DNA of 63,202 bases. Origin: a virus. The DNA lies in the IMG/VR virus record IMGVR_UViG_3300030329_003706, positions 1 to 63,202 of that record. One strand, written 5' to 3'. A program made the translations under genes and the position numbers. Shown here piece by piece: positions 1 through 63,202 of this stretch. The notes under the pieces were generated by a model. That model had not been told where the DNA came from and did not search any database. It saw nothing but the letters and a program-made list of their open reading frames with translations. Position 1 is the first letter of the stretch. Each line of letters begins with the position of its first letter.

Positions 1-36
1 CCCCTCAATCTTATCTACTAATAATCTACTGGTCAT
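1..36 (-). CDS. Fibre protein, N-terminal 12 codons (runs off the window)
   Basis: An ATG at 36-34 overlaps the TGA of the preceding gene (ATGA) and opens a frame that stays open to base 1. The residues MTSRLLVDKIEG match the N-terminal anchor of the other short fibre proteins here, for example MSTLSVDTIQG. The rest of the protein is most likely the truncated gene at the other end of the window (62637-63202). Joining the ends directly shifts the frame; one missing base, or 1 mod 3 bases, would restore it. Confidence 0.7.
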   Translation of the reverse strand, partial: MTSRLLVDKIEG

Positions 37-494
37 ACTATTGTATACACTCCGTTAACTGTAACAGTAGCACTTGAAACTGTAATCGGACCTGCTGATA
101 GTCCATTTGTGCCACTTGGTATTGTTATATCTGCTGTAATACTGTTGCCGTTGGTTCGTATTATACTATTGTTTCCCAGAAAAGGGTAGCGTGTATCTGA
201 TTCTGCTTTGGAGTAACTATTAGCTATTGTGAAAGCATCATAAACAATTATTTCTATAACATCATTAAGAGAAGCTCCTGTTTCCAGTACCATTGTTGTA
301 CCAGAGGTAGCTGTATAATCTGTAGAAGGCTTTAATAATACCCCATTCTGAAACACATCAACATATTCACCATCTGGATAGGAAAGAGAATTTGCATTGG
401 CATCTGACCCACTAAACGAGGTCTGCCCTGCTGTGGCTTGGTATATAAACCTAGTCCTTACTCCTTGATTTGGTGCTTTCCCTATATATGGCAT
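33..494 (-). CDS. Fibre-type structural protein, 153 aa
   Basis: Probable virion fibre or adhesin component. It opens with MPYIGKAPNQG, a start typical of marine phage structural proteins, and ends in a beta-rich stretch (TVSSATVTVNG). That stretch closely matches the C-terminus of the protein at 3719-4168 (TVSSGITITVN), so the two share a C-terminal module. The start codon overlaps the stop of the S74 fibre gene as TAATG, indicating translational coupling. Role inferred from position and composition; no enzymatic motif is visible. Confidence 0.7.
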   Translation of the reverse strand: MPYIGKAPNQGVRTRFIYQATAGQTSFSGSDANANSLSYPDGEYVDVFQNGVLLKPSTDYTATSGTTMVLETGASLNDVIEIIVYDAFTIANSYSKAESDTRYPFLGNNSIIRTNGNSITADITIPSGTNGLSAGPITVSSATVTVNGVYTIV

Positions 495-1744
495 TAACCG
501 TCCTCTAACTTTTTGATACGAGTTTCTAGTGCATCATTCTTTGCTGATAATTCTTGTATGGCTTTGGTAAGCATTGGTATTAGAAAGGAAGGTGCTAAAC
601 GCTGTCTGCCATCATCATTCTCTGACCAAAACTCATCATAATTTTTTACCTCTGAATGATTATCTAATACTGTCTTTACTTCTTGTGCTATAAAACCGTG
701 ATATAATTCGTCTTTAGCGTTCATAACTCTTGTTGTAGAGTCTTTTACATAAGCTCTGTGGTCTGATGGTATATCTTTCTCCATTTTCCACTTGTAAGTA
801 ACAGGTCTTAAATCATTTATAAACCCAAGTCCTGCTGTAGATGTTTCTATACTTTCTTTATATCTCTGGTCAGAAGGTGCAGAAATAGATGTGCCACCGT
901 TAGATACAGCACTATCTGAAGCTCCTGTACCAAAAGTAAAAGAACTGTTTCCACTTGCTGTCACACTGTTCCCTAAAACAGTTTGGTCAAACGCACCTGT
1001 AGCACTTACATCACATTGATACCCAACAACTGTACATCTGTTTGCTGTAGTGCCAGTATCACCTGCACCAAGCCCAAAAAAACTATTATGTTCGCCTGTT
1101 GTAATAGCACCACCAGAACCATACCCAACAGCAGTATTATTTCTTGCAGTTGAGCTTGCAGTTGTTTGTAATTTTAAAGCACCCCAACCTACGGCAACAT
1201 TATTATTGTCACCCACCATTGTTTTTCCTGCTTCACCACCAATTAATACATTGTTAGTGCCAATAGTAAGGGCGGCTCCTGCTTCATATCCAACAAACAC
1301 ACTTTGCACACCAGTTGTAAGAGCTGTTCCTGCTTCAAAACCTACAGCTACGTTAAGATTGTCAGCATCAGAATTTTGATTTGCTAAAGAAGCATGACCT
1401 ACTGCAACATTTTTACGTCCTGTATCTTCAGCACCTAATGCATCTCTACCAATAGCTACGTTGTTAAATCCTGTAGTTAAAGCATCACCTGCTTGATACC
1501 CTAAAATAGAATTTGCGTATCCTGTATTAACACTTTCTCCTGCTTTATATCCTACTACACTATTATTGTCTCCTGTAGTGATTGCTGTACCTGCTTCATC
1601 CCCTATACAAACATTATAATTACCACCACTTTCGATAGAGTTACCTGCATTTACTCCTCCTATAAAGTTTGAAGTACCTGCTGTATCAGTAGTTATTTCG
1701 TCAACAGCACCTATACCTTTGCCTGTTATTTTAGTTAAAGCCAC
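494..1744 (-). CDS. Tail fibre with head-type repeats and S74 intramolecular chaperone
   Basis: Residues about 20-290 consist of about a dozen degenerate 14-28-residue repeats of the form N-x-x-V-G-Y-x-A-G-x-x-x-T-T-G. These resemble the left-handed parallel beta-roll of YadA-type trimeric adhesins. Residues about 295-416 form a peptidase_S74 (endosialidase chaperone) domain, with SDQRYKESI at its start, YHGFIAQEV in the middle and a terminal coiled coil. S74 domains assist fibre trimerisation and usually cleave themselves off. The protein is therefore a likely receptor-binding fibre. It sits at the end of the fibre cluster, coupled to the gene at 33-494. Confidence 0.9.
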   Translation of the reverse strand: MALTKITGKGIGAVDEITTDTAGTSNFIGGVNAGNSIESGGNYNVCIGDEAGTAITTGDNNSVVGYKAGESVNTGYANSILGYQAGDALTTGFNNVAIGRDALGAEDTGRKNVAVGHASLANQNSDADNLNVAVGFEAGTALTTGVQSVFVGYEAGAALTIGTNNVLIGGEAGKTMVGDNNNVAVGWGALKLQTTASSTARNNTAVGYGSGGAITTGEHNSFFGLGAGDTGTTANRCTVVGYQCDVSATGAFDQTVLGNSVTASGNSSFTFGTGASDSAVSNGGTSISAPSDQRYKESIETSTAGLGFINDLRPVTYKWKMEKDIPSDHRAYVKDSTTRVMNAKDELYHGFIAQEVKTVLDNHSEVKNYDEFWSENDDGRQRLAPSFLIPMLTKAIQELSAKNDALETRIKKLEDG

Positions 1745-1753
1745 TTCTTACTC

Positions 1754-2164
1754 CTATGGTTTACTTGGAAAGGTTACACTACTCATGTCTAATTGACCAT
1801 TACTATCTAGCTTTGGGTCGGAACTTGCAGGTAAATCTCTAAGCTGTTGTCTATACGTTTTCATGTTATTTGACATAGTTACATCGCCTAACGCTGTCCA
1901 ATCGGTTTCTGCTAGTAATCTATCTCTTTCTACACGAAGTAATCGCATCGGTTCACGGCTTTGTAGTAACGTCTTTTCACCTGATACCTGCTCCCAAGTC
2001 ACACCCCAGTCTTTAGGGTCTGCACTTTCTATAGCTGTGCCACTACTATCTGCTCCTGTGACTTTGCGAAACATAGAGTTAAACTCATCTTCGCTTGTAG
2101 GTTCTCCCCTCAGTACCCATTCTTTAATTCCTAAACTCGTTAATGCTGTTGCTATTGTTGTCAT
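1754..2164 (-). CDS. Tail fibre assembly chaperone-like protein
   Basis: A 136-residue protein. The segment around residues 78-113 (RVERDRLLAETDWTALGD, then TYRQQLRDLP) is the signature of the phage tail assembly chaperone family (Phage_tail_APC). These proteins are thought to help folding or attachment of tail fibres. A shorter relative lies at 61899-62117. It overlaps the upstream fibre gene by 4 bases. Confidence in the family is high; the exact partner is unknown. Confidence 0.8.
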   Translation of the reverse strand: MTTIATALTSLGIKEWVLRGEPTSEDEFNSMFRKVTGADSSGTAIESADPKDWGVTWEQVSGEKTLLQSREPMRLLRVERDRLLAETDWTALGDVTMSNNMKTYRQQLRDLPASSDPKLDSNGQLDMSSVTFPSKP

Positions 2165-2673
2165 TGTGCTATCTCCTGTAAAACCATTGTTGACTTTGTA
2201 TCTCCGTTGAGAGCATTATAGTTATTCCAAAATACTGTTCCTGCACTATTTTGTAGCAAATATATTTGGTAGACAATGGAGCTTGTTGAACCTGCTGTTT
2301 CATAATAGTGATACGAATTTGAATACGTTCCGTAATGAGCTTCATCACCTGCTGTGGTATAACCCATTGTGCTTTGAAACCTATGTACGCTAGAAGCACC
2401 TGCTCCACCAATATCTTTATAAAGTTCTTGTATACAATGTCTACCAGTTGAACTCATATACATTCCGTTGAGGCTGACCTGAACTAAGATTTTACTAGTG
2501 CTGAATTTAGGTGTTATCGTAGCTGTAACTGGAATTGAAAAGGCAGATGTACTGGTTGAACTCCCATACGTTTCATATTCCGAATAAACAGTTTGAATTA
2601 CTACACCAGCAGGGAAAGCCACTGTTCCTGCTGTTGTCTTACCCTGTATGGTGTCTACTGAGAGTGTACTCAT
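2161..2673 (-). CDS. Short fibre protein, EIAQ-tailed family, 170 aa
   Basis: It starts MSTLSVDTIQGKTTAGTV, the anchor motif shared by the short fibre genes in this genome, and ends VLQEIAQ like two other members (2670-3164 and 62637-63202). The middle is Ser/Thr/Tyr-rich and predicted all-beta. Probably a receptor-binding or decoration subunit with a common attachment end and a variable display part. It overlaps its neighbours by 4 bases on both sides. No enzymatic motif. Confidence 0.7.
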   Translation of the reverse strand: MSTLSVDTIQGKTTAGTVAFPAGVVIQTVYSEYETYGSSTSTSAFSIPVTATITPKFSTSKILVQVSLNGMYMSSTGRHCIQELYKDIGGAGASSVHRFQSTMGYTTAGDEAHYGTYSNSYHYYETAGSTSSIVYQIYLLQNSAGTVFWNNYNALNGDTKSTMVLQEIAQ

Positions 2674-3164
2674 TGGGCAATCTCCATAGCTGTGATGTTA
2701 ACCAATCCTGATGATTGCTGACCTACGTTTACTTGATTTGTGTTATAACTTTTTAATTGTCCTTTATATATACAAGTATCTGTTGTTGCAGGAGAATCTA
2801 AAAAACTATAAGACATAGAACACATAAATTCTTGAGTAGTAGGGGTTGTTATTCCTTGTCTGTCTGCAACTTGACAAACATCTGAAAAAGAGCCACCATT
2901 TATGTTTCTTACAATTTTTAGATAAAGTGAATTTGCCGCATCAGTATTAGTAACAAAAGTATCTGGAAAATTTGCAACAATCAAAACTTTACTAGTGGTA
3001 TATAATGGAGTAATGGTAACACTCATTCCACTTATATCAGCATAAGATGTCGAGGTTGATTGTGTTCTTGCACCACTAGAAGAACCATTTACAACCTGCA
3101 CCACATACCTATTCGTGCCATCTGCTGTCTGTCCTCGTAAGTTGTCTACTCTTAATGTACTCAT
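2670..3164 (-). CDS. Short fibre protein, EIAQ-tailed family, 164 aa
   Basis: Paralogue of the gene at 2161-2673. It begins MSTLRVDNLRGQTADGT and ends TAMEIAQ; the conserved VTITPLYTTSKVLI block near residue 50 corresponds to ATITPKFSTSKILV in the neighbour. The C-terminal half has diverged. Likely a structural fibre or adhesin made by local gene duplication. Confidence 0.7.
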   Translation of the reverse strand: MSTLRVDNLRGQTADGTNRYVVQVVNGSSSGARTQSTSTSYADISGMSVTITPLYTTSKVLIVANFPDTFVTNTDAANSLYLKIVRNINGGSFSDVCQVADRQGITTPTTQEFMCSMSYSFLDSPATTDTCIYKGQLKSYNTNQVNVGQQSSGLVNITAMEIAQ

Positions 3165-3167
3165 TGT

Positions 3168-3722
3168 TTATCCTAAAAATGTAACATTAAAGTAAAAGTA
3201 TCGTTGTTCGTCATCAGAAGGGTGTGTTACTGTGTCTGATTGTGTTCTCATCATTGAAGCTACTGATTTACCTGCTATTAAATGTTTACAAAAATGTATA
3301 CCACCAGTTATATCCTGCTTCTCTGCAAAATTCCAAAGTGTTGTAAGACCTTGATTACTATCATTACTATCCCCTGTAACAACTCCTAAACCTATATAAT
3401 CACCTACTGTTTCAGCATATCCAAACCATAGATTAATCATATAAAGTCCTGATATGGGTACAGTAAATATTCCAGTCGAATTGTCATAATGATTTCCATA
3501 ATTTTCAGTAACAGTAGAAAAATTTCTCATAAGTTTCCAATTAGAATCAAGGGCTGAACCATTAATAGTTGGACCTGCACTTGCGTTATCTGATGTAGCT
3601 GAAAACCCTAATGCAAAAAAATGAGGTCTTGCAGTTGTAGTTAATAAACGTCCACTACTATCTATTGTCTGAGCCGTAGTGCCATTGGTGTGCTTTATAT
3701 TTTGTACTAGAAGATTGCTCAT
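3168..3722 (-). CDS. C1q/TNF-like short fibre protein, 184 aa
   Basis: N-terminal anchor MSNLLVQNIKHTNGTTAQT with IDSSGR, then a domain containing YDNSTGIFTVPISGLYMIN near residue 80. This is the hallmark of C1q-like jelly-roll trimer domains in phage fibres. A clear paralogue is at 61345-61890 (YDNSTGFFRVPITGIYYLT), and a more distant one is at 62122-62637. Probable receptor-binding or capsid/tail decoration trimer. Confidence 0.75.
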   Translation of the reverse strand: MSNLLVQNIKHTNGTTAQTIDSSGRLLTTTARPHFFALGFSATSDNASAGPTINGSALDSNWKLMRNFSTVTENYGNHYDNSTGIFTVPISGLYMINLWFGYAETVGDYIGLGVVTGDSNDSNQGLTTLWNFAEKQDITGGIHFCKHLIAGKSVASMMRTQSDTVTHPSDDEQRYFYFNVTFLG

Positions 3723-4168
3723 ATTATTGCTAGATTACCTCCAGAGTTTACTGTGATGGTTATACCAGAAGATACTGTCAAAGGTCCTGTGGCTGTGGCA
3801 TTCTCTGTTGCCTCTATCGTTGTGTCCACATCTACAGTTTGTGAGTTAACTCTAAACATACCACCATTCTTAAAGTTGCCTTTGTTCTGTGTGGGTATCG
3901 TAATACTTGTATCTGTTGCACCAAGATACATAACAAAGATATTGCCTGTACCACTTGATGGAGCGGCTGTAAATGTAAGATTTGTGCCATTTGGCACTGT
4001 AAATGCGTCTACACTCTCCTGTATTACACCGTCAACGCTTACTACGATATCTTCTTGGGCAACAGTCTGGTTTAACGTAAAGACCGTTGTAGAGCCATCT
4101 CCGTTGAATTCCTGCGTGGCAGGTCTTGACGAAAAACTAGAACCAACTTGACTTCCTATGTATGCCAT
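3719..4168 (-). CDS. Fibre-type structural protein, 149 aa
   Basis: It opens MAYIGSQVGSSFSSRPATQ and carries FNGDGSTTVFTLNQTV near residue 20 and DIVVSVDGVIQ near 40, a repeat pattern common in marine phage fibres. The C-terminal module TATGPLTVSSGITITVN is shared with the protein at 33-494. Overlaps both neighbours by a few bases. Role inferred. Confidence 0.65.
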   Translation of the reverse strand: MAYIGSQVGSSFSSRPATQEFNGDGSTTVFTLNQTVAQEDIVVSVDGVIQESVDAFTVPNGTNLTFTAAPSSGTGNIFVMYLGATDTSITIPTQNKGNFKNGGMFRVNSQTVDVDTTIEATENATATGPLTVSSGITITVNSGGNLAII

Positions 4169-4497
4169 TATGCGATCTCCATTATACTTGCTACTGTATC
4201 CATGCTATTTGCCGTATTAGATGACACTTGTAACGTATGACCTGCCTCCATAATAATTTTGTTTCCTGCCATGTATTCAAATGACGATCCAGAAGGTATC
4301 GGTATATTTTTAGCAAGAAACACATTAGCACCTGCACTAAGTTTAATATCGGCTGTTATTTGGCTTGTTGTCGTATTGGCTAACGTCAACCCTATAACAA
4401 CCGTAGTTGTACTTGAAGGCACAGTGTACACATTCATTGTTGCATCGGCTATGGTACTTGAACCATCGAATACTTTATTTTTAAAGGTATTAGCCAT
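4168..4497 (-). CDS. Small structural protein, 109 aa
   Basis: A beta-rich, Cys-free and Trp-free protein (MANTFKNKVFDGSSTI). Such proteins occur in structural clusters of marine phages, where they are thought to be decoration or fibre-associated proteins. It lies tightly within the fibre operon, sharing one base with the next start. No recognisable domain; function inferred from location only. Confidence 0.55.
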   Translation of the reverse strand: MANTFKNKVFDGSSTIADATMNVYTVPSSTTTVVIGLTLANTTTSQITADIKLSAGANVFLAKNIPIPSGSSFEYMAGNKIIMEAGHTLQVSSNTANSMDTVASIMEIA

Positions 4498-4508
4498 TTA
4501 TTTATCCT

Positions 4509-4979
4509 TTATACGCTCACATCATGCAACAGAGCCGCCACTAAACAAGTTGCTGACGCATCTCCTACTCCATCTAAATCTGAGCTAATTGCGTGTAAAT
4601 CGGCAACTGTCACACTAGGTAATCTCCCAAACCATGTTTGAGAAGGTCCGATATATATACCGTCTGCTAAGTTATAAGCCGCCGTTCCTGCATCAATAGA
4701 CAGCATTATGCCATCTGTGGAGCTTTGATTTTGAACTAGAAGAAACTTTACTTGATCCCCTGATGCAACTGCTTCCATACCACTTCCTACGGTAACGGCA
4801 GTATAATCTATATAGTTTCCTGAAATTAAATCTGTGCTAGTGGTGGTTACAGTAGTTTTTTTGAAGTACCACTTCTCGTCATCTCCTGCAGGGGTAACTG
4901 TCATTGTACCTGATATTGTTTTCGCAATCTCATCGGGCAATATAGTTGCTGAGATTGTTACTGTTGCGTCATTTGCCAT
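4509..4979 (-). CDS. Structural protein, 156 aa
   Basis: Predicted all-beta protein with an N-terminal VTISATILPDEIAKTISGT segment. It is placed in the fibre and decoration cluster, with an 11-base gap to the next gene. Not assignable to a named family by eye. Likely a virion component. Confidence 0.55.
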   Translation of the reverse strand: MANDATVTISATILPDEIAKTISGTMTVTPAGDDEKWYFKKTTVTTTSTDLISGNYIDYTAVTVGSGMEAVASGDQVKFLLVQNQSSTDGIMLSIDAGTAAYNLADGIYIGPSQTWFGRLPSVTVADLHAISSDLDGVGDASATCLVAALLHDVSV

Positions 4980-4994
4980 ATCTATTCTCCTTTA

Positions 4995-6512
4995 CTATCC
5001 AAGGGCAATCGCTAATGCTGTCGGGTCGTCTTTAGAAAACCCCTCACTGGTCATAAATGTAGTTACCACACTCATATCCATTCTCTTAATTGTACCTGCA
5101 TCACTTACAAGTAACTCATCTGTACTCGCTAAACCAGAAGCTAACTCCGTTTGACTACTAATTACATTGTCATTCAGCATTGAAGCCTCTACTGCATCTG
5201 CCTGTATTGTTGTTGCTCCAGTAGAAGCTATACCTACATCTCCAGACATTGCTACTTCTTCATAACTTGCACCATCACCAACCAGTATTTTACCAGACGT
5301 TACATCTGGCAATATTATCTTACTTACAGTTGTTTCACCAAAAACTGCGTTCCCTACAGTTCCACTAAATACTTCAGAAGAATTTGTAGCATCAGGAATA
5401 ACGGTAAACGCTGTAGCACTGTCGTCATATCCAAAGAACCCAATTTTAGCGGCAGAGCCGTTGTGCCATCTAAACTCAATACCTCTATCTTTATTATCGT
5501 CACTTCCAGGTGCTGTGTCTCCACCAAGAGTAAAGATTGGGTCATCTACTGTAGTCGTAGTGCTATTTATTGTTGTAGTTGTGCCATTAACTGTCAGAGT
5601 TCCTCCTATAGTAACATTATCAGTTACTGTAACACTGTCTACATAAGCATCTTTAAACCTAACACCAGTTGTCCCCAAATCAACATCACTATCTGTTTCT
5701 GGACCTAATATACCGTCTGCCACATACACTTGCTCTGCATTGGAAGCATAGAAATGTATTTCATCGGCTGTTTCAAAGTCTATTTTTGTCTGGTCGTCTT
5801 CACCAATCTTTATATCCGTAGCCAATAAAGAAGTTATACCTGTTTGAGCCGCATCTACTGTAATAGTTAAATCATAAGGATCACCATCTGTACCATTATC
5901 TGTATCTGTCCAGTTTGTTGTAACGCCTGATCCAATTATCTTAACTTCTTTGCTCTCGGTTATCTGTACTTCAGTACCATCATCATCCTCTAAATAAAAC
6001 CCATCTCCCATGCTTTGTTGGTTGTCTACATAGGCTTTTACGGATTGCTGACTCGGTATGCCTGTGGCACTGTTGGAAGACATATCATCTTCATCTACAA
6101 AACTCTTACCACTTAGAATATTTAATTCTGCGGCAGTGGAGGAGACAGCCGTACTATTTATTTTTAAGGAAGGAACATCTACTGCGTTAGAAGCATCTTT
6201 AATCACCATCTTACTAGCAGGTATAGTTATAAATACGTCTTTTGTTCCTGCACCTAAGTTAACAGCACTATTACTGTTTGAACTAGCTATAATTGTTGTT
6301 CTCGCTAAAGTGGTTCCAGATGAGGTAAATGTACCTAAACCAACCTCAAAAGCACCATTAGTATTATCAACAATCGCATAATAAGTAGTATCTGAATTAG
6401 ACAGGTTTGCAGTAAAAGTTTCAAAATTACTTACAGCACCACCAAGAGCTATTGTTCCTGTACCTGTGGTGACTGTAGTTTCTCGTACTCTATCTGCGAT
6501 TGTTAGTGCCAT
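4995..6512 (-). CDS. Large tail fibre/adhesin, 505 aa
   Basis: It begins MALTIADRVRETTVTTGTG, a start widespread in marine phage fibres, and is rich in Thr/Ser/Val beta repeats. Around residue 140 it carries DEDDMSSNSATGIPSQQSVK. The same module occurs in the fibre at 58293-59690 (DEDNMSSNSATKLATQQSIK), so the two large fibres share a cassette at opposite ends of the structural region. Also contains VDDPIFTLGGDTAPGSDDNK near residue 320. Likely host-recognition fibre. Confidence 0.75.
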   Translation of the reverse strand: MALTIADRVRETTVTTGTGTIALGGAVSNFETFTANLSNSDTTYYAIVDNTNGAFEVGLGTFTSSGTTLARTTIIASSNSNSAVNLGAGTKDVFITIPASKMVIKDASNAVDVPSLKINSTAVSSTAAELNILSGKSFVDEDDMSSNSATGIPSQQSVKAYVDNQQSMGDGFYLEDDDGTEVQITESKEVKIIGSGVTTNWTDTDNGTDGDPYDLTITVDAAQTGITSLLATDIKIGEDDQTKIDFETADEIHFYASNAEQVYVADGILGPETDSDVDLGTTGVRFKDAYVDSVTVTDNVTIGGTLTVNGTTTTINSTTTTVDDPIFTLGGDTAPGSDDNKDRGIEFRWHNGSAAKIGFFGYDDSATAFTVIPDATNSSEVFSGTVGNAVFGETTVSKIILPDVTSGKILVGDGASYEEVAMSGDVGIASTGATTIQADAVEASMLNDNVISSQTELASGLASTDELLVSDAGTIKRMDMSVVTTFMTSEGFSKDDPTALAIALG

Positions 6513-6985
6513 TATGCTATCCTTATTATTGCGTTACTTGCATCTGCTGTTGGGAAAGTTACCGTGAAATCTCCCGAAGAAGAGGATTTATCTGATCCAA
6601 AATCTAATACACATACAGCAGGATTGGTTAAACTTGACCCCCCTTTATCATTAGCACTTGGGGTACTATTATAAATCAAAGCTCCCCTTGCATTAGAAAT
6701 AGTAGAACTACCCCATGTTTCATTATCAAATGTTACAAAAGCAGTTGTTCCACTCGTATTGGGGTAAGTAGCACTTGTTAAAGCAAGTGATCCTCCTCCT
6801 GCGGTGTAGTTTGTACCTGAACATTCATTACTTGAGCTGTATGCTGTTGTATCAGCGTTTAAAGTCGCACTATTTGTATATAGGGCAATTTTAAATGTAT
6901 CACCTCCAGAATAATGAAAATCATGCACTGCTAATAAAAGCTCTTGCTTAAAAGATGTACACATAAAATTTCCGTCAAAAGCCAT
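6512..6985 (-). CDS. Structural protein, 157 aa
   Basis: It begins MAFDGNFMCTSFKQELL with FKIALYTNSATL near residue 32, a combination I recognise from conserved marine phage virion proteins of unknown role. The start codon overlaps the stop of the preceding gene. Probable tail or head-associated protein. Confidence 0.6.
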   Translation of the reverse strand: MAFDGNFMCTSFKQELLLAVHDFHYSGGDTFKIALYTNSATLNADTTAYSSSNECSGTNYTAGGGSLALTSATYPNTSGTTAFVTFDNETWGSSTISNARGALIYNSTPSANDKGGSSLTNPAVCVLDFGSDKSSSSGDFTVTFPTADASNAIIRIA

Positions 6986-7269
6986 TACATTCTCCTTATT
7001 TGTTCAGCAAGTTTTTCATAACCTGCGTCTTTTATAGCATTATATATCGTAGTTCTGTCCGATATTATAGCCTCTTTCATAAAAAAAGTTATCGTTTTTT
7101 CTAAAGCCTCTCTAAACGCTCTTGCCTGTTCTTGTATTTCAGGAGGAGCATTATCTCCAATAGATATAATTCTATCCACACAACGAGCCGCAACCTCTTC
7201 TGGTGTAAACCCTCTATTATTAGTTGTATGTACTTCTACAATGGGTGTCTTTGGAAGTTCCATTAGCAT
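6985..7269 (-). CDS. Conserved phage protein, 94 aa, helical
   Basis: A helical protein with PPEIQEQARAFREALEKTI in the middle. It sits between the tail adaptor gene and a structural gene, sharing single-base overlaps with both. Comparable small helical proteins recur at this position in marine phages. Function unknown. Confidence 0.6.
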   Translation of the reverse strand: MLMELPKTPIVEVHTTNNRGFTPEEVAARCVDRIISIGDNAPPEIQEQARAFREALEKTITFFMKEAIISDRTTIYNAIKDAGYEKLAEQIRRM

Positions 7270-7919
7270 TATTGTTTACCTCTTAAAACTAATCCTGTTC
7301 TATACGCATCTGTTGATTCTTTGGATTCACCAAAACTTTTTAACCCTCCTACAGCTTCTACAAATCTTTGATTATAGTTTTGTAACACATCTGGTTCGCC
7401 TTTCATAAAAGTATACGCCTCTATTAAGCTACCATACAACATTGCGTTAGGAGCATTTGTGCTTAACCATGTTGTACCAGAATCACTTCCTGCTGTTAAA
7501 CTAGCAGGTCTGTAAAAATAATGTATCTCTACGGCATAAGTGCTATTAGGAGTAGGTGCGATTATAAAGTTATCATTGTCGTAATGGGCGTAATATTTAG
7601 GTGATCCTGTGGTAGAAGAGTTAGGGTTTACCGTCTGTATAAAGTTTACATCTTTATAATCTAAAAACACTTTTTCACTGCTAGAATTCGTAAAACTTAA
7701 TGAAAAAGGAGCCAGAAAATCACTGGGACAACCTAAATATTGATTACTTGATGTAAACGCCGCCGTCGCATTCTTACGAAAAACACTTAATTGGACATTC
7801 TTTAAAATACGCTCTTCAGCCTGCTTTATAAAAACAGATAAATTATTGGTGAATGTCGTTTCCGAATTTTCAGTGTAGTCTTGGATAGCTGTTTTTAAAG
7901 TGGCATATGTAAAACTCAT
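7269..7919 (-). CDS. Head-tail/tail adaptor protein, 216 aa
   Basis: N-terminal MSFTYATLKTAIQDYTEN followed by a FIKQAEERIL helix (about residues 30-40), and VEIHYFYRP near residue 125. This pattern is typical of phage tail adaptor or tubular-tail-A-like proteins that sit between portal and tail. The protein at 8227-8907 has the same layout, suggesting two stacked adaptor rings. Overlaps the upstream gene by 4 bases. Confidence 0.65.
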   Translation of the reverse strand: MSFTYATLKTAIQDYTENSETTFTNNLSVFIKQAEERILKNVQLSVFRKNATAAFTSSNQYLGCPSDFLAPFSLSFTNSSSEKVFLDYKDVNFIQTVNPNSSTTGSPKYYAHYDNDNFIIAPTPNSTYAVEIHYFYRPASLTAGSDSGTTWLSTNAPNAMLYGSLIEAYTFMKGEPDVLQNYNQRFVEAVGGLKSFGESKESTDAYRTGLVLRGKQ

Positions 7920-8230
7920 GGTGTACTCACCGTTACTGTTCCAACACTTGCAGTTACTTCAAAAGCTGTAAGTGATGTACCTATAATACCCTCTTTATAA
8001 TTTGTGTACACAGCAAAATCTGAAGTTTCTACATCATTATCTGAACGTGCATCAAACAGGGCTTCAGGATCGACTTTTTTCTGACGAGGTTCTAATTGTG
8101 GGTGCTTTATTTCAAAGCATTCAGGACAAACTTTTAAGTTATTCCACTCTTTGCGTAATTGCATATAAGGATACTCAAACCCACACCTATCACACATTCC
8201 TTTAGACTTTTTACCAATAGCATAATTCAT
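7916..8230 (-). CDS. Small zinc-binding structural-cluster protein, 104 aa
   Basis: Contains a four-cysteine site, CDRCGFEYP (residues 13-16) and CPECF (about residues 35-38), then HPQLEP. The start MNYAIGKKSKGMCDRCG is a recognisable marine phage protein that travels with the tail adaptor genes. Zinc binding is inferred from the two CxxC pairs. It may be a head-completion or adaptor cofactor; the exact role is unknown. Confidence 0.7.
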   Translation of the reverse strand: MNYAIGKKSKGMCDRCGFEYPYMQLRKEWNNLKVCPECFEIKHPQLEPRQKKVDPEALFDARSDNDVETSDFAVYTNYKEGIIGTSLTAFEVTASVGTVTVSTP

Positions 8231-8907
8231 GTTATAAACGTATAGTAATCCCTACTTGGAGTTAAACTTAAACTTGCTCTATCTCTATCTTCAGCGGCGG
8301 CTCTTTCAAATTCTTCTTCATAAACGGCTTTTAATACTTGAATTCTTTCAGGTGCTTTCTTTAGAGCTATGTAATAAGCTAATCCTGCAGATAAACAAGG
8401 ATAAAATCTAAAAGGAACATCTAAAGTGTTTGTAAAAGTATCTGCATCATCTATTCTTGTTAATCTATCATACACAATAGTATAAGTATCATCAGGAGTG
8501 GGATAAAGCTTTATAGAAGGTGTTACTTGTCTATCTACATAATACTGAGTGGGTTTAGCTTGAGTATTTTTACTGGGTATGGCTAAATACGCATCTCGAC
8601 TTATTCTTGTTAAAGCAGTGTCTGATTGGCTAGTTCCTGTTCCTGTTCTTACAACAGCACTTAATACATCAATAGTATCTGCTCCTAAACTATAAGATAA
8701 AGTCCCCGAACTAGTCGTGGTTGAAGTTTGGGCTATTGTCCAACGATTCAAACCACGATTAGCCCAGTCAGCTAGCAACAGATTAAGAGACCTTTTAGCG
8801 GTTTTTAAATCATAGCCTGTACGAACCTCAAGACCACATCTTTCAAATGCTTCTTCTATATAATCCGCTACATCTAACTCAAAATCTGTGGATCCTGATA
8901 CTGCCAT
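8227..8907 (-). CDS. Head-tail connector/adaptor protein, 226 aa
   Basis: N-terminal DVADYIEEAFERCG and KTAKRSLNLLLADWANRGLN (about residues 10-57) form the helical part seen in gp4/tubular-tail-A-like adaptors. A beta region with TIVYDRLTRIDD follows. Positioned between capsid genes and the second adaptor at 7269-7919. Likely binds the portal exit. Confidence 0.7.
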   Translation of the reverse strand: MAVSGSTDFELDVADYIEEAFERCGLEVRTGYDLKTAKRSLNLLLADWANRGLNRWTIAQTSTTTSSGTLSYSLGADTIDVLSAVVRTGTGTSQSDTALTRISRDAYLAIPSKNTQAKPTQYYVDRQVTPSIKLYPTPDDTYTIVYDRLTRIDDADTFTNTLDVPFRFYPCLSAGLAYYIALKKAPERIQVLKAVYEEEFERAAAEDRDRASLSLTPSRDYYTFIT

Positions 8908-8915
8908 AATTCATC

Positions 8916-9125
8916 CTAACTGTGTGGTCCTTTTATAAGTTTGCCCTTTAAATATTTAAGAGCTTTTATTGGGCTAATACGACCTTCCTGTACCGCTATG
9001 GATCTTTTTGTCATATCCTCTGGCGTTGTTCCTGACTTAAATTTTTGGCGTTTTTTCATCATACCACCACCCATTTTTTTGGGTCTTCCTACTTTACTTC
9101 CATATGTTCCTGGTCCTTTTGGCAT
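8916..9125 (-). CDS. Basic Gly/Lys-rich small protein, 69 aa
   Basis: The chosen start is the ATG at 9125, preceded by AAAGGAGGTAAA. A longer upstream frame is open but has no ribosome binding site. The protein begins MPKGPGTYGSKVGRPKKMGG; it is very basic and probably disordered at the N-terminus, followed by a helix. Small basic proteins of this kind occur near capsid genes in many marine phages. Function unknown. Confidence 0.65.
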   Translation of the reverse strand: MPKGPGTYGSKVGRPKKMGGGMMKKRQKFKSGTTPEDMTKRSIAVQEGRISPIKALKYLKGKLIKGPHS

Positions 9126-9179
9126 TTTACCTCCTTTTGTTATTTGATTCTCTATTTTGCCACGAGTAATCACAGCACA

Positions 9180-9338
9180 CTAAAACAATCGTTCTACACC
9201 TGAAGCAATGACAATCAAAACCGCTAGACCCCACATTCGCATATCGAGTTTATCCAAAGTTTTTTCTATTTTGGCATACCTTCGATTACACTCTTCTTCA
9301 TGCTTTTCTAGCAGTTTTAATATATCACTTGTTTTCAT
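9180..9338 (-). CDS. Small coiled-coil plus membrane-segment protein, 52 aa
   Basis: A short gene found by reading the gap. It runs MKTSDILKLLEKHEEECNRR, then a charged helix, then one hydrophobic segment (MWGLAVLIVIASGV) near the C-terminus. The layout resembles XhlA/hemolysin-associated small phage proteins that accompany holins, but the lysis genes lie 5 kb away. It starts 6 bases after the stop of the upstream gene. The coding case rests on an intact frame and a plausible membrane topology; the function is uncertain. Confidence 0.65.
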   Translation of the reverse strand: MKTSDILKLLEKHEEECNRRYAKIEKTLDKLDMRMWGLAVLIVIASGVERLF

Positions 9339-9344
9339 TCTAAC

Positions 9345-9947
9345 CTACGCATAAAAGAACGTCATCATATCCGCAACATCAACGGTGTATTGAACACTCA
9401 TACCACTTGCAAATAGCACTCCTTGCTCAGGAATAGTTCTATCAGTAGCTGTATTAGCTGTACCTATAGTTCTTGCTTTAAACAAGACCGTACCATCTTC
9501 AGGAGCACCGTCATAAAAAGAAACTGTGCCTGCTGTACCACCTGAAATAATGGACATGCCCTTTAACCGAACACGAGCACCATCTCCTACAGCCTGAGCA
9601 CAAAGAGTACCCGAACCAACTGTTATGTTCGCCGCATATTGTGCAGAACATTCAACTGCGGATACAGTCAAGAAATACTTAGTTCCTGCAACAGTTTCTG
9701 CTGAACTAGTTGATGTTATAACTTCCGTCATAGCATCACCAAAAACATCTGTACCTGTGATAGTGCAGGTTTTTCCATTATCGCCTGTTCCTGCGGTTGT
9801 CACAGTTACGTTTCTTGCCGCTCCTCCTGCATGAGTAGTCGCCGCCATAGTTGCTGAAGTGTCGGGTCGTGCCGCAGTCACTAAACGATCAGCATCTGCG
9901 GCATTTTCATCGTTAATGGTTAGAGCTTTTACGTCTGAACCTGCCAT
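9345..9947 (-). CDS. Virion structural protein, 200 aa
   Basis: Ala/Thr/Gly-rich beta protein (TTAGTGDNGKTCTITGTDVF near residue 50) with a C-terminal VDVADMMTFFYA. It lies immediately downstream of the capsid genes, so a decoration or head-fibre role is likely. No domain recognised by eye. Confidence 0.6.
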   Translation of the reverse strand: MAGSDVKALTINDENAADADRLVTAARPDTSATMAATTHAGGAARNVTVTTAGTGDNGKTCTITGTDVFGDAMTEVITSTSSAETVAGTKYFLTVSAVECSAQYAANITVGSGTLCAQAVGDGARVRLKGMSIISGGTAGTVSFYDGAPEDGTVLFKARTIGTANTATDRTIPEQGVLFASGMSVQYTVDVADMMTFFYA

Positions 9948-9968
9948 ATCAATTTCCCCTATTTAAAA

Positions 9969-10595
9969 TTAAGCTTCATATCCATATAATTCTATTAGCA
10001 ACTTACCTGCTGTGTAATCAGCATTTGTTGTAGCACCTAGAGTTAGATACAAGTATGAATCTGCCGCAGGAACGGCTGATAAAATAACAACACTACCTAG
10101 TGATGCGTCACCTGCATTAACCAATAAAGTTTCTGTCAAATCTGAGATAGCCCCATCTTCAACACCTGTTGCTTCAGTTGCAGAATGAATATTGATATCT
10201 GGGTCACCACCTGCAGGAGCTTCAAAACAAGTCATTCTGCCTGCAAGTATAGTTCCGTTTCTCGCGGCGGTTATCTGCCCAATGTGACAAGCATTAGATG
10301 TACCATCAACACCAATAATGTCGCCACTAGCTGTTGATCTTAGTCCTGTAAGGTCAATTAGGATACTTGTGGTAATAATACCACCTGACCTAAGAACCGA
10401 ACTTTTGTAAATAGTACCTGTACCACCTGTGATACCTGTACCTGCTTCTGTAGCCATTGTATTAGCATCAAGCGAAGTAAAGCCTGCAGATGAAATGGAC
10501 ATTTGTGTTGTTTCTGCACCTGTAGATGTGGCTGTAGCTATTGAAGAGTAGCCTCCCTCAGATCGTAAAGTGCCTTTAAATGTAGTATTAGCCAT
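9969..10595 (-). CDS. Virion structural protein, 208 aa
   Basis: It begins MANTTFKGTLRSEGGYSSI and continues as a low-complexity beta-rich protein with GDPDINIHSATEATG near residue 128. It follows the major capsid gene across a terminator (10664-10694), so it may depend partly on read-through. An 8-bp inverted repeat (10623-10641, caatcaca/tgtgattg) lies in its leader. The minus strand there also carries TTGACA, so a local promoter or operator is possible. Probable capsid decoration protein. Confidence 0.6.
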   Translation of the reverse strand: MANTTFKGTLRSEGGYSSIATATSTGAETTQMSISSAGFTSLDANTMATEAGTGITGGTGTIYKSSVLRSGGIITTSILIDLTGLRSTASGDIIGVDGTSNACHIGQITAARNGTILAGRMTCFEAPAGGDPDINIHSATEATGVEDGAISDLTETLLVNAGDASLGSVVILSAVPAADSYLYLTLGATTNADYTAGKLLIELYGYEA

Positions 10596-10663
10596 GTTTT
10601 ATCTCCTTGTCTTGGCTGTTGTCAATCACACCATGTGATTGTCAAGGTTATTAAACTGTACAT

Positions 10664-10694
10664 AAAAAAAGAGCGACTGACAAGCCGCTCTTTT
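10664..10694 (-). terminator. Intrinsic terminator after the major capsid gene
   Basis: On the minus strand, AGAGCG pairs with CGCTCT (10670-10675 with 10686-10691) and is followed directly by seven T residues; the A/T flanks extend the stem. It lies 20 bases after the capsid stop codon. It would reduce transcription of the downstream decoration and tail genes relative to capsid. Confidence 0.85.
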
Positions 10695-10715
10695 AAAATG
10701 TTTTATGTGAAACAG

Positions 10716-11624
10716 TTAAGCTCCAGGAGAACCAAACACACATCTTGGGTCAGAAACACCAAAACTATAACGCTCTCTAGCCTTATAGCGAACATTGCCT
10801 GTTTCAAAATCCCCTTCCATAGAGGTTTTGATAGCACTTCTTTCAAAATGCTTAAAACCATTTGGAGCATCTGTTTTGATAAAAAACGCATCAGTATCGG
10901 TTAAGAAGTGATTTACCACATAACCATCTGGTAGCATTCCCATGTTCTTAACAGCATTTACATCATTATCTGCTGTTCCAGATCTCAGGTTAGAAGCCAT
11001 CAATCTTTCTGCAACAAACTGTAATGCAGGTGGGATAATTAATTTCCTACCTTGTAATGCAATTTTCAAACCTCTTTCATCAATAAAAGCGGCGATATCG
11101 ATTAACGATTGCTCTAGTGATGTTTCATTAAGGTCTGCGGCTGTTGAAAGCTCGTTACGGAAAGTTCCTCCACCTACTGTTGGATGATCAGTCGCACAAA
11201 GCTCTTTACTATCGCCTATTGCGTAACTGCTGTCAAACGCATTGTTTAGTACAGAAGCCGCCTTGACTTGCTTAGTATTAGCCATTGATCTTGCTAATGC
11301 ACGAGTATAACGAGAGCTAAGTCTGTCATAGAGATTATCCTCTACAGCTTCCTCAGTAATCGCAAAAGCAAGTGCAATAGTTTCATGGGTATACCTTGCT
11401 GTAAAAGCTTCGTTTGCAGAGTCATATGCGACTGCCGCTCCCTCACCTTTCACTGGGGCTTGTCCAAAACCAGACAACATTACTTCCTCTTCAAACGCTC
11501 TGTCTGAAGATTCGGTTTCAAAAATTTCGGCATGCTCATTGTCATACCTATCGTACTCCATTCCGAACAAGGCATTTAATCCTGGTTCTAATTCTTTAAG
11601 GAGTTGTGATCTACTTATAGCCAT
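10716..11624 (-). CDS. Major capsid protein
   Basis: A 302-residue protein with features of the Mu gpT-like major head subunit branch of HK97-fold capsids. These include the N-terminal MAISRSQLLKELEPGLNALF helix, FAITEEAVEDNLYDRL near residue 90, and the late segments LIIPPALQFVAERL and YKARERYSFGVSDPR. It lies directly downstream of a decoration protein and scaffold and upstream of a terminator, the usual position of the main shell protein. Confidence is high from context plus pattern. Confidence 0.85.
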   Translation of the reverse strand: MAISRSQLLKELEPGLNALFGMEYDRYDNEHAEIFETESSDRAFEEEVMLSGFGQAPVKGEGAAVAYDSANEAFTARYTHETIALAFAITEEAVEDNLYDRLSSRYTRALARSMANTKQVKAASVLNNAFDSSYAIGDSKELCATDHPTVGGGTFRNELSTAADLNETSLEQSLIDIAAFIDERGLKIALQGRKLIIPPALQFVAERLMASNLRSGTADNDVNAVKNMGMLPDGYVVNHFLTDTDAFFIKTDAPNGFKHFERSAIKTSMEGDFETGNVRYKARERYSFGVSDPRCVFGSPGA

Positions 11625-11635
11625 ATTATACCTCC

Positions 11636-12253
11636 TTAAATACCTGCTATCGTACCATTTTGGCTGTAGCCGTAAAAATGGTTCGTAAGTTTAACAATCG
11701 CCAAACGCCCTGCACTTGAGGCATCACTGCTTGAAGGTGTATCTTCAAAACCCATGATTCTCATGTTCAAAGTGTTTGTAGTTGCAACAGTAGAAACTGC
11801 TAACTCACCAGAGGATTTACCTGTGGAAGAATCACCAGAAGTGGCTGTAGCAAAATTGGCGTTTGCGTGAATGGTTGCGTCTGCGGCGGCGGCATCACAA
11901 TTGATCAAAAATAATTGGTCAGGGTGACACGCAACTAATGCAGTCGCGGCGGTCGAACTCTTAAGAGAACTCGTTCCAGGGTACTTGTTCGTAAAGGTTG
12001 GAGTTCCGTCTGTAGCGGTATACTCACAACCAATAAATGCTCCGAGCAGAGGAACAGTTCCACCATTAGCATTGCCCACAATATCAATCATTCCATTCGC
12101 CAACGGTATGACAGGAGTTCCTTCGTATATTACACTGGAAGTTCCCGCCGTCGCTGATGTTTGAATCTTGAAAGAGACAATACCATTAGTGTTTGCTCCT
12201 GCACCAAGCATTTTATAGGGTCTTAACCCAAAGGCGGCGTCTAAATTTGCCAT
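11636..12253 (-). CDS. Capsid-associated structural protein, 205 aa
   Basis: It starts MANLDAAFGLRPYKMLGAG, recognisable from marine phages as the protein encoded next to the major capsid. Predicted all-beta, with a stretch rich in Ala/Thr. Likely a head decoration or auxiliary head protein; this is inferred from position. Confidence 0.65.
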   Translation of the reverse strand: MANLDAAFGLRPYKMLGAGANTNGIVSFKIQTSATAGTSSVIYEGTPVIPLANGMIDIVGNANGGTVPLLGAFIGCEYTATDGTPTFTNKYPGTSSLKSSTAATALVACHPDQLFLINCDAAAADATIHANANFATATSGDSSTGKSSGELAVSTVATTNTLNMRIMGFEDTPSSSDASSAGRLAIVKLTNHFYGYSQNGTIAGI

Positions 12254-12280
12254 CGCTTAGTCCTTTCTTCAAAATTAAAA

Positions 12281-12742
12281 TTATTCAGAAGTATTTTGAT
12301 TACCTCCGAAGGTTACACGAGATTGCCTTTCAGGTTTACTGATAGGCATTGACGGATGTTGTTCCCTCATTAAATCGTTATCTACGGCAGTCATTTGATC
12401 AGCTGTTTGCTGACGGTAATAAGTTGTCCGTTGATCACGAGTTTCTTTTGGGAATCTTGCAAGTACCAATCCTCCTACACCTATTACTCCTGCATGTTTT
12501 CCATCTTGGATAGTAGGTGCTTCAAAATCTGGGTACTCATCTGCACGAACAAGCTCAAAGCCTTCGCGAAGCCTAGCAGAAAGATTCTTTTTGTCATCAT
12601 ATCCCATTACAGATTCACGAATCCATCGATGAACAAATCCTTCTGGAGGGGGTGGTGCGTCCAGTGTAGACGGTGGTCGCCACGGAGCGTTGCGACTAGT
12701 TTTCTCCCTTGTCTGGGAATTGCGTGGGTTTCTATTGGTCAT
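12281..12742 (-). CDS. Conserved capsid-cluster protein, 153 aa
   Basis: The ATG at 12742 is chosen because it follows AGGAAGGTAAAA; the GTG 15 bases upstream lies before that site. Contains PWRPPSTLDAPPPPEGFVHR near the N-terminus and GFELVRADEYPDFEAP near residue 65. Proteins with this PPP-EGFxxRWIR pattern sit between scaffold and capsid in marine phages. Function unknown, possibly in head assembly. Confidence 0.65.
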   Translation of the reverse strand: MTNRNPRNSQTREKTSRNAPWRPPSTLDAPPPPEGFVHRWIRESVMGYDDKKNLSARLREGFELVRADEYPDFEAPTIQDGKHAGVIGVGGLVLARFPKETRDQRTTYYRQQTADQMTAVDNDLMREQHPSMPISKPERQSRVTFGGNQNTSE

Positions 12743-12753
12743 TTTTACCTTCC

Positions 12754-13674
12754 TCACGATTGTAAGCGTAACTTTTGTTTCGCATATTGTTCATTACTTA
12801 TACCAAGTTTGCGAGCGATTGCAACTTCAGATTGAGTTAACTTGACTTTTTGTTGCCCTCCTCGTTGATTTCCACGATTTGCTCCACCCACAGGAGGGGC
12901 AGATCTACCATTAGCTTTTTGTTGAAACTTATGGGGAAATTCGTTTCTTATTCTTTTATCGAGCTCTTCATAGTACTCATCAGAAGTCCCATCGTAGCCT
13001 TCTTGCTCTATCATTCGCTTATGAAAGCTAAAAGCAGTTAAAGTCATAGGCTCATCAACACCAAACCAAGTGTTTTTATCTGCCCAAGCTTTAGCTTTTG
13101 GATGAGGCTCTTGTGCTTGTGCCACAGGAGGTTCTTTAACTTCTTCCTCTTTAGAAACATTTTGTTCTTCTTTCTGTTGCTTTACATAAGATAATCTTTC
13201 ATTATCTTGTGCTAATTGTGCCAAGTTTTTCTGGGCTTCAACTTGAGCATCAACATCTCCTCTGTCAATAGCATCTTTTAGCTGTTGTTTAAGCATTTGA
13301 TCCTGATACTTAATCCTGTTTTCAAACTCATTAACAAATGTGGTATCTAGTTTTTGTGTTTTCTGGTTTTGTTCTTCAAGTTCTTTTTTCACAGATTGAG
13401 CATAGTCTAAAGCCGCTTTTTCTCTACGTTCAGCTTCACGCATCTTGGCAGTAAGCTTACTAATTCGTTTCTGAACACCTTCACTATAGTTCTCTAACTC
13501 ATCTTTTTGATCAGATTCATTTTCTACAACAGCTTCTTTAGATTGTTCTTGTTCTGGTGTCTTTTCAGCCTCTGCTTGTGTCTCTTGAGCAACAGGTTCC
13601 TCCTTTTCAGGAGTATCTTCTATAATTTCTAATTCTAGTTCTTGTTGAGTTTCTTGCTGTGCTTCAGCTTGCAT
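12754..13674 (-). CDS. Scaffold-like protein, 306 aa
   Basis: Highly acidic N-terminus (about residues 1-65, rich in Glu/Gln), then a long coiled coil (about 65-190), then a basic C-terminal tail with GGANRGNQRGGQQKVKL. Acidic coiled-coil proteins with a basic capsid-binding tail encoded just before the major capsid gene are typical scaffolding proteins. No protease is visible nearby. The role is inferred from composition and position. Confidence 0.75.
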   Translation of the reverse strand: MQAEAQQETQQELELEIIEDTPEKEEPVAQETQAEAEKTPEQEQSKEAVVENESDQKDELENYSEGVQKRISKLTAKMREAERREKAALDYAQSVKKELEEQNQKTQKLDTTFVNEFENRIKYQDQMLKQQLKDAIDRGDVDAQVEAQKNLAQLAQDNERLSYVKQQKEEQNVSKEEEVKEPPVAQAQEPHPKAKAWADKNTWFGVDEPMTLTAFSFHKRMIEQEGYDGTSDEYYEELDKRIRNEFPHKFQQKANGRSAPPVGGANRGNQRGGQQKVKLTQSEVAIARKLGISNEQYAKQKLRLQS

Positions 13675-13688
13675 GGTTTACCTCCATG

Positions 13689-14159
13689 TTAAATATGCAA
13701 AATGTCATTAGGGTCTTTAATTCTGGCTAAAATTTCATCATCGTTTAAAATTCTAACCTCTCCACCTTCTATTTTAAAGCGACTTCCTGCGTATCTACCA
13801 AAGATTACCCAATCGCCTTCTCTACACCACGGACCTCCAAGTGGAAACTTATCATAATCATGATAAGCAAGAGGACCTACTCGTAACACATACCCACAAA
13901 CAGTGCCAACTGCTTCTTTTTCCCGTACATCATCAGGAATGTATATACCTCCAGATGTCTTCTTTTTTCCCTGAAATGGTAATAATAAAATTCTCCACCC
14001 TGTAGGCTGAGGCATTTTATCTATAGCATTTTCTGAAAGTTTTGTTGGATCTAGAACTCGATCCTCTTCTTTTACATAGGCTTTTTCTAATTCACCCTGT
14101 TGTTCTTTTTCTTTTTTCTTTTTTATAAAACTATCTGGCACATAAAGTGTCTTAGTCAT
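13689..14159 (-). CDS. GroES-like co-chaperonin
   Basis: Residues about 53-145 form a Cpn10 domain: GWRILLLPF, then a mobile-loop segment GKKKTSGGIYIPDD (about 64-77), GTVCGYVLRVG, and a final GSRFKIEGGEVRILNDDEIL. The N-terminal 50 residues are an extra charged extension. Phage co-chaperonins (T4 gp31 type) replace host GroES on GroEL to fold the capsid protein, and this gene directly follows the scaffold gene. Overlaps the next gene by 8 bases. Confidence 0.85.
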   Translation of the reverse strand: MTKTLYVPDSFIKKKKEKEQQGELEKAYVKEEDRVLDPTKLSENAIDKMPQPTGWRILLLPFQGKKKTSGGIYIPDDVREKEAVGTVCGYVLRVGPLAYHDYDKFPLGGPWCREGDWVIFGRYAGSRFKIEGGEVRILNDDEILARIKDPNDILHI

Positions 14160-14343
14160 TATTTACCCTTTCTAGCAGGTCTTTTAGTTCCTGTTCTGTT
14201 TGAGCAAGCTCACTGAGTTTTGCCCTTAACTCTTTAAAAGCTGTATAATCGCCTACAGCACCATAACAAATAGTCTCTTCAACTGATTTGCGTCTTTGTT
14301 GCAGTAGCTTAATCATATTTTCATAAATGTAAAGGTCGTTCAT
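14152..14343 (-). CDS. Small helical protein, 63 aa
   Basis: Predicted to be mostly helix and coiled coil (LIKLL-type heptads, then LRAKLSELAQTEQELKDLL). Lies between lysozyme and co-chaperonin, overlapping the latter. Function unknown; no motif recognised. Confidence 0.6.
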   Translation of the reverse strand: MNDLYIYENMIKLLQQRRKSVEETICYGAVGDYTAFKELRAKLSELAQTEQELKDLLERVNND

Positions 14344-14346
14344 GAA

Positions 14347-14850
14347 TTATTTTTCCATCATATGTAAAGCAGTTTCCTTAGTTTCATTGTTTCTTCGTGT
14401 CCAACCTTTACCAAAAGTGCTAAAAGTTTTTAAACTTTCATAAAAATCTTGTCTTATTTTGTGCATCTGTTCAATAACGTAACTTGTGTCTTGCATGTTT
14501 ATTAAAGCTAGTGTTTTAGGACCAATCGCTCCATCTTGCCCTGCTCCACATATTTTCTGTATGGCTTTTGCGGCTCTACCTGTACCACTATTAACTGCCC
14601 AATCAAAAACTGCCCAATCTACACCGCTCTCTAAATCATCACACTTGCACCTATCCCAATATTCTTTTTTATAAATAGGAGCTACATCTTCTACAGTGAG
14701 GTCTTTCATATCCTTAGTACCTCCCCATTTTTCATAAACTCTTTTAGTTACTCCAAGGTTAGTTTCGCCTCCTGGATCTTTTGGGTGATTCACATACCCT
14801 CCCTCATGCTTTAATAACATTTTTAGGCATTCATCAAAATTATTCTTCAT
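14347..14850 (-). CDS. Endolysin, GH108 muramidase
   Basis: A 167-residue single-domain lysozyme. HEGGYV at residues 15-20 supplies the catalytic Glu16; NHPKDPGGETNLGVTK follows, then YWDRCKCDDL and VFDWAVNSGTGRAAK. The C-terminal half, with DGAIGPKTLAL, is the peptidoglycan-binding-3 part that accompanies GH108. It cleaves the murein glycan at lysis. No signal peptide is visible, so export depends on the holin encoded at 15182-15583. Confidence 0.9.
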   Translation of the reverse strand: MKNNFDECLKMLLKHEGGYVNHPKDPGGETNLGVTKRVYEKWGGTKDMKDLTVEDVAPIYKKEYWDRCKCDDLESGVDWAVFDWAVNSGTGRAAKAIQKICGAGQDGAIGPKTLALINMQDTSYVIEQMHKIRQDFYESLKTFSTFGKGWTRRNNETKETALHMMEK

Positions 14851-15022
14851 CTTTTTTCTCCTTTTCAGTAATCTCAGCGTTATCTAAAATAAAATCCATC
14901 CAATCTTTTGCAATATCGTAAGAATAAAAACCCTCACAATACATACAAGCTAATCGATCATTAAGTTTCTCCATAGAATGACCACAAACATCACATCTAA
15001 TTGATGGAGGCGTGACTATCAT
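14840..15022 (-). CDS. Small zinc-finger protein, 60 aa
   Basis: The start is placed at the ATG at 15022 (MIVTPPSIRCDVCGHSMEKL). The frame is open further upstream, but that part is the shadow of the neighbouring zinc-finger gene. Contains CDVCG and CMYC pairs, a likely zinc ribbon, and an acidic tail. Overlaps the lysozyme start and the upstream gene by 26 bases, so translation is probably coupled. Confidence 0.6.
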   Translation of the reverse strand: MIVTPPSIRCDVCGHSMEKLNDRLACMYCEGFYSYDIAKDWMDFILDNAEITEKEKKDEE

Positions 15023-15185
15023 CCATAAGGTTTTTAAAGAACTCTCTATCTTTTGGTAGATATACTTCCACATAGGTATCACAACTAGGACATGACAAAT
15101 TTGTAACCATCGTGTACTCTTCACAGTCTTCAATATCATGGTCACCACCCCAAGTTAGTTCTGTATTACAATGCCAACATTTCAT
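14997..15185 (-). CDS. Small zinc-finger protein, 62 aa
   Basis: MKCWHCNTEL at the N-terminus and CPSCD about 29 residues later give two CxxC pairs. Acidic throughout. Placed between holin and lysozyme. Function unknown; the similar Cys pattern of the next gene suggests an old tandem duplication or functional pair. Confidence 0.7.
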   Translation of the reverse strand: MKCWHCNTELTWGGDHDIEDCEEYTMVTNLSCPSCDTYVEVYLPKDREFFKNLMDDSHASIN

Positions 15186-15583
15186 TTTGTTATTCCTTTT
15201 TGCTTTTCATAAGTCCTAAGACCCCCAATACCTAACATTCCACCTAAAACAGTAAGCAACGTACCCATATCAAACTCGGGTAGCTCTGGAATATCTATAC
15301 CTGCAAAAGAGCAACCAAATATAATTAAATCTTTAATAATAAAATGGTAAGCAAACGCAATCGCACACACCCAACCAACAGCAGGTCGCCAACCCCCTTT
15401 AAAAATAGAACCACTCGCCGCTTCTGCTTTATTAACTTCTATTTGGGCAATACTTAATTCTTGGGCATGTTTTTGACTCATTGTGGCAATTTCATGTGCC
15501 AATGCCGCTTTTTGATCTTTATCTTCTATAAATTTATCTAATAATCCTGTTACAGGACCAACTAAGGAATTTAATAAGCTCAT
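15182..15583 (-). CDS. Holin, GTA-type three-TM family
   Basis: A 133-residue protein with an N-terminal amphipathic helix (residues 1-60), then GGWRPAVGWVCAIAFAYHF, and further hydrophobic segments (DLIIFGCSFAGI, TLLTVLGGMLGIGGL). The WRPxVGWxCA signature belongs to the GTA_holin_3TM family. It would permeabilise the inner membrane to release the GH108 lysozyme encoded just downstream. Confidence 0.85.
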   Translation of the reverse strand: MSLLNSLVGPVTGLLDKFIEDKDQKAALAHEIATMSQKHAQELSIAQIEVNKAEAASGSIFKGGWRPAVGWVCAIAFAYHFIIKDLIIFGCSFAGIDIPELPEFDMGTLLTVLGGMLGIGGLRTYEKQKGITK

Positions 15584-15587
15584 TGGA

Positions 15588-15827
15588 TTAACTTTTTATA
15601 ATTTCTGGTTTAGGTACTTCTGGTATTTTTAGGTTTCTTTCATCCTGTAAATCTGTAGGAATATCTTCCCAAGGATCAGGATACGGAATAATAGGCACAC
15701 CCATTATATCTGTTTCCCACCCAAAAGTGGCTGTCCTTTTACTTTTACCCTTTTTTAACTTATTCTGCTTTTTTGTCCAAGCACTTTGACTTTGCTTTGA
15801 ACCTGCTATTTGATCACTTTTACTCAT
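15588..15827 (-). CDS. Hypothetical protein, 79 aa
   Basis: Basic N-terminal half (KKQNKLKKGKSKR) and Pro-rich acidic C-terminal half (IIPYPDPWEDIPTD). No transmembrane segment or signal peptide. Located in the lysis cluster; function unknown. Confidence 0.55.
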   Translation of the reverse strand: MSKSDQIAGSKQSQSAWTKKQNKLKKGKSKRTATFGWETDIMGVPIIPYPDPWEDIPTDLQDERNLKIPEVPKPEIIKS

Positions 15828-15838
15828 AGTTAATCTCC

Positions 15839-15916
15839 CTAAGCTCCATCTTTACATAAGCATACTTCACATTTTCTATTTAATAAAGCACACCATAGTC
15901 TACGAATATATTTCAT
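15839..15916 (-). CDS. Tiny Cys-rich peptide, 25 aa
   Basis: A short frame between the EF-hand membrane gene and the 79-aa gene, with a good ribosome site (AATAGGAGCTGTGATA before ATG). The peptide, MKYIRRLWCALLNRKCEVC plus a short tail, has four cysteines and an amphipathic N-terminus. It is missed by ordinary gene callers. Lysis-associated location; function unknown. Confidence 0.55.
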   Translation of the reverse strand: MKYIRRLWCALLNRKCEVCLCKDGA

Positions 15917-15927
15917 TATCACAGCTC

Positions 15928-16251
15928 CTATTGTTTTTTACTTATCCATGCCGATGTTCCCATGTAAGTTCCTACTATACCTGCCATAGAAATATAAAAC
16001 AAGTTACTTACATCACTTAACGCTTTTAATCGTTCTAAAGGTACAAGGGGAGTAAACAACACAAAAGTAAAAACCCCCATAGCAACAAGACTTGCAGTCG
16101 CCATGCGTCTCTGAGCCCTAAGTTTTCTTCCTTCTGCCTCTGCTTCATTAATTTCTTTAACTGCTTGTAGCTCTTCATCCGTTACAACTCCGTCTTGATC
16201 GAGGTCGTATTTGGCGTACTTACTTTCGGGCTGTAGTTTCTTAGCGTTCAA
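15928..16251 (-). CDS. EF-hand-like membrane protein, 107 aa
   Basis: Residues about 16-27 (DLDQDGVVTDEEL) form a canonical DxDxDG calcium loop with the terminal Glu, followed by a helix. Two hydrophobic segments follow (LVAMGVFTFVLFTPLVP and FYISMAGIVGTYMGT). The start is a TTG overlapping the stop of the preceding gene, with AAAGG upstream. It sits beside holin and lysozyme, so a role in lysis timing or membrane sensing is possible, but that is inference. Confidence 0.7.
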   Translation of the reverse strand: MNAKKLQPESKYAKYDLDQDGVVTDEELQAVKEINEAEAEGRKLRAQRRMATASLVAMGVFTFVLFTPLVPLERLKALSDVSNLFYISMAGIVGTYMGTSAWISKKQ

Positions 16252-16586
16252 AACACACCTTTAAACTTTATACCTTTTAAAGTTGCTCCCGCTCCACGAG
16301 AAACAAAAGGCGTTCCTGCTCTGTCTTCTGTAGCATTCATCAAAGCGGCATTTTCTCCTCCACTAGGGCTTCCCATTGACCGCATTATTCTTTCACCATG
16401 CCCACCATGTTTAGCCATAACTCTCTTTTTTGTTTTCTTATTAGACTTTTTAGCATATTTACCCAAATGCCAGTCAGGATCTAGTTGAAAAATTTCTGCC
16501 TCTATTTCCGATTGGTTATCATCGGTTAACGAACCTTCTAGTTCTTTTATACGGTTTATATCATCTTTTCCTATTGTATCAGCCAT
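16248..16586 (-). CDS. Hypothetical protein near portal, 112 aa
   Basis: Charged N-terminal half with a helix, a lysine-rich middle (KKSNKKTKKR) and a Gly/Ala-rich C-terminus. It directly follows the portal gene, sharing one base. Possibly a small head protein; no family recognised. Confidence 0.55.
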   Translation of the reverse strand: MADTIGKDDINRIKELEGSLTDDNQSEIEAEIFQLDPDWHLGKYAKKSNKKTKKRVMAKHGGHGERIMRSMGSPSGGENAALMNATEDRAGTPFVSRGAGATLKGIKFKGVF

Positions 16587-18958
16587 TAGTTTCCTCCTTT
16601 AACTGATTGTTGTGTTCGTTCTCTTGCTATTTGAGCTCTCATATTAGCAATATCCTCTGTTGATTGTATTCGCTCTCTTGCTATGTCGGCTGTATCTTTA
16701 TTTTTCATAGCATCTTGCTGTAACTTTTGTTCATCTACTTGGGCATCTTGGTTAATTTGCTTCTCACGCAAGGCTACCTCTTGTTTCTTAATTTCTACAA
16801 GTGGGTCTTGGTCTGTTTGTGGTGGGTTTTGTTGTTGGAACTCCATTATTAACTGTGCTTGTATTTGTGCGAGCATTTGTGCATGAGCCTCGGGCGGTTG
16901 TTGCTGTGCCTGTGGGTCTTGTGCCATTTGTTGATCATGAACTACTTGTGCTTTCATACCGAGATGTTCGTAAATATGCTTTTCTAATGTCAACAACAAC
17001 GGTGGTTGCATCTGGGCAACCTTACTATTCATATAAGCCAAGTGTACAGCAATATGAGCATCGTGGTCTTGTTGAGGAAATGCCTGTATCTGCGTTTGTC
17101 CTTCTGCGGCTTGACTGGCTTTTTGGTTTTCTGTTGCAGGATCCAATGGCTGTGGTGGCTCTTTCGGGGTCAATATCTGCTCGACATTATTCACACCCAA
17201 TGCTTCATAAACTCGACGGTAAGCCTCGTGCATATTGTGCAATTCTGGAGCCGCAGTCGCCAATTTTAACTGTTCTTGTGCCAAAACCACTCTTTGTGAC
17301 ATACTAAAAATATTAGGGTCACTAACAGGTAATATATCAACACGGTTATCAAAATCTTGTGCCTTAATTTGATTATCCGCACCAACTTCATAAGGATAAG
17401 GGGTAGGATCCTCACCAAATAAAGAACTCAATAACCTTAATTCACTTTTCATACTCGCATGTAACCGTTTATGCACAGCACTAACTATCTTTGCTCCTCT
17501 TTCAAGTAAAGCAATGGTTGTACCTACAGGCATTTCTTGGTTTCCATCCCCAACACCCATATCTGTAGTACCAATAAACTTCTGAGCCGCACTCACCACA
17601 AACCCCATTAACTGAAATAACGTACCAGAAGGTTCTTTATAGGGCAAAGGCATCAAACTTGTGCGTAAATCACCTCCAGGAACATCAACATCTCTAAATT
17701 CTCCTGGAGATAAAGGGTTTTGGTCATCAGCAATACGCAAACCCCGAGCTTTAAATCCCGCAGGCATATTACTCAACGTTCCCGCATCGATTAATTGGCG
17801 TAAATTCGCTGTAGCTGTGCGTGAAAGATTAGAAAGTAGGTGTATTAACCCAAAACCATAAAATCCAAGTCCTGGAGTAAACTTATACTGCACAAAATGG
17901 GGTATTTTATCCTTATTTACATCATCTGGGCGGTAATTTCTGCGTATTGAAAGCACCTCATGGCTTGTTTCACTCACAGTAACTACATAAGGTAACTTAA
18001 TTTCAGTCAATTGACCGCTTTCATCGGTATCTGGGTACTCATCCAAGTCCAAATAACAATGGCACTCATATAAAATCACCTCATCTGAATCATTAGCAGG
18101 GCTAACTCCTTCAAGTTTTTCATACGCTTTCTTAATTTCATTGTTTGGCTCATCACTATCCTTAGAAATATCAATTTCTTTGTAAAAACCCTTTACCTGT
18201 AGCTTCCGAAGGTCATTTTGCGACATACGAATAATATGAGTCACACGGTCAGCAGTCTTTAAATCAACAGCAGTGTACGGTACAATCACATCTTCCGCAG
18301 GTACAAACTTACTAACAGGGCGATTTAATACATCATCTTTATAAATTTTCTTAAAAGTTGATCCCGCCAACCCCAAATAATACAACATCTGGTCAAACTC
18401 TGGCTCATACTCCTCCATCTGGTACATTATCTGGTAATTCATATAATCTTGAACACGCTTCGCCTGCTTTTCCGTTTCGATACTAGGCACTCCTACAATA
18501 TTAGCTCGCACAGGACCACCACTCGGCAACATCTCCTTATATGCTCCTGCCTGAAACTGCGTAACGGCTTCATTCAAAACAGGGTGGATTACACCTGTTG
18601 CTCCATCAAAAGGTTCAGTACGGGACTCATACTTCAAACCAAGCAAATCTAAACCCTTTGTATATGTCTCTACCCACTCCTCTCTACTATTCTTATCCTC
18701 TTCTACGTTTTCAATTACCATAGAAGCAATATCAGTAAGGGTGCTATCCTCTAAATTATCTACTAAGTTATCGAAAAAATCATCAGGTTCAGTACCCATA
18801 ACCTGCTCTTCACCAAAAATAACTTCCGCACCACCATCTTCCGTTTCTATAGCCTCTACTTCAACATCTAAAGGTTGTTCTGCCTCCATCTCCATAGGGG
18901 TAAGCATATCATCTGGGGCTTGCAAAAGTGATCTATCTACATTACTTGGTTTTGCCAT
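16586..18958 (-). CDS. Portal protein, P22-like
   Basis: A 790-residue protein, near the size of P22 gp1 (725 residues). Features include DSTLTDIASMVIENVEEDK (about residue 70), GATGVIHPVLNEAVTQFQA, a QFTPG-type core (VQYKFTPGLGFYGFGLIHL, about 350), GTLSNMPAGFKARGLR and MPVGTTIALLERG. The last 150 residues are Gln/Ala-rich coiled coil, likely the long barrel that P22-like portals push into the capsid. It follows TerL with a single-base overlap. Forms the dodecameric DNA channel. Confidence 0.9.
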   Translation of the reverse strand: MAKPSNVDRSLLQAPDDMLTPMEMEAEQPLDVEVEAIETEDGGAEVIFGEEQVMGTEPDDFFDNLVDNLEDSTLTDIASMVIENVEEDKNSREEWVETYTKGLDLLGLKYESRTEPFDGATGVIHPVLNEAVTQFQAGAYKEMLPSGGPVRANIVGVPSIETEKQAKRVQDYMNYQIMYQMEEYEPEFDQMLYYLGLAGSTFKKIYKDDVLNRPVSKFVPAEDVIVPYTAVDLKTADRVTHIIRMSQNDLRKLQVKGFYKEIDISKDSDEPNNEIKKAYEKLEGVSPANDSDEVILYECHCYLDLDEYPDTDESGQLTEIKLPYVVTVSETSHEVLSIRRNYRPDDVNKDKIPHFVQYKFTPGLGFYGFGLIHLLSNLSRTATANLRQLIDAGTLSNMPAGFKARGLRIADDQNPLSPGEFRDVDVPGGDLRTSLMPLPYKEPSGTLFQLMGFVVSAAQKFIGTTDMGVGDGNQEMPVGTTIALLERGAKIVSAVHKRLHASMKSELRLLSSLFGEDPTPYPYEVGADNQIKAQDFDNRVDILPVSDPNIFSMSQRVVLAQEQLKLATAAPELHNMHEAYRRVYEALGVNNVEQILTPKEPPQPLDPATENQKASQAAEGQTQIQAFPQQDHDAHIAVHLAYMNSKVAQMQPPLLLTLEKHIYEHLGMKAQVVHDQQMAQDPQAQQQPPEAHAQMLAQIQAQLIMEFQQQNPPQTDQDPLVEIKKQEVALREKQINQDAQVDEQKLQQDAMKNKDTADIARERIQSTEDIANMRAQIARERTQQSVKGGN

Positions 18959-20418
18959 TAATAATATATCCTTTGTACTGGACCACGAGGCTCATCTTCA
19001 TAATCCTCAGGGTGTTGTATAAAACCGCCTTCTCTAAATCTTCGCAAAGCCTGTGTAACAGTATCAACGTAATCATCGTGTTCTCCTGCTGGAAAAGCCG
19101 CACATTCCTCAATTACCTCCTCAGCCCAACGAGTATCTGGACACCATACTAACCCACTTTCTAGCAACGGTGCAATAGAATTTACTCGACTAAATTTATC
19201 ATTTCCTCTACTTGGGCTGTAATTAGTCACTGGAATACCCATGTTTCTTAGCTCTTGGGTCAGCGGCATACCCGAAGCTTTTGCCTCGATTAATACACAT
19301 TCAGGATCCCAATACTTAAACTCCTCTAACGCTCGCCGTCGCAAATCAGGAAAATCCCATCGTCCACGCTTGGCATCAACTAGAATAATGTTTGGTGGTT
19401 TCCCTTCCTCTGGGTAAAAAACACCCCATGTGGTAATCGCACTAAAATCAGCATTAGTCTGCTTACTATACGCCGTATCATAACTCTGCATAACATACTC
19501 CAACGGTGGTAACTCATCCTTCCACGTCTGCCACCAATCACGCTTTAATATCGCCGCTCCCTCACTTGTAGGGTTCTGTTGCCATTGGGCTTCCCACTTA
19601 TTAATAGAAAGTGATCCCTTAACCGATAATAAATCCTCTTTTTTCCAAAATTCTCCCCACAACGGCTCCTCTGTATCAGGCATCAACGCAGGGAATTCAA
19701 CTATCTCCCACTTATCCGCTAATATATCTCTCGCTTGTTGCTTAACCAATTTACCTGTCAAATCGTTTTCTGCCCATCGGGTCATAATCATTACAATACT
19801 CCCTCCTGGTTGTAAACGCTGTCTAGGTCCACTAGTATACCATTCATACGCATGCTCCATAGCCGTCGGCGATAAAGCATCTTGCTCACTGTGGGGGTCA
19901 TCAATAATCAATAAATCCGCACCACGTCCAGTAACCGCACCTCCAACTCCAGCCGCGAAATATTCACCCCCCTTATCCGTCTCCCATCGTCCCGCCGCTT
20001 GGCTATCCGCTCGCAAAGAAACATTGTCGAATATAGCTCCGTATTCACTCGAATTCATCAAATTACGCACCTTACGTCCAAATCTAAATGCCAACTCAGC
20101 CGTATGCGTAGTCTGCATAATCTTTAACTTCGGGTTTCTACCCATCAACCACGCAGGTAGTAAATAACTTCCGAATTCAGATTTCGTGTGTCTCGGTGGC
20201 ATATTCACTATCAATCGCTTTAACTCACCTCGGGCTATACGGTTAAACTTCTCAGCCATTATCTTATGGTGGCGTCCATTTATAAACTCCACCCAAACAG
20301 CCTGTACAAAGCACATAAAATCCTCTCGGGCTTTTTCCGCTTGGTCTAAACTCTTAGCTCTATCCAATAAATGGGCAAACTTCTTAAGGCTTTCCTCAGG
20401 TATACGTTCTAAGTCCAT
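18958..20418 (-). CDS. Terminase large subunit
   Basis: A 486-residue packaging motor. The ATPase has a P-loop variant PPRHTKSE (about residues 74-81) and Walker B LLIIDDP (169-175). The segments SIVMIMTRWAENDLTGKL and SYDTAYS (Asp about 314) open the RNase-H-like nuclease, followed by ECVLIEAKASG and HDDYVDTVTQAL. It cuts and pumps DNA into the procapsid through the portal. Start chosen for the GAGGAAAT site before ATG. The small subunit lies 3.8 kb upstream, an unusual separation. Confidence 0.93.
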   Translation of the reverse strand: MDLERIPEESLKKFAHLLDRAKSLDQAEKAREDFMCFVQAVWVEFINGRHHKIMAEKFNRIARGELKRLIVNMPPRHTKSEFGSYLLPAWLMGRNPKLKIMQTTHTAELAFRFGRKVRNLMNSSEYGAIFDNVSLRADSQAAGRWETDKGGEYFAAGVGGAVTGRGADLLIIDDPHSEQDALSPTAMEHAYEWYTSGPRQRLQPGGSIVMIMTRWAENDLTGKLVKQQARDILADKWEIVEFPALMPDTEEPLWGEFWKKEDLLSVKGSLSINKWEAQWQQNPTSEGAAILKRDWWQTWKDELPPLEYVMQSYDTAYSKQTNADFSAITTWGVFYPEEGKPPNIILVDAKRGRWDFPDLRRRALEEFKYWDPECVLIEAKASGMPLTQELRNMGIPVTNYSPSRGNDKFSRVNSIAPLLESGLVWCPDTRWAEEVIEECAAFPAGEHDDYVDTVTQALRRFREGGFIQHPEDYEDEPRGPVQRIYY

Positions 20419-20479
20419 ATTTCCTCTATATATCGAAAATTTTCCAAAGGCAATGAACCTATAATCAATATACAGTGTT

Positions 20480-20594
20480 CAGGGGGGTAGCAACTTTAAT
20501 AATTTTTCGATTACCCTTGAATCGGAAAAAACATGGTTTTACACGCAAAACCAAGGGAAGAATTCTCGCACAGGGGGGTCGCAAATTTGCAACC
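20480..20594. repeat. Direct repeat and palindrome upstream of TerL
   Basis: Two copies of CAGGGGGGT(A/C)GCAA lie 91 bp apart (20480-20493 and 20571-20584). The second runs into an 18-bp near-perfect palindrome, ggtcgcaaatttgcaacc (20577-20594). No gene fits in 20419-20650. Placement just before terL makes this a candidate pac/cos recognition site or a TerL promoter region. Assignment is inference. Confidence 0.4.
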
Positions 20595-20613
20595 GTGCCG
20601 ATGGGTAAAATGG

Positions 20614-20643
20614 GCTAGGGGGTAACCTTAGTTACCCCCTAGC
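20614..20643. terminator. Perfect 13-bp hairpin, probable terminator
   Basis: GCTAGGGGGTAAC pairs perfectly with GTTACCCCCTAGC around a 4-base loop, 7 bases after the stop of the gene at 20651-21088. The T-run after it on the minus strand is weak (CCATTTTACC). Its strength and position argue for termination of that monocistronic unit. Confidence 0.7.
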
Positions 20644-20650
20644 GTTAAAA

Positions 20651-21088
20651 TTAACTAGCTGTAGGCTGTACAACTAATTTAATGTAGCAAGTACCCCAAT
20701 AGCTACTGCTTGGGCTGTAGCCACCGTTTAAAAGTGCAAACAAGCAATTTGGGTTTTTGGCACTATGACCAAGCTTACTAGCGTTTGCCAAAACGACAGC
20801 CAAACTAGTGTTTGTTTTGTGGGCGTTTAAAATACTATTTTGTATTGTAGCCCTTACGCCTTGCCCACTACCACCGTAGCCAAACGGTGTAGGTTTAGCA
20901 CTACCAAGCTTTACGTTTGATAGTGGTACTATTTGCACATTGGCTAACTGCCCTTGAGCGTGTGTATTTACCCACTTGTAAAAGCTAGTGGCATTGTACG
21001 GCGTTTGACCACACCCTACGCCACCGTAAACGACAGCTTTGGTGCTAACAGCATTTTTACTGTTATTTTTTGGTTTAGTGTTTTGCAT
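20651..21088 (-). CDS. Paralogue 1 of an unknown, highly promoted protein, 145 aa
   Basis: Shares extended identity with the gene at 21863-22288: PFGYGGS-G-GVR-TIQ in the middle and LGHS-x3-PNC, then NGGYSPSSxYWGTxYIKLVVQ, at the C-terminus. No known domain recognised. Transcribed alone, with its own promoter preceded by three phased T-tracts (21130-21190) and a perfect hairpin terminator. This suggests strong, independent expression. Ribosome site AAAAAGGAGTATATT before ATG. The Lys/Asn-rich N-terminus (KPKNNSKN) could bind nucleic acid; that is a guess. Confidence 0.8.
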   Translation of the reverse strand: MQNTKPKNNSKNAVSTKAVVYGGVGCGQTPYNATSFYKWVNTHAQGQLANVQIVPLSNVKLGSAKPTPFGYGGSGQGVRATIQNSILNAHKTNTSLAVVLANASKLGHSAKNPNCLFALLNGGYSPSSSYWGTCYIKLVVQPTAS

Positions 21089-21129
21089 AATATACTCCTT
21101 TTTGGTTGTTATGCGTTTGCGTTAATATC

Positions 21130-21190
21130 AGAGTAAACGTTTTTTAAAAGCTTGTAAATAGTTTTTTTAACTTTTTTTAACTTTTTTTAA
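21130..21190 (-). promoter_or_regulatory. Promoter with phased A-tract UP element
   Basis: On the minus strand TTTACA (21158-21153), a 17-bp spacer and TACTCT (21135-21130) form a sigma70-like promoter for the gene at 20651-21088. Immediately upstream, three T7/A7 tracts start exactly 10 bp apart (21161-21190). This is the geometry of intrinsically bent DNA and of strong UP elements. Confidence 0.7.
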
Positions 21191-21200
21191 TTTTTATTTT

Positions 21201-21378
21201 TGATTGATGCGATTGAGTTGAGTTGATTTGACTCATTATATAAAGAGATAGACAGACACAGATGCACACAGATGAACACCTATCCCCTTGCGATGGGAAG
21301 GGAATGGGAGCTATCGCCCCCACACCATATATAGAAAGCCTAAGAATATACCGATACAAAGTAAGAATGCGATTACCA
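21201..21378. other. Non-coding stretch with short simple repeats
   Basis: No supportable gene. The stretch has short repeats (gattgagttgagttgattt near 21203, and two copies of cacagatg near 21258-21275). A frame open on the minus strand here lacks a ribosome site and overlaps the bent-DNA promoter, so I treat it as non-coding. Confidence 0.5.
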
Positions 21379-21600
21379 TTAGCAATCCTCCCAACCTGGA
21401 GGTCCACTGTACGCTGTTTCCCTTTTTTTAACCTCGCATGGGTCACATAACTCAGTATGCCCACCGTATCCTGTCATGCCACATTTACTAGGGACATGCT
21501 TTGCTTCCTCCCACTCCAATGTTAATGCAGATTGTCCTGCAGGTTTTAGTAAAGTGATAGGTTTACCACAACCTCTAAAATTTCCCATATACCAATTCAT
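21379..21600 (-). CDS. Small Cys-containing protein, 73 aa
   Basis: Good ribosome site (GAAAGGAGCACAAA before ATG). Cysteines are spread as C11, C40, C52, C55 and C73, including a CDPCE pair. No family recognised. Has its own promoter-like element at 21642-21678. Confidence 0.65.
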   Translation of the reverse strand: MNWYMGNFRGCGKPITLLKPAGQSALTLEWEEAKHVPSKCGMTGYGGHTELCDPCEVKKRETAYSGPPGWEDC

Positions 21601-21641
21601 TTTGTGCTCCTTTCAATATACACAGTTTGCGTTAATAATTA

Positions 21642-21678
21642 ACATTAACGCACCACGTATCACTGGACTATTCTTATT
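21642..21678 (-). promoter_or_regulatory. Promoter, degenerate member of the AATAAGAC family
   Basis: AATAAGAATAGTCC (21678-21665), 17 bp, then TAATGT (21647-21642). The upstream half matches the family motif; the -35 hexamer does not. It drives the gene at 21379-21600 and lies next to the phased GATC array. Confidence 0.5.
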
Positions 21679-21700
21679 TACTCAGCAGAAGAGAATCCTT

Positions 21701-21772
21701 GAAGATCTTTCTTGATCTTTCTAGATCTTTCTAGATCTTTATTGATCATATATATGTTTATACATATGATCA
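21701..21772. repeat. Five GATC units phased at 10 bp plus inverted repeat
   Basis: GATC occurs at 21704, 21714, 21724, 21734 and 21744, in repeats of the form (c)(t)(a/t)GATCTTT(C). The last unit merges with a 9-bp inverted repeat, tgatcatat/atatgatca (21743-21751 with 21764-21772). One-turn phasing suggests a cooperative protein-binding array or iterons. It lies upstream of the promoter at 21642-21678. Confidence 0.6.
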
Positions 21773-21818
21773 AGTCAAATCAAATCTTGTCCTCTTTCAT
21801 CCTCCGGAGATGGGAGTC

Positions 21819-21850
21819 AAAAAAATAGGGGACGCCACCAGACGTCCCCT
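21819..21850 (-). terminator. Intrinsic terminator after paralogue 2
   Basis: AGGGGACG pairs with CGTCCCCT (21827-21834 with 21843-21850), and the minus-strand product continues into a run of T (complement of aaaaaaa, 21819-21825). It closes the monocistronic unit of the gene at 21863-22288. Confidence 0.88.
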
Positions 21851-21862
21851 AAATATTTGAGG

Positions 21863-22288
21863 TTAACCTTGAACCACCAATTTGATGTAAGGAGTTCCCC
21901 AATATTTACTTGATGGGGAGTAACCACCGTTCATCGCGGCGAGCACACAGTTTGGACGTTTTTTACTGTGTCCAAGTTTCGCGGCTTTCGCGAGTACAGT
22001 TTTAAGGGACGTGTCACCATCAACACCAAAAATTATCCAGTCTTGTATGGTTTGACGAACGCCACCTTTTGACCCACCGTATCCAAAAGGCAGTGGCTCA
22101 CTGCCAGTCTTGTCAACATTAGGTAAGCATTCAATTTTGACATTCGCCTCATTGCCTCCTGCTTGCTCAGCAATAAACTTAGTGATGTCGGTGTAATCAA
22201 GAGTCTTGCCGTCCTTAACAACTAACTCTACAGACTTTACGACTGCCTTAGGAGTCGCTGCCTTTGATTTTGGTTTAATGTTATTCAT
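21863..22288 (-). CDS. Paralogue 2 of an unknown, highly promoted protein, 141 aa
   Basis: Start at the ATG at 22288, preceded by AGAAAGGAGATACTC; a further in-frame ATG upstream lies before that site. The C-terminal two thirds align with the gene at 20651-21088 (PFGYGGSKGGVRQTIQ, LGHSKKRPNC, NGGYSPSSKYWGTPYIKL). The N-terminus is basic and Ala/Lys-rich (IKPKSKAATPK). Bounded by its own promoter (22331-22370) and terminator. No known function; the pair sits inside the packaging gene block. Confidence 0.85.
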   Translation of the reverse strand: MNNIKPKSKAATPKAVVKSVELVVKDGKTLDYTDITKFIAEQAGGNEANVKIECLPNVDKTGSEPLPFGYGGSKGGVRQTIQDWIIFGVDGDTSLKTVLAKAAKLGHSKKRPNCVLAAMNGGYSPSSKYWGTPYIKLVVQG

Positions 22289-22330
22289 GAGTATCTCCTT
22301 TCTACGAGAATTATTTTTTAACATTAATTA

Positions 22331-22370
22331 AGAGTACCATAATAAACGTCACTTGATAAGTCTTTTTTTA
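22331..22370 (-). promoter_or_regulatory. Leftward promoter of the AATAAGAC family (paralogue 2)
   Basis: GACTTATCA ending at 22354, a 17-bp spacer, then TACTCT (22336-22331). Upstream is A-rich (ATAAGATAAAAAAAGA). It drives the gene at 21863-22288. The rest of 22371-22484 holds no gene. Confidence 0.7.
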
Positions 22371-22484
22371 TCTTATTTTATCTGTCAAATCAAATCAAAT
22401 CCAGTCATTCTTCTTCTTTCATCATCTATCAGATAACATTCTAAGAGGACGATTGACGAAGATTGATGAACCGTTTTCCCTCCT

Positions 22485-22949
22485 CTATGATGGGAGCTGA
22501 GAAGATTTGATTTTCCCCTCCTTGGTGATGGGAGAAGATGATGTTAGAATATGATTGATGAGACCGTTCCAATCGTAAGGAGATCGGGAACTCCAGTCAG
22601 GGGTTAATGGTCCGTCAATCATGGACTCTCCGCTTATTTCCATCGCTCTACTACCACAAAATATATTTATAGTGGCTGACGAAGGATGCTCAACCAAGTT
22701 CATGACGATTCCAGAATATCCGATATATCTTATCTGCCAAGCGATTTGGTGTGGACTCAGCTTTATATTTTTTAGCGACTTTAACCTATGGACTTTCAAT
22801 TCTAGCCAAAAACTCAGTCCATCTTTAACACCATGCACATCAGGGACACCAGGACTAGACCAGGACTCTAGGCGTGTCCAAAACACACCCAGATCCTTAG
22901 TTCCCTCCCTTAATTTATGCCACAGTTTAGACTCAGGCTTTACGGTCAT
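22485..22949 (-). CDS. VRR-NUC/resolvase-like PD-(D/E)xK nuclease
   Basis: A 154-residue protein. SSPGVPDVHG (Asp37) followed by SFWLELKV (Glu50, Lys52) gives the PD...ExK active site of small VRR-NUC/Holliday-junction-type nucleases. A Leu/His-rich helix (LSPHQIAWQ) follows, as in this family. Could resolve branched DNA before packaging, in keeping with its place between TerS and TerL. Start overlaps the upstream stop (ATGA). Confidence 0.75.
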   Translation of the reverse strand: MTVKPESKLWHKLREGTKDLGVFWTRLESWSSPGVPDVHGVKDGLSFWLELKVHRLKSLKNIKLSPHQIAWQIRYIGYSGIVMNLVEHPSSATINIFCGSRAMEISGESMIDGPLTPDWSSRSPYDWNGLINHILTSSSPITKEGKIKSSQLPS

Positions 22950-23110
22950 TCAATTTCCATACTTATTTTTTGGGCGAACTCAAACAACTCCTCATTCGTA
23001 AGACCTTCTCCCTCATGTTGCAGTATGAGTTCTTGATCAATATTTTGCTTAGAGCTGTAGTACCAGTCATATGTCCAAGTGACTTCAGTTTGTAAAGATT
23101 CCCTCATCAT
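22946..23110 (-). CDS. Hypothetical acidic protein, 54 aa
   Basis: Found by reading the gap. AAAGGAGTAAT precedes ATG ATG; the frame ends in TGA overlapping the nuclease start. Contains TWTYDWYYSS and an acidic helical C-terminus (NEELFEFAQKISMEIE). Function unknown. Confidence 0.7.
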   Translation of the reverse strand: MMRESLQTEVTWTYDWYYSSKQNIDQELILQHEGEGLTNEELFEFAQKISMEIE

Positions 23111-23111
23111 A

Positions 23112-23246
23112 TTACTCCTTTGCATCTATTGCGTCTTCAAGAACTTGTTTAATTTTAAGCAACTCTTCTAGAGTTAACTCATCTCTTATAAAATACATGA
23201 TTTCATGAACTTTATTTTTAAGCATTATTTTTCTATCTTCATTCAT
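23112..23246 (-). CDS. Hypothetical helical protein, 44 aa
   Basis: Short frame with AAGGGAGTTAAAC before ATG and a TAA inside the next gene's ribosome site. Predicted as two helices (MLKNKVHEIMYFIRDEL, LEELLKIKQVLEDAI). Function unknown. Confidence 0.7.
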   Translation of the reverse strand: MNEDRKIMLKNKVHEIMYFIRDELTLEELLKIKQVLEDAIDAKE

Positions 23247-23248
23247 GT

Positions 23249-23410
23249 TTAACTCCCTTCTTCATTAAAATGGTTTTTTATGACTTCATGGTCAGGACAC
23301 TCACCACAAACACTGCACACATATCCTTCCATGACATACATATCATTGTTGCTATCTGGGACTTCTTGTTCAAAAGATTCTAAATTATCTAAACAGTTAT
23401 GCTCTTTCAT
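23249..23410 (-). CDS. Hypothetical Cys-containing protein, 53 aa
   Basis: AAAGGAGGACTATGAT precedes the ATG. Contains VCSVCGECPDHE, a three-cysteine cluster with nearby His that may bind metal. Part of a row of tiny genes upstream of the nuclease. Function unknown. Confidence 0.7.
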   Translation of the reverse strand: MKEHNCLDNLESFEQEVPDSNNDMYVMEGYVCSVCGECPDHEVIKNHFNEEGS

Positions 23411-23425
23411 ATCATAGTCCTCCTT

Positions 23426-23638
23426 TTAACAAGCTTCTATCTGTTCAATTTCGGGGTGTAAATTAGCTTCAAGATAAAGACAAACTTTTTGCCAAGTGTT
23501 GCAGTTGGGATCACCAATATCGGCAAATTCCTCCCCCTCATCTCCGTACGCAACTATAAAATTGCTGTTTTCCTCAATAGTACCGTAGCACTCGCAAGTA
23601 CCACCGTCTTTACGATTGTATGTGTATGTTGCTGACAT
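23426..23638 (-). CDS. Hypothetical protein, 70 aa
   Basis: Acidic, with cysteines at CECYG, NCNTW, VCLY and the C-terminal AC. It is the first gene after the promoter at 23682-23718, with AGAAAGGAGTTAACAA before ATG. Function unknown. Confidence 0.65.
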   Translation of the reverse strand: MSATYTYNRKDGGTCECYGTIEENSNFIVAYGDEGEEFADIGDPNCNTWQKVCLYLEANLHPEIEQIEAC

Positions 23639-23681
23639 TTGTTAACTCCTTTCTAAAATTAACTGGTTTGGTCATATTATA

Positions 23682-23718
23682 ATTATATGGCAAGACTATT
23701 TAAACGATAAATCTTATT
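23682..23718 (-). promoter_or_regulatory. Leftward promoter of the AATAAGAC family
   Basis: AATAAGATTTATCG (23718-23705), a 17-bp spacer, and a perfect TATAAT (23687-23682). It drives the gene row 23638 to 22485. Confidence 0.8.
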
Positions 23719-23735
23719 TGTTCTGCTTGCCTCTT

Positions 23736-24170
23736 TTATTTTCCTAGTACCCACTGATGATCACTTAAATCATCAACACTAATAACTGCTAACTTAGTGT
23801 ACTCTTTCATTGAGCCTTCTGGTATTTGGTAAAAATCAATTTCTATGTTTATTCCCTCAAGCCCTCCGTCTTGGGTAGGTACATAATACTCAAAGCTAAA
23901 CCAATGATCTAATTTAGCAGACTTGCTCCTTAACTCATTTAATCCCTGAATGAACGAAGCAGTGGTTGTCGCCTTTTCCGTATTATAACATTTTTTAGGA
24001 CCTCTAAGGTTTTGGCTTATGACTTCATCTACTGCACTAAAAGCGACTTTTTGAATAAGCTTTTCCTCAGGGTTAATTGTGTCCTTAGGTTTTGTATAAT
24101 AGGGCAGATTTGGATACATGTACTGTAACCATCCATCCCAAACATCAAAATGTTTTAAATCAACTTGCAT
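23736..24170 (-). CDS. Hypothetical protein, 144 aa
   Basis: Mixed alpha/beta protein starting MQVDLKHFDVWDGWLQYMYP, with LEGINIEIDFYQIPEGSMKE in the C-terminal part. No family recognised. Expressed from the promoter at 24211-24249 with AGAAAGGAATCGTGTT before ATG. Confidence 0.65.
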   Translation of the reverse strand: MQVDLKHFDVWDGWLQYMYPNLPYYTKPKDTINPEEKLIQKVAFSAVDEVISQNLRGPKKCYNTEKATTTASFIQGLNELRSKSAKLDHWFSFEYYVPTQDGGLEGINIEIDFYQIPEGSMKEYTKLAVISVDDLSDHQWVLGK

Positions 24171-24210
24171 AACACGATTCCTTTCTATGACTGTGTTTTG
24201 TTATACTTCA

Positions 24211-24249
24211 ACAATAACAGTTAAGCTGTCTTGTGATAACTCTTTTATT
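24211..24249 (-). promoter_or_regulatory. Leftward promoter of the AATAAGAC family
   Basis: AATAAAAGAGTTATCA (24249-24234), a 17-bp spacer, then TATTGT (24216-24211). The motif overlaps the stop codon of TerS, so the promoter is embedded in the end of the preceding gene. Confidence 0.65.
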
Positions 24250-24796
24250 TTCCTTTTTTGTCTGGCTCTACGACTTCAGCTTCAATAACCAAATTGTCAT
24301 CACTGATCACACCCAGAGCAGGATACTCTTCTTGAAGTCTTTTGATTTCTTTCATAACCTCGTCTTTACTCATCTGATCAATATTTCCATGGAGTATTTC
24401 TTTACGATCAATGTAGAGTCCAGCCGCTTGACCTCTGGATTTTTCAGCCGCGACTGCCGCAGGATAATTGTTGTTCTGCATTGCTAGATCACGTATTTCT
24501 GCAAGTTTTTTTACATGTCCCTCAAAAGTCACCTCATACTTACGGGACAACTCTTGCTTTAACTCCCGAATTCTTTCAACAACATGGGGGTATCGTTGTC
24601 CGTTTAATAGTTGGGAGGCGATTGCATGGGCAGATTTCTCAGAGTATCCTGCTTTGAGAGCCGCTTCTGTCTGGGAAACATCTTCACAAACATAGATTCT
24701 ACAAAACTCCTCCTGTTTGGGTGTGATGCTTTTTTCTGTCCGTGGATTTCCCACGACAGACAGTGTATGTTTGTGAGTTGCTTTTGCGATTGCCAT
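24245..24796 (-). CDS. Terminase small subunit
   Basis: A 183-residue protein. ITPKQEEFCRIYVCEDVSQT followed by AALKAGYSEKSAHAIASQLL (about residues 24-65) is the HTH DNA-recognition domain of the Terminase_2 family. A coiled-coil oligomerisation region and acidic tail follow. Recognises the packaging site and presents DNA to TerL. Preceded by GGAGGAGTAACAAA. It is the first gene after control region copy A (24884-25040). Confidence 0.88.
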   Translation of the reverse strand: MAIAKATHKHTLSVVGNPRTEKSITPKQEEFCRIYVCEDVSQTEAALKAGYSEKSAHAIASQLLNGQRYPHVVERIRELKQELSRKYEVTFEGHVKKLAEIRDLAMQNNNYPAAVAAEKSRGQAAGLYIDRKEILHGNIDQMSKDEVMKEIKRLQEEYPALGVISDDNLVIEAEVVEPDKKGK

Positions 24797-24883
24797 TTTG
24801 TTACTCCTCCTCCGAGCTGATGGGATACTTTGTATAATAGGGCAGATTTCAAATCATGTTAATTTTTATTTTATCAAAATTAA

Positions 24884-25040
24884 TTTTCGCGTAGACCCGA
24901 AAGTTACTGTCTAGATATTGAATTCTTGGTCATTGTTCCCTGCTAAGTTATTGTAGATATGGGGATACTGAGATATTGTATATTATCAATTCTTAAAAAA
25001 CAAATTTACTCTCATCCGTATTTCACTCCTATATAGCAAA
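24884..25040 (-). promoter_or_regulatory. Control region, copy A (three conserved blocks)
   Basis: Minus-strand order: TTGCTATATAGGAGTGAAAT at 25039-25020 within a 22-base identity; ATACAATATCT near 24981-24971; a second CAATATCT just before the last block; and CTTTCGGGTCTACGCGAAAA at 24903-24884 within a 21-base identity. The same blocks occur at 45021-45118, 20 kb away. CTTTCG/CGAAAA form a small inverted repeat. It lies directly upstream of TerS and after the early-region terminator. Probably a leftward late promoter or regulator-binding region. Confidence 0.6.
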
Positions 25041-25138
25041 CTGGTTATAGAGCCGTGTAAAGTGGTCAAAAATTTTTGGGCTACTGTGGGGTATTAAGGG
25101 GGGCTTGAGTTAGTCGAGTGGCGTCGGAAATGGGGCTT

Positions 25139-25180
25139 AAAAAAAGAGACCCCCTACCGTTTGGGTGTTCGGGTAGGGGG
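25139..25180 (-). terminator. Intrinsic terminator of the early region
   Basis: Nine-bp stem CCCCCTACC/GGTAGGGGG (25150-25158 with 25172-25180), followed on the minus strand by TCTC and seven T residues. It ends the long leftward early transcript after the gene at 25217-25516. Bases 25041-25138 hold no gene. Confidence 0.9.
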
Positions 25181-25216
25181 TGAAGTGGGAGGAATATTAT
25201 CATGAAGATAAACTAT

Positions 25217-25516
25217 TCACCCCAAGCCTAGCATTGATTTCAATTTTTGCCAACCTTTTTGAAAGAGATTTGGAGAGGCTGTGAGATTTTGTGTTAATTT
25301 TTGGTGATTTTCCATTGACCCTACATTGGCGATAATCTCTTCTTTTGTGAGAGTTGATTTATGCTTGGGTCGGGTTTTGGTGCGACCATACAGTATGTAT
25401 TTAATTTGACCAGGACGCAGATTAAACTCTTCCCCGATGCTAAACAGAGTGTATCCTGCTTTATGCTTCTTGGTAACTGAAGTGATTAGCTGTTTTGTGT
25501 ATTTGACTTTTGCCAT
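25217..25516 (-). CDS. Small HTH-like DNA-binding protein, 99 aa
   Basis: Basic N-terminal domain, KYTKQLITSVTKKHKAG then LFSIGEEFNLRPGQIKYILY, that reads as a helix-turn-helix of the resolvase/transcription factor type (about residues 5-45), followed by a basic linker. Last gene of the early region and adjacent to control region A, which makes it a candidate late-gene regulator. DNA binding is inferred from pattern only. Confidence 0.6.
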   Translation of the reverse strand: MAKVKYTKQLITSVTKKHKAGYTLFSIGEEFNLRPGQIKYILYGRTKTRPKHKSTLTKEEIIANVGSMENHQKLTQNLTASPNLFQKGWQKLKSMLGLG

Positions 25517-25527
25517 AAGAGTCTCCT

Positions 25528-25770
25528 CTAATTAAGGTTTGTTTTATAGAGTTTCATATAACACGCTAATAGAGCTTTGGTAAACACAAGCTCAAACTCT
25601 AGGTGTTTGTGGATAAACGTACTCATTAAGTCGGTATCCCCTTTGAACACCTTATTTTGTGCCATTTTGTCAAGCACTTTTTTACCGAAAGGAGTTTGTA
25701 GCAGTTTATCTAGGTCGTCGTCTGGTAAGAATTCAGCTAATTCGTTAAACATATTTAATTCTTTGTTCAT
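25528..25770 (-). CDS. Hypothetical protein, 80 aa
   Basis: Helical acidic protein (EFLPDDDLDKLLQTPFGKKV). ATGA overlap with the upstream gene. Function unknown. Confidence 0.6.
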   Translation of the reverse strand: MNKELNMFNELAEFLPDDDLDKLLQTPFGKKVLDKMAQNKVFKGDTDLMSTFIHKHLEFELVFTKALLACYMKLYKTNLN

Positions 25771-26057
25771 TTACCCTCCTGTCTTTTTTTGGTTTCTAAG
25801 TAACGCACATTATTCTTTTCTAACAGAGCAACGGATCGTGCTTTTTCATTAATGTATTGCATCAATTGATCCCTTGCTTTTTTGTTTTGAGTACAAATTG
25901 CTGTGAGAATAAAGATTAGTGTACCACTACTATCGTAGTAATGGGCAGACTTTTTGAATTCTTCAGCTGTCATTTCTCTTTCAAGCCTATACTCTTTTTC
26001 TCCAAGGTTGAGGAGCTGACCAACAGCTCCCCTTACCTCATTATAACGTATAGCCAT
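25767..26057 (-). CDS. Hypothetical helical protein, 96 aa
   Basis: Start placed at the ATG at 26057 (MAIRYNEVRGAVGQLLNLGE), just after the stop of the upstream gene; the longer frame would overlap that gene. Largely helical with a Lys/Arg-rich C-terminus. Function unknown. Confidence 0.6.
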   Translation of the reverse strand: MAIRYNEVRGAVGQLLNLGEKEYRLEREMTAEEFKKSAHYYDSSGTLIFILTAICTQNKKARDQLMQYINEKARSVALLEKNNVRYLETKKRQEGK

Positions 26058-26059
26058 CG

Positions 26060-26464
26060 TTACCACCAACAACTATACATTATCCCTTTTCCTTTTTTCA
26101 AGGCTTCAAGGGCTTCTTTAACAAAAGCTTTGTCCTGCTCGTTATACTCTTTTACCGATTCGTCCTGGAATTGGTGTCCGTAGAAAAAGCCTCCCTCGCT
26201 TTGGCAGGTTTCGTAGCCTGATTCTACTTGTTTAGCTAACGACAGTATATCCTCCTCTGTAAGCCAGAGTTGGTTGCAGTTGAGCTCGGTAGCGGACTTT
26301 TGTGTTTTTTCCACAAACAGGTCTTCCATAAACTTTTGCAGACGAGCATGTTTCCTCCAGTAGAACTCTTTTTCTGCGTCGTTTCGTGTTTGTGTTGTTT
26401 TTGTCTTAGCATTGTAGCTAGTGATGGTTTCGGCGTTGATGTAAGCGTATTGATCTAACCCCAT
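26060..26464 (-). CDS. Conserved phage protein, MGLDQYAY family
   Basis: A 134-residue protein opening MGLDQYAYINA and carrying FYWRKHARLQKFMEDL near residue 35 and a C-terminal GIMYSCWW. This combination recurs in early regions of many phages, but I know of no established function. RBS AAGGAGGACATAATT. Confidence 0.7.
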   Translation of the reverse strand: MGLDQYAYINAETITSYNAKTKTTQTRNDAEKEFYWRKHARLQKFMEDLFVEKTQKSATELNCNQLWLTEEDILSLAKQVESGYETCQSEGGFFYGHQFQDESVKEYNEQDKAFVKEALEALKKGKGIMYSCWW

Positions 26465-26501
26465 AATTATGTCCTCCTTGGTTGTTGTTTAAAGATTTTC
26501 A

Positions 26502-26747
26502 TTACTTAATTCCTTTTGGTTGTCGCTTGTTTAAAATATTGTCTAATTCAAATGCAGAAAATCTAAACTCTTCAAACTCCTCTAGCTTAAAACTTCTCCA
26601 TTCTGTTACACCTAGCTTGGCTGAAAGATAAAATTTTTCATTAGTAGGGTTTCGTTTTATTTCTTGAATTTCAAGCCATTTCCCAGACCAAAGACTTCCA
26701 TCTTTTTTGCGTTTTGCTTTACTTAAATAATCCATTTTAATAATCAT
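26502..26747 (-). CDS. Hypothetical basic protein, 81 aa
   Basis: The start at 26747 follows AGGAGGCTTTAA inside the end of the upstream small gene (ATGA overlap). Contains WSGKWLEIQEIKRNPTNEKF. Function unknown. Confidence 0.65.
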   Translation of the reverse strand: MIIKMDYLSKAKRKKDGSLWSGKWLEIQEIKRNPTNEKFYLSAKLGVTEWRSFKLEEFEEFRFSAFELDNILNKRQPKGIK

Positions 26748-26863
26748 TTAAAGCCTCCTGATAACCAATAGCAGTAAGCCACGACGAGCACCCATGCTGA
26801 ACACAGCATGAGTACCCCATAGATAAACTCGGGAGAGTATATCATATTAATAACTTCAGTCAT
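26744..26863 (-). CDS. Small membrane protein, 39 aa
   Basis: Gap-found gene. A single hydrophobic helix (FIYGVLMLCSAWVLVVAYCY) follows a short N-terminus, MTEVINMIYSPE. Probable inner-membrane phage peptide. It follows the stop of the preceding gene by 4 bases; SD AAGGAG. Confidence 0.65.
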   Translation of the reverse strand: MTEVINMIYSPEFIYGVLMLCSAWVLVVAYCYWLSGGFK

Positions 26864-26867
26864 TACT

Positions 26868-27026
26868 TTACTCCTTAACTATTTCATATTCAGGATTATC
26901 ATTCTTCAGATACTCTACGGCATCATCAAGAAACTTATCTATTTGTATATAGATTTTCATTTCGCCATCTTCGTCAAACTGAATATATTGATTAATATCA
27001 ATAGTTAACTTTGTAAGGATTGTCAT
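26868..27026 (-). CDS. Hypothetical protein, 52 aa
   Basis: Gap-found gene with AGAGGAGGCTAAGTA before ATG. Beta-type N-terminus (ILTKLTIDINQYIQFDEDGE) and acidic helix at the C-terminus. Function unknown. Confidence 0.7.
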   Translation of the reverse strand: MTILTKLTIDINQYIQFDEDGEMKIYIQIDKFLDDAVEYLKNDNPEYEIVKE

Positions 27027-27029
27027 TAC

Positions 27030-27275
27030 TTAGCCTCCTCTTTTAAAGCCATCAAACTTATTAATTTTGAATTTGGCAAAGTGATCATAGACGTCTTGTA
27101 AAAGATAAGTTGCTTGTTTATTTGCTTTTTCAAGCTCGTCTACTTTTAGGCTAAGTTTACCGAGTTCACGGTTCATTATTTTTAGGCGTGTGCTTAGAAT
27201 ATCAACCGTATTATCAACAGGCATATCCCGAACAGTATTAGAAATCCTATCATTATTTTTACTCTTTCTTTCCAT
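27030..27275 (-). CDS. Hypothetical coiled-coil protein, 81 aa
   Basis: Residues about 25-65 form a heptad-rich coiled coil (LKIMNRELGKLSLKVDELEK). Ribosome site AGAAAGGAGAGCAC. First gene after the promoter at 27389-27425. Function unknown. Confidence 0.65.
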   Translation of the reverse strand: MERKSKNNDRISNTVRDMPVDNTVDILSTRLKIMNRELGKLSLKVDELEKANKQATYLLQDVYDHFAKFKINKFDGFKRGG

Positions 27276-27388
27276 GTGCTCTCCTTTCTAAAAAGCGTTT
27301 GTTGGTGTGAGGCGTAAGATTCGCTCGCAACTGATTCTCTTACTTTAATAATAGTACCTAGGACTGCGAGTATTAACCCCACTAATAA

Positions 27389-27425
27389 ATATTACTACAG
27401 CATTTGTCGTATGATAAGTCTTATT
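27389..27425 (-). promoter_or_regulatory. Leftward promoter of the AATAAGAC family
   Basis: AATAAGACTTATCA (27425-27412), a 17-bp spacer, then TAATAT (27394-27389). The TAA stop of the MazG-like gene lies inside the motif. Confidence 0.8.
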
Positions 27426-27816
27426 TGTTCTTGTATTTTCTTAAAACGCCCTCAATATCAGGAGGTTTGTAGCTTGGTCCTTTGAGTATTTTGCCATCTT
27501 TACGATAAATAGGTTTTCCCTCGTCATCAAGTTTTGACATATTGCTTTTATGAACTTCTGTGAATAATGGATCAAGGTCTATGCCAAAAGAGTGACCAAT
27601 CCCGTAAACAACATATAGTAAATCGGTTAAGCCATCAGCAATACCTATTATATCTTTTTCTGCTAGTGCTTTATAGAACTCTGCTAATTCTTCCTCTAGC
27701 AATAGCATACCAAGTTTTGAGGTATCTTCATCAGGAAAGGTTGGTGTGTCGTGGACTTTATGCCCGAAAGTCTTCATAAATATTTTTACTTTCCCAGAGT
27801 TTGAAAAACCTGTCAT
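27421..27816 (-). CDS. MazG-like/PRA-PH nucleotide pyrophosphohydrolase
   Basis: A 131-residue all-alpha protein. LLLEEELAEFYKAL (residues 38-51) supplies the metal-binding ExxE, and DGLTDLLYVVYG (61-72) supplies the second acidic motif. EVHKSNMSKLD and GKILKGPSYKPPD near the C-terminus are typical of the phage PRA-PH branch. It hydrolyses NTPs/dNTPs or related alarmone-like nucleotides; in phages it is thought to adjust host nucleotide signalling. Confidence 0.85.
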   Translation of the reverse strand: MTGFSNSGKVKIFMKTFGHKVHDTPTFPDEDTSKLGMLLLEEELAEFYKALAEKDIIGIADGLTDLLYVVYGIGHSFGIDLDPLFTEVHKSNMSKLDDEGKPIYRKDGKILKGPSYKPPDIEGVLRKYKNK

Positions 27817-28049
27817 CTAATCCTCCATATTCTTACCGTACCATCTGGCATTTGCCTTTGAGTAAGGACAATATTGTAGTTAAAGTGAATCCACGCTTGT
27901 ATCTTTTGTGCTTCTTTTAAGCTCTTTACTTTAAAGCTGTCACCAATCTCCATTTCAGTTACAAAGGAGTATGTACCTAGACTATGGTGTGTTTGTCTTG
28001 GTTTCCCCGATCGTTTGGGTGGAAGTGGAATATCTTTTTCTATTTTCAT
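27813..28049 (-). CDS. Hypothetical protein, 78 aa
   Basis: Contains the EMEIGDSFKVKSLKEAQKIQ pattern found in many small phage proteins of unknown role, and ends TVRIWRIR. Overlaps the MazG-like gene by 4 bases. Confidence 0.65.
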   Translation of the reverse strand: MKIEKDIPLPPKRSGKPRQTHHSLGTYSFVTEMEIGDSFKVKSLKEAQKIQAWIHFNYNIVLTQRQMPDGTVRIWRIR

Positions 28050-28061
28050 TTAAGTCTCCAT

Positions 28062-28361
28062 TCAGTATCTATCTGAAAGACGATTCATTATCAAGCCCTT
28101 ACTACGGACTTTGTTTAAAAACTCTAGTATAAGGTCAAAATCGACTGTCTCAAACAACCTAATGAGTTCTGTTTCTTTTACAGAGAGGTGGTGAGTTGTG
28201 CCTTGTTGTCTAGAAAAGAAATCATTTTCTTTCTTCCAGTCTTCCCAACAATTAAATCCTTTTTCTGTTGGTAATCGTAAGGCGAGGAGAGCGGGAGTCG
28301 CTTTAGACTCCCACACCCAGTCTGCTATAATATCGTAAGGTATAGGGATTTTTACTGCCAT
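28062..28361 (-). CDS. Hypothetical protein, 99 aa
   Basis: Mostly helical with an N-terminal VKIPIPYDIIADWVWESKA. One-base overlap with the upstream gene. No recognised motif. Confidence 0.6.
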   Translation of the reverse strand: MAVKIPIPYDIIADWVWESKATPALLALRLPTEKGFNCWEDWKKENDFFSRQQGTTHHLSVKETELIRLFETVDFDLILEFLNKVRSKGLIMNRLSDRY

Positions 28362-28594
28362 TAACTCATTCCTTCTGGTTTAGGTAAGGGAACTCTCATA
28401 TATGTCGGATATTCTTCTACTTCAACACAGTTTCGTTTACCGACCCAAGGATCACTTCTTTGATTAAGAGCTGAAGCGATATACATACAAGTTTCGTAAT
28501 CATGAAACACAAGTCTGTGTATTTGGTGCTTATCGGTTTCAATATCGGGTAGGGTGATTAAAAACAAAGTAAAATAAGTGATGGTAGTATTCAT
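28361..28594 (-). CDS. Hypothetical protein, 77 aa
   Basis: Start at the ATG at 28594, coupled to the upstream stop (ATGA) and preceded by GGAGGGAAGGAAT. It begins MNTTITYFTLFLITLPDIET, with HDYETCMYIASAL in the middle. Function unknown. Confidence 0.6.
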   Translation of the reverse strand: MNTTITYFTLFLITLPDIETDKHQIHRLVFHDYETCMYIASALNQRSDPWVGKRNCVEVEEYPTYMRVPLPKPEGMS

Positions 28595-28761
28595 ATTCCT
28601 TCCCTCCATTGCCTAAGTATCTCCTCAGCATGTTCTTTAGCCATTGTACCGAGTTCTTTTTCTATAACCTTTAGAGCCTGCTCGTTTGTGGCTCCTTCAG
28701 TGTTAAGCAGATGATAAAGTTCCTCTTCTGCTTGGATAAGTAAATCTTTAACTTTTCCCAT
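28591..28761 (-). CDS. Hypothetical helical protein, 56 aa
   Basis: Gap-found gene with AAAGGAGGTAAATAA before ATG. Strongly helical and acidic (LLIQAEEELYHLLNTEG). ATGA overlap with the next gene. Function unknown. Confidence 0.75.
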   Translation of the reverse strand: MGKVKDLLIQAEEELYHLLNTEGATNEQALKVIEKELGTMAKEHAEEILRQWREGI

Positions 28762-29148
28762 TTATTTACCTCCTTTTTTCTTTATTGGTTCTTCAATTTC
28801 CCACTGACCCAGATAAGTTAAGGCTTCGCTCGCAACTATAGGTCGGTAGTTTTCTATTTCATATTCAGCATTTGAAGGGAGATCTACTTTCCACACATGA
28901 AAGTTACAACAAAAGGCAACTGTCCCACTACGGTGTTCATTTTCACCCATGTTTGTGAAATAATCAAATACTTCATATATATCGTTGCTTGTTCTCCATC
29001 TAAAAACATTAGAACCAAAGAAATGATAGGGTTGGTTGGTTGAATCTTTGGTTTGTATCATGGGCTTACCCATGACTTTACCGTCTTTAGAGACACAGTC
29101 AGGGTTGTACACTTTTCTGGTATATATCCAGTTTATTTTTTTACGCAT
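28762..29148 (-). CDS. Hypothetical protein, 128 aa
   Basis: The start at 29148 (MRKKINWIYTRKVYNPD) follows CGGAGGATAACC; the longer frame upstream is the shadow of the gene at 29141-29356. Contains CCNFHVWKVDLPS and a C-terminal GQWEIEEPIKKK. Function unknown. Confidence 0.65.
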   Translation of the reverse strand: MRKKINWIYTRKVYNPDCVSKDGKVMGKPMIQTKDSTNQPYHFFGSNVFRWRTSNDIYEVFDYFTNMGENEHRSGTVAFCCNFHVWKVDLPSNAEYEIENYRPIVASEALTYLGQWEIEEPIKKKGGK

Positions 29149-29356
29149 GGTTATCCTCCGATAATAATTTTTGGTGAAATGCGTTATGCTCGGCTTCAGT
29201 TTGATGTTTTGCAATGAAACGCATATTTTCGTATTTGCCCCAAATCTCTTTTTGATATTTAAGCCATGTTTTGAAGTGCTTGATTGCCTTGTGCTGAGAA
29301 ACAGCAACATAATCATTGCCCTGAACTAAATACAGATAATGATATTTTATACACAT
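29141..29356 (-). CDS. Hypothetical protein, 71 aa
   Basis: AGAAAGGAGTTAATAA before ATG, and the promoter at 29397-29433 just upstream. Aromatic and basic (HYLYLVQGNDYVAVSQHKAI), then helical. Overlaps the next gene by 8 bases. Confidence 0.65.
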   Translation of the reverse strand: MCIKYHYLYLVQGNDYVAVSQHKAIKHFKTWLKYQKEIWGKYENMRFIAKHQTEAEHNAFHQKLLSEDNHA

Positions 29357-29396
29357 TTATTAACTCCTTTCTACGAGTTTTATTTGCTATACTTAC

Positions 29397-29433
29397 ATTC
29401 TAGGGCAACAATAGTCTGTTGATAAGTCTAATT
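29397..29433 (-). promoter_or_regulatory. Leftward promoter of the AATAAGAC family
   Basis: AATTAGACTTATCA (29433-29420), a 17-bp spacer, then TAGAAT (29402-29397). Located directly after the gene at 29443-29679. Confidence 0.75.
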
Positions 29434-29442
29434 TGCTCTTAT

Positions 29443-29679
29443 TTATTCTTCTTGTTTTAGGCAGTCACAAGACGGTTCGCCTTGTTCGTAAGTGTTATCA
29501 CATTCGGGGCATATGTTTTCGTAGTAGAAAAAGAGTTTTTGGTTGTGGTGAGTTTTTCTTATTCCTAGCTCACCTGCGTTCTTTTTATCGTAGGGTGACA
29601 TAGAACTCCAAAACGCCCAATTTGTGTGACCCATAGCCTCTTCACATATATCGTCAATTTTTTCTGATGTATCACGCAT
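29443..29679 (-). CDS. Hypothetical zinc-site protein, 78 aa
   Basis: C-terminal CPECDNTYEQGEPSCDC forms a likely zinc site; the N-terminal half is helical. Overlaps the upstream gene by 8 bases. Function unknown. Confidence 0.65.
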   Translation of the reverse strand: MRDTSEKIDDICEEAMGHTNWAFWSSMSPYDKKNAGELGIRKTHHNQKLFFYYENICPECDNTYEQGEPSCDCLKQEE

Positions 29680-29872
29680 TTCTTTTTCTCCTTCTATCTG
29701 TTATACGCATTACTTTTTCTATCATTTCTAATTGACCATTAAAGTTGGATTGCTCCCTTGAGCTATGACCTCCATAGTAAATGCTATTTATCTCTTTTTT
29801 TGTTTCACGACAAAAGTCTCTAAGGTTTTCAATGATAGCTTTGTAATATTCAACATCTCTATTCATTTTCAT
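29672..29872 (-). CDS. Hypothetical basic helical protein, 66 aa
   Basis: Helical, with an Arg/Lys-rich C-terminus (RRRKRNA). ATGA overlap with the upstream gene. Function unknown. Confidence 0.6.
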   Translation of the reverse strand: MKMNRDVEYYKAIIENLRDFCRETKKEINSIYYGGHSSREQSNFNGQLEMIEKVMRITDRRRKRNA

Positions 29873-30078
29873 TCTACCAACTCCGATTCACCTACAAACA
29901 TTTCATTTAATGGTGTGATACATTCTTCACCGTTCTTAAAAACTTTAATACTTAATCCTGAACTCCATGGAAAAAACTTTTCATCTAGTTTAGCTACTCT
30001 TATAGAAAAACCATCTACTTCTAGCCATGCTCTCTTTTCTTTAAGAACATAGTCTTTATCTAATATAAAACTTTTCAT
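29869..30078 (-). CDS. Hypothetical protein, 69 aa
   Basis: The start at 30078 is coupled to the upstream stop (TAATG) and preceded by GGGAGGGTCAG. Mostly beta (EVDGFSIRVAKLDEKFFPW). Function unknown. Confidence 0.6.
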   Translation of the reverse strand: MKSFILDKDYVLKEKRAWLEVDGFSIRVAKLDEKFFPWSSGLSIKVFKNGEECITPLNEMFVGESELVE

Positions 30079-30323
30079 TACTGACCCTCCCATTTGCGTA
30101 TTTGATCTAGCAAACTTGTCGCGGCTTCATTCCTGCCAATGTAAATATCATCTGTGCCGTCTGATGTTACCCAATCTTCACCATTTTCTTTAGCATCAAC
30201 AAACTCTTGACTGTCTTCTATTTCATTTTCAAGCCATTCTTTGACCTTGTTTAGCACCCTCCCCTCGTGTGAAGGGAAGATGCTTTTTAACCATGAGGTT
30301 AATTGTTGAAAAGAAAAGCTCAC
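30078..30323 (-). CDS. Hypothetical protein, 81 aa, GTG start
   Basis: The GTG at 30323 is preferred; it lies three bases after the stop of the upstream gene with GGAG nearby, while the longer frame overlaps that gene by 64 bases. Acidic helical protein (WLENEIEDSQEFVDAKENGE). Function unknown. Confidence 0.55.
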   Translation of the reverse strand: MSFSFQQLTSWLKSIFPSHEGRVLNKVKEWLENEIEDSQEFVDAKENGEDWVTSDGTDDIYIGRNEAATSLLDQIRKWEGQ

Positions 30324-30325
30324 TG

Positions 30326-30733
30326 TCAATACTCCGATGGCAGGAAGAATACTGTACGTTCTCCACTTTTCTGCATATAAAATTTCCATGTTCCAGGAAA
30401 AGCGTCAGTAAACTCGATTTCACGCTCAAAAAGGGTAGGACTAGTAGCATCGTTCCCATCACTGGCAGTGATTATTGCTTTTTTGTCCTTTACATAAAGA
30501 AACACAACTAAGAAATCATGTTTTTCCATTAGTGGAGCAATTTCGGTAGCGACTATGTCGTTAAACCAATAGGCTCCCCCACTACACTTTTCAAAGAAGT
30601 AACGTGTCCCATCAGTGTAGCAATAGTTATGGACTAAGGGGTGTTTGAAATATTGACTTGTTCCAGTAAACATGTTCAAATTTTGCATAAACTCGTTCAC
30701 CTTAGGATCCTGAAGATTAATTACGTTGTTCAT
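30326..30733 (-). CDS. DUF6876-like conserved phage protein, 135 aa
   Basis: Contains HPLVHNYCYTDGTRYFFEKC, then GAYWFNDIVATEIAP. The pattern Y-T-D-G-x-x-Y-x-x-E then A-Y-W-x-x-D is one I associate with DUF6876. Function unknown. RBS AGAAAGGAGGAATAA. Confidence 0.55.
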   Translation of the reverse strand: MNNVINLQDPKVNEFMQNLNMFTGTSQYFKHPLVHNYCYTDGTRYFFEKCSGGAYWFNDIVATEIAPLMEKHDFLVVFLYVKDKKAIITASDGNDATSPTLFEREIEFTDAFPGTWKFYMQKSGERTVFFLPSEY

Positions 30734-30763
30734 TTATTCCTCCTTTCTATAAGGAATTAAGTT

Positions 30764-30903
30764 AAAAAACAAAGAGCAGAGGCAAAAATGTTTAGTGGTA
30801 TAGAAAAACATTGTGAAAATAACACCTCTGCTCCAACAGATTTGGGTAGAACTTTTCAAGCTAAACGCAAACTCAACCAGAAAGGAATGTTCTACCCAAG
30901 CCT
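30764..30903 (-). ncRNA. Candidate small RNA 1 (two hairpins, about 140 nt)
   Basis: Lies between a family promoter (30910-30946) and T-rich sequence. Stem one: 11 bp, 30842-30852 with 30889-30899. Stem two: 9 bp, 30774-30782 with 30825-30833, with an inner 7-bp stem (30787-30793 with 30806-30812), followed by TTTGTTTTTT. No ribosome-bound ORF on the minus strand. The loop of stem one carries ATTCCTTTCT, complementary to the AGAAAGGA leaders of many genes here and similar to the 16S 3' end. It could also be the long leader of the gene at 30326-30733. Confidence 0.5.
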
Positions 30904-30909
30904 AGTATA

Positions 30910-30946
30910 AGAATAACAAATAAAAGCATCGTTGATAAGTCTTATT
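30910..30946 (-). promoter_or_regulatory. Leftward promoter of the AATAAGAC family
   Basis: AATAAGACTTATCA (30946-30933), a 17-bp spacer, then TATTCT (30915-30910). Drives candidate small RNA 1 and possibly the genes below it. Confidence 0.8.
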
Positions 30947-30964
30947 TGTTCTTATTTATTCCGC

Positions 30965-31135
30965 TAAAAAGAGGGGAGCAAAAGTAGAAAGGAATGTTAA
31001 AACTATGCAAATTAACAGATTTGCTCCCCAAGTGAGCAGTAATTGGAGATTAAAAGCCCTCAAAGTTTAAGAAAGCTACTTTCGTGTCCACCAACGAAAA
31101 ACTCTTCCTTTAACTAACCGTGCTTTTAATTCACA
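30965..31135 (-). ncRNA. Candidate small RNA 2 (about 170 nt)
   Basis: Starts after the promoter at 31141-31177 and ends at a perfect 10-bp stem, GGGGAGCAAA/TTTGCTCCCC (30973-30982 with 31020-31029), followed by TCTTTTT. No ATG occurs in a usable minus-strand frame. The 37-nt loop holds AACATTCCTTTCT and AAATCTGTT; both sequences are also in candidate small RNA 1, in reverse order. Probably a regulatory RNA; the plus strand alternatively encodes only a 21-codon frame. Confidence 0.55.
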
Positions 31136-31140
31136 CTATA

Positions 31141-31177
31141 AATAATACACTATTTTTTATCTATGATAAGTCTTATT
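31141..31177 (-). promoter_or_regulatory. Leftward promoter of the AATAAGAC family
   Basis: AATAAGACTTATCA (31177-31164), a 16- to 17-bp spacer, then TATTAT (31147-31142). Confidence 0.78.
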
Positions 31178-31182
31178 TGCTC

Positions 31183-31389
31183 TTATTTATTCTTCCAAGT
31201 AGAACCTATTAAGAATCCACACTCTGCACAAGAAATACCTCCTTCTTGTTTGGGCTTTTCTTCCTCTGTCACAAGGTGAAAAACATTACTCCCACAAAGA
31301 GAACACATTAAAACTCTCACTTGTTTTTCTTCTACGGTAGGTTTAGTCTCTCTCCTGAAGGGGATTACATTACTTTTTTGCTTTTCCAT
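31183..31389 (-). CDS. Small zinc-ribbon protein, 68 aa
   Basis: CSLCGSN and CAECGF, spaced about 25 residues apart, form a four-cysteine zinc ribbon after a basic N-terminus (VIPFRRETKP). Similar small ribbons are common in phage early regions. Function unknown. Confidence 0.7.
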   Translation of the reverse strand: MEKQKSNVIPFRRETKPTVEEKQVRVLMCSLCGSNVFHLVTEEEKPKQEGGISCAECGFLIGSTWKNK

Positions 31390-31433
31390 ATCTGACCTTT
31401 TTATTGCCTGTAATAATACACCATATTAAGCAA

Positions 31434-31646
31434 TTAGCTCGTTGACTTTTCCTTTTTGTTCCTTTTTTGTTGTTTTTTGCCCTTATTATTGAATAAATCA
31501 GGAGAAATCACCGAGTTTTTCGCTTCTTTTTGCATTTCTTTCCATGCTTTTAACACTTCTGGCTTGAGAAATCGTACATGTTTGACCCTTTTATCAGGTT
31601 CTATTTTTTTCAACGCAAATTGTTCTTCCAGTGAGGTTTTTGTCAT
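31434..31646 (-). CDS. Hypothetical very basic protein, 70 aa
   Basis: Lys-rich C-terminus (GKKQQKRNKKEKSTS) and helical N-terminus (LEEQFALKKIEPDKRVKHVR). Possibly nucleic-acid binding by charge alone. Function unknown. Confidence 0.55.
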   Translation of the reverse strand: MTKTSLEEQFALKKIEPDKRVKHVRFLKPEVLKAWKEMQKEAKNSVISPDLFNNKGKKQQKRNKKEKSTS

Positions 31647-31658
31647 TTTATTTCCTTT

Positions 31659-31907
31659 TCAGTTCATTACAAATTTAGTATAGCAGTCTTTACAATAGCT
31701 TGATGTGGGTATGGCTACTTCTCCACATTCACATTTAAGAGCTCCGTTTAACAACACACGGTGACAAGCACCACAATAGACATCAGTTTTATGATCATCC
31801 TCATAAATTCTGCCTCTTGTTTGTTCTCCACAATAATCACAACTTATAAAGGTTTTCCAATGTCGTTTGTACCGTAGAGGGTTCTTTATTTTTGAGGGTA
31901 ATTGCAT
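31659..31907 (-). CDS. Double zinc-ribbon protein, 82 aa
   Basis: Four CxxC-type pairs: CDYCGE, CGACH, CECGE and CKDC. The start at 31907 has AGGAGATTATAA before ATG and lies 71 bases inside the 3' end of the HD gene, an unusually long but intact out-of-frame overlap. Function unknown. Confidence 0.65.
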   Translation of the reverse strand: MQLPSKIKNPLRYKRHWKTFISCDYCGEQTRGRIYEDDHKTDVYCGACHRVLLNGALKCECGEVAIPTSSYCKDCYTKFVMN

Positions 31908-32472
31908 TTATAATCTCCTGTACTTGCTGAAATTCATCCAGTTTTCTATAGTTTTCTTGCAAATAGTTAATTCCCTTTATGAAAACATCTTCCGCAAGAG
32001 AATTTCCTGTTTGCATTAGTCTATAACAATGGAGAATAAGTTCAAGCTTATCTGCTATATCGCATAAAGATTTTTCAAGCACCGTTACTTTATAGATTCT
32101 ACTACCCACCCCTATTTTATCTTCATGGTCGTTTTCCACTTGTTCCATTAATTTATTCAGCTGTGGGTATTTCCACTTAGTCGTTGCAGGCATATCCCCT
32201 GTTTCTGCTTCTGCCACATCATGATACATTAGGTGAATCATGCAGTTTTTACTTACGTCAGGAAAAAGTGTTTGTAAAATAACCATCGCCCTCCATGTAT
32301 GAGCGGCGACATTCTGCCCCTCTGATAACTCTGGTCGAGTATGGTAGCGAACAACATGTCCTGCTTTTAGACGTTCGTGTAGTCTTTGCAAAATAAGTGC
32401 TTTGCTGAATTTAAGTCGTATTGATTTTAAGTCAACATCTGGCTGTGTTGACTCTTGAGTCCTCTTGTCCAT
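31837..32472 (-). CDS. HD-domain 5'-deoxynucleotidase, YfbR-like
   Basis: The start at 32472 follows GGAGAAGCC. RYHTRPEL (about residue 43), AAHTWRA (His58), YHDVAEAETGDMPA (His84, Asp85) and CDIADKLE give the full HD metal site of YfbR-type dNMP phosphatases. It would feed deoxynucleosides or tune dNMP pools for replication, in keeping with the adjacent polymerase gene. Overlaps the polymerase 3' end by 46 bases. Confidence 0.82.
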   Translation of the reverse strand: MDKRTQESTQPDVDLKSIRLKFSKALILQRLHERLKAGHVVRYHTRPELSEGQNVAAHTWRAMVILQTLFPDVSKNCMIHLMYHDVAEAETGDMPATTKWKYPQLNKLMEQVENDHEDKIGVGSRIYKVTVLEKSLCDIADKLELILHCYRLMQTGNSLAEDVFIKGINYLQENYRKLDEFQQVQEIINAITLKNKEPSTVQTTLENLYKL

Positions 32473-34343
32473 GGCTTCTCCGTAAATGTTTGTTTTGCCT
32501 CCCCCCAATTTGGTCCAAATTCAGCGTCAACTACTGAGGGAACTTCTAGTTGGACGCAGTTTTCCATGATTTCTGTGATTTGTTTAGCCTGTTGTTCGTC
32601 CTCTACAGAAATATCTAGTTCATCGTGAACTTGAATCATGGGTAGTATACCTTCTTCCGCTAATGCGACCATCGCCGCTTTTGTTTGATCAGCCGCTGAC
32701 CCTTGTATCAGTTTATTCAAGGCTTTATATGTAAACGCTCTTTTGATGGCAGGACCATGCTCTCCGTAAGCTTCTTGGTAGCTCATGGGTTTCCAACTTC
32801 CATATTTGTTAGGCTCCCATTTATCGAATCTACAACGCCTCCCTAACAAAGTGCGTATAACCCCCCGATTACTCGCTCTATTTGAGGTGTATTCACTTAA
32901 TTCTCTTACAAAAGGCACTTTGTCGTGGTAGGTGGAGAATAAATCTTGAGCATCTTCGTATTCGAGTCCTAAACTAGCGGCGAGTTTCTTACTTCCCATA
33001 CCATAAAACAGTCCTAAGTTAATGTCTTTGGCTTGTTTGCGTGGAACTCCTACAATATCAGCCGCCATTTGGTGGAAATCTGTTCTTGCGTTTTGGTTGT
33101 ATTGCTCAGAGAACTCTGAAGCCCCTCTGAACCCCATCAACTTAGCATAATGAACAACTATGCGTGGTTCTTGGCTAGAGTAGTCGAACGCACCCCATAA
33201 GGCTCCTTCTTCTGGTAAGAATAGGCTACGTATCATTGGTCCAATTTCACCATGCCTAGCAGGGATTTGTTGTAGGTTTGGATTGCTGTAGCTAAACCTA
33301 CCTGTGACTGTACCCCCTTGATCGCTTCTCAAGGGGTGTAGCTCAGCGTGAATACGTCCATTCACCTGATGTTTTAAAACGGTGTCTACAAAAGTAGACC
33401 TTGCTTTTTGATATTCACGAGCCTGCACTATCATTTTAGGTATTTCATGGGGGTGATTAGCTAAAAATCCTTTAGTAAAAGAAGGAGCTTCGGTTTTTTC
33501 TGTTTTGGTGTAGCTAAGATTTAAAGAATCAAACACTTTTGCCACACTTTCGGCTGACCAGATTTCTACTGCAACCCCTGTCTTTTTAAGAATAGTCGTT
33601 AGAAGATTATTTTCCCTAACTAATAAATCTTCTTTTATCTTCTCTGCTTTGTCTAGGTCTACTCTAACTCCTCTTTGTCTCATAGGAATAATGGTTTTTA
33701 AAACTTTAAGCTCTAAATTAAAGATATCCTGAATGTCCTCCTTAATAATTAAGGATTTAAAGTGCTTCCATAACCTTAATGTAAGCGAGGCATCTTGTTC
33801 TGCGTATTTGCCTACATGAGCCGCAGGGAGTTTATACATTTCGCTTTTTGCATTTACTCCAAAAGCTTCGGCGGCTTCTCTTAATTCAACCTCACTTTTA
33901 CGCTCTTGTAGGTAATCTCTTCCCAAAGCATTTAGAGCATAACTAAACCTGTTCTCATCTAGTAAAGGAGCAACAACCATTGTGTCAACAATTCTGCCGT
34001 GAATGGTTACGTTTTCAGCGAGTAACCAACCGACATCGTAAGGAGCATTGTGGAAAATGTAATCTCGGTCTATTTTACAAACAGAAGCTAACCACTTTAA
34101 TGTCATATCGGGATCGAAATTAGGTCCGATTTCGTGGCGAATGGGAAAATACCATTGGTCTCCTTCTACAGCTACGGCTACTCCTATTATACAGCCATCT
34201 TTTCTAGCCCAACCACTTCCCATAGAGGAAAGATTAGGATCTTTGGTTTCAAGATCTATTGATACTTCTTTAGCATGACTTAAATCTGGGTAGCCATCTG
34301 GCATAACCCATTCAGTCGGGGGTTGAAATAGGGGGTACTGCAT
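32427..34343 (-). CDS. polA: DNA polymerase I family (Pol A), Leu762 type
   Basis: A 638-residue replicative polymerase. Exonuclease: SIDLETKDP (Asp30, Glu32), HNAPYDVGWL (Asp103) and YAEQDASLTLRL (Asp184). Polymerase: motif A FDYSSQEPR (Asp387), motif B RKQAKDINLGLFYG (435-448), motif C QVHDELDI (571-578). The residue equivalent to E. coli Phe762 is Leu443. No 5' nuclease domain. Start MQYPLFQPPTEW after AGGATAAAACGAA. Confidence 0.95.
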   Translation of the reverse strand: MQYPLFQPPTEWVMPDGYPDLSHAKEVSIDLETKDPNLSSMGSGWARKDGCIIGVAVAVEGDQWYFPIRHEIGPNFDPDMTLKWLASVCKIDRDYIFHNAPYDVGWLLAENVTIHGRIVDTMVVAPLLDENRFSYALNALGRDYLQERKSEVELREAAEAFGVNAKSEMYKLPAAHVGKYAEQDASLTLRLWKHFKSLIIKEDIQDIFNLELKVLKTIIPMRQRGVRVDLDKAEKIKEDLLVRENNLLTTILKKTGVAVEIWSAESVAKVFDSLNLSYTKTEKTEAPSFTKGFLANHPHEIPKMIVQAREYQKARSTFVDTVLKHQVNGRIHAELHPLRSDQGGTVTGRFSYSNPNLQQIPARHGEIGPMIRSLFLPEEGALWGAFDYSSQEPRIVVHYAKLMGFRGASEFSEQYNQNARTDFHQMAADIVGVPRKQAKDINLGLFYGMGSKKLAASLGLEYEDAQDLFSTYHDKVPFVRELSEYTSNRASNRGVIRTLLGRRCRFDKWEPNKYGSWKPMSYQEAYGEHGPAIKRAFTYKALNKLIQGSAADQTKAAMVALAEEGILPMIQVHDELDISVEDEQQAKQITEIMENCVQLEVPSVVDAEFGPNWGEAKQTFTEKPWTRGLKSQHSQMLT

Positions 34344-34491
34344 TTCGTTTTATCCTCATTGATTGTTTACATCTTTTACAGATGGGAAATTTGTTTTTTA
34401 ATGCTCGAAAGGTAATTATCTTACTTGTTCCACAGTCATCACACACGGCTCTAATTGTGTTATCTAGTTTTCCATTCGCACCTGTCTTCAC
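34312..34491 (-). CDS. Small zinc-finger protein, 59 aa
   Basis: The GTG at 34491 follows AGGAGGATATGTTTC, which makes it the better start; an ATG 21 bases upstream lies before that site. VCDDCGTSK and CKRCKQ form a four-cysteine finger with a basic tail. Overlaps the polymerase start by 32 bases. Possibly a DNA-binding accessory. Confidence 0.6.
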   Translation of the reverse strand: MKTGANGKLDNTIRAVCDDCGTSKIITFRALKNKFPICKRCKQSMRIKRNAVPPISTPD

Positions 34492-34861
34492 GAAACATAT
34501 CCTCCTCTTCATGAGATATTCTACTAGGGTGATCTAAACCATCTGTATCATAAGACTCATGGTTATTATCCTTTCTAAGAATTTCTGCTTCTACAAGCAT
34601 AAGATACCTGCGTAAATCTTTGATATCATCAATAACACCCTCTGGTCGAGTATCTAACTGAGCTGTTTTGAATATATCATAGTTATGCTCCGTGACTTGC
34701 TTTTCAAGCCTGTCCCATTTACGAGCAAGCATCATAAACGCCCCTACACCTCCACGCTGTTTCCAGCTGTCACCGTAGCTTTGTTCAGATTTATGCAACC
34801 CTTCTACATCTTGCTTTGCTACTTTTTCTACAAGTGCTATCATCGTGCTGTATTGTGTCAT
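34460..34861 (-). CDS. Conserved phage protein, 133 aa
   Basis: The start at 34861 follows AAGGAGGAAAAA and overlaps the end of the ThyA-like gene by 4 bases. SYGDSWKQRGGVGAFMMLAR near residue 35 and IKDLRRYLMLVEAEIL are conserved patterns in marine phage replication regions. Function unknown. Confidence 0.65.
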   Translation of the reverse strand: MTQYSTMIALVEKVAKQDVEGLHKSEQSYGDSWKQRGGVGAFMMLARKWDRLEKQVTEHNYDIFKTAQLDTRPEGVIDDIKDLRRYLMLVEAEILRKDNNHESYDTDGLDHPSRISHEEEDMFREDRCEWKTR

Positions 34862-35835
34862 TTTTTCCTCCTTTTTAACCATTCAACACACGCCTTACGC
34901 CATGCTCTGTCTTCTATTTTAAAAGCATACTTAAAAGCCGAACTCATATTCTTTTGTTTCCACATATGCCACGATTTTCTCATCATAGCCGCCGTCTTGC
35001 CCAAGAATTCATTTTTATAATTGAATAAATCTTCATCTATAAACCATTTTTGCAATTCTTCATCAAAACAACTTGGGTCTGAAACAATAGGGGGAGAACT
35101 GTAACTCAACCCATCATCCGCAATGGTGAGGTAAGGTTCTCTGTCTATTTGCATACCGTCTAACTTTTTTAAAGGCTCTACATAGGCATGAAGATTATTA
35201 CTGAATTGGTAATAGTCGCCCACCTTACAGCCTGTCATAGATGCCATATACTCTTGCAGTATAGACATATGCACAGCATTAGCTCCATAAGCTCCCCATA
35301 TCATATCATTACTACGATTAACTACTGTCATGTGAAGTTCACTTTTTCGTTTCCAAAAGAAGATTTGTGTATTACAGGGGTGATCTTTACCACCATTACT
35401 TCTATGGAGGTCTTGTATGGGATCCCACATATTTATAACCACTCTCCTATCGTTGGGATAAGTGGTTAATCTAAATATGGCAATTTCTAACTGATCTTTA
35501 CCAAACCATGTTCTCCACCTGTAACCGTAAGCTCCATGTGAAGTTATTCCATCATCACTGTATTCCACCATTCGCTTATTGTAGTTTTGTATAAACTCTA
35601 CATCGTTTCTACCTGCTAACATCCAAAGGGATTCCATTAAATGGAAATAGGGGTTAGCGTCCCTTTCTGGATAAAACAATACTCTTTCTCTACTGTGTGT
35701 ATAGGTCGTTACAACTGGACCAGGAAACTCCAATGCTAACCCATTACGAGTTTCCACTTCTATACCTGAAGATTCTAAAGCATCTTTGCCTATGGCTAAA
35801 GCTTCACTAACATTACGAACCCATATTTCTTGCAT
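34858..35835 (-). CDS. Thymidylate synthase-family protein (possible dUMP hydroxymethylase)
   Basis: A 325-residue ThyA-fold protein: catalytic Cys154 in DHPCNTQIFF, RSNDMIWGAYGANAVH (Arg174, Asp177, Asn186) and NNLHAY. Asn186 lines up with the ThyA Asn that selects dUMP over dCMP. By eye, the position of E. coli Trp80 is Tyr92 (VEYSDDG). Its neighbours are a hypermodification-type protein, a glycosyltransferase and a methyltransferase. It may therefore make 5-hydroxymethyl-dUMP rather than dTMP; that reading is inference. Confidence 0.85.
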   Translation of the reverse strand: MQEIWVRNVSEALAIGKDALESSGIEVETRNGLALEFPGPVVTTYTHSRERVLFYPERDANPYFHLMESLWMLAGRNDVEFIQNYNKRMVEYSDDGITSHGAYGYRWRTWFGKDQLEIAIFRLTTYPNDRRVVINMWDPIQDLHRSNGGKDHPCNTQIFFWKRKSELHMTVVNRSNDMIWGAYGANAVHMSILQEYMASMTGCKVGDYYQFSNNLHAYVEPLKKLDGMQIDREPYLTIADDGLSYSSPPIVSDPSCFDEELQKWFIDEDLFNYKNEFLGKTAAMMRKSWHMWKQKNMSSAFKYAFKIEDRAWRKACVEWLKRRKK

Positions 35836-36508
35836 CTGCTACATCCTTTCTTATCCAACAACTGTTAGGTTCAATGAGTTTAGGCAATGAACCTTTTTTA
35901 TTTGCAACTCTTTCAGTCCACTTTAATAAGTATCCCTTAGAACGTAAAAGCTCCCACTTTCGCTGTTTTATTTCTTCCTGCTCCTCTCTATACTCTTTAG
36001 TGGTATTGCCCTTAATAGCTACATAATCTTCTGTGATTATTTCTTCTGGAAACACTTGCCAACTGTAAGCAGATAATATGTTTTTATCATTGCCTTCTGT
36101 ATCTATCTTTAATATGTCCACATGGGTAATATTGTGTTCCTTGAATAAAGTGTCTAAAGTTTTAAGGGGAACAGTTTGATACTCATCTGTTAAATGCTGT
36201 GAAATATATTCGGTGTCCTTTAATAAAGAAGAACGCATACATTTTTCTTTTTGTGCAGGACTACGTCTGTTCATAAATCCATATTTCCCCATATATAATT
36301 TACCTACACCATCTTCATTGCTTATGGCACAATGTTCATACTTGAAATCACACCCCGATAAGCTTTTAAATATTTCCTCTTTTAAATGAATATTGGGTTC
36401 TACCATCAAACCAAACCATTTTTCTCTTTTACGATGCAATAACTTATTAGCTAGAGATAATGTTCTGGCATTAAAGCACCCAATGTCTACAATTACCTTT
36501 TTGTTCAT
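35813..36508 (-). CDS. FkbM-family methyltransferase
   Basis: Start at 36508 (MNKKVIVDIGCFNARTL) after GAGGAGGCGTTAT. VIVDIGCFN is the SAM-binding glycine motif; VPLKTLDTLFKEH, then VDILKIDTEGND are the FkbM signatures (about residues 115-140). The family O-methylates sugars and other hydroxyls. Lying beside a glycosyltransferase, it could methylate a sugar attached to DNA or to a virion or host surface. Overlaps the ThyA-like gene by 23 bases. Confidence 0.8.
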   Translation of the reverse strand: MNKKVIVDIGCFNARTLSLANKLLHRKREKWFGLMVEPNIHLKEEIFKSLSGCDFKYEHCAISNEDGVGKLYMGKYGFMNRRSPAQKEKCMRSSLLKDTEYISQHLTDEYQTVPLKTLDTLFKEHNITHVDILKIDTEGNDKNILSAYSWQVFPEEIITEDYVAIKGNTTKEYREEQEEIKQRKWELLRSKGYLLKWTERVANKKGSLPKLIEPNSCWIRKDVADARNMGS

Positions 36509-36555
36509 ATAACGCCTCCTCGACGTAGTTAGTGGTTTTGCTACCCTGTACACCT

Positions 36556-36593
36556 AAAAAGGCGTAGAGGGGGTCGAGTGGCTTAAATACGCC
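36556..36593 (-). terminator. Possible terminator/attenuator after the glycosyltransferase
   Basis: GGCGTA/TACGCC (36561-36566 with 36588-36593), with a 21-base loop, is followed on the minus strand by five T residues. The stem begins inside the stop-codon region of the glycosyltransferase. Weak to moderate. Confidence 0.45.
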
Positions 36594-37677
36594 CCTCAAA
36601 AAAGCTTAAATACTGTTTTCCTATAACTTTTGGGCTGTGTAGAGCTAATGCCTTGCTACCGTTCTCTCTATAAAAAGATAAAGGCGTTGAAGTAGAAGAG
36701 TACTGTGTTCCCATCACTCCTGCGTTAGATGCTACTCCCATACTCTTTCTGGGTATAGAATCGTTGGGGGAATCTATACTGTTTATAAGTTCAGCTAATT
36801 CTTCTGCTGTGCTTACGACTAAACAATTGATATCTGGCTTCATATCGTCTGGCTCATCCAGTAACCACTTAGAATGAATAATAGGAATACATCCTGCGTT
36901 CCATGCTTCAAGCCAAGTGTACTGTGTTCCCCCTCCATCGCCTACTATTTGGGTCATATCTACATTAAAGATATATTTTTTCATAAGGTTAAACGCATGA
37001 TCATTTTCTCTTGGGTAGTGAGCCTTAGACTGTACCCATTCAGGATACTTAGGCACTATCTTAAAGCGAGTGTATATTCTGTTTTCAAATCCCCTTATGT
37101 TTATTTTCTTGTTATCTGGTAATAAACGGTTAGCATCAAGCAAAACTTCTGTGTGCTTATCAAAATCTATTCTAGAAGTACTGATAGCAATTCCTCCACG
37201 AGTGCTTATATTGTTTGGGGTTTGAGAAGTAAAGGGGGAGTAGGGGTGTCTTATGAAAGTAGAACCCTTTAATGTCCTTGCCCCAATTTGTCTTATACTG
37301 ATACACCTATTGGGATCTAAGTTTTCAGGCAAGTTTTTCAACTCAGTAGGATCATGCACCACTATGAAAGCACCGTTGTCATATAGCTGTTGTGTTTGTT
37401 CCTTGAACTGTTTGGCTCCTGCGACAACAAGCTTAATCTCTGATCGCATAGAATTACTTGAAAAGTTACCATTGTATTTGTTAAAAACATCATCCAAAGA
37501 AATGTTTTGGTACTTTTTCCCATACCCAAAATCTCTTTGAAACTTTTCTGATTTTGGACGAACCTTGTAAAGATAAGGGGTAATCCCCACTTCTTTTAGT
37601 GCGTCCATAAGGTGACTGGTATAAGTTACCCAACCTCCATAGGGATTGGGACTTAAATAAAATAAATTTGCTCTCAT
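36583..37677 (-). CDS. Glycosyltransferase-like protein (GT-B fold)
   Basis: A 364-residue protein. It opens MRANLFYLSPNPYGGWVTYT, a Gly-rich loop like GT4 donors, and has GGGTQYTWLEAWNAGCIPII near residue 255. The latter matches the ExGAxxxG-type donor-binding motif of GT-B enzymes (WLEAWNAGCIPI). Nucleotide-sugar use is inferred. In this cluster it may glycosylate a modified thymine; a surface-glycan role is the alternative. Confidence 0.7.
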   Translation of the reverse strand: MRANLFYLSPNPYGGWVTYTSHLMDALKEVGITPYLYKVRPKSEKFQRDFGYGKKYQNISLDDVFNKYNGNFSSNSMRSEIKLVVAGAKQFKEQTQQLYDNGAFIVVHDPTELKNLPENLDPNRCISIRQIGARTLKGSTFIRHPYSPFTSQTPNNISTRGGIAISTSRIDFDKHTEVLLDANRLLPDNKKINIRGFENRIYTRFKIVPKYPEWVQSKAHYPRENDHAFNLMKKYIFNVDMTQIVGDGGGTQYTWLEAWNAGCIPIIHSKWLLDEPDDMKPDINCLVVSTAEELAELINSIDSPNDSIPRKSMGVASNAGVMGTQYSSTSTPLSFYRENGSKALALHSPKVIGKQYLSFFEGRI

Positions 37678-38579
37678 TCTATTTTTCCTTTTATTGAATC
37701 TGTAAATGTTTGTTTGTACAAGCTACGAGGCTTACCCTCACCTAGCCTAACTCTTTCGTACTTGTCCCACTCACATAGGCTATGTTCAATAGTACGCATA
37801 TCTATGTCTGATTCAGAACAAATTAATTGACCATACTCTCGCTTGTATTGAAGCAAGAACCACATTTCTTCATTAGCTTGTTTTTGGCTTATCGTTTTGT
37901 TGAGGGGGCGTTCCCCAATCCTGTTAAGACCGCGAATTGCTCCAGGTCCTGCGTTTGCCCAAGTAAAACGGTCTTTTGGGCATGGTAACACAGATGTGTA
38001 GTTGAGGTCGGAAACGACCTCGTATGACATAAAACCTCCCCCTCCCCACCCTTTATAGGAAGCCATCGCATTGTGGAGACTTTGCAAGGAATTTGTTTGG
38101 GACGCCACAATAGCAAGTTTTTCCTTGTCTCGCCAGATTGGGGATAAGAAGTGGTCAACTACTACCTCCGATTTCCTAAGTTTAAGACCCTGATTCGTAA
38201 TTATATACGCTCCAGTAAATGTCCGTAAACCCTTATCTAATCTTCTTTCTATGATTTCTTTGGTGCGAGTAGGATCCCACTCTGTTACCCACCCATGTTC
38301 CTCAGCAAACTCTATAGTACCCACCATTCTAAACAAACAGCAATTAAATATTATTTCGCCATGATCACGATTATGGTTTAAATCAGTCCAGTTCCTACGC
38401 ATCCAAACGGTTACTCTATCGTTTTCCCTAAATGGATTAGTGAACTTATATTTTTGTAATATAGGGTCAGTAGTCCAAGGAGGAGGTTTACCCTCTAGCC
38501 TACGTTGATATATACGATGCCGTTCTGTTATCCAATCATATAACAAACAGGCATTTAATCTAGCTTCTTTTTCAAACAT
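37674..38579 (-). CDS. HMUDK_hel/aGPT-Pplase-family DNA base hypermodification protein
   Basis: A 301-residue protein. ITERHRIYQRRLEGKPPPWT, then DPILQKYKFTNPFRENDRVT (about residues 17-57) is the signature of the family described as 5-hmdU DNA kinase helical domain or alpha-glutamyl/putrescinyl-thymine pyrophosphorylase clade 2. These act on 5-hydroxymethyluracil in phage DNA in hypermodified thymine pathways. No P-loop is present. First gene after the operator-like promoter at 38602-38640 and overlapping the glycosyltransferase start. Confidence 0.75.
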   Translation of the reverse strand: MFEKEARLNACLLYDWITERHRIYQRRLEGKPPPWTTDPILQKYKFTNPFRENDRVTVWMRRNWTDLNHNRDHGEIIFNCCLFRMVGTIEFAEEHGWVTEWDPTRTKEIIERRLDKGLRTFTGAYIITNQGLKLRKSEVVVDHFLSPIWRDKEKLAIVASQTNSLQSLHNAMASYKGWGGGGFMSYEVVSDLNYTSVLPCPKDRFTWANAGPGAIRGLNRIGERPLNKTISQKQANEEMWFLLQYKREYGQLICSESDIDMRTIEHSLCEWDKYERVRLGEGKPRSLYKQTFTDSIKGKIE

Positions 38580-38601
38580 ACTTCTCCCTTTCTATGAAGT
38601 G

Positions 38602-38640
38602 GTGTGGCTACATTGTAATATAGTAGCCACACTAGGACAA
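38602..38640 (-). promoter_or_regulatory. Promoter overlapped by a 10-bp inverted repeat (operator)
   Basis: GTGTGGCTAC and GTAGCCACAC (38602-38611, 38623-38632) flank an 11-bp centre. On the minus strand TTGTCC (38640-38635), a 17-bp spacer and TACAAT (38617-38612) form a promoter whose -10 and spacer lie in the palindrome. No T-run follows, so an operator is more likely than a terminator. It controls the hypermodification genes. Confidence 0.6.
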
Positions 38641-38651
38641 TAATTACTTTA

Positions 38652-39683
38652 TCAAGCTACTGAGGCATATTCAAGAACCTTGCTTAGTGCTTTTCGCTTG
38701 GTGTTCGCACCTGCCCCGAACCATGCTGAATGCAAAGCATTCCCTTCAGCGTGTGAGCGTTTTTGGTGATCCATAACATAGGTAACACCATTTAGTACTC
38801 CCCACCAAGTCCCTAAGGCAGATTCCATATTAGCTCCAGGGGAAATTTCTATTGCTTCATAAACGAGCTCTGCTGTGTGCTTAAACTGATCTCGCATTGG
38901 AACATTTACCTCTGCTGAACTTTCTGCTTTGCCTCGTTCAATAAGTAAGTTTGGTTGGAACAACTCAGCAATAAAGTTATCTACATCAAAAGGTTTTGCC
39001 TTTTTACTAGCTAAAAACTCTGATTGTTCTTGGAACACTTTCATTTGCTGACCACTAATACCTAATGCCTCCTCAGCGGCTTTCTGTATTTCTTCGTCAA
39101 ACATTTGTAAATGCAATACTCGGAAACGGTTGCCTTCTATGTTAAGAGCTTGTGTTAGAGTATTATTACAAACAACTCTTATAGGTGTGAACATAATAGT
39201 CATTGCTTTACCTACCTGATGGCTATTGTTCAGTAATAAATAACCTTGTACGTCATCGTTTCCTGGAAGCCTGAATTTATCAGTAAGTTTAGCTAACCCC
39301 CACACATCTTTACCCTCTTTTAAGCTTCCTGCTGTTTCCATTGTCATTTGTCCTGCTTCGGTAAACTTTTTGAAAAACTTCATTACCTCTGCGTTTTGGA
39401 ACGGAACATAGCTATCACCACAAGAAGAAAGCACTTTGTTGTCTGAGTCTCGAACTAAAAAGTAACTTTCAGGAGCACGAATAAATCCTGCTTCTCCTGT
39501 TGGGTCGATGATATTCCAACAATCTGGCTTATCTACCGTGTAAGCAGGACGTTTGGAAACTGTCCAATCGATTTGTGCTTCGACCAACATTTGTTCAGGG
39601 GTCATTTGATTGCTAACTTTTTTACCTAGCCCATGCCAAGGAACTTGTCCTGCATAAGCCATTGTTTCAATTTCGTGTGCCAT
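38652..39683 (-). CDS. DUF932 phage/plasmid-like protein
   Basis: A 343-residue protein with MAHEIETMAYAGQVPWHGLG at the N-terminus and the conserved GDSYVPFQNAEVMKFF and NNTLTQAL segments of DUF932 (TIGR03299). These abundant proteins occur in plasmid and phage replication regions and may take part in recombination or replication, but no activity is established. Confidence 0.88.
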   Translation of the reverse strand: MAHEIETMAYAGQVPWHGLGKKVSNQMTPEQMLVEAQIDWTVSKRPAYTVDKPDCWNIIDPTGEAGFIRAPESYFLVRDSDNKVLSSCGDSYVPFQNAEVMKFFKKFTEAGQMTMETAGSLKEGKDVWGLAKLTDKFRLPGNDDVQGYLLLNNSHQVGKAMTIMFTPIRVVCNNTLTQALNIEGNRFRVLHLQMFDEEIQKAAEEALGISGQQMKVFQEQSEFLASKKAKPFDVDNFIAELFQPNLLIERGKAESSAEVNVPMRDQFKHTAELVYEAIEISPGANMESALGTWWGVLNGVTYVMDHQKRSHAEGNALHSAWFGAGANTKRKALSKVLEYASVA

Positions 39684-39960
39684 GTGTATCTCCTTTCTCT
39701 GAGTTATTAGGCATATCTATATACGGTAAAGTTTCATATGTTTTATAAGGAACATCGAGCAATACTTGGTCATTGCCACCAAGTAAAACCTGACAACGCA
39801 TTTCTACATCGTTATGGGACATATTCCATGCAACAGGGTATAGATTCCCTGCTTCCAACCATTCAAACACTTTTGGGTCAATTGAACGATTACGCTTACT
39901 GCGAATCGCTTCTTTATTTGCCTCTTGTAAGGCATCTTTAGTAAAATACTTCACTTGCAT
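39667..39960 (-). CDS. Hypothetical protein, 97 aa
   Basis: Expressed from the promoter at 39994-40030. N-terminal helix (KDALQEANKEAIRSKRNRS), then a beta part (MRCQVLLGGNDQVLLDVPYK). Overlaps DUF932 by 17 bases. Function unknown. Confidence 0.65.
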   Translation of the reverse strand: MQVKYFTKDALQEANKEAIRSKRNRSIDPKVFEWLEAGNLYPVAWNMSHNDVEMRCQVLLGGNDQVLLDVPYKTYETLPYIDMPNNSEKGDTHGTRN

Positions 39961-39993
39961 TTCTTTCTCCTGTGCTAGTTAGTAACAATTATT

Positions 39994-40030
39994 AATATAC
40001 ACCCAACCTTTTACATTGATAATTCTTATT
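39994..40030 (-). promoter_or_regulatory. Leftward promoter of the AATAAGAC family
   Basis: AATAAGAATTATCA (40030-40017), a 17-bp spacer, then TATATT (39999-39994). A second AATAAGAATTA copy lies just upstream. Confidence 0.78.
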
Positions 40031-40043
40031 AATTCTTATTTAC

Positions 40044-41561
40044 TCAGGCTGTTAACGAATACCCTTGACTGAACATAGGGTGTATTAAATGTAGCCTATC
40101 GGTAGCTCTTGTTAATCCCACATAAAAAACTCTAGCCTCGTCATCTTCGTAGTTATTAATCTTCCTCCACATACTGTATGGTCTTCTCATTGTATCTGTT
40201 AAAAGCATTACATTTGTAGCTTGAGCTCCTTTAGCAGAATGAATGGTAGAGATTCGTATTCTAGGAGTCTTAGTTAAACTTTCTCCTTTTCGCAAACAAG
40301 CCTTTATGTAAATTCTATCTCTTTCACTTATTTTGCCTAACCCTGTCTCCCATGAATGGGAGTGTAATAGTCCATGATCCTTTTGCAAATCTTCTAAACT
40401 ATAGAAAACACCATCTTCACCATCAGGCATTGTTTTACTGCCATAGGTAATTTGACTATTCAACATCATATGTTTATACACAAGTCGTACTTGATCAGCA
40501 TCTAACCTGTTTCCTTGCCTAAGTGATTCCCACAACCTAACAGCCTCTAGTACTCTACTATCTATACTCTTTGAGCCGTTATAAATATATAGGTGTCCTC
40601 TTCTGCGAACTTCTTCCTCTATTTGTTGAGCTCCACGAGTGGTTCTGCTTAACAGTAGCCAATCCCCACTACTTAAATCAACTTCTTCAGAATGACGATG
40701 CCAATAAATATTTCCTTCTATTTCTTTTGGTTGAAAAATCTTTTCTCTTCTTCCTACTATAGTTTTTATTACATGATGACTAAGCTTGTGATGAGAAGAT
40801 GGAATCCTGTAGGACTTATCTAGTAGAGTTACTTTACCCTCTAATCCCACAAAATGTTCTACATCTGCTCCTGCATAACGAAAAATAGCTTGGTCATCAT
40901 CTCCTGCTACATAGCAGATTTTACTGTTTTGTTCTAGCATATTAACCATCTCCCATTGAATGGGAGACAAATCCTGTGCTTCGTCAATAAACACAGCTTC
41001 TAACTTTGGGCAAAGACCGTTTTCAATAAATGTTTCAAGCATACCTGCATAGTCTTGTAAGCCATAAGAAGTTTTCCAATATGCCAAACCACGAGCAACA
41101 TATTCTACTCTAGCCCAGTCCGTTTTCAAAGGCACAGTGCTATCGTTGTATATCTTGCGTAAAGGTTGGCGTAATACCCGAGCCATGTTTATAATTTCTA
41201 AAAACTTATCGCCATAACCAAAGTCCTTGTACGGACCTTGCTCCATAACTGTTCCTGTGTAGAATTTTCCTATCTTTAACCAATCAGCCACTTCTTGATA
41301 TTTTTCAGGCGTAATGATTTGGGAGTGTGTTAACCCTGACATCATAAAGGCAAGACTGTGTAATGTCCTAAAATAGGGGAGCTCTTTCTTTGATAAATTA
41401 AACTTTTCACATGCTCGGTCTACTGCCTCTGTTGCGGCTCTTCTTGTAAAGGCAAAATAGCCTATTCTATCAGGAGCGACTCCTGAGGTTAAATACTGCT
41501 CTACTAAACTGAGTAGTTTTGTTGTTTTTCCTGTTCCAGGAGGACCTAATACAATCTGCAC
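40044..41561 (-). CDS. SF1 DNA helicase, UvrD/Rep-like
   Basis: A 505-residue helicase. Walker A GPPGTGKTT (6-14), FAFTRRAATEA (motif Ia), VFIDEAQDLSP (Walker B), GDDDQAIFRYAGAD (motif III), SYRIP (motif IV) and FYVGLTRATDRLHL (motif VI). GTG start overlapping the primase stop (TAGTG). Presumed replicative or recombination helicase working with the adjacent primase. Confidence 0.9.
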   Translation of the reverse strand: MQIVLGPPGTGKTTKLLSLVEQYLTSGVAPDRIGYFAFTRRAATEAVDRACEKFNLSKKELPYFRTLHSLAFMMSGLTHSQIITPEKYQEVADWLKIGKFYTGTVMEQGPYKDFGYGDKFLEIINMARVLRQPLRKIYNDSTVPLKTDWARVEYVARGLAYWKTSYGLQDYAGMLETFIENGLCPKLEAVFIDEAQDLSPIQWEMVNMLEQNSKICYVAGDDDQAIFRYAGADVEHFVGLEGKVTLLDKSYRIPSSHHKLSHHVIKTIVGRREKIFQPKEIEGNIYWHRHSEEVDLSSGDWLLLSRTTRGAQQIEEEVRRRGHLYIYNGSKSIDSRVLEAVRLWESLRQGNRLDADQVRLVYKHMMLNSQITYGSKTMPDGEDGVFYSLEDLQKDHGLLHSHSWETGLGKISERDRIYIKACLRKGESLTKTPRIRISTIHSAKGAQATNVMLLTDTMRRPYSMWRKINNYEDDEARVFYVGLTRATDRLHLIHPMFSQGYSLTA

Positions 41562-43084
41562 TAAATTATACCTTCTCCTGCAGGAAGCTCAGGTAACGGT
41601 ATTTGATCTTGGTCATCATTGAAAAACTCTTGTGGTAACGACCAAACATGAATTCCCTTTCCTCTCACTCTCCAAAACATTTTTTCTGCCTGTATATCCT
41701 GCAGTCTTAATGTTATTTTATTAGAAGTGTAGTGGTTAAAGTCGTTTACAGATAAATGCTTTTTTACGTCTTTTACTTGAAAATAAACTCTACCTTCAAC
41801 CCAAACAGCTACACCTTGAAGTATATCTTCTCGTTCCTCCCCTTTAGCTCTTTCTGAACAGAACGCATGAAGCAAGTCTTCAAACTCACCTTTTAGTGTA
41901 GCATCTGGTGGAACTTCTACAATAGTTAAATTATCCAATAAAAGCTGTATTCTGGTTTGCCATGCTCTCTGGTTCACTGCTATAGGAAATTTGTTAATTT
42001 GGGAAACACATTCCTTTTGAAACTGAGCTTGACTGGTCAACCCATTAGTGCTTAATTCCACACGTTGACCATCTACATTTAATATCCATATAGGGGGGTC
42101 ACCATCTATTTTGGTAAGACTAGACATATCGTTACCAACCCCTGAAGGACCAACACCATACTTCCTACTTTTACATACCTCTTTATCACAAAAGGGCTTT
42201 ATAGGTTGGTCTTCACATTTATAAAAATAATCTTTTTTCTTTAATTGCCGAATAACAACACCCACCTCATTATGAGAAAGGGGAGGCTTTAGGTAATCCA
42301 TATTATATTTCTGCACCAACACTTCCCAATCATCTTCGTTATACATTCTTGCATAAACACCCAAGTTGAATAGGGCATTGTTCCGTGAGCCTTCCCCAAA
42401 ACCCTTACTGCATAGATGCTGTAGGCAAGGAGGACCTTCCTTTAGTATACCTTCTTTTGTGCCAAAACTCATTGTTAACTTACGGAACTTGGCAGGAGTG
42501 ATAACAAAAGGTTTTGCATATTCTAAAAACTCTTGTACCTGTAAAGCTTTACCCTCGTCATCAAAAGCATACCTAGTGGTTTTATCGCTTCCGTGATAAG
42601 GCATATTTAAGAAATTTCCTGTGTCACCCCTATCTAATAAAATAGTTGTTTGTTTGGGAAATATTTCACTGCCCGAAAATCCTAGAGCCGCACTCAGCTC
42701 TATCATTTTCCTTTGCATTTCCTCTGCTTCAATAGTCTGTGTTAAAAATATCCATATATGAGCTCCCCCTGATTTTGTTCTTCCCACAATGGCAGGGATA
42801 TTATTAGCTCTTAAAGTGGTGACTAATTGTTTATGGTTAATGTCATATTTGTCTATATCTATAGCACCCCATTGACAGGTGTTGTCACTACGAATGGGGA
42901 TTATTCCTAGCCCTGTGCCTCCCTTAAGATGTTCTTCCCACATAGCAATAGTGGTCGATTCTCTTATAACTTTAGCCGTTCCTTGTTTCTTACCATCAGA
43001 TCGGCGTGTGCTAACAACATATGTTCCATGAGCAATATCACTACCTAAAAATAAATAGAAAAATTGTTGTGCGAGTGATGTCAT
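41561..43084 (-). CDS. Archaeo-eukaryotic-type primase (TOTE-like AEP)
   Basis: A 507-residue protein. QWGAIDIDKYD (Asp76, Asp78), then TKSGGAHIW (Ser105, His109), and LDRGDTGNFLNMPYHG give the AEP catalytic motifs. A PriCT-like segment with EGSRNNALFNLGVYAR and a CDKEVCKSR cysteine pair follow, with a C-terminal domain of unknown type. It would synthesise primers for the Pol A. No TOPRIM primase is present. Confidence 0.8.
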   Translation of the reverse strand: MTSLAQQFFYLFLGSDIAHGTYVVSTRRSDGKKQGTAKVIRESTTIAMWEEHLKGGTGLGIIPIRSDNTCQWGAIDIDKYDINHKQLVTTLRANNIPAIVGRTKSGGAHIWIFLTQTIEAEEMQRKMIELSAALGFSGSEIFPKQTTILLDRGDTGNFLNMPYHGSDKTTRYAFDDEGKALQVQEFLEYAKPFVITPAKFRKLTMSFGTKEGILKEGPPCLQHLCSKGFGEGSRNNALFNLGVYARMYNEDDWEVLVQKYNMDYLKPPLSHNEVGVVIRQLKKKDYFYKCEDQPIKPFCDKEVCKSRKYGVGPSGVGNDMSSLTKIDGDPPIWILNVDGQRVELSTNGLTSQAQFQKECVSQINKFPIAVNQRAWQTRIQLLLDNLTIVEVPPDATLKGEFEDLLHAFCSERAKGEEREDILQGVAVWVEGRVYFQVKDVKKHLSVNDFNHYTSNKITLRLQDIQAEKMFWRVRGKGIHVWSLPQEFFNDDQDQIPLPELPAGEGII

Positions 43085-43105
43085 CTCGTTCTCCTTAAAG
43101 TGGAA

Positions 43106-43139
43106 GAAGAACTCAGTAAGCTACCTCACCAAGTTCTTC
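43106..43139 (-). promoter_or_regulatory. Leader hairpin before the primase gene
   Basis: GAAGAACT/AGTTCTTC (43106-43113 with 43132-43139) forms an 8-bp stem 22 bases before the primase ATG. A second small stem, CAAGG/CCTTG, lies just upstream. No T-run. Possible translation control or mRNA processing site; the 95-base gap holds no gene. Confidence 0.4.
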
Positions 43140-43179
43140 CTCCGCAGTTACAAGGCGATCAACCCTTGTATCTGTCTGG

Positions 43180-43983
43180 TTACATTACGCTATTGTTTTC
43201 AGCCTTAGAGTCAGAGGCAGAAGTATCTTCCTGCACCTGTACTGTCCCTGCTGTTACCGACTTACCAAACGCTAACCCCATATTGAATAAAAATTCATCC
43301 TCAGAGTTTTCTAAGTCGAGTTGTCGCACCCTGTTGATTTCCCAACCAAACCAAGAACCTTTATCGTTCTGCTCTGGAATAGTGGATAATTTGTACACTT
43401 GCGACATCAATGGTAATGTATAAACTCCATTGGCTCCTTTTGCCGTTATGGATTGGGCTTGTGTCAGCCACTTACGAGACTTCTTTAATTGTGTTGAAGT
43501 CATTGTAATCAGAGCTCGCTGTGCTCCCATTGTCTTGTGTAAAAACAACACAAAAAATTGAGCAGTATTGGATAAGTAATTACCATTTGGTAATACATCA
43601 CGCCCCTGATCATCTCGGTTTGTACTCGACACCACAGGATCATCACTTGAATAGGATTCAACGTACCCCCCACCTTTTTCTCGTGGTGTCCATTCAACAT
43701 AACGCCTATTATAATGGCATGGGATTACTTCAATACCTTCTTCGCCGTTATAGGCTTCATTTAAGACTGTATTAAAAATCATGCCTGCGTGAGCATCTTC
43801 AACATAAGCACCATCTCTTTTGTTTACTTGCGGACTCATCTGAGCCAATATTCGCAAGAACGGAATAGCTAAGTCATCTGAAGCGACCTCACTAAACCCT
43901 GCTGAGCTCACTTTTTCAAAACCCTCATATATCATGGGGGTCTTATTTCCTGCGTTTGCAGTTACTTCGTTTTTATTCACCAT
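43180..43983 (-). CDS. Conserved phage replication-region protein, possible ssDNA-binding
   Basis: A 267-residue protein with LAIPFLRILAQMSPQVNKRD, then an OB-like beta region (IEVIPCHYNRRYVEWTPREK, WFGWEINRVRQL) and an acidic, disordered C-terminus. An acidic tail is typical of single-stranded DNA-binding proteins, and the gene sits between a coiled-coil protein and the primase. The family is unnamed to me; the role is inference. Confidence 0.55.
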   Translation of the reverse strand: MVNKNEVTANAGNKTPMIYEGFEKVSSAGFSEVASDDLAIPFLRILAQMSPQVNKRDGAYVEDAHAGMIFNTVLNEAYNGEEGIEVIPCHYNRRYVEWTPREKGGGYVESYSSDDPVVSSTNRDDQGRDVLPNGNYLSNTAQFFVLFLHKTMGAQRALITMTSTQLKKSRKWLTQAQSITAKGANGVYTLPLMSQVYKLSTIPEQNDKGSWFGWEINRVRQLDLENSEDEFLFNMGLAFGKSVTAGTVQVQEDTSASDSKAENNSVM

Positions 43984-43994
43984 GTACTTTCTCC

Positions 43995-44543
43995 TTACTT
44001 CTTAGTGATTACGGCTTTTTGCCCAATATACAAACCGAATAAGTCCTGTGGTATATTTACGCCTTTTTCGGTTGTGTCTTTTGCCCATGCTTTTAAGGTC
44101 ATCGGCTCTACCCATTTACGAGTATTAACAGGCATACCACGACCTGTTAACTCATCAGCAAATTGTTCTGCTTGGTCTTCTTGTCCACGCACAAAGTTTG
44201 TTGAAACTTGGTTTTTAATTAAATCACCATACTCATTTTCAACAAGCCATTCAAAAGCTTCTTCAGCTTTAGCTTTAGGGATAGAAGCACTGTAGAACTT
44301 TACAACATTTATTTCTGTACCATCAGTCATGGAAAAGACTTTTATGTTGTGTTCTGCTAATAATTCAGGCAACTCTTCTTCTTGTATAGTTCTAAAGTTT
44401 GCCTTAACTTCTTTAATTTCAGCCTCCAACTGTTCTTGTCTTTGCTGAAGTGTTACTAGTTTATTTACAAGTTTACTCACTTTACTCAAGCCTTGCTCGG
44501 TGATTTGGCTGAGCTCGCCTGCTACATTTTCGAAACTACTCAT
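43995..44543 (-). CDS. Coiled-coil conserved phage protein, 182 aa
   Basis: N-terminal coiled coil (about residues 15-60), then ELPELLAEHNIKVFSMTDGT and FYSASIPKAKAEEAFEWLVE, a pattern conserved in marine phage replication clusters. C-terminal half alpha/beta with MTLKAWAKDTTEKG. Function unknown; likely acts with the gene at 43180-43983. Confidence 0.65.
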   Translation of the reverse strand: MSSFENVAGELSQITEQGLSKVSKLVNKLVTLQQRQEQLEAEIKEVKANFRTIQEEELPELLAEHNIKVFSMTDGTEINVVKFYSASIPKAKAEEAFEWLVENEYGDLIKNQVSTNFVRGQEDQAEQFADELTGRGMPVNTRKWVEPMTLKAWAKDTTEKGVNIPQDLFGLYIGQKAVITKK

Positions 44544-44865
44544 TGTTCCCTCCTGGACGATGGCTAAGATTGGCTTCCAAAGGAAAATACTTACCCTCTT
44601 GCCTGTCCCATTTTAACATTTTAAATTTTCCTGCATTGAACTGAGAAGCCAACGCCGCCGCGAGTGCGATAGCCGCTGGATCCCCTGCAAGTAACAAATA
44701 ATCTTCGTCTGAGAACTTACTAAGCTTACGAATCATACGGCTAATTGTAGGCTGAGTCGAATAACTTGTTTGTTCTCCTGCAGGAAGTAATATTTCCACA
44801 TCACCAAAACTAGTAGCATCTGTTATATCTCTTCCACGCATTTCTTGTGTAATATATACGGTCAT
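44536..44865 (-). CDS. Conserved phage protein, 109 aa
   Basis: The start at 44865 (MTVYITQEMRGRDITDATSF) follows GTGGAGAAAGAC. Contains DYLLLAGDPAAIALAAALA and FKMLKWDRQEGKY. First gene of the early operon. Function unknown. Confidence 0.65.
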   Translation of the reverse strand: MTVYITQEMRGRDITDATSFGDVEILLPAGEQTSYSTQPTISRMIRKLSKFSDEDYLLLAGDPAAIALAAALASQFNAGKFKMLKWDRQEGKYFPLEANLSHRPGGNNE

Positions 44866-44891
44866 GTCTTTCTCCACATGTTGGTTTATTC

Positions 44892-44929
44892 GTTATAGCA
44901 TATATTGTACTAACAGCGTTAGTCTTATT
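44892..44929 (-). promoter_or_regulatory. Leftward promoter, divergent member of the AATAAGAC family
   Basis: AATAAGACTAACGC (44929-44916), then TATAAC (44897-44892) after 18 bp. The -35 half departs from the family. It starts the early operon; bases 44930-45020 hold no gene. Confidence 0.55.
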
Positions 44930-45020
44930 TAGTCATTTTTACTCCGCTATATTTAATATATACAACTTTGCTTATTACAGGGTAAAACCCATTGAAAGAA
45001 AACACTTTTTTTATCTTTTG

Positions 45021-45118
45021 TTTTCGCGTAGACCCGAAAGTAGCTATCAGATATTGTATATCGGAGAAAGTTAAAATTTGAATTAACAGTAATTTATATT
45101 TCACTCCTATATAGCAAA
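45021..45118 (-). promoter_or_regulatory. Control region, copy B (three conserved blocks)
   Basis: Same blocks and orientation as 24884-25040: TTGCTATATAGGAGTGAAAT at 45117-45098, ATACAATATCT at 45059-45049 and CTTTCGGGTCTACGCGAAAA at 45040-45021. It lacks the roughly 60-base insertion of copy A. Located between the early operon and the rightward SNF2 gene. Confidence 0.6.
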
Positions 45119-45189
45119 GTTAGGCTGATAACAAAAGATTAGTCCTGTTTTTGTTTTTGTGCTATTTATAAAAGTAACAGCAAACTGTA

Positions 45190-45283
45190 GCAGGTTGAAG
45201 CCAATAGTTCGAAAAGGCAGAAGGCTTCTTTAATAGTTGATCTGGCTTGGGGATTGATCAACCCACTATCAAACAACACCTGC
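45190..45283 (+). ncRNA. Structured three-way-junction leader of the SNF2 gene
   Basis: P1: gcaggt (45190-45195) with acctgc (45278-45283). P2: gaagcc (45197-45202) with ggcttc (45223-45228). P3: gttgatc (45236-45242) with gatcaac (45256-45262), extendable after a small bulge. The helices enclose one junction, ending 17 bases before the ATG. Riboswitch-like or processing structure; no known class recognised. Stems are perfect but short. Confidence 0.45.
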
Positions 45284-45299
45284 GTCTAGAAAGTAAGTT

Positions 45300-46739
45300 A
45301 TGCGATACAAATTTAAACATAAGCCGTATGAGCATCAGCTCACGGCATTAGAAAAATCCTGGGATAAGGAATATTTTGCTTATTTTATGGACATGGGTAC
45401 AGGTAAGTCTAAAGTTCTTATAGACAACATATCCATGCTCTACGATAAAGGAAATATTTCTGCATCTCTTATAATCGCCCCAAAGGGTGTGTATAAAAAC
45501 TGGGAACGCAAAGAATTACCCACTCATCTACCAGACCATATAAAAGCGAATATTGTTTCCTGGTCTCCAGAAAAAACTAAAAAGAAAACAGAAGAATTAA
45601 AAACCTTATTACAGGTTGGTGAAGACTTACAAATATTTCTTATGAACGTTGAAGCACTAAGCACTAAAAGAGGTGTAGACATAGCAGGGAATTTCTTACT
45701 GCATCACAGGTGCTTATTAGCTGTAGATGAAAGTACAACTATAAAAAGCAAGTCAGCTAGAAGAACAAAAAACCTAATAAAATTAGGTAAACAGGCTCCA
45801 TATAGGAGGATACTTACAGGATCTCCTGTTACTAAATCACCTTTAGATTTATTTACACAGTGTGAGTTTTTAGAAAATTATGTGCTGAAACAAGGAAGTT
45901 ATTGGACATTTCAAAACAGGTATGCTAAAATGGTTCGTAGAACTATGGGAGCTCATAGTTTCAACCAAATAACAGGATACCAAAATCTTGATGAACTTAA
46001 TGGTATCATTGAACCTTTCAGCTTTCGTGTTCGTAAAGAAGATTGTTTAGATTTACCTGATAAGGTGTACACCAAGCGTACTGTAGAGTTAACAGATGAA
46101 CAGAAAAAACTTTATGAACAAATGCGTCGTACAGCTCTTGCTGTTATAGAAAATGAAGGTATGGTTACTGCTCCAACAGTATTGACACAATTACTAAGGC
46201 TTCAACAAGTATGTTCGGGGTTTGCTAAGTTAGAAGATGGCAGGGTGATAACTGTTAAAACTAACAAACTTCAAGAACTAATGGACGCTTTGGAGGAAGT
46301 CGATGGGAAAGTTATTATTTGGGCAAACTTTACCCATGATTTAATTAGCATAAAATCAACATTAGATAAAGTTTATGGGGAGGGCTGTGCAGAGTTGTTT
46401 TATGGTGAAACTCCTGCTAATGAACGACAATTAATTGTTGAACGTTTTCAAGACCCTAATAGTTCACTTAGGTTTTTTGTAGGACAACCACGCACAGGAG
46501 GCTATGGTCTAACTCTTACAGAAGCGAAAACAGTTATATACTATAGCAATGGATATGATTTAGAGGTTAGACTACAAAGTGAGGATAGAGCTCATAGAAT
46601 AGGACAAACAAATAAAGTAACCTATATAGACATTATCGCTGAAAAAACAGTTGATGAAAAGATAATCAAGGCGTTAAGAAATAAAATTGATATAAGTAGT
46701 AGTGTATTGGCAGAGGGACATAGGGAATGGATAATATAA
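45300..46739 (+). CDS. SNF2-type SF2 helicase/ATPase
   Basis: A 479-residue protein, the only sizeable rightward gene. YEHQLTALEKSW (Q motif), DMGTGKS (31-37, Walker A), LAVDESTTIKS (DEST box 143-146), ILTGSPVTKSPLDLF (motif III), RFFVGQPRTGGYGLTLTEA (motif V) and LQSEDRAHRIGQ (motif VI). Complete phage SNF2-like enzyme, probably for replication or recombination, or stripping proteins from DNA. It is divergent from the early operon. RBS AGAAAGTAAGTT. Confidence 0.92.
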   Translation: MRYKFKHKPYEHQLTALEKSWDKEYFAYFMDMGTGKSKVLIDNISMLYDKGNISASLIIAPKGVYKNWERKELPTHLPDHIKANIVSWSPEKTKKKTEELKTLLQVGEDLQIFLMNVEALSTKRGVDIAGNFLLHHRCLLAVDESTTIKSKSARRTKNLIKLGKQAPYRRILTGSPVTKSPLDLFTQCEFLENYVLKQGSYWTFQNRYAKMVRRTMGAHSFNQITGYQNLDELNGIIEPFSFRVRKEDCLDLPDKVYTKRTVELTDEQKKLYEQMRRTALAVIENEGMVTAPTVLTQLLRLQQVCSGFAKLEDGRVITVKTNKLQELMDALEEVDGKVIIWANFTHDLISIKSTLDKVYGEGCAELFYGETPANERQLIVERFQDPNSSLRFFVGQPRTGGYGLTLTEAKTVIYYSNGYDLEVRLQSEDRAHRIGQTNKVTYIDIIAEKTVDEKIIKALRNKIDISSSVLAEGHREWII

Positions 46740-46798
46740 CTCTTATCGCATTGCTTTATTTGTTTGGGGTGTTAGTCTTGCTTGTTTTCAACCACTAG
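46727..46798 (+). CDS. Possible membrane peptide, 23 aa
   Basis: A frame overlapping the last bases of the SNF2 gene: MDNITLIALLYLFGVLVLLV plus three residues, almost entirely one hydrophobic helix. The ribosome site is GAGGGACATAGGGA. It overlaps the convergent gene at 46772-46954 by 27 bases. Could be chance; kept because of the intact hydrophobic frame and coupling position. Confidence 0.35.
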   Translation: MDNITLIALLYLFGVLVLLVFNH

Positions 46799-46954
46799 GG
46801 GTTTACAATAAGCTGAATAATTCCTTGTTTTACCTGCTAATGAGTTATTTATAGTTTCTTCATACCATTTACATTTTTGATAGCTAGGATATGTTATTTC
46901 TCCCTCTGGTTGGGTGTTGTTCATAACAGTCAGAATAAATACTAATGTTTTCAT
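46772..46954 (-). CDS. Small secreted-type protein, 60 aa
   Basis: N-terminal hydrophobic MKTLVFILTVM, then YPSYQKCKWYEETINN and YSAYCKPLVVEN with two cysteines. Reads as a short exported phage peptide. ATGA overlap with the upstream gene. Function unknown. Confidence 0.6.
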   Translation of the reverse strand: MKTLVFILTVMNNTQPEGEITYPSYQKCKWYEETINNSLAGKTRNYSAYCKPLVVENKQD

Positions 46955-47454
46955 TTAAAACTATCGTTTAACGAATCTACCACACTATCTATATTTGGTT
47001 CTTTACCATTTGGATCATATTTACATTGATATTCCATTGGGCATTGACCTTCTACCACTAATGTATATGTATCATTAGCTCCTTTATACAAACACACTTC
47101 CTGTCCATTTTTTGCTTTTCTTCTTTTATATCTTCTACAAGTTATGTATTTTGGGTCTTCTCTTATGCCTTTTCGTATTTCTTGTTCCCAAGTCCAATCA
47201 CTAAATTTCTTTAAGAAACAGGTAAAACATTGCTTTATATTTTCTGATTTAGCTAGATATATTATTTCACCATCAGCACATAGCCACTCAAATGTTTCTT
47301 GTCCACCGTCTCTTCTTAAACAATTAATCCCACCATCCTCTGTCGACCCCCATGAGGGAGTAAGTGAATAGACCAAGAACAGCCAAACCAATAGAAAGAA
47401 CAACAACGAGGGCAACAATCCCAATGATTTTTTCTCTAAATTTTTGTCTATCAT
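46951..47454 (-). CDS. Cys-rich exported or membrane-anchored protein, 167 aa
   Basis: An N-terminal hydrophobic segment (LGLLPSLLFFLLVWLFLVYS) is followed by a Cys-rich extracytoplasmic part (CLRR, CADG, CFTC, CRR, CLY, CPMEYQC; ten cysteines). Starts inside the preceding gene, with a 131-base overlap. The nested arrangement recalls Rz/Rz1 spanins, but there is no lipobox. Role unknown. Confidence 0.6.
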   Translation of the reverse strand: MIDKNLEKKSLGLLPSLLFFLLVWLFLVYSLTPSWGSTEDGGINCLRRDGGQETFEWLCADGEIIYLAKSENIKQCFTCFLKKFSDWTWEQEIRKGIREDPKYITCRRYKRRKAKNGQEVCLYKGANDTYTLVVEGQCPMEYQCKYDPNGKEPNIDSVVDSLNDSFK

Positions 47455-47821
47455 ATATTTCTTTTTGCCTTCTTTTACGAATTTGACCTTCCATTGCTAA
47501 TAACTCATCCCACGCTTTACTTCCATGAGTGAACATTAAAAATTGTTTCAGTTCATATCTTTGTTCTTCTAATTTCTTTTTTGCCGTAAACGCCTCAATC
47601 GCTTCTTGTTCAATACTACCCCCACCAAACACTTTTCGTATCATAGAGGGATTTTTTGCTGATTTATGAGCATTGTCTACATCACTTACAGCACCCATCC
47701 ATCTTGATAAATCTTGAGACATTGATTCCAAATCACGTCCTGCTTGAAAGGCTCTCTTTATGCCTGCGAAAGCTGTAGAAGCTGTGCTTACAGCTACAGA
47801 AATACTAACTGGATCGAACAT
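47324..47821 (-). CDS. Virion-cluster membrane protein, 165 aa
   Basis: N-terminal MFDPVSISVAVSTASTAFAG, a helical middle with basic residues, and a C-terminal membrane segment (IIGIVALVVVLSIGLAVLGL). Such proteins recur beside internal virion proteins in marine phages. Follows the 1043-aa protein closely. Confidence 0.65.
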   Translation of the reverse strand: MFDPVSISVAVSTASTAFAGIKRAFQAGRDLESMSQDLSRWMGAVSDVDNAHKSAKNPSMIRKVFGGGSIEQEAIEAFTAKKKLEEQRYELKQFLMFTHGSKAWDELLAMEGQIRKRRQKEIYDRQKFREKIIGIVALVVVLSIGLAVLGLFTYSLMGVDRGWWD

Positions 47822-47824
47822 TAT

Positions 47825-50800
47825 TTATCCTAAAAGGGTGTTTATCCCGCCTGTAGGCGATCTTCTTTTTGCAATGGCGATGGCTGTAGCATCGTTTGGA
47901 AATAAACTGGCAACATCTGTGGTAGATTGTTGATTGGGCATCAAACTGGTTGTTGGTCCGATGATTCTAGAAAGAGGAGGAGGTTGTATCGGAGGCTGAA
48001 AGGTTTCTTCTTTTTTAGGTCTTGGTTGAGGTTCTGTTATGGGTTCAGTTGTTATGTTTGGTAAAAGCTCTATAGTTTCTGTTCCAACAGGTCCTGAAAC
48101 ACTTTCACTTAAAGATTCCCCATAATCCACACCAAGAGTATACAGGTAGGCGTTTATAAATCTTTTGTTTTTCTCTGTAATACCACCAGAACTTACTCCA
48201 TTTTGTTCTTCAACTAATCGTTTTGCCAGAGTAGGATTAAACATAGCTTCTCTAAATAAAGCATCTGCCCTTGCACTAGTTCTAGATGAAAGTGCTCTAA
48301 AAAGCCCCCAAGCGGCGACTGATTTAGGTCCAACACGCTTTTCTTGCAAAGCTACAAACCTTGTTGCTAAAGCAGGAGGGCTTGATCCAAAAGCTTGTGT
48401 GAATTTTTCAATAGCTCCTTCGGGTATTATACCTGTGCCTCCTGGTTCAATTCCTGTTGCGATCGCTCTTTCTGTGGCATCAGCAAGTAACCACATATTA
48501 TCAACATGGGATTTATCAAGAGCAATATCTAATATTTTGTGGTGCTTGTTTAGTGCAGATTTAAAAGCAACTGGATCCTGCCATGTTTTTTCAGGGAACA
48601 ATCTGCTTATGATCGCCGCATTAAACACCTCCGTTGCTTCATTACTAGACATAACACTGTTTTTCAAACTTGCTTCTCTGGTAACAGCTTTTTTCAGGTC
48701 AAGCATTAATTTAGGACTTCTTAAAGCATCATCTAGCAATTTGTCAGGAGAATTGTATCCCTGTGTGTTTCTTAAAAGTGTTTTCATTAACAAGTTAGAA
48801 TTTATTGCTTTCCTTCTGTTAACTAATGATTCTTGTCTTTTTAGTAAAGATCTAAGTAAAGTCTCTGTGTTTGAAATATCTTCAAACAAACCAAGCTCAG
48901 AAAGAACTTCACTATTCTTGTTTATGTAGGTATTTAATTTATCAGGATCAAGTACGCTTTTATTTTTGTTGTACACTTGGTTATGAATCTTATCAAGAAT
49001 TATGTTTTTCATATGTTTTTGAGCTAACGGATCATTTTCAAAAACTTGCATGAAGTGTTTTGCAGAAACAGAATCAGTTAAAAAAGCATCTGCTACTTTT
49101 TCTCCTGGAAGGATGTAATGGGAATATTGCATACCACTTTCGGCTAATTCTTTACTAATGTTTGGAGCAAGTACTCTAGTCACTCCTCCTTTTTCAAAAG
49201 GAACAACTACGTTTTCGGAGTACCATGTTTTAAACGTATTAAAGTTTTCATTTGTTTTGCCAAAAGTGGTGGCTAACTTGTCTAATGTTTCTCCTAATAT
49301 GGTTAAGTTTCTTACATCTTGTTTATTACCTCTGGCGAAAGCAACCCCTATCTCACTTCCAACTTGATCCCTAAATGTTTTCCAATCTTGAAAAGACATT
49401 CTGCCGTTTTTAAAATCTGTTTCCATAAATTTTTTAAGAGTTTTTGGTAGCCCTGCATAAGAAATTGAAGTGACCCCTTCTTTTGGTAGAAACATTCCTT
49501 TTAATAGTTCTTGGGCGTCCACCACCTCTGTGCCTTTTGACAAAGGATCAGCAGTATTAATTCTTAGTTTTCTGGCTAACGTCTCAGCATCTTTTTTAGC
49601 TCTGTCACGAGCTGTTTTAAGAATGGTACGAATTGCCTCTCCCTCTTGTGCTACTTCTGTTCCTGTGCTTTTCTTTATTTTAGGGATAACACCTGTGTTC
49701 GAATTTGATACTATCTCTAGTTTATTGGCAACCTCTTTTTCCGCATTGCCCATTTTACCTATTAGATGTTGGTATTTATTATTGGCTTGATCAAAAACCC
49801 ACATAGGTCCATCGTCAACGGCATTCCCACTAAAGTTATCGTCCCAAAAGTTTTTAACGGCTGTTAATATGTTTGCTTTTCTATTAGCGTTTATTCTTGA
49901 AAAAGAAGGAGTACCACCTGCCTCTACTCTTTTTTGAGTTGCTAATAAAGAAGCATCTAAAGTTTGTTCTGCAGGACTGTATACAATCGGACCTTCTTGT
50001 GTGTAAGGGTTAAGTAATGTTTCTATTTCTGTAGCTTTTTCAACATTTTTTATTCCTGTGGCTGTAGTCGCCGCCGCATCTATTTCTGCTTCCACACCTT
50101 TCCTTACTTGAGCACCTTTAACTCCTGCTCCTGGATCTTGTTTACCTGAAGAAACACCTAAATTGTCCGCAGTATCAAAAATTTTATTCTTCAACCAACC
50201 AATACCTTGACCAATAGGTGATTTAGTTACAGCATAGTAAGAGACAAAAGGAGCAAAGGGTAAAAATCCTCCTAACCCCACTTGGTACTTCTCAGGTAAT
50301 AGCTCTTTTTCTAAAGCTATACCTCCACCCGATAAAGCACCTACTGTTCCTTCAAGGGCAGTTGTTACTCCAGGAGAGGTTAAATAGGGGTCAGTTATAG
50401 CTTTTTTTACACCCTCATATGTAGTCTGAGGTATTACCTTAGGAGTTTGTGCAGAAAGGTTCGCCGCTCTACCTGTTAATCCCGCAAAAGGAACAGCAAA
50501 AGCTCCACCTTGTCCCATTCCTCTAGAAAATTTAGCTAAAGTAGAATCACCACTTAAATCTCCTTTTTCTCCCAAACCAATATTTAAAACATATGGAATT
50601 AAGGGTTTTACTTTTTCATAATCCCCTGCATTAAAGATTCTTGTTAAATAGTTTCTATCAACCATATCTTTTTCAGGTATTATACCTAATCTTTCTCCTA
50701 TTTCGGCTACTGCATTTATGGCGGTATCTGGTAAAGCTAATATAATTTCATTAAAGCCGTGTAAAAAATCACTAGCTAACCCAAAATCACCATACCCTGT

Positions 50801-50956
50801 TGCATCTCTTGCACTAACTTTCTTTACCTCCGCATTAAGTTTTTCCATTTCTGGGGTTACACCAAAACCTACGTTTTCGGAGGCAGTTTGTCCTATTGCA
50901 TGAGGACTAGTCTCTAATTCTTCTTTAGTTGGGGCTGTTATTTTTATACTTGCCAT
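47825..50956 (-). CDS. Large internal virion/injection protein, 1043 aa
   Basis: Mostly helical, with long amphipathic stretches, no enzymatic motif and a Pro-rich C-terminal linker (EPITEPQPRPKKEE). It begins MASIKITAPTKEELETSPHA and is encoded next to three other large virion-type proteins. By analogy with gp15/gp16-type ejection proteins of short-tailed phages, it may enter the cell with DNA. No lytic transglycosylase motif was recognised. Confidence 0.6.
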   Translation of the reverse strand: MASIKITAPTKEELETSPHAIGQTASENVGFGVTPEMEKLNAEVKKVSARDATGYGDFGLASDFLHGFNEIILALPDTAINAVAEIGERLGIIPEKDMVDRNYLTRIFNAGDYEKVKPLIPYVLNIGLGEKGDLSGDSTLAKFSRGMGQGGAFAVPFAGLTGRAANLSAQTPKVIPQTTYEGVKKAITDPYLTSPGVTTALEGTVGALSGGGIALEKELLPEKYQVGLGGFLPFAPFVSYYAVTKSPIGQGIGWLKNKIFDTADNLGVSSGKQDPGAGVKGAQVRKGVEAEIDAAATTATGIKNVEKATEIETLLNPYTQEGPIVYSPAEQTLDASLLATQKRVEAGGTPSFSRINANRKANILTAVKNFWDDNFSGNAVDDGPMWVFDQANNKYQHLIGKMGNAEKEVANKLEIVSNSNTGVIPKIKKSTGTEVAQEGEAIRTILKTARDRAKKDAETLARKLRINTADPLSKGTEVVDAQELLKGMFLPKEGVTSISYAGLPKTLKKFMETDFKNGRMSFQDWKTFRDQVGSEIGVAFARGNKQDVRNLTILGETLDKLATTFGKTNENFNTFKTWYSENVVVPFEKGGVTRVLAPNISKELAESGMQYSHYILPGEKVADAFLTDSVSAKHFMQVFENDPLAQKHMKNIILDKIHNQVYNKNKSVLDPDKLNTYINKNSEVLSELGLFEDISNTETLLRSLLKRQESLVNRRKAINSNLLMKTLLRNTQGYNSPDKLLDDALRSPKLMLDLKKAVTREASLKNSVMSSNEATEVFNAAIISRLFPEKTWQDPVAFKSALNKHHKILDIALDKSHVDNMWLLADATERAIATGIEPGGTGIIPEGAIEKFTQAFGSSPPALATRFVALQEKRVGPKSVAAWGLFRALSSRTSARADALFREAMFNPTLAKRLVEEQNGVSSGGITEKNKRFINAYLYTLGVDYGESLSESVSGPVGTETIELLPNITTEPITEPQPRPKKEETFQPPIQPPPLSRIIGPTTSLMPNQQSTTDVASLFPNDATAIAIAKRRSPTGGINTLLG

Positions 50957-50964
50957 TGTCTTTC

Positions 50965-53406
50965 CTAAAAATTGATTTGGTCACCTATTTTTAAATCCAC
51001 ATGAGATTCACCTTGTGGTACAAGATGCCCTAGACCTTGCCTAACAGCTTCTGCTTTTGTCATTCTTATAAATTTGCCTGCAAGTCTTGCTTTTCCTCCT
51101 GGTTTTGCTGACAATATCATTAAAGTATCATATTGTCCATGTCCACTAAACAAGAAAGGATCGTTAGCTGTTCCTGTGGGCATTGCAGTTAAATATGGAA
51201 TTTCTAACTTCTCTTCTACAAGACCTCTATTATAACTTAATTCGTTTTGTAAGTTTCTCAAAATCTCAACAAACTTAACCTCACTCATTTTGGCACTTTT
51301 CCAAAAGCCTTTAGGATCTTGAGCCAACTCTTTGATCATTTCTTGCTCTTTTACAGCAAATCTGTCAGATAAAGCGACTGCGGCAATTAATTCTCTTGAC
51401 CAAAGATTCATAGCCTGTCTGCCTCTTGCTGTTGCCGCGAAATCAACTAAAGCACTCCAACTATCAGGTGAAAATCCTCCTACCCAATTAGAAGTCCAAT
51501 CTTTTATCGAGTTGTAAGGACCTATTGCATCTCCAATCAAACTTAAGACTTCTTCTCCTGCGGCGATAGCTTTTGTATTAGCTATTATTTTCCTGTGCAT
51601 TTTATTAACTTGTTCGTTTGAAAAATGAGCATACGGTATTCCAGGAGATTTAATAGTTTTGACTAAAGGATCTCCACTTAATAAAGCATTATTTGCATCT
51701 CTTACAGGAATTTGTAGTTCATATGCAAAACCCAAACTGTCATCTAGTCCCTCTATTTTAGTCAAGAACCTTTGTCCTTGTCTTGGACCTACTTTGATAG
51801 TGGCGAATATTCTGCCTCCATCTGCTTCAGAAATCTCAATAGCATCATTCATCCCTCCGATGAGAAATCCTCTAGGGGCTAATTTAGGAGCTCCCCCTCC
51901 TCCAGGAGTATACCAAAAAGAGCCGTTTAAATAAAAACCTGCATACTGATTATATCCTGTTTTGGATTTACCTGTTGGATCAGGAAGTAACATTTTGTCT
52001 ATTTTCTTAGCTTCCGATAAATCTACCGCCGCATTTGGGTTAGATGCCGCAAGAGCATTTTTATCATAAGGAACATATCCCGCAGGAACCTTAACCCAGT
52101 CATTTGTTTCTGGGTCAAGATATTTGACGGTATCTTGAAATCTTCTAACTCCAATCACGTCTATCTTACTTTTTCCTTCAGATGTAATAACCTTTGCCCA
52201 AGTCTCACTACCTAAAGCGGCGAATTGATTATTTGCTTGCCACATCATTCTTACTGTATCATTGAACTTTTTAACCTCTGCTTGTGATTGAAGAATACCC
52301 TTATTAACTGCATCTTTTTGAGCGGCTAAAATGGCTTGCTCAACATTGTTTTGGGCTGAAGCATTTCTAGCAAGAGCCGCATTAGCAATGGATATTTCTT
52401 GAGCTTGTCTTGTTCTATCGATTTCTTTTGATTCTTGTATAGAAGCAAGCTTCAAGGCACGTTCTTTTTCACTTAGATCTGAAGCGATTTTTTGAAATCC
52501 AGGAGCAGATTCTCCTGCGGCGGCTGTCGCCGCTTGTAATAAGTTTTCTGGAGACTGAGCTATATTAGCTCCCATTTTCATAAGCTCTAAAAACCCCTGT
52601 GTTTTTGCTGAATCTCTGTCTGATTCACCAAACATTTCTTGGTATTCTTGTAATATCTCTTCAGAAGACCTTTTCTTTGGTAAATAAGGACTTAACTGAG
52701 CAATTGAAGCATCTACTCCAGGACCTGATCCTCCTGTCAATGCTTCTAAATAAGGAGACATCAAACTCATGTATTGGGTTGAGTAATCTTTTACCATAGA
52801 AGGGTTTATAGCCAGTAATGGAGGTGGTGATAAATTTGATGATAAATAAGGAGTGTTAAGGTTATAGTTTCCTATATTAAAATCAGTTGAGGTTGAGTTG
52901 ATTTTACCATAGGGCAAATGACTTTTTATATTGTCGTAAACATTTTCAGCATCTGTACTACCACTTTGACGATAAATAGGTTGTTCCCCCATAGCAATAC
53001 GCATACTTGCTTCTTCTGTTCCAGGAGCTTGTATAGGCACGTCAGAAATGCCTCCTTCTGGGGCTTGTTGTGCCACCTCTAATATAGTTAAGGTAGGCTG
53101 TACGAGCGTTAAAACGGTCTCAGGGGTTTGTTCTGCATCTTCTTTACCAACATACATAGCTAATTCATTGTAACGCTCCTCCATACTGGCATTGTCACCC
53201 CGAATAGCGTTTATTGTTTCTTCAGGCGTTTCTGAAGCATCAATTTTATTAAACATATCTTGCACACCACCTGCTACTTGACCTAATCCTTGTTCAGTGA
53301 CCATTTGTTCTTGTTGCATTGGGTCAGTTAAACCAGAGGTGATTCCTACCCCTTCTGCTGAGGGCATAGGTGCATTAAACATTGGTCTATTCATTGGATT
53401 CATCAT
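50965..53406 (-). CDS. Large virion protein, 813 aa
   Basis: Acidic Gln/Glu/Met-rich N-terminus, central coiled coil (about residues 270-370) and an alpha/beta C-terminal half, with FLFSGHGQYDTLMILSAKPG near the end. Position between two other virion proteins suggests an internal or ejection protein. No named family recognised. Confidence 0.55.
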   Translation of the reverse strand: MMNPMNRPMFNAPMPSAEGVGITSGLTDPMQQEQMVTEQGLGQVAGGVQDMFNKIDASETPEETINAIRGDNASMEERYNELAMYVGKEDAEQTPETVLTLVQPTLTILEVAQQAPEGGISDVPIQAPGTEEASMRIAMGEQPIYRQSGSTDAENVYDNIKSHLPYGKINSTSTDFNIGNYNLNTPYLSSNLSPPPLLAINPSMVKDYSTQYMSLMSPYLEALTGGSGPGVDASIAQLSPYLPKKRSSEEILQEYQEMFGESDRDSAKTQGFLELMKMGANIAQSPENLLQAATAAAGESAPGFQKIASDLSEKERALKLASIQESKEIDRTRQAQEISIANAALARNASAQNNVEQAILAAQKDAVNKGILQSQAEVKKFNDTVRMMWQANNQFAALGSETWAKVITSEGKSKIDVIGVRRFQDTVKYLDPETNDWVKVPAGYVPYDKNALAASNPNAAVDLSEAKKIDKMLLPDPTGKSKTGYNQYAGFYLNGSFWYTPGGGGAPKLAPRGFLIGGMNDAIEISEADGGRIFATIKVGPRQGQRFLTKIEGLDDSLGFAYELQIPVRDANNALLSGDPLVKTIKSPGIPYAHFSNEQVNKMHRKIIANTKAIAAGEEVLSLIGDAIGPYNSIKDWTSNWVGGFSPDSWSALVDFAATARGRQAMNLWSRELIAAVALSDRFAVKEQEMIKELAQDPKGFWKSAKMSEVKFVEILRNLQNELSYNRGLVEEKLEIPYLTAMPTGTANDPFLFSGHGQYDTLMILSAKPGGKARLAGKFIRMTKAEAVRQGLGHLVPQGESHVDLKIGDQINF

Positions 53407-54374
53407 ACTATCATGCCTAAGTTTTTCATGGCTCCGTAACCACCGAGTGCTGTTGTTCCTGCTCCCACGAGTTGATTTAATACACTTGGTGAGGGCGAAC
53501 TAGAAGTAAGTGCTGTTGTTTGTCCACTTGGTAAGCCTTGTAATATATCACTGTAGAAACCAATCCGTTTATAAGGTTCATATAAATTAGCCATTTTTGT
53601 TTGGTAATCTGCCTCTAAACCTGCTTGATCTGTTTTTTGCTCTGTACTACCAAAGTTCATAAGTTGATTAAGTTGGTCACCTGTAAGTCCTGCCATTAAC
53701 TGCCCGATACCTGCCTGTTGTCCACCAAGAGTTCCCATAGCCGACCCTAATGCTCCTTGTGTAGCGGCGAGTTGACCTATTCCTTGCCCTGCCATCATTG
53801 CTCTTTTTAATTCATCTTGAGCCGCTTTCTGTGCCTGCATGAAATTTTGTGCTTGGCTTTGAGCAAGAGCTGAAGCACGATTACGATCTATTTCTGTTCC
53901 TTCAATCGCCGCTCTTGACCCACCAAAAGCTGATGGACCTCCAGGAGTACCTGTTGCTCTACCTTGTGCCTGTGATTTTTGTATATCATATGCTCTGTTA
54001 ATTTCTGCCTGAACAGCATCTTGGTAGGGGTTCATATACCCTTGTATCATCTCTTCAGATGGAGCACCTACCCCCATACCATAGAGATTTGCACCTTGTC
54101 CCACAAGACTCAATCCTCCTTGAAAAGTAGGAAGTCCTGCCCCCATTGTGGTGTAACCTGATTGTAAATAAGGCATAAAGTTTCCAATACCTGATTTAGA
54201 TAAATCGATAGCTGTTTGCTGTGTATCTGTTAAATCTGCTGACTTAACATCAGGTAGACCTCCTGCAGGAGGTTTACTAACTAAATCTTTTGTTTGGTCT
54301 AATAAACCAAGATAATAAGCCTGTTTTTCGGGATCAGGTAAAACCTGCGTAATTGTTTTTTCTACTTTAGCCAT
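53403..54374 (-). CDS. Ala/Gln/Gly-rich virion protein, 323 aa
   Basis: Contains QGYMNPYQDAVQAEINRAYD near residue 110 and long Ala/Gln/Gly stretches (IGQLAATQGALGSAMG). The YMNPYQ motif is conserved in marine phage injection-type proteins. Overlaps the 813-aa gene by 4 bases. Structural role inferred. Confidence 0.6.
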   Translation of the reverse strand: MAKVEKTITQVLPDPEKQAYYLGLLDQTKDLVSKPPAGGLPDVKSADLTDTQQTAIDLSKSGIGNFMPYLQSGYTTMGAGLPTFQGGLSLVGQGANLYGMGVGAPSEEMIQGYMNPYQDAVQAEINRAYDIQKSQAQGRATGTPGGPSAFGGSRAAIEGTEIDRNRASALAQSQAQNFMQAQKAAQDELKRAMMAGQGIGQLAATQGALGSAMGTLGGQQAGIGQLMAGLTGDQLNQLMNFGSTEQKTDQAGLEADYQTKMANLYEPYKRIGFYSDILQGLPSGQTTALTSSSPSPSVLNQLVGAGTTALGGYGAMKNLGMIV

Positions 54375-55552
54375 TATGCTACTCCCGCTTTTTCAGCATC
54401 TTTTTCAAATTGTTTCATCATAGCGTACATCTTTTTAGCCCCTTTGTTAACATCTCCTTTTCCTGCACCTCTTACAGCTTTAGCTGTGTGTATGAATTCA
54501 TTGTTACTTATCATGGCGGGAATAGAATCACTGGTTTCTGTTCCAGGACCAACGGCTAATCCACCTACGTTAGCTTTCATATAAAAAGGGTTATCCCCAT
54601 AAAATAAAGCAGGATCAAATCCATAATAGCCTCTATTTGCTTCGTATCGTTCTCTACCGCCTTGAATATCTGGTAGTTCTTCATCTTTATCGGCTAGCAT
54701 ATCAGCTATAGCTAAACCACCTAATGTTGTTCCCATAAGAGGACCAAACTTTTTCATAAACCCTGCATCCGCAGGTAGCCCTGCTCTGCTTGGGCTTAAA
54801 TGTTTAGCATAGAAACTCTCATCACCAACAAATTTATCTTTTAATCCACCTATACCTGCTTTAACAGATTGTGAAAATGTTTGTGGAGGTACTAAACTGG
54901 AGTCTGCCATTGCTGTCGCAGAACTGACATTTGGTCCTCCTGCTAAACTTTGAGGTCTAATCACTTTTCCTCCTGGATACATTTGGTTACTTGCTTGATA
55001 ACCAGGAAAGTTAGCCCTTTTTGAACCTAGAAATTTGCCACTCGGACCAAAATAACTACCGATTCCTGCCATTCCTCCTGTTAGAAGAGCACTTTTTAAA
55101 GCATCTTCTGGGGAGGCTCCTCCTACTATATTCCCTGCAAAACTACCAAGACCTGCGGACAAAGCCATAGGCATAGCAGGAAGCATAAAAGGCATAGCAA
55201 CTGCAAGAGCAATGGGAGCTACTTTCTTAACAACATCTTTCAACCCACTAAAAATATCTTTTAAAAAGAATTCAGGTTGTCCTGTTTCTGGGTTAATACT
55301 ATTTAATTCATTACCCACTATGTAGCGTTCAGGTTCTAAACCCATTTCACGCATTTGCTTAAAAATCATTTTCTTCATGCGTGGATTAGATTCCAACACT
55401 TCCATTGGAATAACTGTTTCACCCTCAGCGGCATGGACAATATAGGTATCGCCTTCTCTTCCATAAGAAGAAACAATATCAGCGGCATCTTTTATAGAGA
55501 AAATACCATCTGTTGGAAAAGTTTGCTGTTTAAGTGTTTCTATACCAGTCAT
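54374..55552 (-). CDS. Virion protein with hydrophobic segment, 392 aa
   Basis: An N-terminal domain (AAEGETVIPMEVLESNPRMK near residue 40) precedes a strongly hydrophobic region (IALAVAMPFMLPAMPMALS, about residues 110-135), consistent with a membrane-inserting or injection protein. C-terminal GTETSDSIPAMISNNEFIHT recurs in marine phage virion proteins. Confidence 0.6.
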   Translation of the reverse strand: MTGIETLKQQTFPTDGIFSIKDAADIVSSYGREGDTYIVHAAEGETVIPMEVLESNPRMKKMIFKQMREMGLEPERYIVGNELNSINPETGQPEFFLKDIFSGLKDVVKKVAPIALAVAMPFMLPAMPMALSAGLGSFAGNIVGGASPEDALKSALLTGGMAGIGSYFGPSGKFLGSKRANFPGYQASNQMYPGGKVIRPQSLAGGPNVSSATAMADSSLVPPQTFSQSVKAGIGGLKDKFVGDESFYAKHLSPSRAGLPADAGFMKKFGPLMGTTLGGLAIADMLADKDEELPDIQGGRERYEANRGYYGFDPALFYGDNPFYMKANVGGLAVGPGTETSDSIPAMISNNEFIHTAKAVRGAGKGDVNKGAKKMYAMMKQFEKDAEKAGVA

Positions 55553-55633
55553 TTATCTACCTATTGCCATTGAGCAGGGACAGCGAAATCCTGATATACG
55601 CTTAAAACCATATAATAATTGTACTTTCATCAT
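55553..55633 (-). CDS. Possible small peptide, 26 aa
   Basis: Gap-found frame starting MMKVQLLYGFKRISGFRCPC and ending two bases before the next ATG (TAA ATG). AAGG lies 8 bases before the start. Marginal support. Confidence 0.4.
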   Translation of the reverse strand: MMKVQLLYGFKRISGFRCPCSMAIGR

Positions 55634-55642
55634 TTTGCAACC

Positions 55643-55942
55643 TTAACCTGTTGTTACCGACACTGAGCCTATTCCCATTGTACCCCCTGTACCCTGTGGG
55701 TGAGGAATATCTACCTTACTTATTTTTAAAACCCCTCGCACTTCAAACACTGCTCCTGTTTCTAAACTTACATCTGTTTCACTGGGTACGGCTGTCATTG
55801 TGATTTTTGTTACACGCCCTTCACCTGGATTACGTTGTTGTTCTATGTATGTGCCAAAAGCTCTCACAATTTCTGCAAAATACTGTTGTTGGTAATCTAT
55901 TGGTGGGTAAGGAAAAAATGGAGCAGGTAAATTTCTAGACAT
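55643..55942 (-). CDS. Small structural protein, 99 aa
   Basis: MSRNLPAPFFPYPPIDYQQQ at the N-terminus, then a beta region. A recognisable small protein accompanying the gp10-like protein in marine phages; probably a tail component. Confidence 0.6.
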   Translation of the reverse strand: MSRNLPAPFFPYPPIDYQQQYFAEIVRAFGTYIEQQRNPGEGRVTKITMTAVPSETDVSLETGAVFEVRGVLKISKVDIPHPQGTGGTMGIGSVSVTTG

Positions 55943-58290
55943 TATCTTCTCCCATCTGGTCTTACTTCAAGCCGAGGAACACCTAATCTCCACATCACAC
56001 CTGTAGCACTACTTTCTATTTTGAAAGCAAAGGCTCTGCCTCTTAAACGTATATGAAGTTGGTCAGTGTAGGCTTCTACAGGACTTGTTGCTGTTCGGGT
56101 TACATTACTACTAGAAGTTTCATTAAAATTGATTCCAGGAGCATTGGTAGCTTTTACTGTCATACTTACAACAGGAGTGTTAGCAGTGCTGTCCTTAAAA
56201 GTTACATCAGGTATAACTTTTTGTATAAGAGCAAATTTATCTCCTTGGTCTAAATCTAATTGACTTGATTCTATATTTGCTGTAATTGCTGAAGCAGGGT
56301 TAGTGCTTCCATCATCTTGACCGAATTCATGATAATACAAAGTATTATCTGTACCTGCGGCGATGGGATATTGATTAATACCTCTATCTACCCATGCTGT
56401 TCTTGTAAGAGTGCCGTAATACCATGCTTGTTCTTGGTAATTATACACAACGTATCTATCGTTTGTAGTACTGTCTTTAGAAGGATAAAACCACCATACT
56501 TCAGCATAAGAAGAATTATGTCCTGCTGTAACTTTACCTATTTGGTCACGGTTAAAATCACTAAACACATAATCTAATACGGTACAAGGCAACCGTTGAA
56601 CAGTACCACCAAAAGCATAAAACTCTTTTGATCCCATCCAAAAAACTAAGTCGTTTACAGCCACCACTGCCATAGGACTAGCTACCGTAATGTTTCTTGA
56701 TATTTCAGATAAACCAAAAGTAAAAGGAGGTCCAAGATACTGTAGCCCATGCAAAGACACATCTGTGAATACAAGAATTTGCTGTTTGGTTTGTATAGCA
56801 ATAACTATTTCACTGCCTGTAGAAATGCGTAATTCGCCTGCTGAATTAGTAGCTAGGGTTTGCCATTGGGTTAGGCTTTCTTGATCGCTGAAACGAATGA
56901 TCAGTGGGTCTTGGGTTCCGATAGAAGACTCACCGTCACAGCCAAAAGCGATAACATGCCGTGATTGGTCACTTACCATAATTTGTTTAGCTAATGTGGG
57001 AGCAAAGCTACTGCCAGAAATATCTTTTAATTCTATAGCTCGTGTAGAAGTGCCTGTGGTACGATCCCAGTAAAAAATGCCACCATTTTTTATATTCATT
57101 AATAAATCTTCACCAAAGTTATCATGTGTCCAATTAGAAAGGTTTGCTCCAGGAACAGTGCTTGTCGCAGGCATTCCCCACCCCTGACTCGCTTCTATTA
57201 CAGCTATATTATCAGCATGTGTCGCCGCAGTTGTTCCAAAAGACCCTCTGTTTAACCCTGTAAAAGTGGTAGAAGTAGTGCCTGTATATTCTATAATTTC
57301 ATCTTGAATTTTTATATAACCTGAACTTGCAAAATTAGCGGCTGAATCTACTGTTGCCGTAGTTACTGTCACATCTGAAGCTAATCCACTGCCGTTAATA
57401 AGCGTTACATAATCATCAGAGGCTTGTGCTGTTGCATTTCCAACGGCAAGTGTAACCGTTGTTCCGTTTAAATGTGTCGCCGCTGTTGACCCACCGTATC
57501 CTCGTGTTACGGTTAAAGTATTAGTAGAAATAGTCCCCACTAACATTAATTCATCTTCAACTTGTATTATATCACCAGAACTCGCCGCTATTCCTGTGGC
57601 ACTTGTTACATCAACCTCTGTTTCCGAAGCATCTAACTCTTCGTTGAGAGTCGTGGTTAATGCGTCAGTATCCACTCCACTCCATGTACCTGCCCCGAAC
57701 CCTGTGCCAAAGAAATTGCTGTCTAACCCTGTGTTTATTTGGTAGTTAGCTACAACAGACCCACCACCATTATTTGTATCAGAACTATTCGCCGCTGATG
57801 CTAACGTAATAGTATAAGTGTTGTTATTGACAATAGAAGCTATTTGATGTTCTGCATTTAACACGGTTGCTGTTACAGTTCCTCCTAAAGAAGCGGCTCC
57901 TGAAAAGGTTACATAATCATTAGCTACAGCTCCGTGAGCGGAATCAGTTACAGTTAAAGTGGTGCTTGTATTAGACGCTGAAAAGACCACCGCATTTGTT
58001 GTTGTTTTACGAACAGGGGTAATGTCATTGTATGTACCCCCATCAGCTATGTAATATTTTAAATTAGTTCCAAGCCCTAAATATTTAGTACCATCTAACG
58101 CTACCCAACTAAACAAGGCTCTACATGTTCCTAAAAAAGTATTTTCACTATACTTTGACCACCCACCTATTTTTTCAGGTAATCCTAGTCGGAATCGTAT
58201 TTTATTACCATCAAACCACCCACCTTCATTAGAGTACGAAGTTCCTTCACGATTGATTCCAGGTTTGAATTTTAAAGGTGTAAAAGGCAT
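55942..58290 (-). CDS. P22 gp10-like tail protein, 782 aa
   Basis: It begins MPFTPLKFKPGINREGTSYS with GGWFDGNKIRFRLGLPEKIG, the N-terminal pattern of gp10-like tail hub/stabilisation proteins in short-tailed marine phages. Central Thr/Ser beta repeats (TATVDSAANFASSGYIKIQD) look like inserted adhesin modules. C-terminal RLRGRAFAFKIESSATGVMW is the conserved end of the family. Likely plugs the portal and anchors fibres. Confidence 0.75.
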   Translation of the reverse strand: MPFTPLKFKPGINREGTSYSNEGGWFDGNKIRFRLGLPEKIGGWSKYSENTFLGTCRALFSWVALDGTKYLGLGTNLKYYIADGGTYNDITPVRKTTTNAVVFSASNTSTTLTVTDSAHGAVANDYVTFSGAASLGGTVTATVLNAEHQIASIVNNNTYTITLASAANSSDTNNGGGSVVANYQINTGLDSNFFGTGFGAGTWSGVDTDALTTTLNEELDASETEVDVTSATGIAASSGDIIQVEDELMLVGTISTNTLTVTRGYGGSTAATHLNGTTVTLAVGNATAQASDDYVTLINGSGLASDVTVTTATVDSAANFASSGYIKIQDEIIEYTGTTSTTFTGLNRGSFGTTAATHADNIAVIEASQGWGMPATSTVPGANLSNWTHDNFGEDLLMNIKNGGIFYWDRTTGTSTRAIELKDISGSSFAPTLAKQIMVSDQSRHVIAFGCDGESSIGTQDPLIIRFSDQESLTQWQTLATNSAGELRISTGSEIVIAIQTKQQILVFTDVSLHGLQYLGPPFTFGLSEISRNITVASPMAVVAVNDLVFWMGSKEFYAFGGTVQRLPCTVLDYVFSDFNRDQIGKVTAGHNSSYAEVWWFYPSKDSTTNDRYVVYNYQEQAWYYGTLTRTAWVDRGINQYPIAAGTDNTLYYHEFGQDDGSTNPASAITANIESSQLDLDQGDKFALIQKVIPDVTFKDSTANTPVVSMTVKATNAPGINFNETSSSNVTRTATSPVEAYTDQLHIRLRGRAFAFKIESSATGVMWRLGVPRLEVRPDGRR

Positions 58291-58292
58291 TA

Positions 58293-59690
58293 TTATCCTG
58301 GTCTTAGTTCAACGGCTAAATAAGTAAAGTTTCCTGAGTCTACTGATACAGATGCTCCGTTGGGTAGTATAGTGGCTACATCATCATATGTACCGCTATC
58401 ACCATCGCTCATGTCTAAAGTTTTTCCTGTACCGTTAATGGTAACAGTGAAACTACGATTTCCTGAGCTAGTGGAACGCCCAGAGATAAATACAGGGTAT
58501 CCTGTACTGTTCGTGTAAGAGCTATCAGTTCCTGTGCTATGAAGAGTAGCACTGTTTGTAATCCAACTATTTTTCATTGCTACCGTAGAAGCACTTGTTT
58601 CTTCTAGACCATTGCCTACTGCACTGTGTTTATCGTCACCCACAGAATCCACATATGCTTTAATAGATTGTTGCGTTGCTAATTTAGTAGCAGAATTAGA
58701 AGACATATTATCTTCATCTTTAATTCCTGTTACGGTGGCTCCATCACCTGCAATAGTTAAACTGGTGCTTGCAGTAATTCCCCCACCATCGGCTATAGTT
58801 ATAGCATTATCACCATCTGTGTAGCCTATGTTTGTTGTTTGCAATTCACCTGCTAAGTTTAAATTACCACTTGTATCTATTGTTACTTTGGTGGCATATG
58901 AACCAGACGTTTTACTTTGCCATGTGATTGTGCCACCATCTGCAAAGTTAATTTTCCAATTATCAGCATTATCATCTCCTTGATCAGCAATCATAGTGAG
59001 AGCCAAAGGCTGACCTTCTACATTAGCTTTAATTTCTAAGCTATTTTCACCATCTTCATCATAACCAACCACTACATCTTGGTCGTTGCCAAACTTTATG
59101 TACTTATCATCGGCTATGTAAACATCACCAAATTCTGCCGAACTAGAACCAATATCTGCTCCACCAGAAGCATCAGGTAAAATAGAAGTATTGGCTGTGA
59201 TGGTAGTACCTACAATAGTAGAAGGGGAACTAGAACCAATAGCTACTCCATCAACAGCCACAGATGAAAACAATGCTGATAAATCTGTTACAGCACCATT
59301 AGTATCACCTTCTCCATCTGCAAATATAATAGCTCCTTTTCCATTAGCTATTGTTACAGTTGACCCTGAACTTCCTTGCTTAAAAATAACCGATTGACCA
59401 CTAGCGTTTTTTACAAAATACAGCTTTTCTGCGTTGGAAGGGTCTATTGTTATTGTATTTGTACCAGAAGGTGATCCTCCTAAAACTAAAACCTTAAACA
59501 TTCCGTTTGATAAACTACCATCACTTGTAGTCAATGTGTGTGTAGTGCCTGATAAGGTTATCGCACCGACACCATTTATTAGTCTATCTATTATATCGAA
59601 ATTATTATTTGTAGTAGTACCCCAAGTTCCTGCCTGTTCACCAAGACCTATCTTTTCTATACCACCACTATCTGTATATTCTGATCCCAT
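58293..59690 (-). CDS. Large tail fibre, 465 aa
   Basis: Beta-repeat fibre with DDKYIKFGNDQDVVVGYDED near residue 190 and DEDNMSSNSATKLATQQSIK near residue 335. The latter module is shared with the fibre at 4995-6512. The start (EKIGLGEQAGTWGTTTNNNF) is common in marine phage fibres that follow the tail hub gene. Confidence 0.78.
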   Translation of the reverse strand: MGSEYTDSGGIEKIGLGEQAGTWGTTTNNNFDIIDRLINGVGAITLSGTTHTLTTSDGSLSNGMFKVLVLGGSPSGTNTITIDPSNAEKLYFVKNASGQSVIFKQGSSGSTVTIANGKGAIIFADGEGDTNGAVTDLSALFSSVAVDGVAIGSSSPSTIVGTTITANTSILPDASGGADIGSSSAEFGDVYIADDKYIKFGNDQDVVVGYDEDGENSLEIKANVEGQPLALTMIADQGDDNADNWKINFADGGTITWQSKTSGSYATKVTIDTSGNLNLAGELQTTNIGYTDGDNAITIADGGGITASTSLTIAGDGATVTGIKDEDNMSSNSATKLATQQSIKAYVDSVGDDKHSAVGNGLEETSASTVAMKNSWITNSATLHSTGTDSSYTNSTGYPVFISGRSTSSGNRSFTVTINGTGKTLDMSDGDSGTYDDVATILPNGASVSVDSGNFTYLAVELRPG

Positions 59691-59699
59691 AATTTACCT

Positions 59700-60059
59700 C
59701 TATGCTACTTCTGTCCAAGTTTGCGTGGATCCTGGGTCTACTGTTGTCCATGATGGACTGCTAGAAGGACTCACGGTTGTGTACTCTGTTCCTGGAGCAG
59801 GAACTTCCATGCCCCATACTATAACACTTGTTGTAGAAAGTGTACCAAAAATTCCTGTTACCGAAACATTTGCTTTTCCTATAATGGTTACATCATCACC
59901 CTGAGAAACAGTAATACTAAACCCTGTTACAGACTGATTTACTTCTGTACTTACTCCTTCTTGCCCAAGAGTAGCTGTTCCACTAACTCCTGAAGCATGA
60001 GCAAAAATATTAGGAAGTTGAGCAAAGGCTAACTCCGATATGGAGCTAAAGCCAAGCAT
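59700..60059 (-). CDS. Structural protein, 119 aa
   Basis: Starts MLGFSSISELAFAQLPN, with the TVSQGDDVTIIGKANVSVTG beta module and a Ser/Thr-rich C-terminal tail. Known from structural clusters of marine phages. Function unknown. Confidence 0.65.
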   Translation of the reverse strand: MLGFSSISELAFAQLPNIFAHASGVSGTATLGQEGVSTEVNQSVTGFSITVSQGDDVTIIGKANVSVTGIFGTLSTTSVIVWGMEVPAPGTEYTTVSPSSSPSWTTVDPGSTQTWTEVA

Positions 60060-60232
60060 CAGTCAGCGTCCTTTATGGTTAGTGTACCTTCCTTTACTTG
60101 TGCGAGTATTTCTTGGTAATCTGTGTTGTCATTTGCAAGTGGGACGTAATATGCTTTACTTCCATCCATGACTTTAACAGCATTTATATTTCCATCTATA
60201 TCTTTAGTGTATTGAGCATTATCTATATTCAT
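60059..60232 (-). CDS. Small fibre-assembly-type protein, 57 aa
   Basis: Gap-found gene; start and stop abut neighbours (TGATG overlap at 60059-60061). The C-terminal DNTDYQEILAQVKEGTLTI segment matches the end of tail fibre assembly small proteins (pattern N-x-D-Y-Q-x-x-L-x-x-V-x-x-G). Probably a fibre-cluster accessory. Confidence 0.65.
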   Translation of the reverse strand: MNIDNAQYTKDIDGNINAVKVMDGSKAYYVPLANDNTDYQEILAQVKEGTLTIKDAD

Positions 60233-60233
60233 A

Positions 60234-61340
60234 CTATAACTCCGAAATAAACTCTAAATAAGCATCATCATCATTGTTAGCTCTCCATAGACCAATTTTT
60301 CCTGCTTCATTATTATCTGGTGTCGTGCCATAAAAATTCACAGATGAACCACTTGTAGCTGTATTTATCTGAAGACTTGATATAGCTCTATCTGCCCCTT
60401 CTATATTTGCAGCAAAACTACCTCCTGAAGAAAAAGTTGGTGTCCCTCTCATCATAGGACTTAAATAATAATGACCAAAAGCATATGTATCACCGTGCAT
60501 GACAGCATCAGTGGCTACATCATGGGTAGAATTAGCTAACCATTTAAAATAATACCTTTTACATTTTTCAAACGTAACTGCAAAAGGCTCATGCTCAAAC
60601 TCTGTTGGGTTCTGCCCTATTTCTAACTGAACGCCTGTAAGATAAAAATCATTAGAAGCACTTGATGTTATATTTGCTACTTGTCCGTTAAACATTTTCG
60701 CATTGGCAAAAGCACTCCAAGAACTACTCGCTGTTCCTGTCCTGTCTGACCCTGTTCCCAAAGCAAAATTTATATAAAATCCTGCACCATTATCATCATC
60801 AATAACTCCTGTTGTATCTCCCTCAAATGTAATAGTTTTCTTTTCCCATGTATCAGCACTTGATATAGAATAAGTTGAATTTATTATTCTATCGTCATCT
60901 GGCTGATATATTGAGACAGCAAATGTACTAGTAAGGTTAGACCTTACCCAAAAAGATAATGTAATTGTTTTAGCATCTGATGTTCCGTAATTAAGTAACT
61001 GAAGATTTTGAGCTTCTATACCATGCAATATTCTTATATATTCATCTGAAGCTAATGCTGACTCTGCTGTAGTTATATCTACTTTCATGGAGTTAGCAAA
61101 ACCTTGACCAGATGGAACGCTTGAGTCTTGCGTAACTGTTAAATGAAGTTCGTCCATACCACTCGTGTCTAGTTTAAATCTATCTAATACATAGCCAGAT
61201 GTCGTACCATCATGGTCGATAGTGTCACTTCCTCTTTGATAGACGTTCATTGCACCATTGATGATGACATTCCTGTTTACTCCACCACCACCCATGTTGA
61301 TGTTGCCTATAAGGTTTGCTAAATCTGCCGCTTTGCTCAT
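60234..61340 (-). CDS. Fibre protein with carbohydrate-binding-like domain, 368 aa
   Basis: The N-terminal anchor (MSKAADLANLIGNINMGGGG) is followed by NVIINGAMNVYQRGSDTIDH, the hallmark of phage fibres whose jelly-roll domain resembles carbohydrate-binding modules. LTGVQLEIGQNPTEFEHEPF near residue 230 is the conserved end of that domain. Likely receptor binder. Confidence 0.8.
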   Translation of the reverse strand: MSKAADLANLIGNINMGGGGVNRNVIINGAMNVYQRGSDTIDHDGTTSGYVLDRFKLDTSGMDELHLTVTQDSSVPSGQGFANSMKVDITTAESALASDEYIRILHGIEAQNLQLLNYGTSDAKTITLSFWVRSNLTSTFAVSIYQPDDDRIINSTYSISSADTWEKKTITFEGDTTGVIDDDNGAGFYINFALGTGSDRTGTASSSWSAFANAKMFNGQVANITSSASNDFYLTGVQLEIGQNPTEFEHEPFAVTFEKCKRYYFKWLANSTHDVATDAVMHGDTYAFGHYYLSPMMRGTPTFSSGGSFAANIEGADRAISSLQINTATSGSSVNFYGTTPDNNEAGKIGLWRANNDDDAYLEFISEL

Positions 61341-61344
61341 GGTG

Positions 61345-61890
61345 TTATCCTATATGCGTTATACTAAAGCGAAAATAATCTATGCCTGTGTTTGGATAGG
61401 TGTAAGTTGTTTCTCTAAACATTATGCAAACATCATTTCCTGCTGTTAATAATTTCATCATTGAAATGGTACTGTTGTGTCCTGTTGTGTCTGTATCTTG
61501 ATCCCAGTTATGTGTTAATCCAATTATTCCGTGATCACTAGATGTTCCAGTCACCCAACTCATTCCAATAGTATTAGTTGCCGCTTTGAAACCATATCCT
61601 GCTGTAAGATAGTATATTCCAGTAATAGGCACACGAAAAAATCCAGTTGAGTTATCGTAATGACTACCTTGATTTTCTGTAACTTCATCTGCGTTATAAT
61701 GAATACCCCATGATTCATCCATAGTTTGACCATTAATAGTAGGTGTAGCTGTAGTAACTGAGCCAAAACCTCTACAAAACACATGAGGTCTATTAGTTGA
61801 CGTAGTTATTCTGCCTGTTGAATCAATAGTCATAGCCGTATTAGAGTTTGTTGCGTCTTGTATGGTATTTACTTTAAGTATTGATGCCAT
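61345..61890 (-). CDS. C1q-like short fibre protein, 181 aa
   Basis: Paralogue of the gene at 3168-3722: anchor MASILKVNTIQDATNSNTAM with IDSTGRI, then YDNSTGFFRVPITGIYYLT. The two lie close together across the window ends, pointing to duplication and divergence. Confidence 0.75.
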   Translation of the reverse strand: MASILKVNTIQDATNSNTAMTIDSTGRITTSTNRPHVFCRGFGSVTTATPTINGQTMDESWGIHYNADEVTENQGSHYDNSTGFFRVPITGIYYLTAGYGFKAATNTIGMSWVTGTSSDHGIIGLTHNWDQDTDTTGHNSTISMMKLLTAGNDVCIMFRETTYTYPNTGIDYFRFSITHIG

Positions 61891-61898
61891 TGTTTATC

Positions 61899-62117
61899 CT
61901 ATGACGGTTTAGTAGGAAAGTCAGACTCGTCCAACTTAGGACTATTAGACAAAAACTTAGGTGTTGCTGTCTTTGTTAAGTCTCTAAGTGCCTGTCTATA
62001 TGTTGCCCATTCTTTTTTCTTTTCCTCTGACAAAGGACTATCTGGTGATTGTGTCCAATCGCTGTCTACTAACTTTTTATTTCTTACTGCTCTAAAAATT
62101 CTTAATTCTACATTCAT
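61899..62117 (-). CDS. Short tail assembly chaperone-like protein, 72 aa
   Basis: Carries DSDWTQSPDSPLSEEKKKEW and TYRQALRDLT, matching the C-terminal part of Phage_tail_APC proteins and of the gene at 1754-2164. It probably serves the neighbouring fibres. Confidence 0.7.
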   Translation of the reverse strand: MNVELRIFRAVRNKKLVDSDWTQSPDSPLSEEKKKEWATYRQALRDLTKTATPKFLSNSPKLDESDFPTKPS

Positions 62118-62121
62118 ACTA

Positions 62122-62637
62122 TTATCCTATTAAATGACCACCAAAATGTGTATAAGTTCCATAATAATCAGAACCTGTTGATGCTCTTATATCAACATAG
62201 TCAGAGGCAGTTAAATCAAGAATAACTGTTCCAGAAATTGTTTCATCTTGAGCACCATTTGTTTGACCCCCTTGAAAGTCATAATTACCAGAAGAGGCTG
62301 TTGTTATAGCCGAACCATTTTTGTATAAACGAAAAGCATTAACAGAGTCGCTGTTAAAAGTGTAACAAAGAAAAGTAAATATGTATTTTCCTGCTATTGG
62401 TGCAACAAAACGATTATTGCTTGTATCAAAATCACCTCCAATATCAAAACAATTACCACTACTTACATCATTAAAAGGCACAACATCACCAGTGGACAGA
62501 GTTGCCCATGAACCAGTGCTATTACACGCTTGAAAAGAAGGCTTTGTTGGTTGGCTTACTCGCCCTTCTGCATCTATCGTCATGGCACTTGTGCCACCAG
62601 AATGTTTTATTGAATCTACATGAAGTTCACTTGCCAT
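62122..62637 (-). CDS. C1q-like short fibre protein, 171 aa
   Basis: Anchor MASELHVDSIKHSGGTSAMT with IDAEGRV, then a C1q-like jelly roll with FVAPIAGKYIFTFLCYTF. Member of the local short fibre family; display part differs from its relatives. Confidence 0.75.
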   Translation of the reverse strand: MASELHVDSIKHSGGTSAMTIDAEGRVSQPTKPSFQACNSTGSWATLSTGDVVPFNDVSSGNCFDIGGDFDTSNNRFVAPIAGKYIFTFLCYTFNSDSVNAFRLYKNGSAITTASSGNYDFQGGQTNGAQDETISGTVILDLTASDYVDIRASTGSDYYGTYTHFGGHLIG

Positions 62638-63202
62638 TACTGTGCTATCTCCTGTACTGTTACAGACCCTTCAATTCCTGAATTTGAAAAGGTATTGTTA
62701 CCACCAAAAACCACTATAGAGTCAAAATCACAAGAAGCATATAAAGCAAAATTTACTGTTGTTCCTGCCCCTACTGTTGAAGAGGGTGTAAATAATTTAT
62801 GGTAAGCCGTAACTCTATCCATATTAAAGTATCGTTCATCATAAAGTCCTGATGAATAATAAGCATCAGCCGCTGTAAAAATCAAATTACTTGAATTTGT
62901 ACCAGTAATTGTTTCTCTATCAAAACTAACTCCTGCAACTGGGTCATAGTCTGAGGAACTACTTGAGACAGCTCCTGTTTTAAAGCCAAGACCAAGCCCT
63001 CTATCCCTATCCAAGTTACCTGTGCTATCTCCTTTTCTTATAGATGCAATAACAGACACATAAAATTTACTCCCTGCTCCCTTTGTAACAAAGGAACATT
63101 CAAGACATTTAGCATTGGTATTATTTATAGATACTTTATCCGTTGCTGTGGCTTGAGCAATTTGAATTATATGATTCGGTATCATAATGGTTGTTGAGGT
63201 TG
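62637..63202 (-). CDS. Short fibre protein, EIAQ-tailed, N-terminus off the window
   Basis: Ends VTVQEIAQ like the proteins at 2161-2673 and 2670-3164. The frame stays open past the ATG at 63185 to the window end (T-S-T-T-I before it), and the usual anchor is missing here. The anchor is found at 1-36 on the other end of the window, so this is the C-terminal part of that gene. Confidence 0.7.
   Translation of the reverse strand, partial: TSTTIMIPNHIIQIAQATATDKVSINNTNAKCLECSFVTKGAGSKFYVSVIASIRKGDSTGNLDRDRGLGLGFKTGAVSSSSSDYDPVAGVSFDRETITGTNSSNLIFTAADAYYSSGLYDERYFNMDRVTAYHKLFTPSSTVGAGTTVNFALYASCDFDSIVVFGGNNTFSNSGIEGSVTVQEIAQ

Follow-up and report, generated by a model that had tools for sequence, protein, structure and literature searches.

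What does a phage keep in a stretch of DNA that holds no convincing gene? The virus record studied here, analysed at its full length of 63,202 bases (the window), encodes a family A DNA polymerase, a primase, a helicase and a portal protein, with nearly all genes on the minus strand. The polymerase shares 56% identity with that of phage 023Pt_psg01 from seawater, 55% with that of phage DSL-LC04 and 52% with that of Pelagibacter phage HTVC023P; among genome contigs the sole lead was a distant polymerase, in a Planctomycetaceae MAG, which was not informative about the host. A sequence-only reading had described a stretch without a convincing gene, and this was borne out between the CxxC-pair gene and the DUF6876 gene (Table 1). 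A tRNA scan of the region found none and Rfam at the gathering threshold placed no family in it; sub-threshold Rfam matches were taken as chance. Elsewhere in the window (10593-10647, minus strand), Rfam matched Mu-gpT-DE RNA at 58.5 bits. Judged by sequence and predicted structure, this DNA phage, which comes from an environmental sample, probably produces a pair of short, structured RNAs exposing one and the same sequence that could cover the Shine-Dalgarno (SD) sequences of its own genes. As candidate small RNAs (sRNAs), the two units, each running from promoter through hairpins to terminator and exposing an anti-SD segment, are well supported by these predictions.

Table 1 Features of the two-unit region and its flanking genes
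Feature	Position	Strand	Basis or remark
Upstream gene, CxxC pairs (by eye)	31183..31389	-	Conserved neighbour in relatives
Unit 1 promoter, family repeat AAATAAGAGCAAATAAGACTTATC, -35 TTATCA, 16 nt, -10 TATTAT	31142..31188	-	Repeat at 31188-31165
Unit 1 candidate sRNA, about 170 nt with inferred ends	30966..31136	-	Fold z -2.76; promoter, and hairpin with T-run
Unit 1 long 5' hairpin, imperfect (arms of 37 nt with 70% complementarity)	31049..31130	-	Inverted-repeat search and fold
Unit 1 second shared motif AAATCTGTT	31014..31022	-	Sequence match
Unit 1 anti-SD motif AACATTCCTTTCT	30986..30998	-	UUCCUUUCU unpaired, predicted probability 0.98-1
Unit 1 terminator-like hairpin GGGGAGCAAA/TTTGCTCCCC, 10 bp, 37-nt loop, then TCTTTTT	30966..31029	-	Inverted repeat
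Unit 2 promoter, family repeat AAATAAGAACAAATAAGACTTATC, -35 TTATCA, 17 nt, weak -10 TATTCT	30910..30957	-	Repeat at 30957-30934
Unit 2 candidate sRNA, about 140 nt with inferred ends	30764..30903	-	Fold z -5.15
Unit 2 5' hairpin TTGGGTAGAAC/GTTCTACCCAA	30842..30899	-	Inverted repeat and fold
Unit 2 anti-SD motif AACATTCCTTTCT, in hairpin loop	30879..30891	-	UUCC mostly open, UUUC mostly paired (predicted)
Second shared motif of unit 2, AAATCTGTT, separating its two hairpins	30835..30843	-	Sequence match
Unit 2 terminator-like hairpin GAGCAGAGG/CCTCTGCTC, 9 bp, 42-nt loop, then TTTGTTTTTT	30764..30833	-	Inverted repeat
SD hairpin ATTCCTT-ATAGAAAG-GAGGAAT, leader of the DUF6876 gene	30736..30757	-	May be a target in cis or in trans
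Downstream gene, DUF6876 family (PF21781)	30326..30733	-	Adjoins the region in relatives too (conserved)

An intrinsically terminated, trans-acting sRNA should have a promoter of its own, and here both units are supplied with one by a promoter-like repeat family of six or more members, six of which were counted in the window at up to three mismatches, all on the minus strand, where shuffles gave an expectation of 0. The two family promoters noticed earlier are present. The unit 1 promoter matches 9 of 12 sigma-70-type bases, and that of unit 2 is a weak match (about 8 of 12 by eye) with a weak -10. Among the relatives, for which 80 IMG/VR loci formed the comparison set, the same repeat also lies upstream of genes, mostly 40-100 nt before the predicted gene start.

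The inverted repeats of 11, 9 and 10 bp that had been reported were all recovered on the minus strand. Their description as ending in T-runs holds for each unit, through its 9- or 10-bp stem, but not for each hairpin, the 11-bp stem being without a T-run; this latter stem, in the 5' hairpin of unit 2, is the core of 14 nt paired at 93%. Both units close with a terminator-like hairpin and a U tract. The loops of these two hairpins are unusually long, and the hairpins went unlisted in a simple terminator scan, which was restricted to short loops. None of 200 shuffles folded as well as unit 2 and one of 200 as well as unit 1; in a coarser folding scan of the minus strand, other stretches of the window scored above the two-unit region. 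Another long structured leader, without an anti-SD, follows a family promoter at 27276-27432 (minus strand), and in one relative (L015, 4726-4850) a leader hairpin after a family promoter, GGGTAGCAAATCTG, resembles the 5' arm of unit 1 in 13 of 14 bases. A non-coding region at 24797-25216, before a probable terminase small subunit gene and cos-like by position, contains TTTGCTATATAGGAGTGAAATA, ATACAATATCT and ACTTTCGGGTCTACGCGAAAA; it is partly repeated near 45 kb (44866-45120), and unit 1 contains, on the plus strand (31078-31108), a fragment of the last of these elements.

Both units were said to carry AACATTCCTTTCT and AAATCTGTT in different order, and both motifs are indeed there with their order swapped. 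Exact copies of the first occur nowhere else in the whole window, and the second has no further copy on the minus strand. Of 2000 shuffled unit pairs, 10 had a 13-mer in common and 702 a 9-mer, which makes the first motif significant and the second, alone, not. The stems around the identical anti-SD motif differ between the units, and the motif falls in unpaired regions of the predicted hairpins, in unit 2 only partly so.

The exposed segment is complementary to SD leaders of the phage, as had been proposed for CCTTTCT and AGAAAGG: UUCCUUUCU can pair with AGAAAGGA, a word with ten minus-strand copies, almost all of them immediately ahead of a start codon. In unit 1, CTTTCTAC is the exact complement of GTAGAAAG, and the match continued only in the leader at 24186 (AGAAAGGAATCGTGTT). 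The best-extended site was AGAAAGGAAT, in the leader of the gene at 23736-24170. Duplex energies of -11 kcal/mol or lower were predicted for 49% of leaders versus 30% of random sites, only a moderate preference for the candidate target leaders.

We next considered the form in which these SDs are presented. Leaders of the phage group often read stem-NNAGAAAG-stem, with the SD inside an 8-base hairpin loop. Among 515 unique contexts, 33% had at least four pairs exactly at this octaloop register and 21% at one neighbouring register, all others staying below 10%. Pairing at positions 1-4 exceeded every one of 300 shuffles and involved several pair types, indicating covariation, with the qualification that the contexts are related sequences and the shuffle result is no formal probability. 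Four window leaders (at 38593, 30748, 29372 and 22303) have an SD octaloop with at least four pairs, and octaloops with covarying stems also occur across the relatives L007-L086. The covarying SD octaloop may be a natural partner of the candidate anti-SD RNAs.

The reading we favour, to which we give a little less than an even chance, is that the units encode two trans-acting anti-SD sRNAs, each with its own promoter and terminator, that repress several phage and perhaps also host mRNAs. For each RNA, a copy of the phage's promoter family would drive minus-strand transcription and an intrinsic terminator of its own would end it, with UUCCUUUCU placed at or in a hairpin loop. This segment would pair with the AGAAAGGA SD of phage leaders, often within the 8-base loop, and so block 30S binding and repress translation of several phage mRNAs in trans. 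Of the two roles suggested earlier, silencing in trans stands as the best mechanism, and titration of ribosomes is less likely because the pairing partner of an anti-SD RNA is the mRNA leader and not the 16S tail, which the RNA itself resembles.

Homologues of unit 1 or unit 2 were absent from the IMG/VR viral collection, a DNA-level search of phage records returned no match, and none was confirmed with the DUF6876 protein as bait; a looser unit pattern gave 41 matches, about the number estimated to occur by chance. In most relatives the same place is occupied by a different small gene or by a short spacer. In the L037/L038/L039/L055 group a non-coding hairpin stands there, and its 3' side bears TCCTTTACCTTTCTG. 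A different leader has a hairpin in six relatives, located close to the expected start site and showing TCCTTTC in the loop; its version in L034 and L035 has diverged, and the insert is missing from L013, L019 and L033. The alignment of this hairpin comprises only seven sequences, of which six are closely similar; in it 94% of the outer-stem pairs are kept, three pairs show compensatory changes on both sides, and TCCTTT is invariant while the interior has diverged. L060 provides a further anti-SD hairpin upstream of a gene's SD. Family-wide, TCCTTTC fell in strong hairpins in 6 of 32 cases versus 53 of 833 in permutations, a modest excess (p 0.017, at a hairpin-score threshold picked after seeing the data), and word counts in family leaders were only modestly raised.

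Several candidate parallels were discarded. The CCTTTCT of terminator loops in L018 and L034 gives way to CCCTTTT in relatives and was considered coincidence, and GTCCTTTACCTTTCTGTA in other contigs lies in unrelated sequence. Short AACAGATTT matches had raised an antisense origin from the 60-aa gene that fills this gap in relatives; the profile search gave no plus-strand match here.

The relatives' hairpins precede a gene's own SD without a terminator between, and this makes a cis role a serious rival to trans silencing. In that case unit 2 (and, by read-through, unit 1) would serve the DUF6876 gene as its 5' leader: the anti-SD loop of the unit would pair with the gene's SD hairpin loop, and the terminator would work as an attenuator. 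The arrangement is seen in the L018, L034, L037 and L060 groups, where the hairpins come after a promoter wherever one was found, and from unit 2 to the DUF6876 start there is no additional family promoter. However, both window units close with terminator-like hairpins, and a leader needs no two units with separate promoters; we consider the cis role rather unlikely. A wider scheme, in which the phage group uses an RNA switch for translation, with SDs in 8-base loops meeting cis or free anti-SD hairpins through loop-loop contacts, strikes us as doubtful.

It is also unlikely that the units are ordinary promoter-terminator spacers or mRNA-stabilising 5' hairpins whose loop motifs are a functionless local duplication. 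Such an origin would fit the lack of conservation in relatives, the weak family enrichment and the structured leader hairpins without anti-SD elsewhere (window 27432, L015, L023), but simple duplication does not explain why only two short motifs are common, in swapped order and with differing stems, nor why the shared word matches the SD complement. The anti-SD might instead cover host mRNAs during infection: the phage SD suggests a host 16S tail with CCUUUCU, and host mRNAs may share the site. The presence of that same site in phage leaders argues against a host-directed role, which we judge very unlikely. Most improbable of all are small proteins, from the plus-strand frame at 30788-30910 (40 aa) or from minus-strand frames of 35-41 aa. 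A simple codon score rates the plus frame like some small genes, yet it runs opposite to the operon without a family-type SD, and the minus frames start at TTG without an SD. Conservation of plus-strand frames as protein, which the sequence-only reading had named among the findings to set against its RNAs, did not emerge, 30788-30910 having no homologue in phage records.

Trans-acting anti-SD RNAs, the reading we prefer, have parallels in bacteria. NfeR1 of the alphaproteobacterial alpha-r14 family (rhizobia, cuckoo-related) covers SDs with its anti-SD hairpins and thereby represses; it likewise presents one identical, redundant anti-SD motif unpaired in hairpins with differing stems (PMC10746234). 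It differs in having three hairpins in one RNA and the motif CCUCCUCCC, which is absent from the units; here there would be two separate, phage-encoded RNAs with AACAUUCCUUUCU and a putative repressive action. No match to the alpha-r14/NfeR1 cuckoo type, by homology or by Rfam at the gathering score, was found in the region, and since the motif also differs we do not claim membership of alpha-r14. In predicted architecture, the two candidate sRNAs resemble alpha-r14/NfeR1 and may be a phage counterpart of a known type of bacterial regulator. The csRNAs of streptococci (CiaRH regulon) likewise comprise several sRNAs that resemble one another and leave a complement of SDs unpaired, whereas most of them carry an AUG complement too, the stretch lies between two stem-loops, and host and promoter are others (PMC3091779). 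Among phage sRNAs, sar, c4, PAK_P4as15 and STnc6030 have been proposed, or in some cases demonstrated, to silence phage mRNA through base pairing; the reviewed examples mostly have one target each, and these four act on specific mRNAs (ant, endolysin, tailspike gene), whereas the generic anti-SD seen here could reach many leaders (PMC12197685). Matched to a structured SD across leaders, such an RNA could time the translation of many phage genes at once.

Follow-up and report, generated by a model that had tools for sequence, protein, structure and literature searches.

The locus analysed here lies on a window of 63,202 nucleotides (IMG/VR record IMGVR_UViG_3300030329_003706), which is the genome of a marine, pelagiphage-like phage of the HTVC023P type. 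Its minus strand carries an HMUDK_hel/aGPT-PPlase clade 1 protein lacking a P-loop kinase domain (HEL, 37674..38579), a GT-B glycosyltransferase of an unnamed family (GT, 36583..37677), an FkbM-family SAM methyltransferase (35813..36508) and a ThyA-fold pyrimidine hydroxymethylase, predicted to act on dUMP (34858..35835). A preliminary description of this DNA had proposed these four genes as a cassette, and all are indeed open at these positions. They had also been called overlapping, which holds for HEL and GT (4 nt) and for FkbM and ThyA (23 nt), but for no other pair. For FkbM, the ATG at 36508, preceded by GAGGAGG, is a more likely start than the alternative upstream GTG at 36553, and a 74 nt gap therefore separates GT and FkbM. 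Although the four genes do fall within the proposed span of 34858-38579, the conserved unit runs on, on the same strand, to a family A DNA polymerase (PolA, 32427..34343; PF00476, 8e-64), the replication partner of the module, and to a YfbR-like HD protein (31837..32508; PF12917, 1.8e-10; phrog_7076 dATPase, 1e-12). The window PolA matches that of phage 023Pt_psg01 at 56%. A conserved protein of 140 residues with no assigned function (34460..34882, minus strand) sits between ThyA and PolA, as it does in nearly all related loci of sufficient length, and has a homologue in Pseudanabaena phage Pam3 that is annotated there as 'nucleotide modification'.

The ThyA protein matches the thymidylate synthase family in Pfam (PF00303, 77 bits, 1.4e-21) and phrog_5131 in PHROG (4e-102), and its closest match in the PDB is the CMP hydroxymethylase MilA. 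Asp151, Cys154, Asn155 and Asn186 are invariant in 81 of 81 sequences. Relative to E. coli thymidylate synthase, Leu143 is replaced by Asp (Asp151 of the window protein) and His147 by Asn in all 81, Trp83 gives way to Tyr or Phe, and Cys146 and Asn177 are retained, the latter as Asn186, the dUMP-type residue. In T4 dCMP hydroxymethylase the Leu143 position is held by Asp145, the D145N change abolishes activity, and Asp179 determines the choice of cytosine over uracil (PMC6400193). The window protein thus has the catalytic Cys, Asp at the Leu143 position and Asn rather than Asp at position 177, as expected of a pyrimidine (dUMP) hydroxymethylase. Based on these signature residues and its context, we predict a dUMP hydroxymethylase giving 5-hydroxymethyl-dUMP; together with the MilA match and the neighbouring genes, they support the earlier suggestion that the ThyA homologue would make the 5-hydroxymethyl base.

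HEL gives a full-length match to the HMUDK_hel profile to which it had been assigned (PF18723; 176.4 bits against a cut-off of 25, 1.1e-51; residues 13-281 on profile positions 7-278 of 281). Its AlphaFold2 model (pLDDT 91) has matches in BFVD to PhiW-14, to the SP10 5-hmdU DNA kinase and, at E 2.4e-3, to amino acid:DNA transferase, and no significant match was found in the PDB by sequence or by fold. Weak matches to DNA-glycosylase-like proteins (MagIII, AGOG, and a viral endonuclease III at E 0.35) were also seen and are a hint only. HEL is probably a DNA- or base-handling subunit.

Between HEL and ThyA lie the two genes that would decorate the base. The GT has no match in Pfam, PHROG or NCBIfam, and none in the PDB by sequence. 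The structure prediction called for in the preliminary description (AlphaFold2, pLDDT 82.8) points to a GT-B fold with a donor-site motif: in Foldseek the model matched GT-B enzymes of the PDB at E values down to 5.8e-9. T4 AGT, including AGT bound to hmU-DNA, is among the top structures, as one of 144 PDB matches below 1e-3 within a broad set of GT-B matches. The family is marked by invariant R168, K173 and E256 and by the motif DGGGTQYTxLE. No Pfam or PHROG match links the window GT to T4 AGT or BGT (GT72/GT63), nor does any such Pfam match link its family to them, and the TAGT profile PF20691 leaves it unmatched, whereas slot genes of its relatives do match. FkbM is recognised by PF05050 (47.9 bits against a cut-off of 22.7, 2.1e-12) and TIGR01444 (48.6 against 37.7); a scan of viral contigs with this single sequence as query gave no match. 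FkbM enzymes elsewhere often methylate glycans, and the enzyme of the window is predicted to O-methylate the sugar that the GT would transfer.

Comparison with related loci showed that this part of the module is exchangeable. The 73 related loci that are complete across HEL and ThyA share the fixed order HEL-[slot]-ThyA-PolA-HD. Their slot is filled by a GT4-like gene (30 loci), TAGT (PF20691) with a radical SAM gene (27), a GT of the window type (8), GT plus FkbM (4) or a gene family designated c8 (2); in the remaining two a GT4-like gene lies further upstream. Nearly all of these modules thus include a glycosyltransferase. That name was withheld from c8, which gave no match to the window GT. 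The window GT and the GT4-like slot family, when compared by hhalign, match over their full length (E 1.3e-6). The exchange is well illustrated by two loci, L035 and L036, which are 95.9% identical over 10.9 kb up to the HEL stop codon, differ in the GT gene, and return to 90% identity from ThyA onward. The tailoring step is therefore a replaceable slot, and related phages would thus attach different sugars to a common hmU scaffold.

These observations bear on whether the genes modify DNA at all. Glycan loci often contain FkbM and GT4-type enzymes, and GT and FkbM could accordingly be cargo for cell-surface or virion glycans, used in receptor masking and located by chance in a replication region. 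LPS-modifying glycosyltransferases are in fact described for other pelagiphages (PMC9599517). However, among 73 contigs carrying the GT family, including distant relatives, its neighbours are HEL/ThyA in 34 and a Tet_JBP (TET/JBP) dioxygenase in 32, so that 66 of 73 have such a partner, almost always as the adjoining gene. This family is therefore partnered by two unrelated kinds of hydroxymethyl-pyrimidine maker rather than by genes for surface glycans. Moreover, TAGT or a GT4-like gene can take the place of the GT one-for-one, and no member of its family turned up in 50,697 phage records at the sensitivity used or, by pattern scan, in GTDB species genomes. Wherever FkbM was seen in the related loci, the GT was present too, and two gene arrangements occur, with FkbM on one side of ThyA or on the other. 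The pair was not seen to travel with surface-glycan genes, and its proposed role as base decorators is supported; we reject the surface-glycan explanation on gene context as highly improbable. Still more improbable is an ordinary thymidylate synthase within a cassette that supports nucleotide pools and modifies no base: thyA is often carried by phages and ThyA does match PF00303, but it scores far under the NCBIfam thymidylate synthase cut-offs, lacks His147 and Leu143, has the hydroxymethylase Asp in place, and is surrounded by base-modification families.

If the base is modified, the question becomes how the sugar is attached. As in M6 and ViI, hmU might be pyrophosphorylated and then displaced by an amino acid or polyamine, with HEL as the kinase or transferase and the sugar put on the new group. 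HEL is a full PF18723 member with many invariant charged residues, which suggest catalysis rather than a scaffold and count against a presenting role; amino acid:DNA transferases have the same fold, as the BFVD matches indicate, and a radical SAM protein occupies the slot in several related loci. On the other hand, the M6-like phages YuA and Sonora encode the P-loop kinase in a gene of its own immediately upstream of HEL, and in SP10 the kinase is a 637-residue protein that includes the HEL fold, whereas the gene upstream of the window HEL encodes DUF932. Searches by tblastn for the kinase (YuA gp13, Sonora_041) and for the amino acid:DNA transferase aGPT-PPlase2 (Sonora_039) found nothing significant, either in the window or in 97 related loci, and HEL did not match aGPT-PPlase2 profiles by hhalign. 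The earlier view that HEL activates the base is thus not borne out. The absence of both enzymes makes direct glycosylation likelier than pyrophosphate activation, and we consider the M6/ViI-type route unlikely.

We therefore favour, with a probability of roughly three in four, a thymine-glycosylation module that attaches a sugar to 5-hmU in DNA and O-methylates this sugar. A base-modification role for the cassette, as first proposed, is supported. The ThyA-fold enzyme would convert dUMP to 5-hydroxymethyl-dUMP. The HD protein, which in other phages has homologues encoded next to pyrimidine hydroxymethylase genes or overlapping them, is predicted from sequence to be a deoxynucleotide phosphohydrolase depleting the unmodified nucleotide; it would remove the competing canonical nucleotide, and PolA would insert hmdU opposite A. 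HEL, judging from its fold and its partnership with a kinase elsewhere, would bind DNA and present or flip 5-hmU. The GT, predicted from its modelled fold and its context to glycosylate a 5-hydroxymethyl pyrimidine in DNA, would move a sugar from a nucleotide-sugar straight to the 5-hydroxymethyl group, as T4 AGT does on hmC, and FkbM would then methylate it. No sugar-nucleotide gene was recognised among the window ORFs examined. Such DNA would evade restriction and other DNA-recognising defences. A 2-aminoadenine (Z) genome, suggested by a dATPase-like HD gene beside PolA, was also considered; no purZ-like gene occurs among the ORFs read, and the hydroxymethylase neighbours of HD homologues further argue against it.

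A fuller proposal, which we hold with slightly more doubt than belief, is a base-J-like glycosyl-5-hydroxymethyluracil with an O-methylated sugar, made by an unprofiled GT family with a kinase-freed HEL as hmU presenter and diversified by one-gene sugar swaps. If this is true, HEL would be a general partner of interchangeable sugar-transfer enzymes, and DNA sugars would diversify one gene at a time. The one-gene swapping of base decoration seen among the related loci is what would be expected if phages compete with restriction enzymes and modified-base glycosylases in an arms race. The GT is in any case a candidate for a DNA-glycosyltransferase family linked to ThyA-type and TET-type hydroxymethyl pyrimidines alike. 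The substrate of its TET-linked relatives may be 5hmC, in which case the family would not be restricted to hmU; a loose motif picked out a C5-methyltransferase in 2 of 37 TET-linked GT loci. The cassette also offers a concrete gene set for testing in marine phages.

Thymidine hypermodification, to 5-NedU and 5-NeOmdU, is known from Pseudomonas phage M6/YuA and from Salmonella ViI. The window shares with them the HEL family (33-37% identity) and the order HEL - X - dUMP hydroxymethylase - PolA, and YuA has an HD homologue, there adjoining ThyA, but the window lacks the P-loop 5-hmdU DNA kinase and the amino-acid transferase and has GT and methyltransferase in the slot instead. Like T4 AGT, the window GT is predicted to be a GT-B enzyme acting on a 5-hydroxymethyl pyrimidine in DNA; unlike AGT, with which it has no sequence-family match, it is tied to hmU and TET contexts rather than to the T4 dCMP hydroxymethylase. 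TAGT (PF20691), which fills the slot in some relatives, shares the link to hydroxymethyl pyrimidines but has a GT-A fold (PMC13216743). The HTVC023P-type pelagiphages share the lineage and the TS/aG/PT-PPlase1 pair near PolA, and the glucosyltransferase named for them is phrog_842/TAGT, of another fold and family than the window GT; in the portions of that account considered here (PMC9599517), the GT-B family, FkbM, the one-for-one swap and the missing kinase were not found. The thymidylate synthase and aGPT-PPlase1 pairing in pelagiphages is thus already published, while the GT family, the swap slot and the kinase-less form look new. A Pfam scan covering part of the window's ORFs gave no Tet_JBP match. 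Kinetoplastids make base J, or glucosyl-hmU, by JBP oxidation of T in DNA followed by JGT. The predicted product of the window is similarly an O-glycosyl 5-hydroxymethyluracil in DNA, but here the hmU would arise at the nucleotide level from a ThyA-fold enzyme, and the sugar may be methylated.

The four genes placed at 34858-38579 by the preliminary description are all open on the minus strand, and together form a real, conserved cassette. Profile searches bore out three of the proposed families: an HMUDK_hel/aGPT-PPlase clade 1 protein (HEL, 37674-38579; PF18723, 1.1e-51), an FkbM methyltransferase (35813-36553; PF05050, 2.1e-12; the start is probably the ATG at 36508) and a ThyA-fold protein (34858-35835; PF00303, 1.4e-21). 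The genes had also been described as overlapping, which holds at two of three junctions and fails at the third. Between the glycosyltransferase and FkbM genes, the RNA at 36510-36590 (minus) folds better than shuffled sequence (z -3.3) and is possibly a translation or stability element.

The window, a 63,202-base virus record of IMG/VR, encodes a terminase ~61% identical to that of Pelagibacter phage HTVC027P and a PolA (32427-34343, minus) 56% identical to that of phage 023Pt_psg01, thus placing the virus among HTVC023P-type phages. In 023Pt_psg01, HTVC023P and DSL-LC04, PolA comes straight after a UvrD helicase gene or is separated from it by no more than two small genes, and none of HEL, ThyA, DUF932, a 140-aa gene (34460-34882, minus) or a YfbR-like HD protein (31837-32508, minus) was found around PolA, indicating that the module is an optional block in this lineage. 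Elsewhere in the window, neighbouring paralogous minus-strand ORFs at 20651-21088 (without a Pfam match) and 21863-22324 have in common the motifs GYGGSxxGVRxTIQ and NGGYSPSSxYWGTxYIKLVVQ.

The E. coli TS reference sequence against which the ThyA active site was read agrees with the PDB alignments. All 81 ThyA sequences retain Glu58, Tyr94, Cys146, Arg166, Asp169, Asn177, His207 and Tyr209 (E. coli TS numbering) and carry Asp for Leu143 and Asn for His147, and the Trp83 position is Tyr or Phe. In T4 hydroxymethylase the residue equivalent to Leu143 is Asp145, whose replacement (D145N) abolishes activity, and Asp179 (Asn in TS) decides between dCMP and dUMP (PMC6400193). Read against T4, therefore, the window ThyA combines the hydroxymethylase Asp with the uracil Asn. 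It is 45% identical to YuA gp17, a putative deoxyuridylate hydroxymethyltransferase.

The glycosyltransferase ORF (GT, 36583-37677, minus) matched no profile in Pfam, PHROGs or NCBIfam. AlphaFold2 models its product as a GT-B glycosyltransferase (pLDDT 82.8), with 144 PDB matches at E <1e-3, including T4 AGT (5.8e-8) and AGT with hmU-containing DNA (2e-7), and the motifs SRIDFDK and DGGGTQYTxLE are invariant in an alignment with 12 viral relatives. A profile-guided scan gave 73 GT contigs (27-65% identity). The gene accompanies HEL and/or ThyA in 34 of these and a Tet_JBP dioxygenase, mostly as the adjoining gene, in 32; seven have neither (one cut short), two of them with a ParB-like and a radical-SAM-like gene instead. 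At 70% identity these contexts comprise 19, 22 and 6 clusters, respectively, so the association is not the product of a handful of clones. TET dioxygenases have no relation to ThyA-fold hydroxymethylases, yet both give a 5-hydroxymethyl pyrimidine, and this common handle explains most simply why GT keeps such company. No relatives were found in 50,697 phage records, or in GTDB species genomes by pattern scan. In L160 and L171 the place of TET ahead of the GT relative is taken by two genes, one ParB-like and the other radical-SAM- or photolyase-like, which may provide the acceptor group in a third way. Another relative (L156, 5992-6939) has neighbours resembling, by eye, a virophage or polinton-like virus.

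Eighty viral contigs carry a HEL orthologue at 56-82% identity. With few exceptions, and contig ends allowed for, their genes run in the order DUF932, HEL, slot, ThyA, 140-aa gene, PolA, HD. Where HEL and ThyA were both detected (73 contigs), the slot holds a GT4-like enzyme (30), a TET-associated glycosyltransferase (TAGT; PF20691, 5.6e-14; phrog_842, 1e-43) with a radical SAM/SPASM protein (27), the window GT without FkbM (8) or with it (4), or a protein termed c8 (2); in the remaining two it is empty, with a GT4-like gene further upstream. The window GT and GT4-like families are remote full-length homologues (hhalign E 1.3e-6). Contigs L035 and L036 share 95.9% identity across the 10.9 kb that ends at the HEL stop, differ in their slot genes, and are again 90-97% similar from ThyA onward, which is an exchange of one gene on a constant scaffold. 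The c8 protein (~335 aa; L080 10877-11878, L081 10877-11893) belongs to no recognised family. In a distant relative, a slot gene without a Pfam match (L092 10995-11786) lies beside GT, TAGT and radical SAM genes; it looks sulfotransferase-like by eye and possibly adds further sugar decoration.

In all loci retrieved, FkbM of the window type is never seen without GT: the window and six contigs carry the pair, in the orders GT-FkbM-ThyA and GT-ThyA-FkbM. This dependence and free position fit a methyltransferase that would act on the transferred sugar.

The confident, all-helical model of HEL (pLDDT 91) has no PDB match; its viral structural relatives are HMUDK_hel of phiRSL1 and PhiW-14 and the 637-aa 5-hmdU DNA kinase of SP10. 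Amino acid:DNA transferases come next, and endonuclease III is a weak match. YuA and Sonora carry a P-loop kinase gene directly upstream of HEL, whereas neither such a kinase nor an amino acid:DNA transferase (aGPT-PPlase2) was found in the window or related loci. Glycosyl transfer onto a hydroxymethyl group requires no pyrophosphate leaving group, so kinase loss fits direct glycosylation. We therefore favour, with moderate confidence, HEL as a DNA- or base-presenting partner; its many invariant charged residues make a catalytic role possible. The HD protein is present in nearly every copy of the module. In other phages, YuA among them, genes for its homologues overlap with or lie next to those for pyrimidine hydroxymethylases, which fits its predicted depletion of the competing canonical nucleotide. 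A MazG-like nucleotide pyrophosphohydrolase (27421-27816; phrog_671, 5e-40) is possibly also part of pool management.

Already published are the pairing of TS with aG/PT-PPlase1 close to PolA, in clades V, VIII and IX of the HTVC023P type, and the presence in some relatives of a 5'-deoxynucleotidase with a putative glucosyltransferase (PMC9599517). In the portion of the literature covered, we found no report of the window GT-B family, its association with both ThyA-type and TET-type systems, one-gene slot exchange, or FkbM in such a cassette. Base J is known in kinetoplastids. Among phages, SP-15 has a glycosylated hypermodified uracil (PMC5977210), and a 2019 statement held glucosylated 5-hmdU to be unreported (PMC6449724). 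The cassette is predicted, as its most likely function, to glycosylate (and O-methylate) 5-hydroxymethyluracil in phage DNA, which would make it a new variation on the known theme of phage thymine hypermodification.
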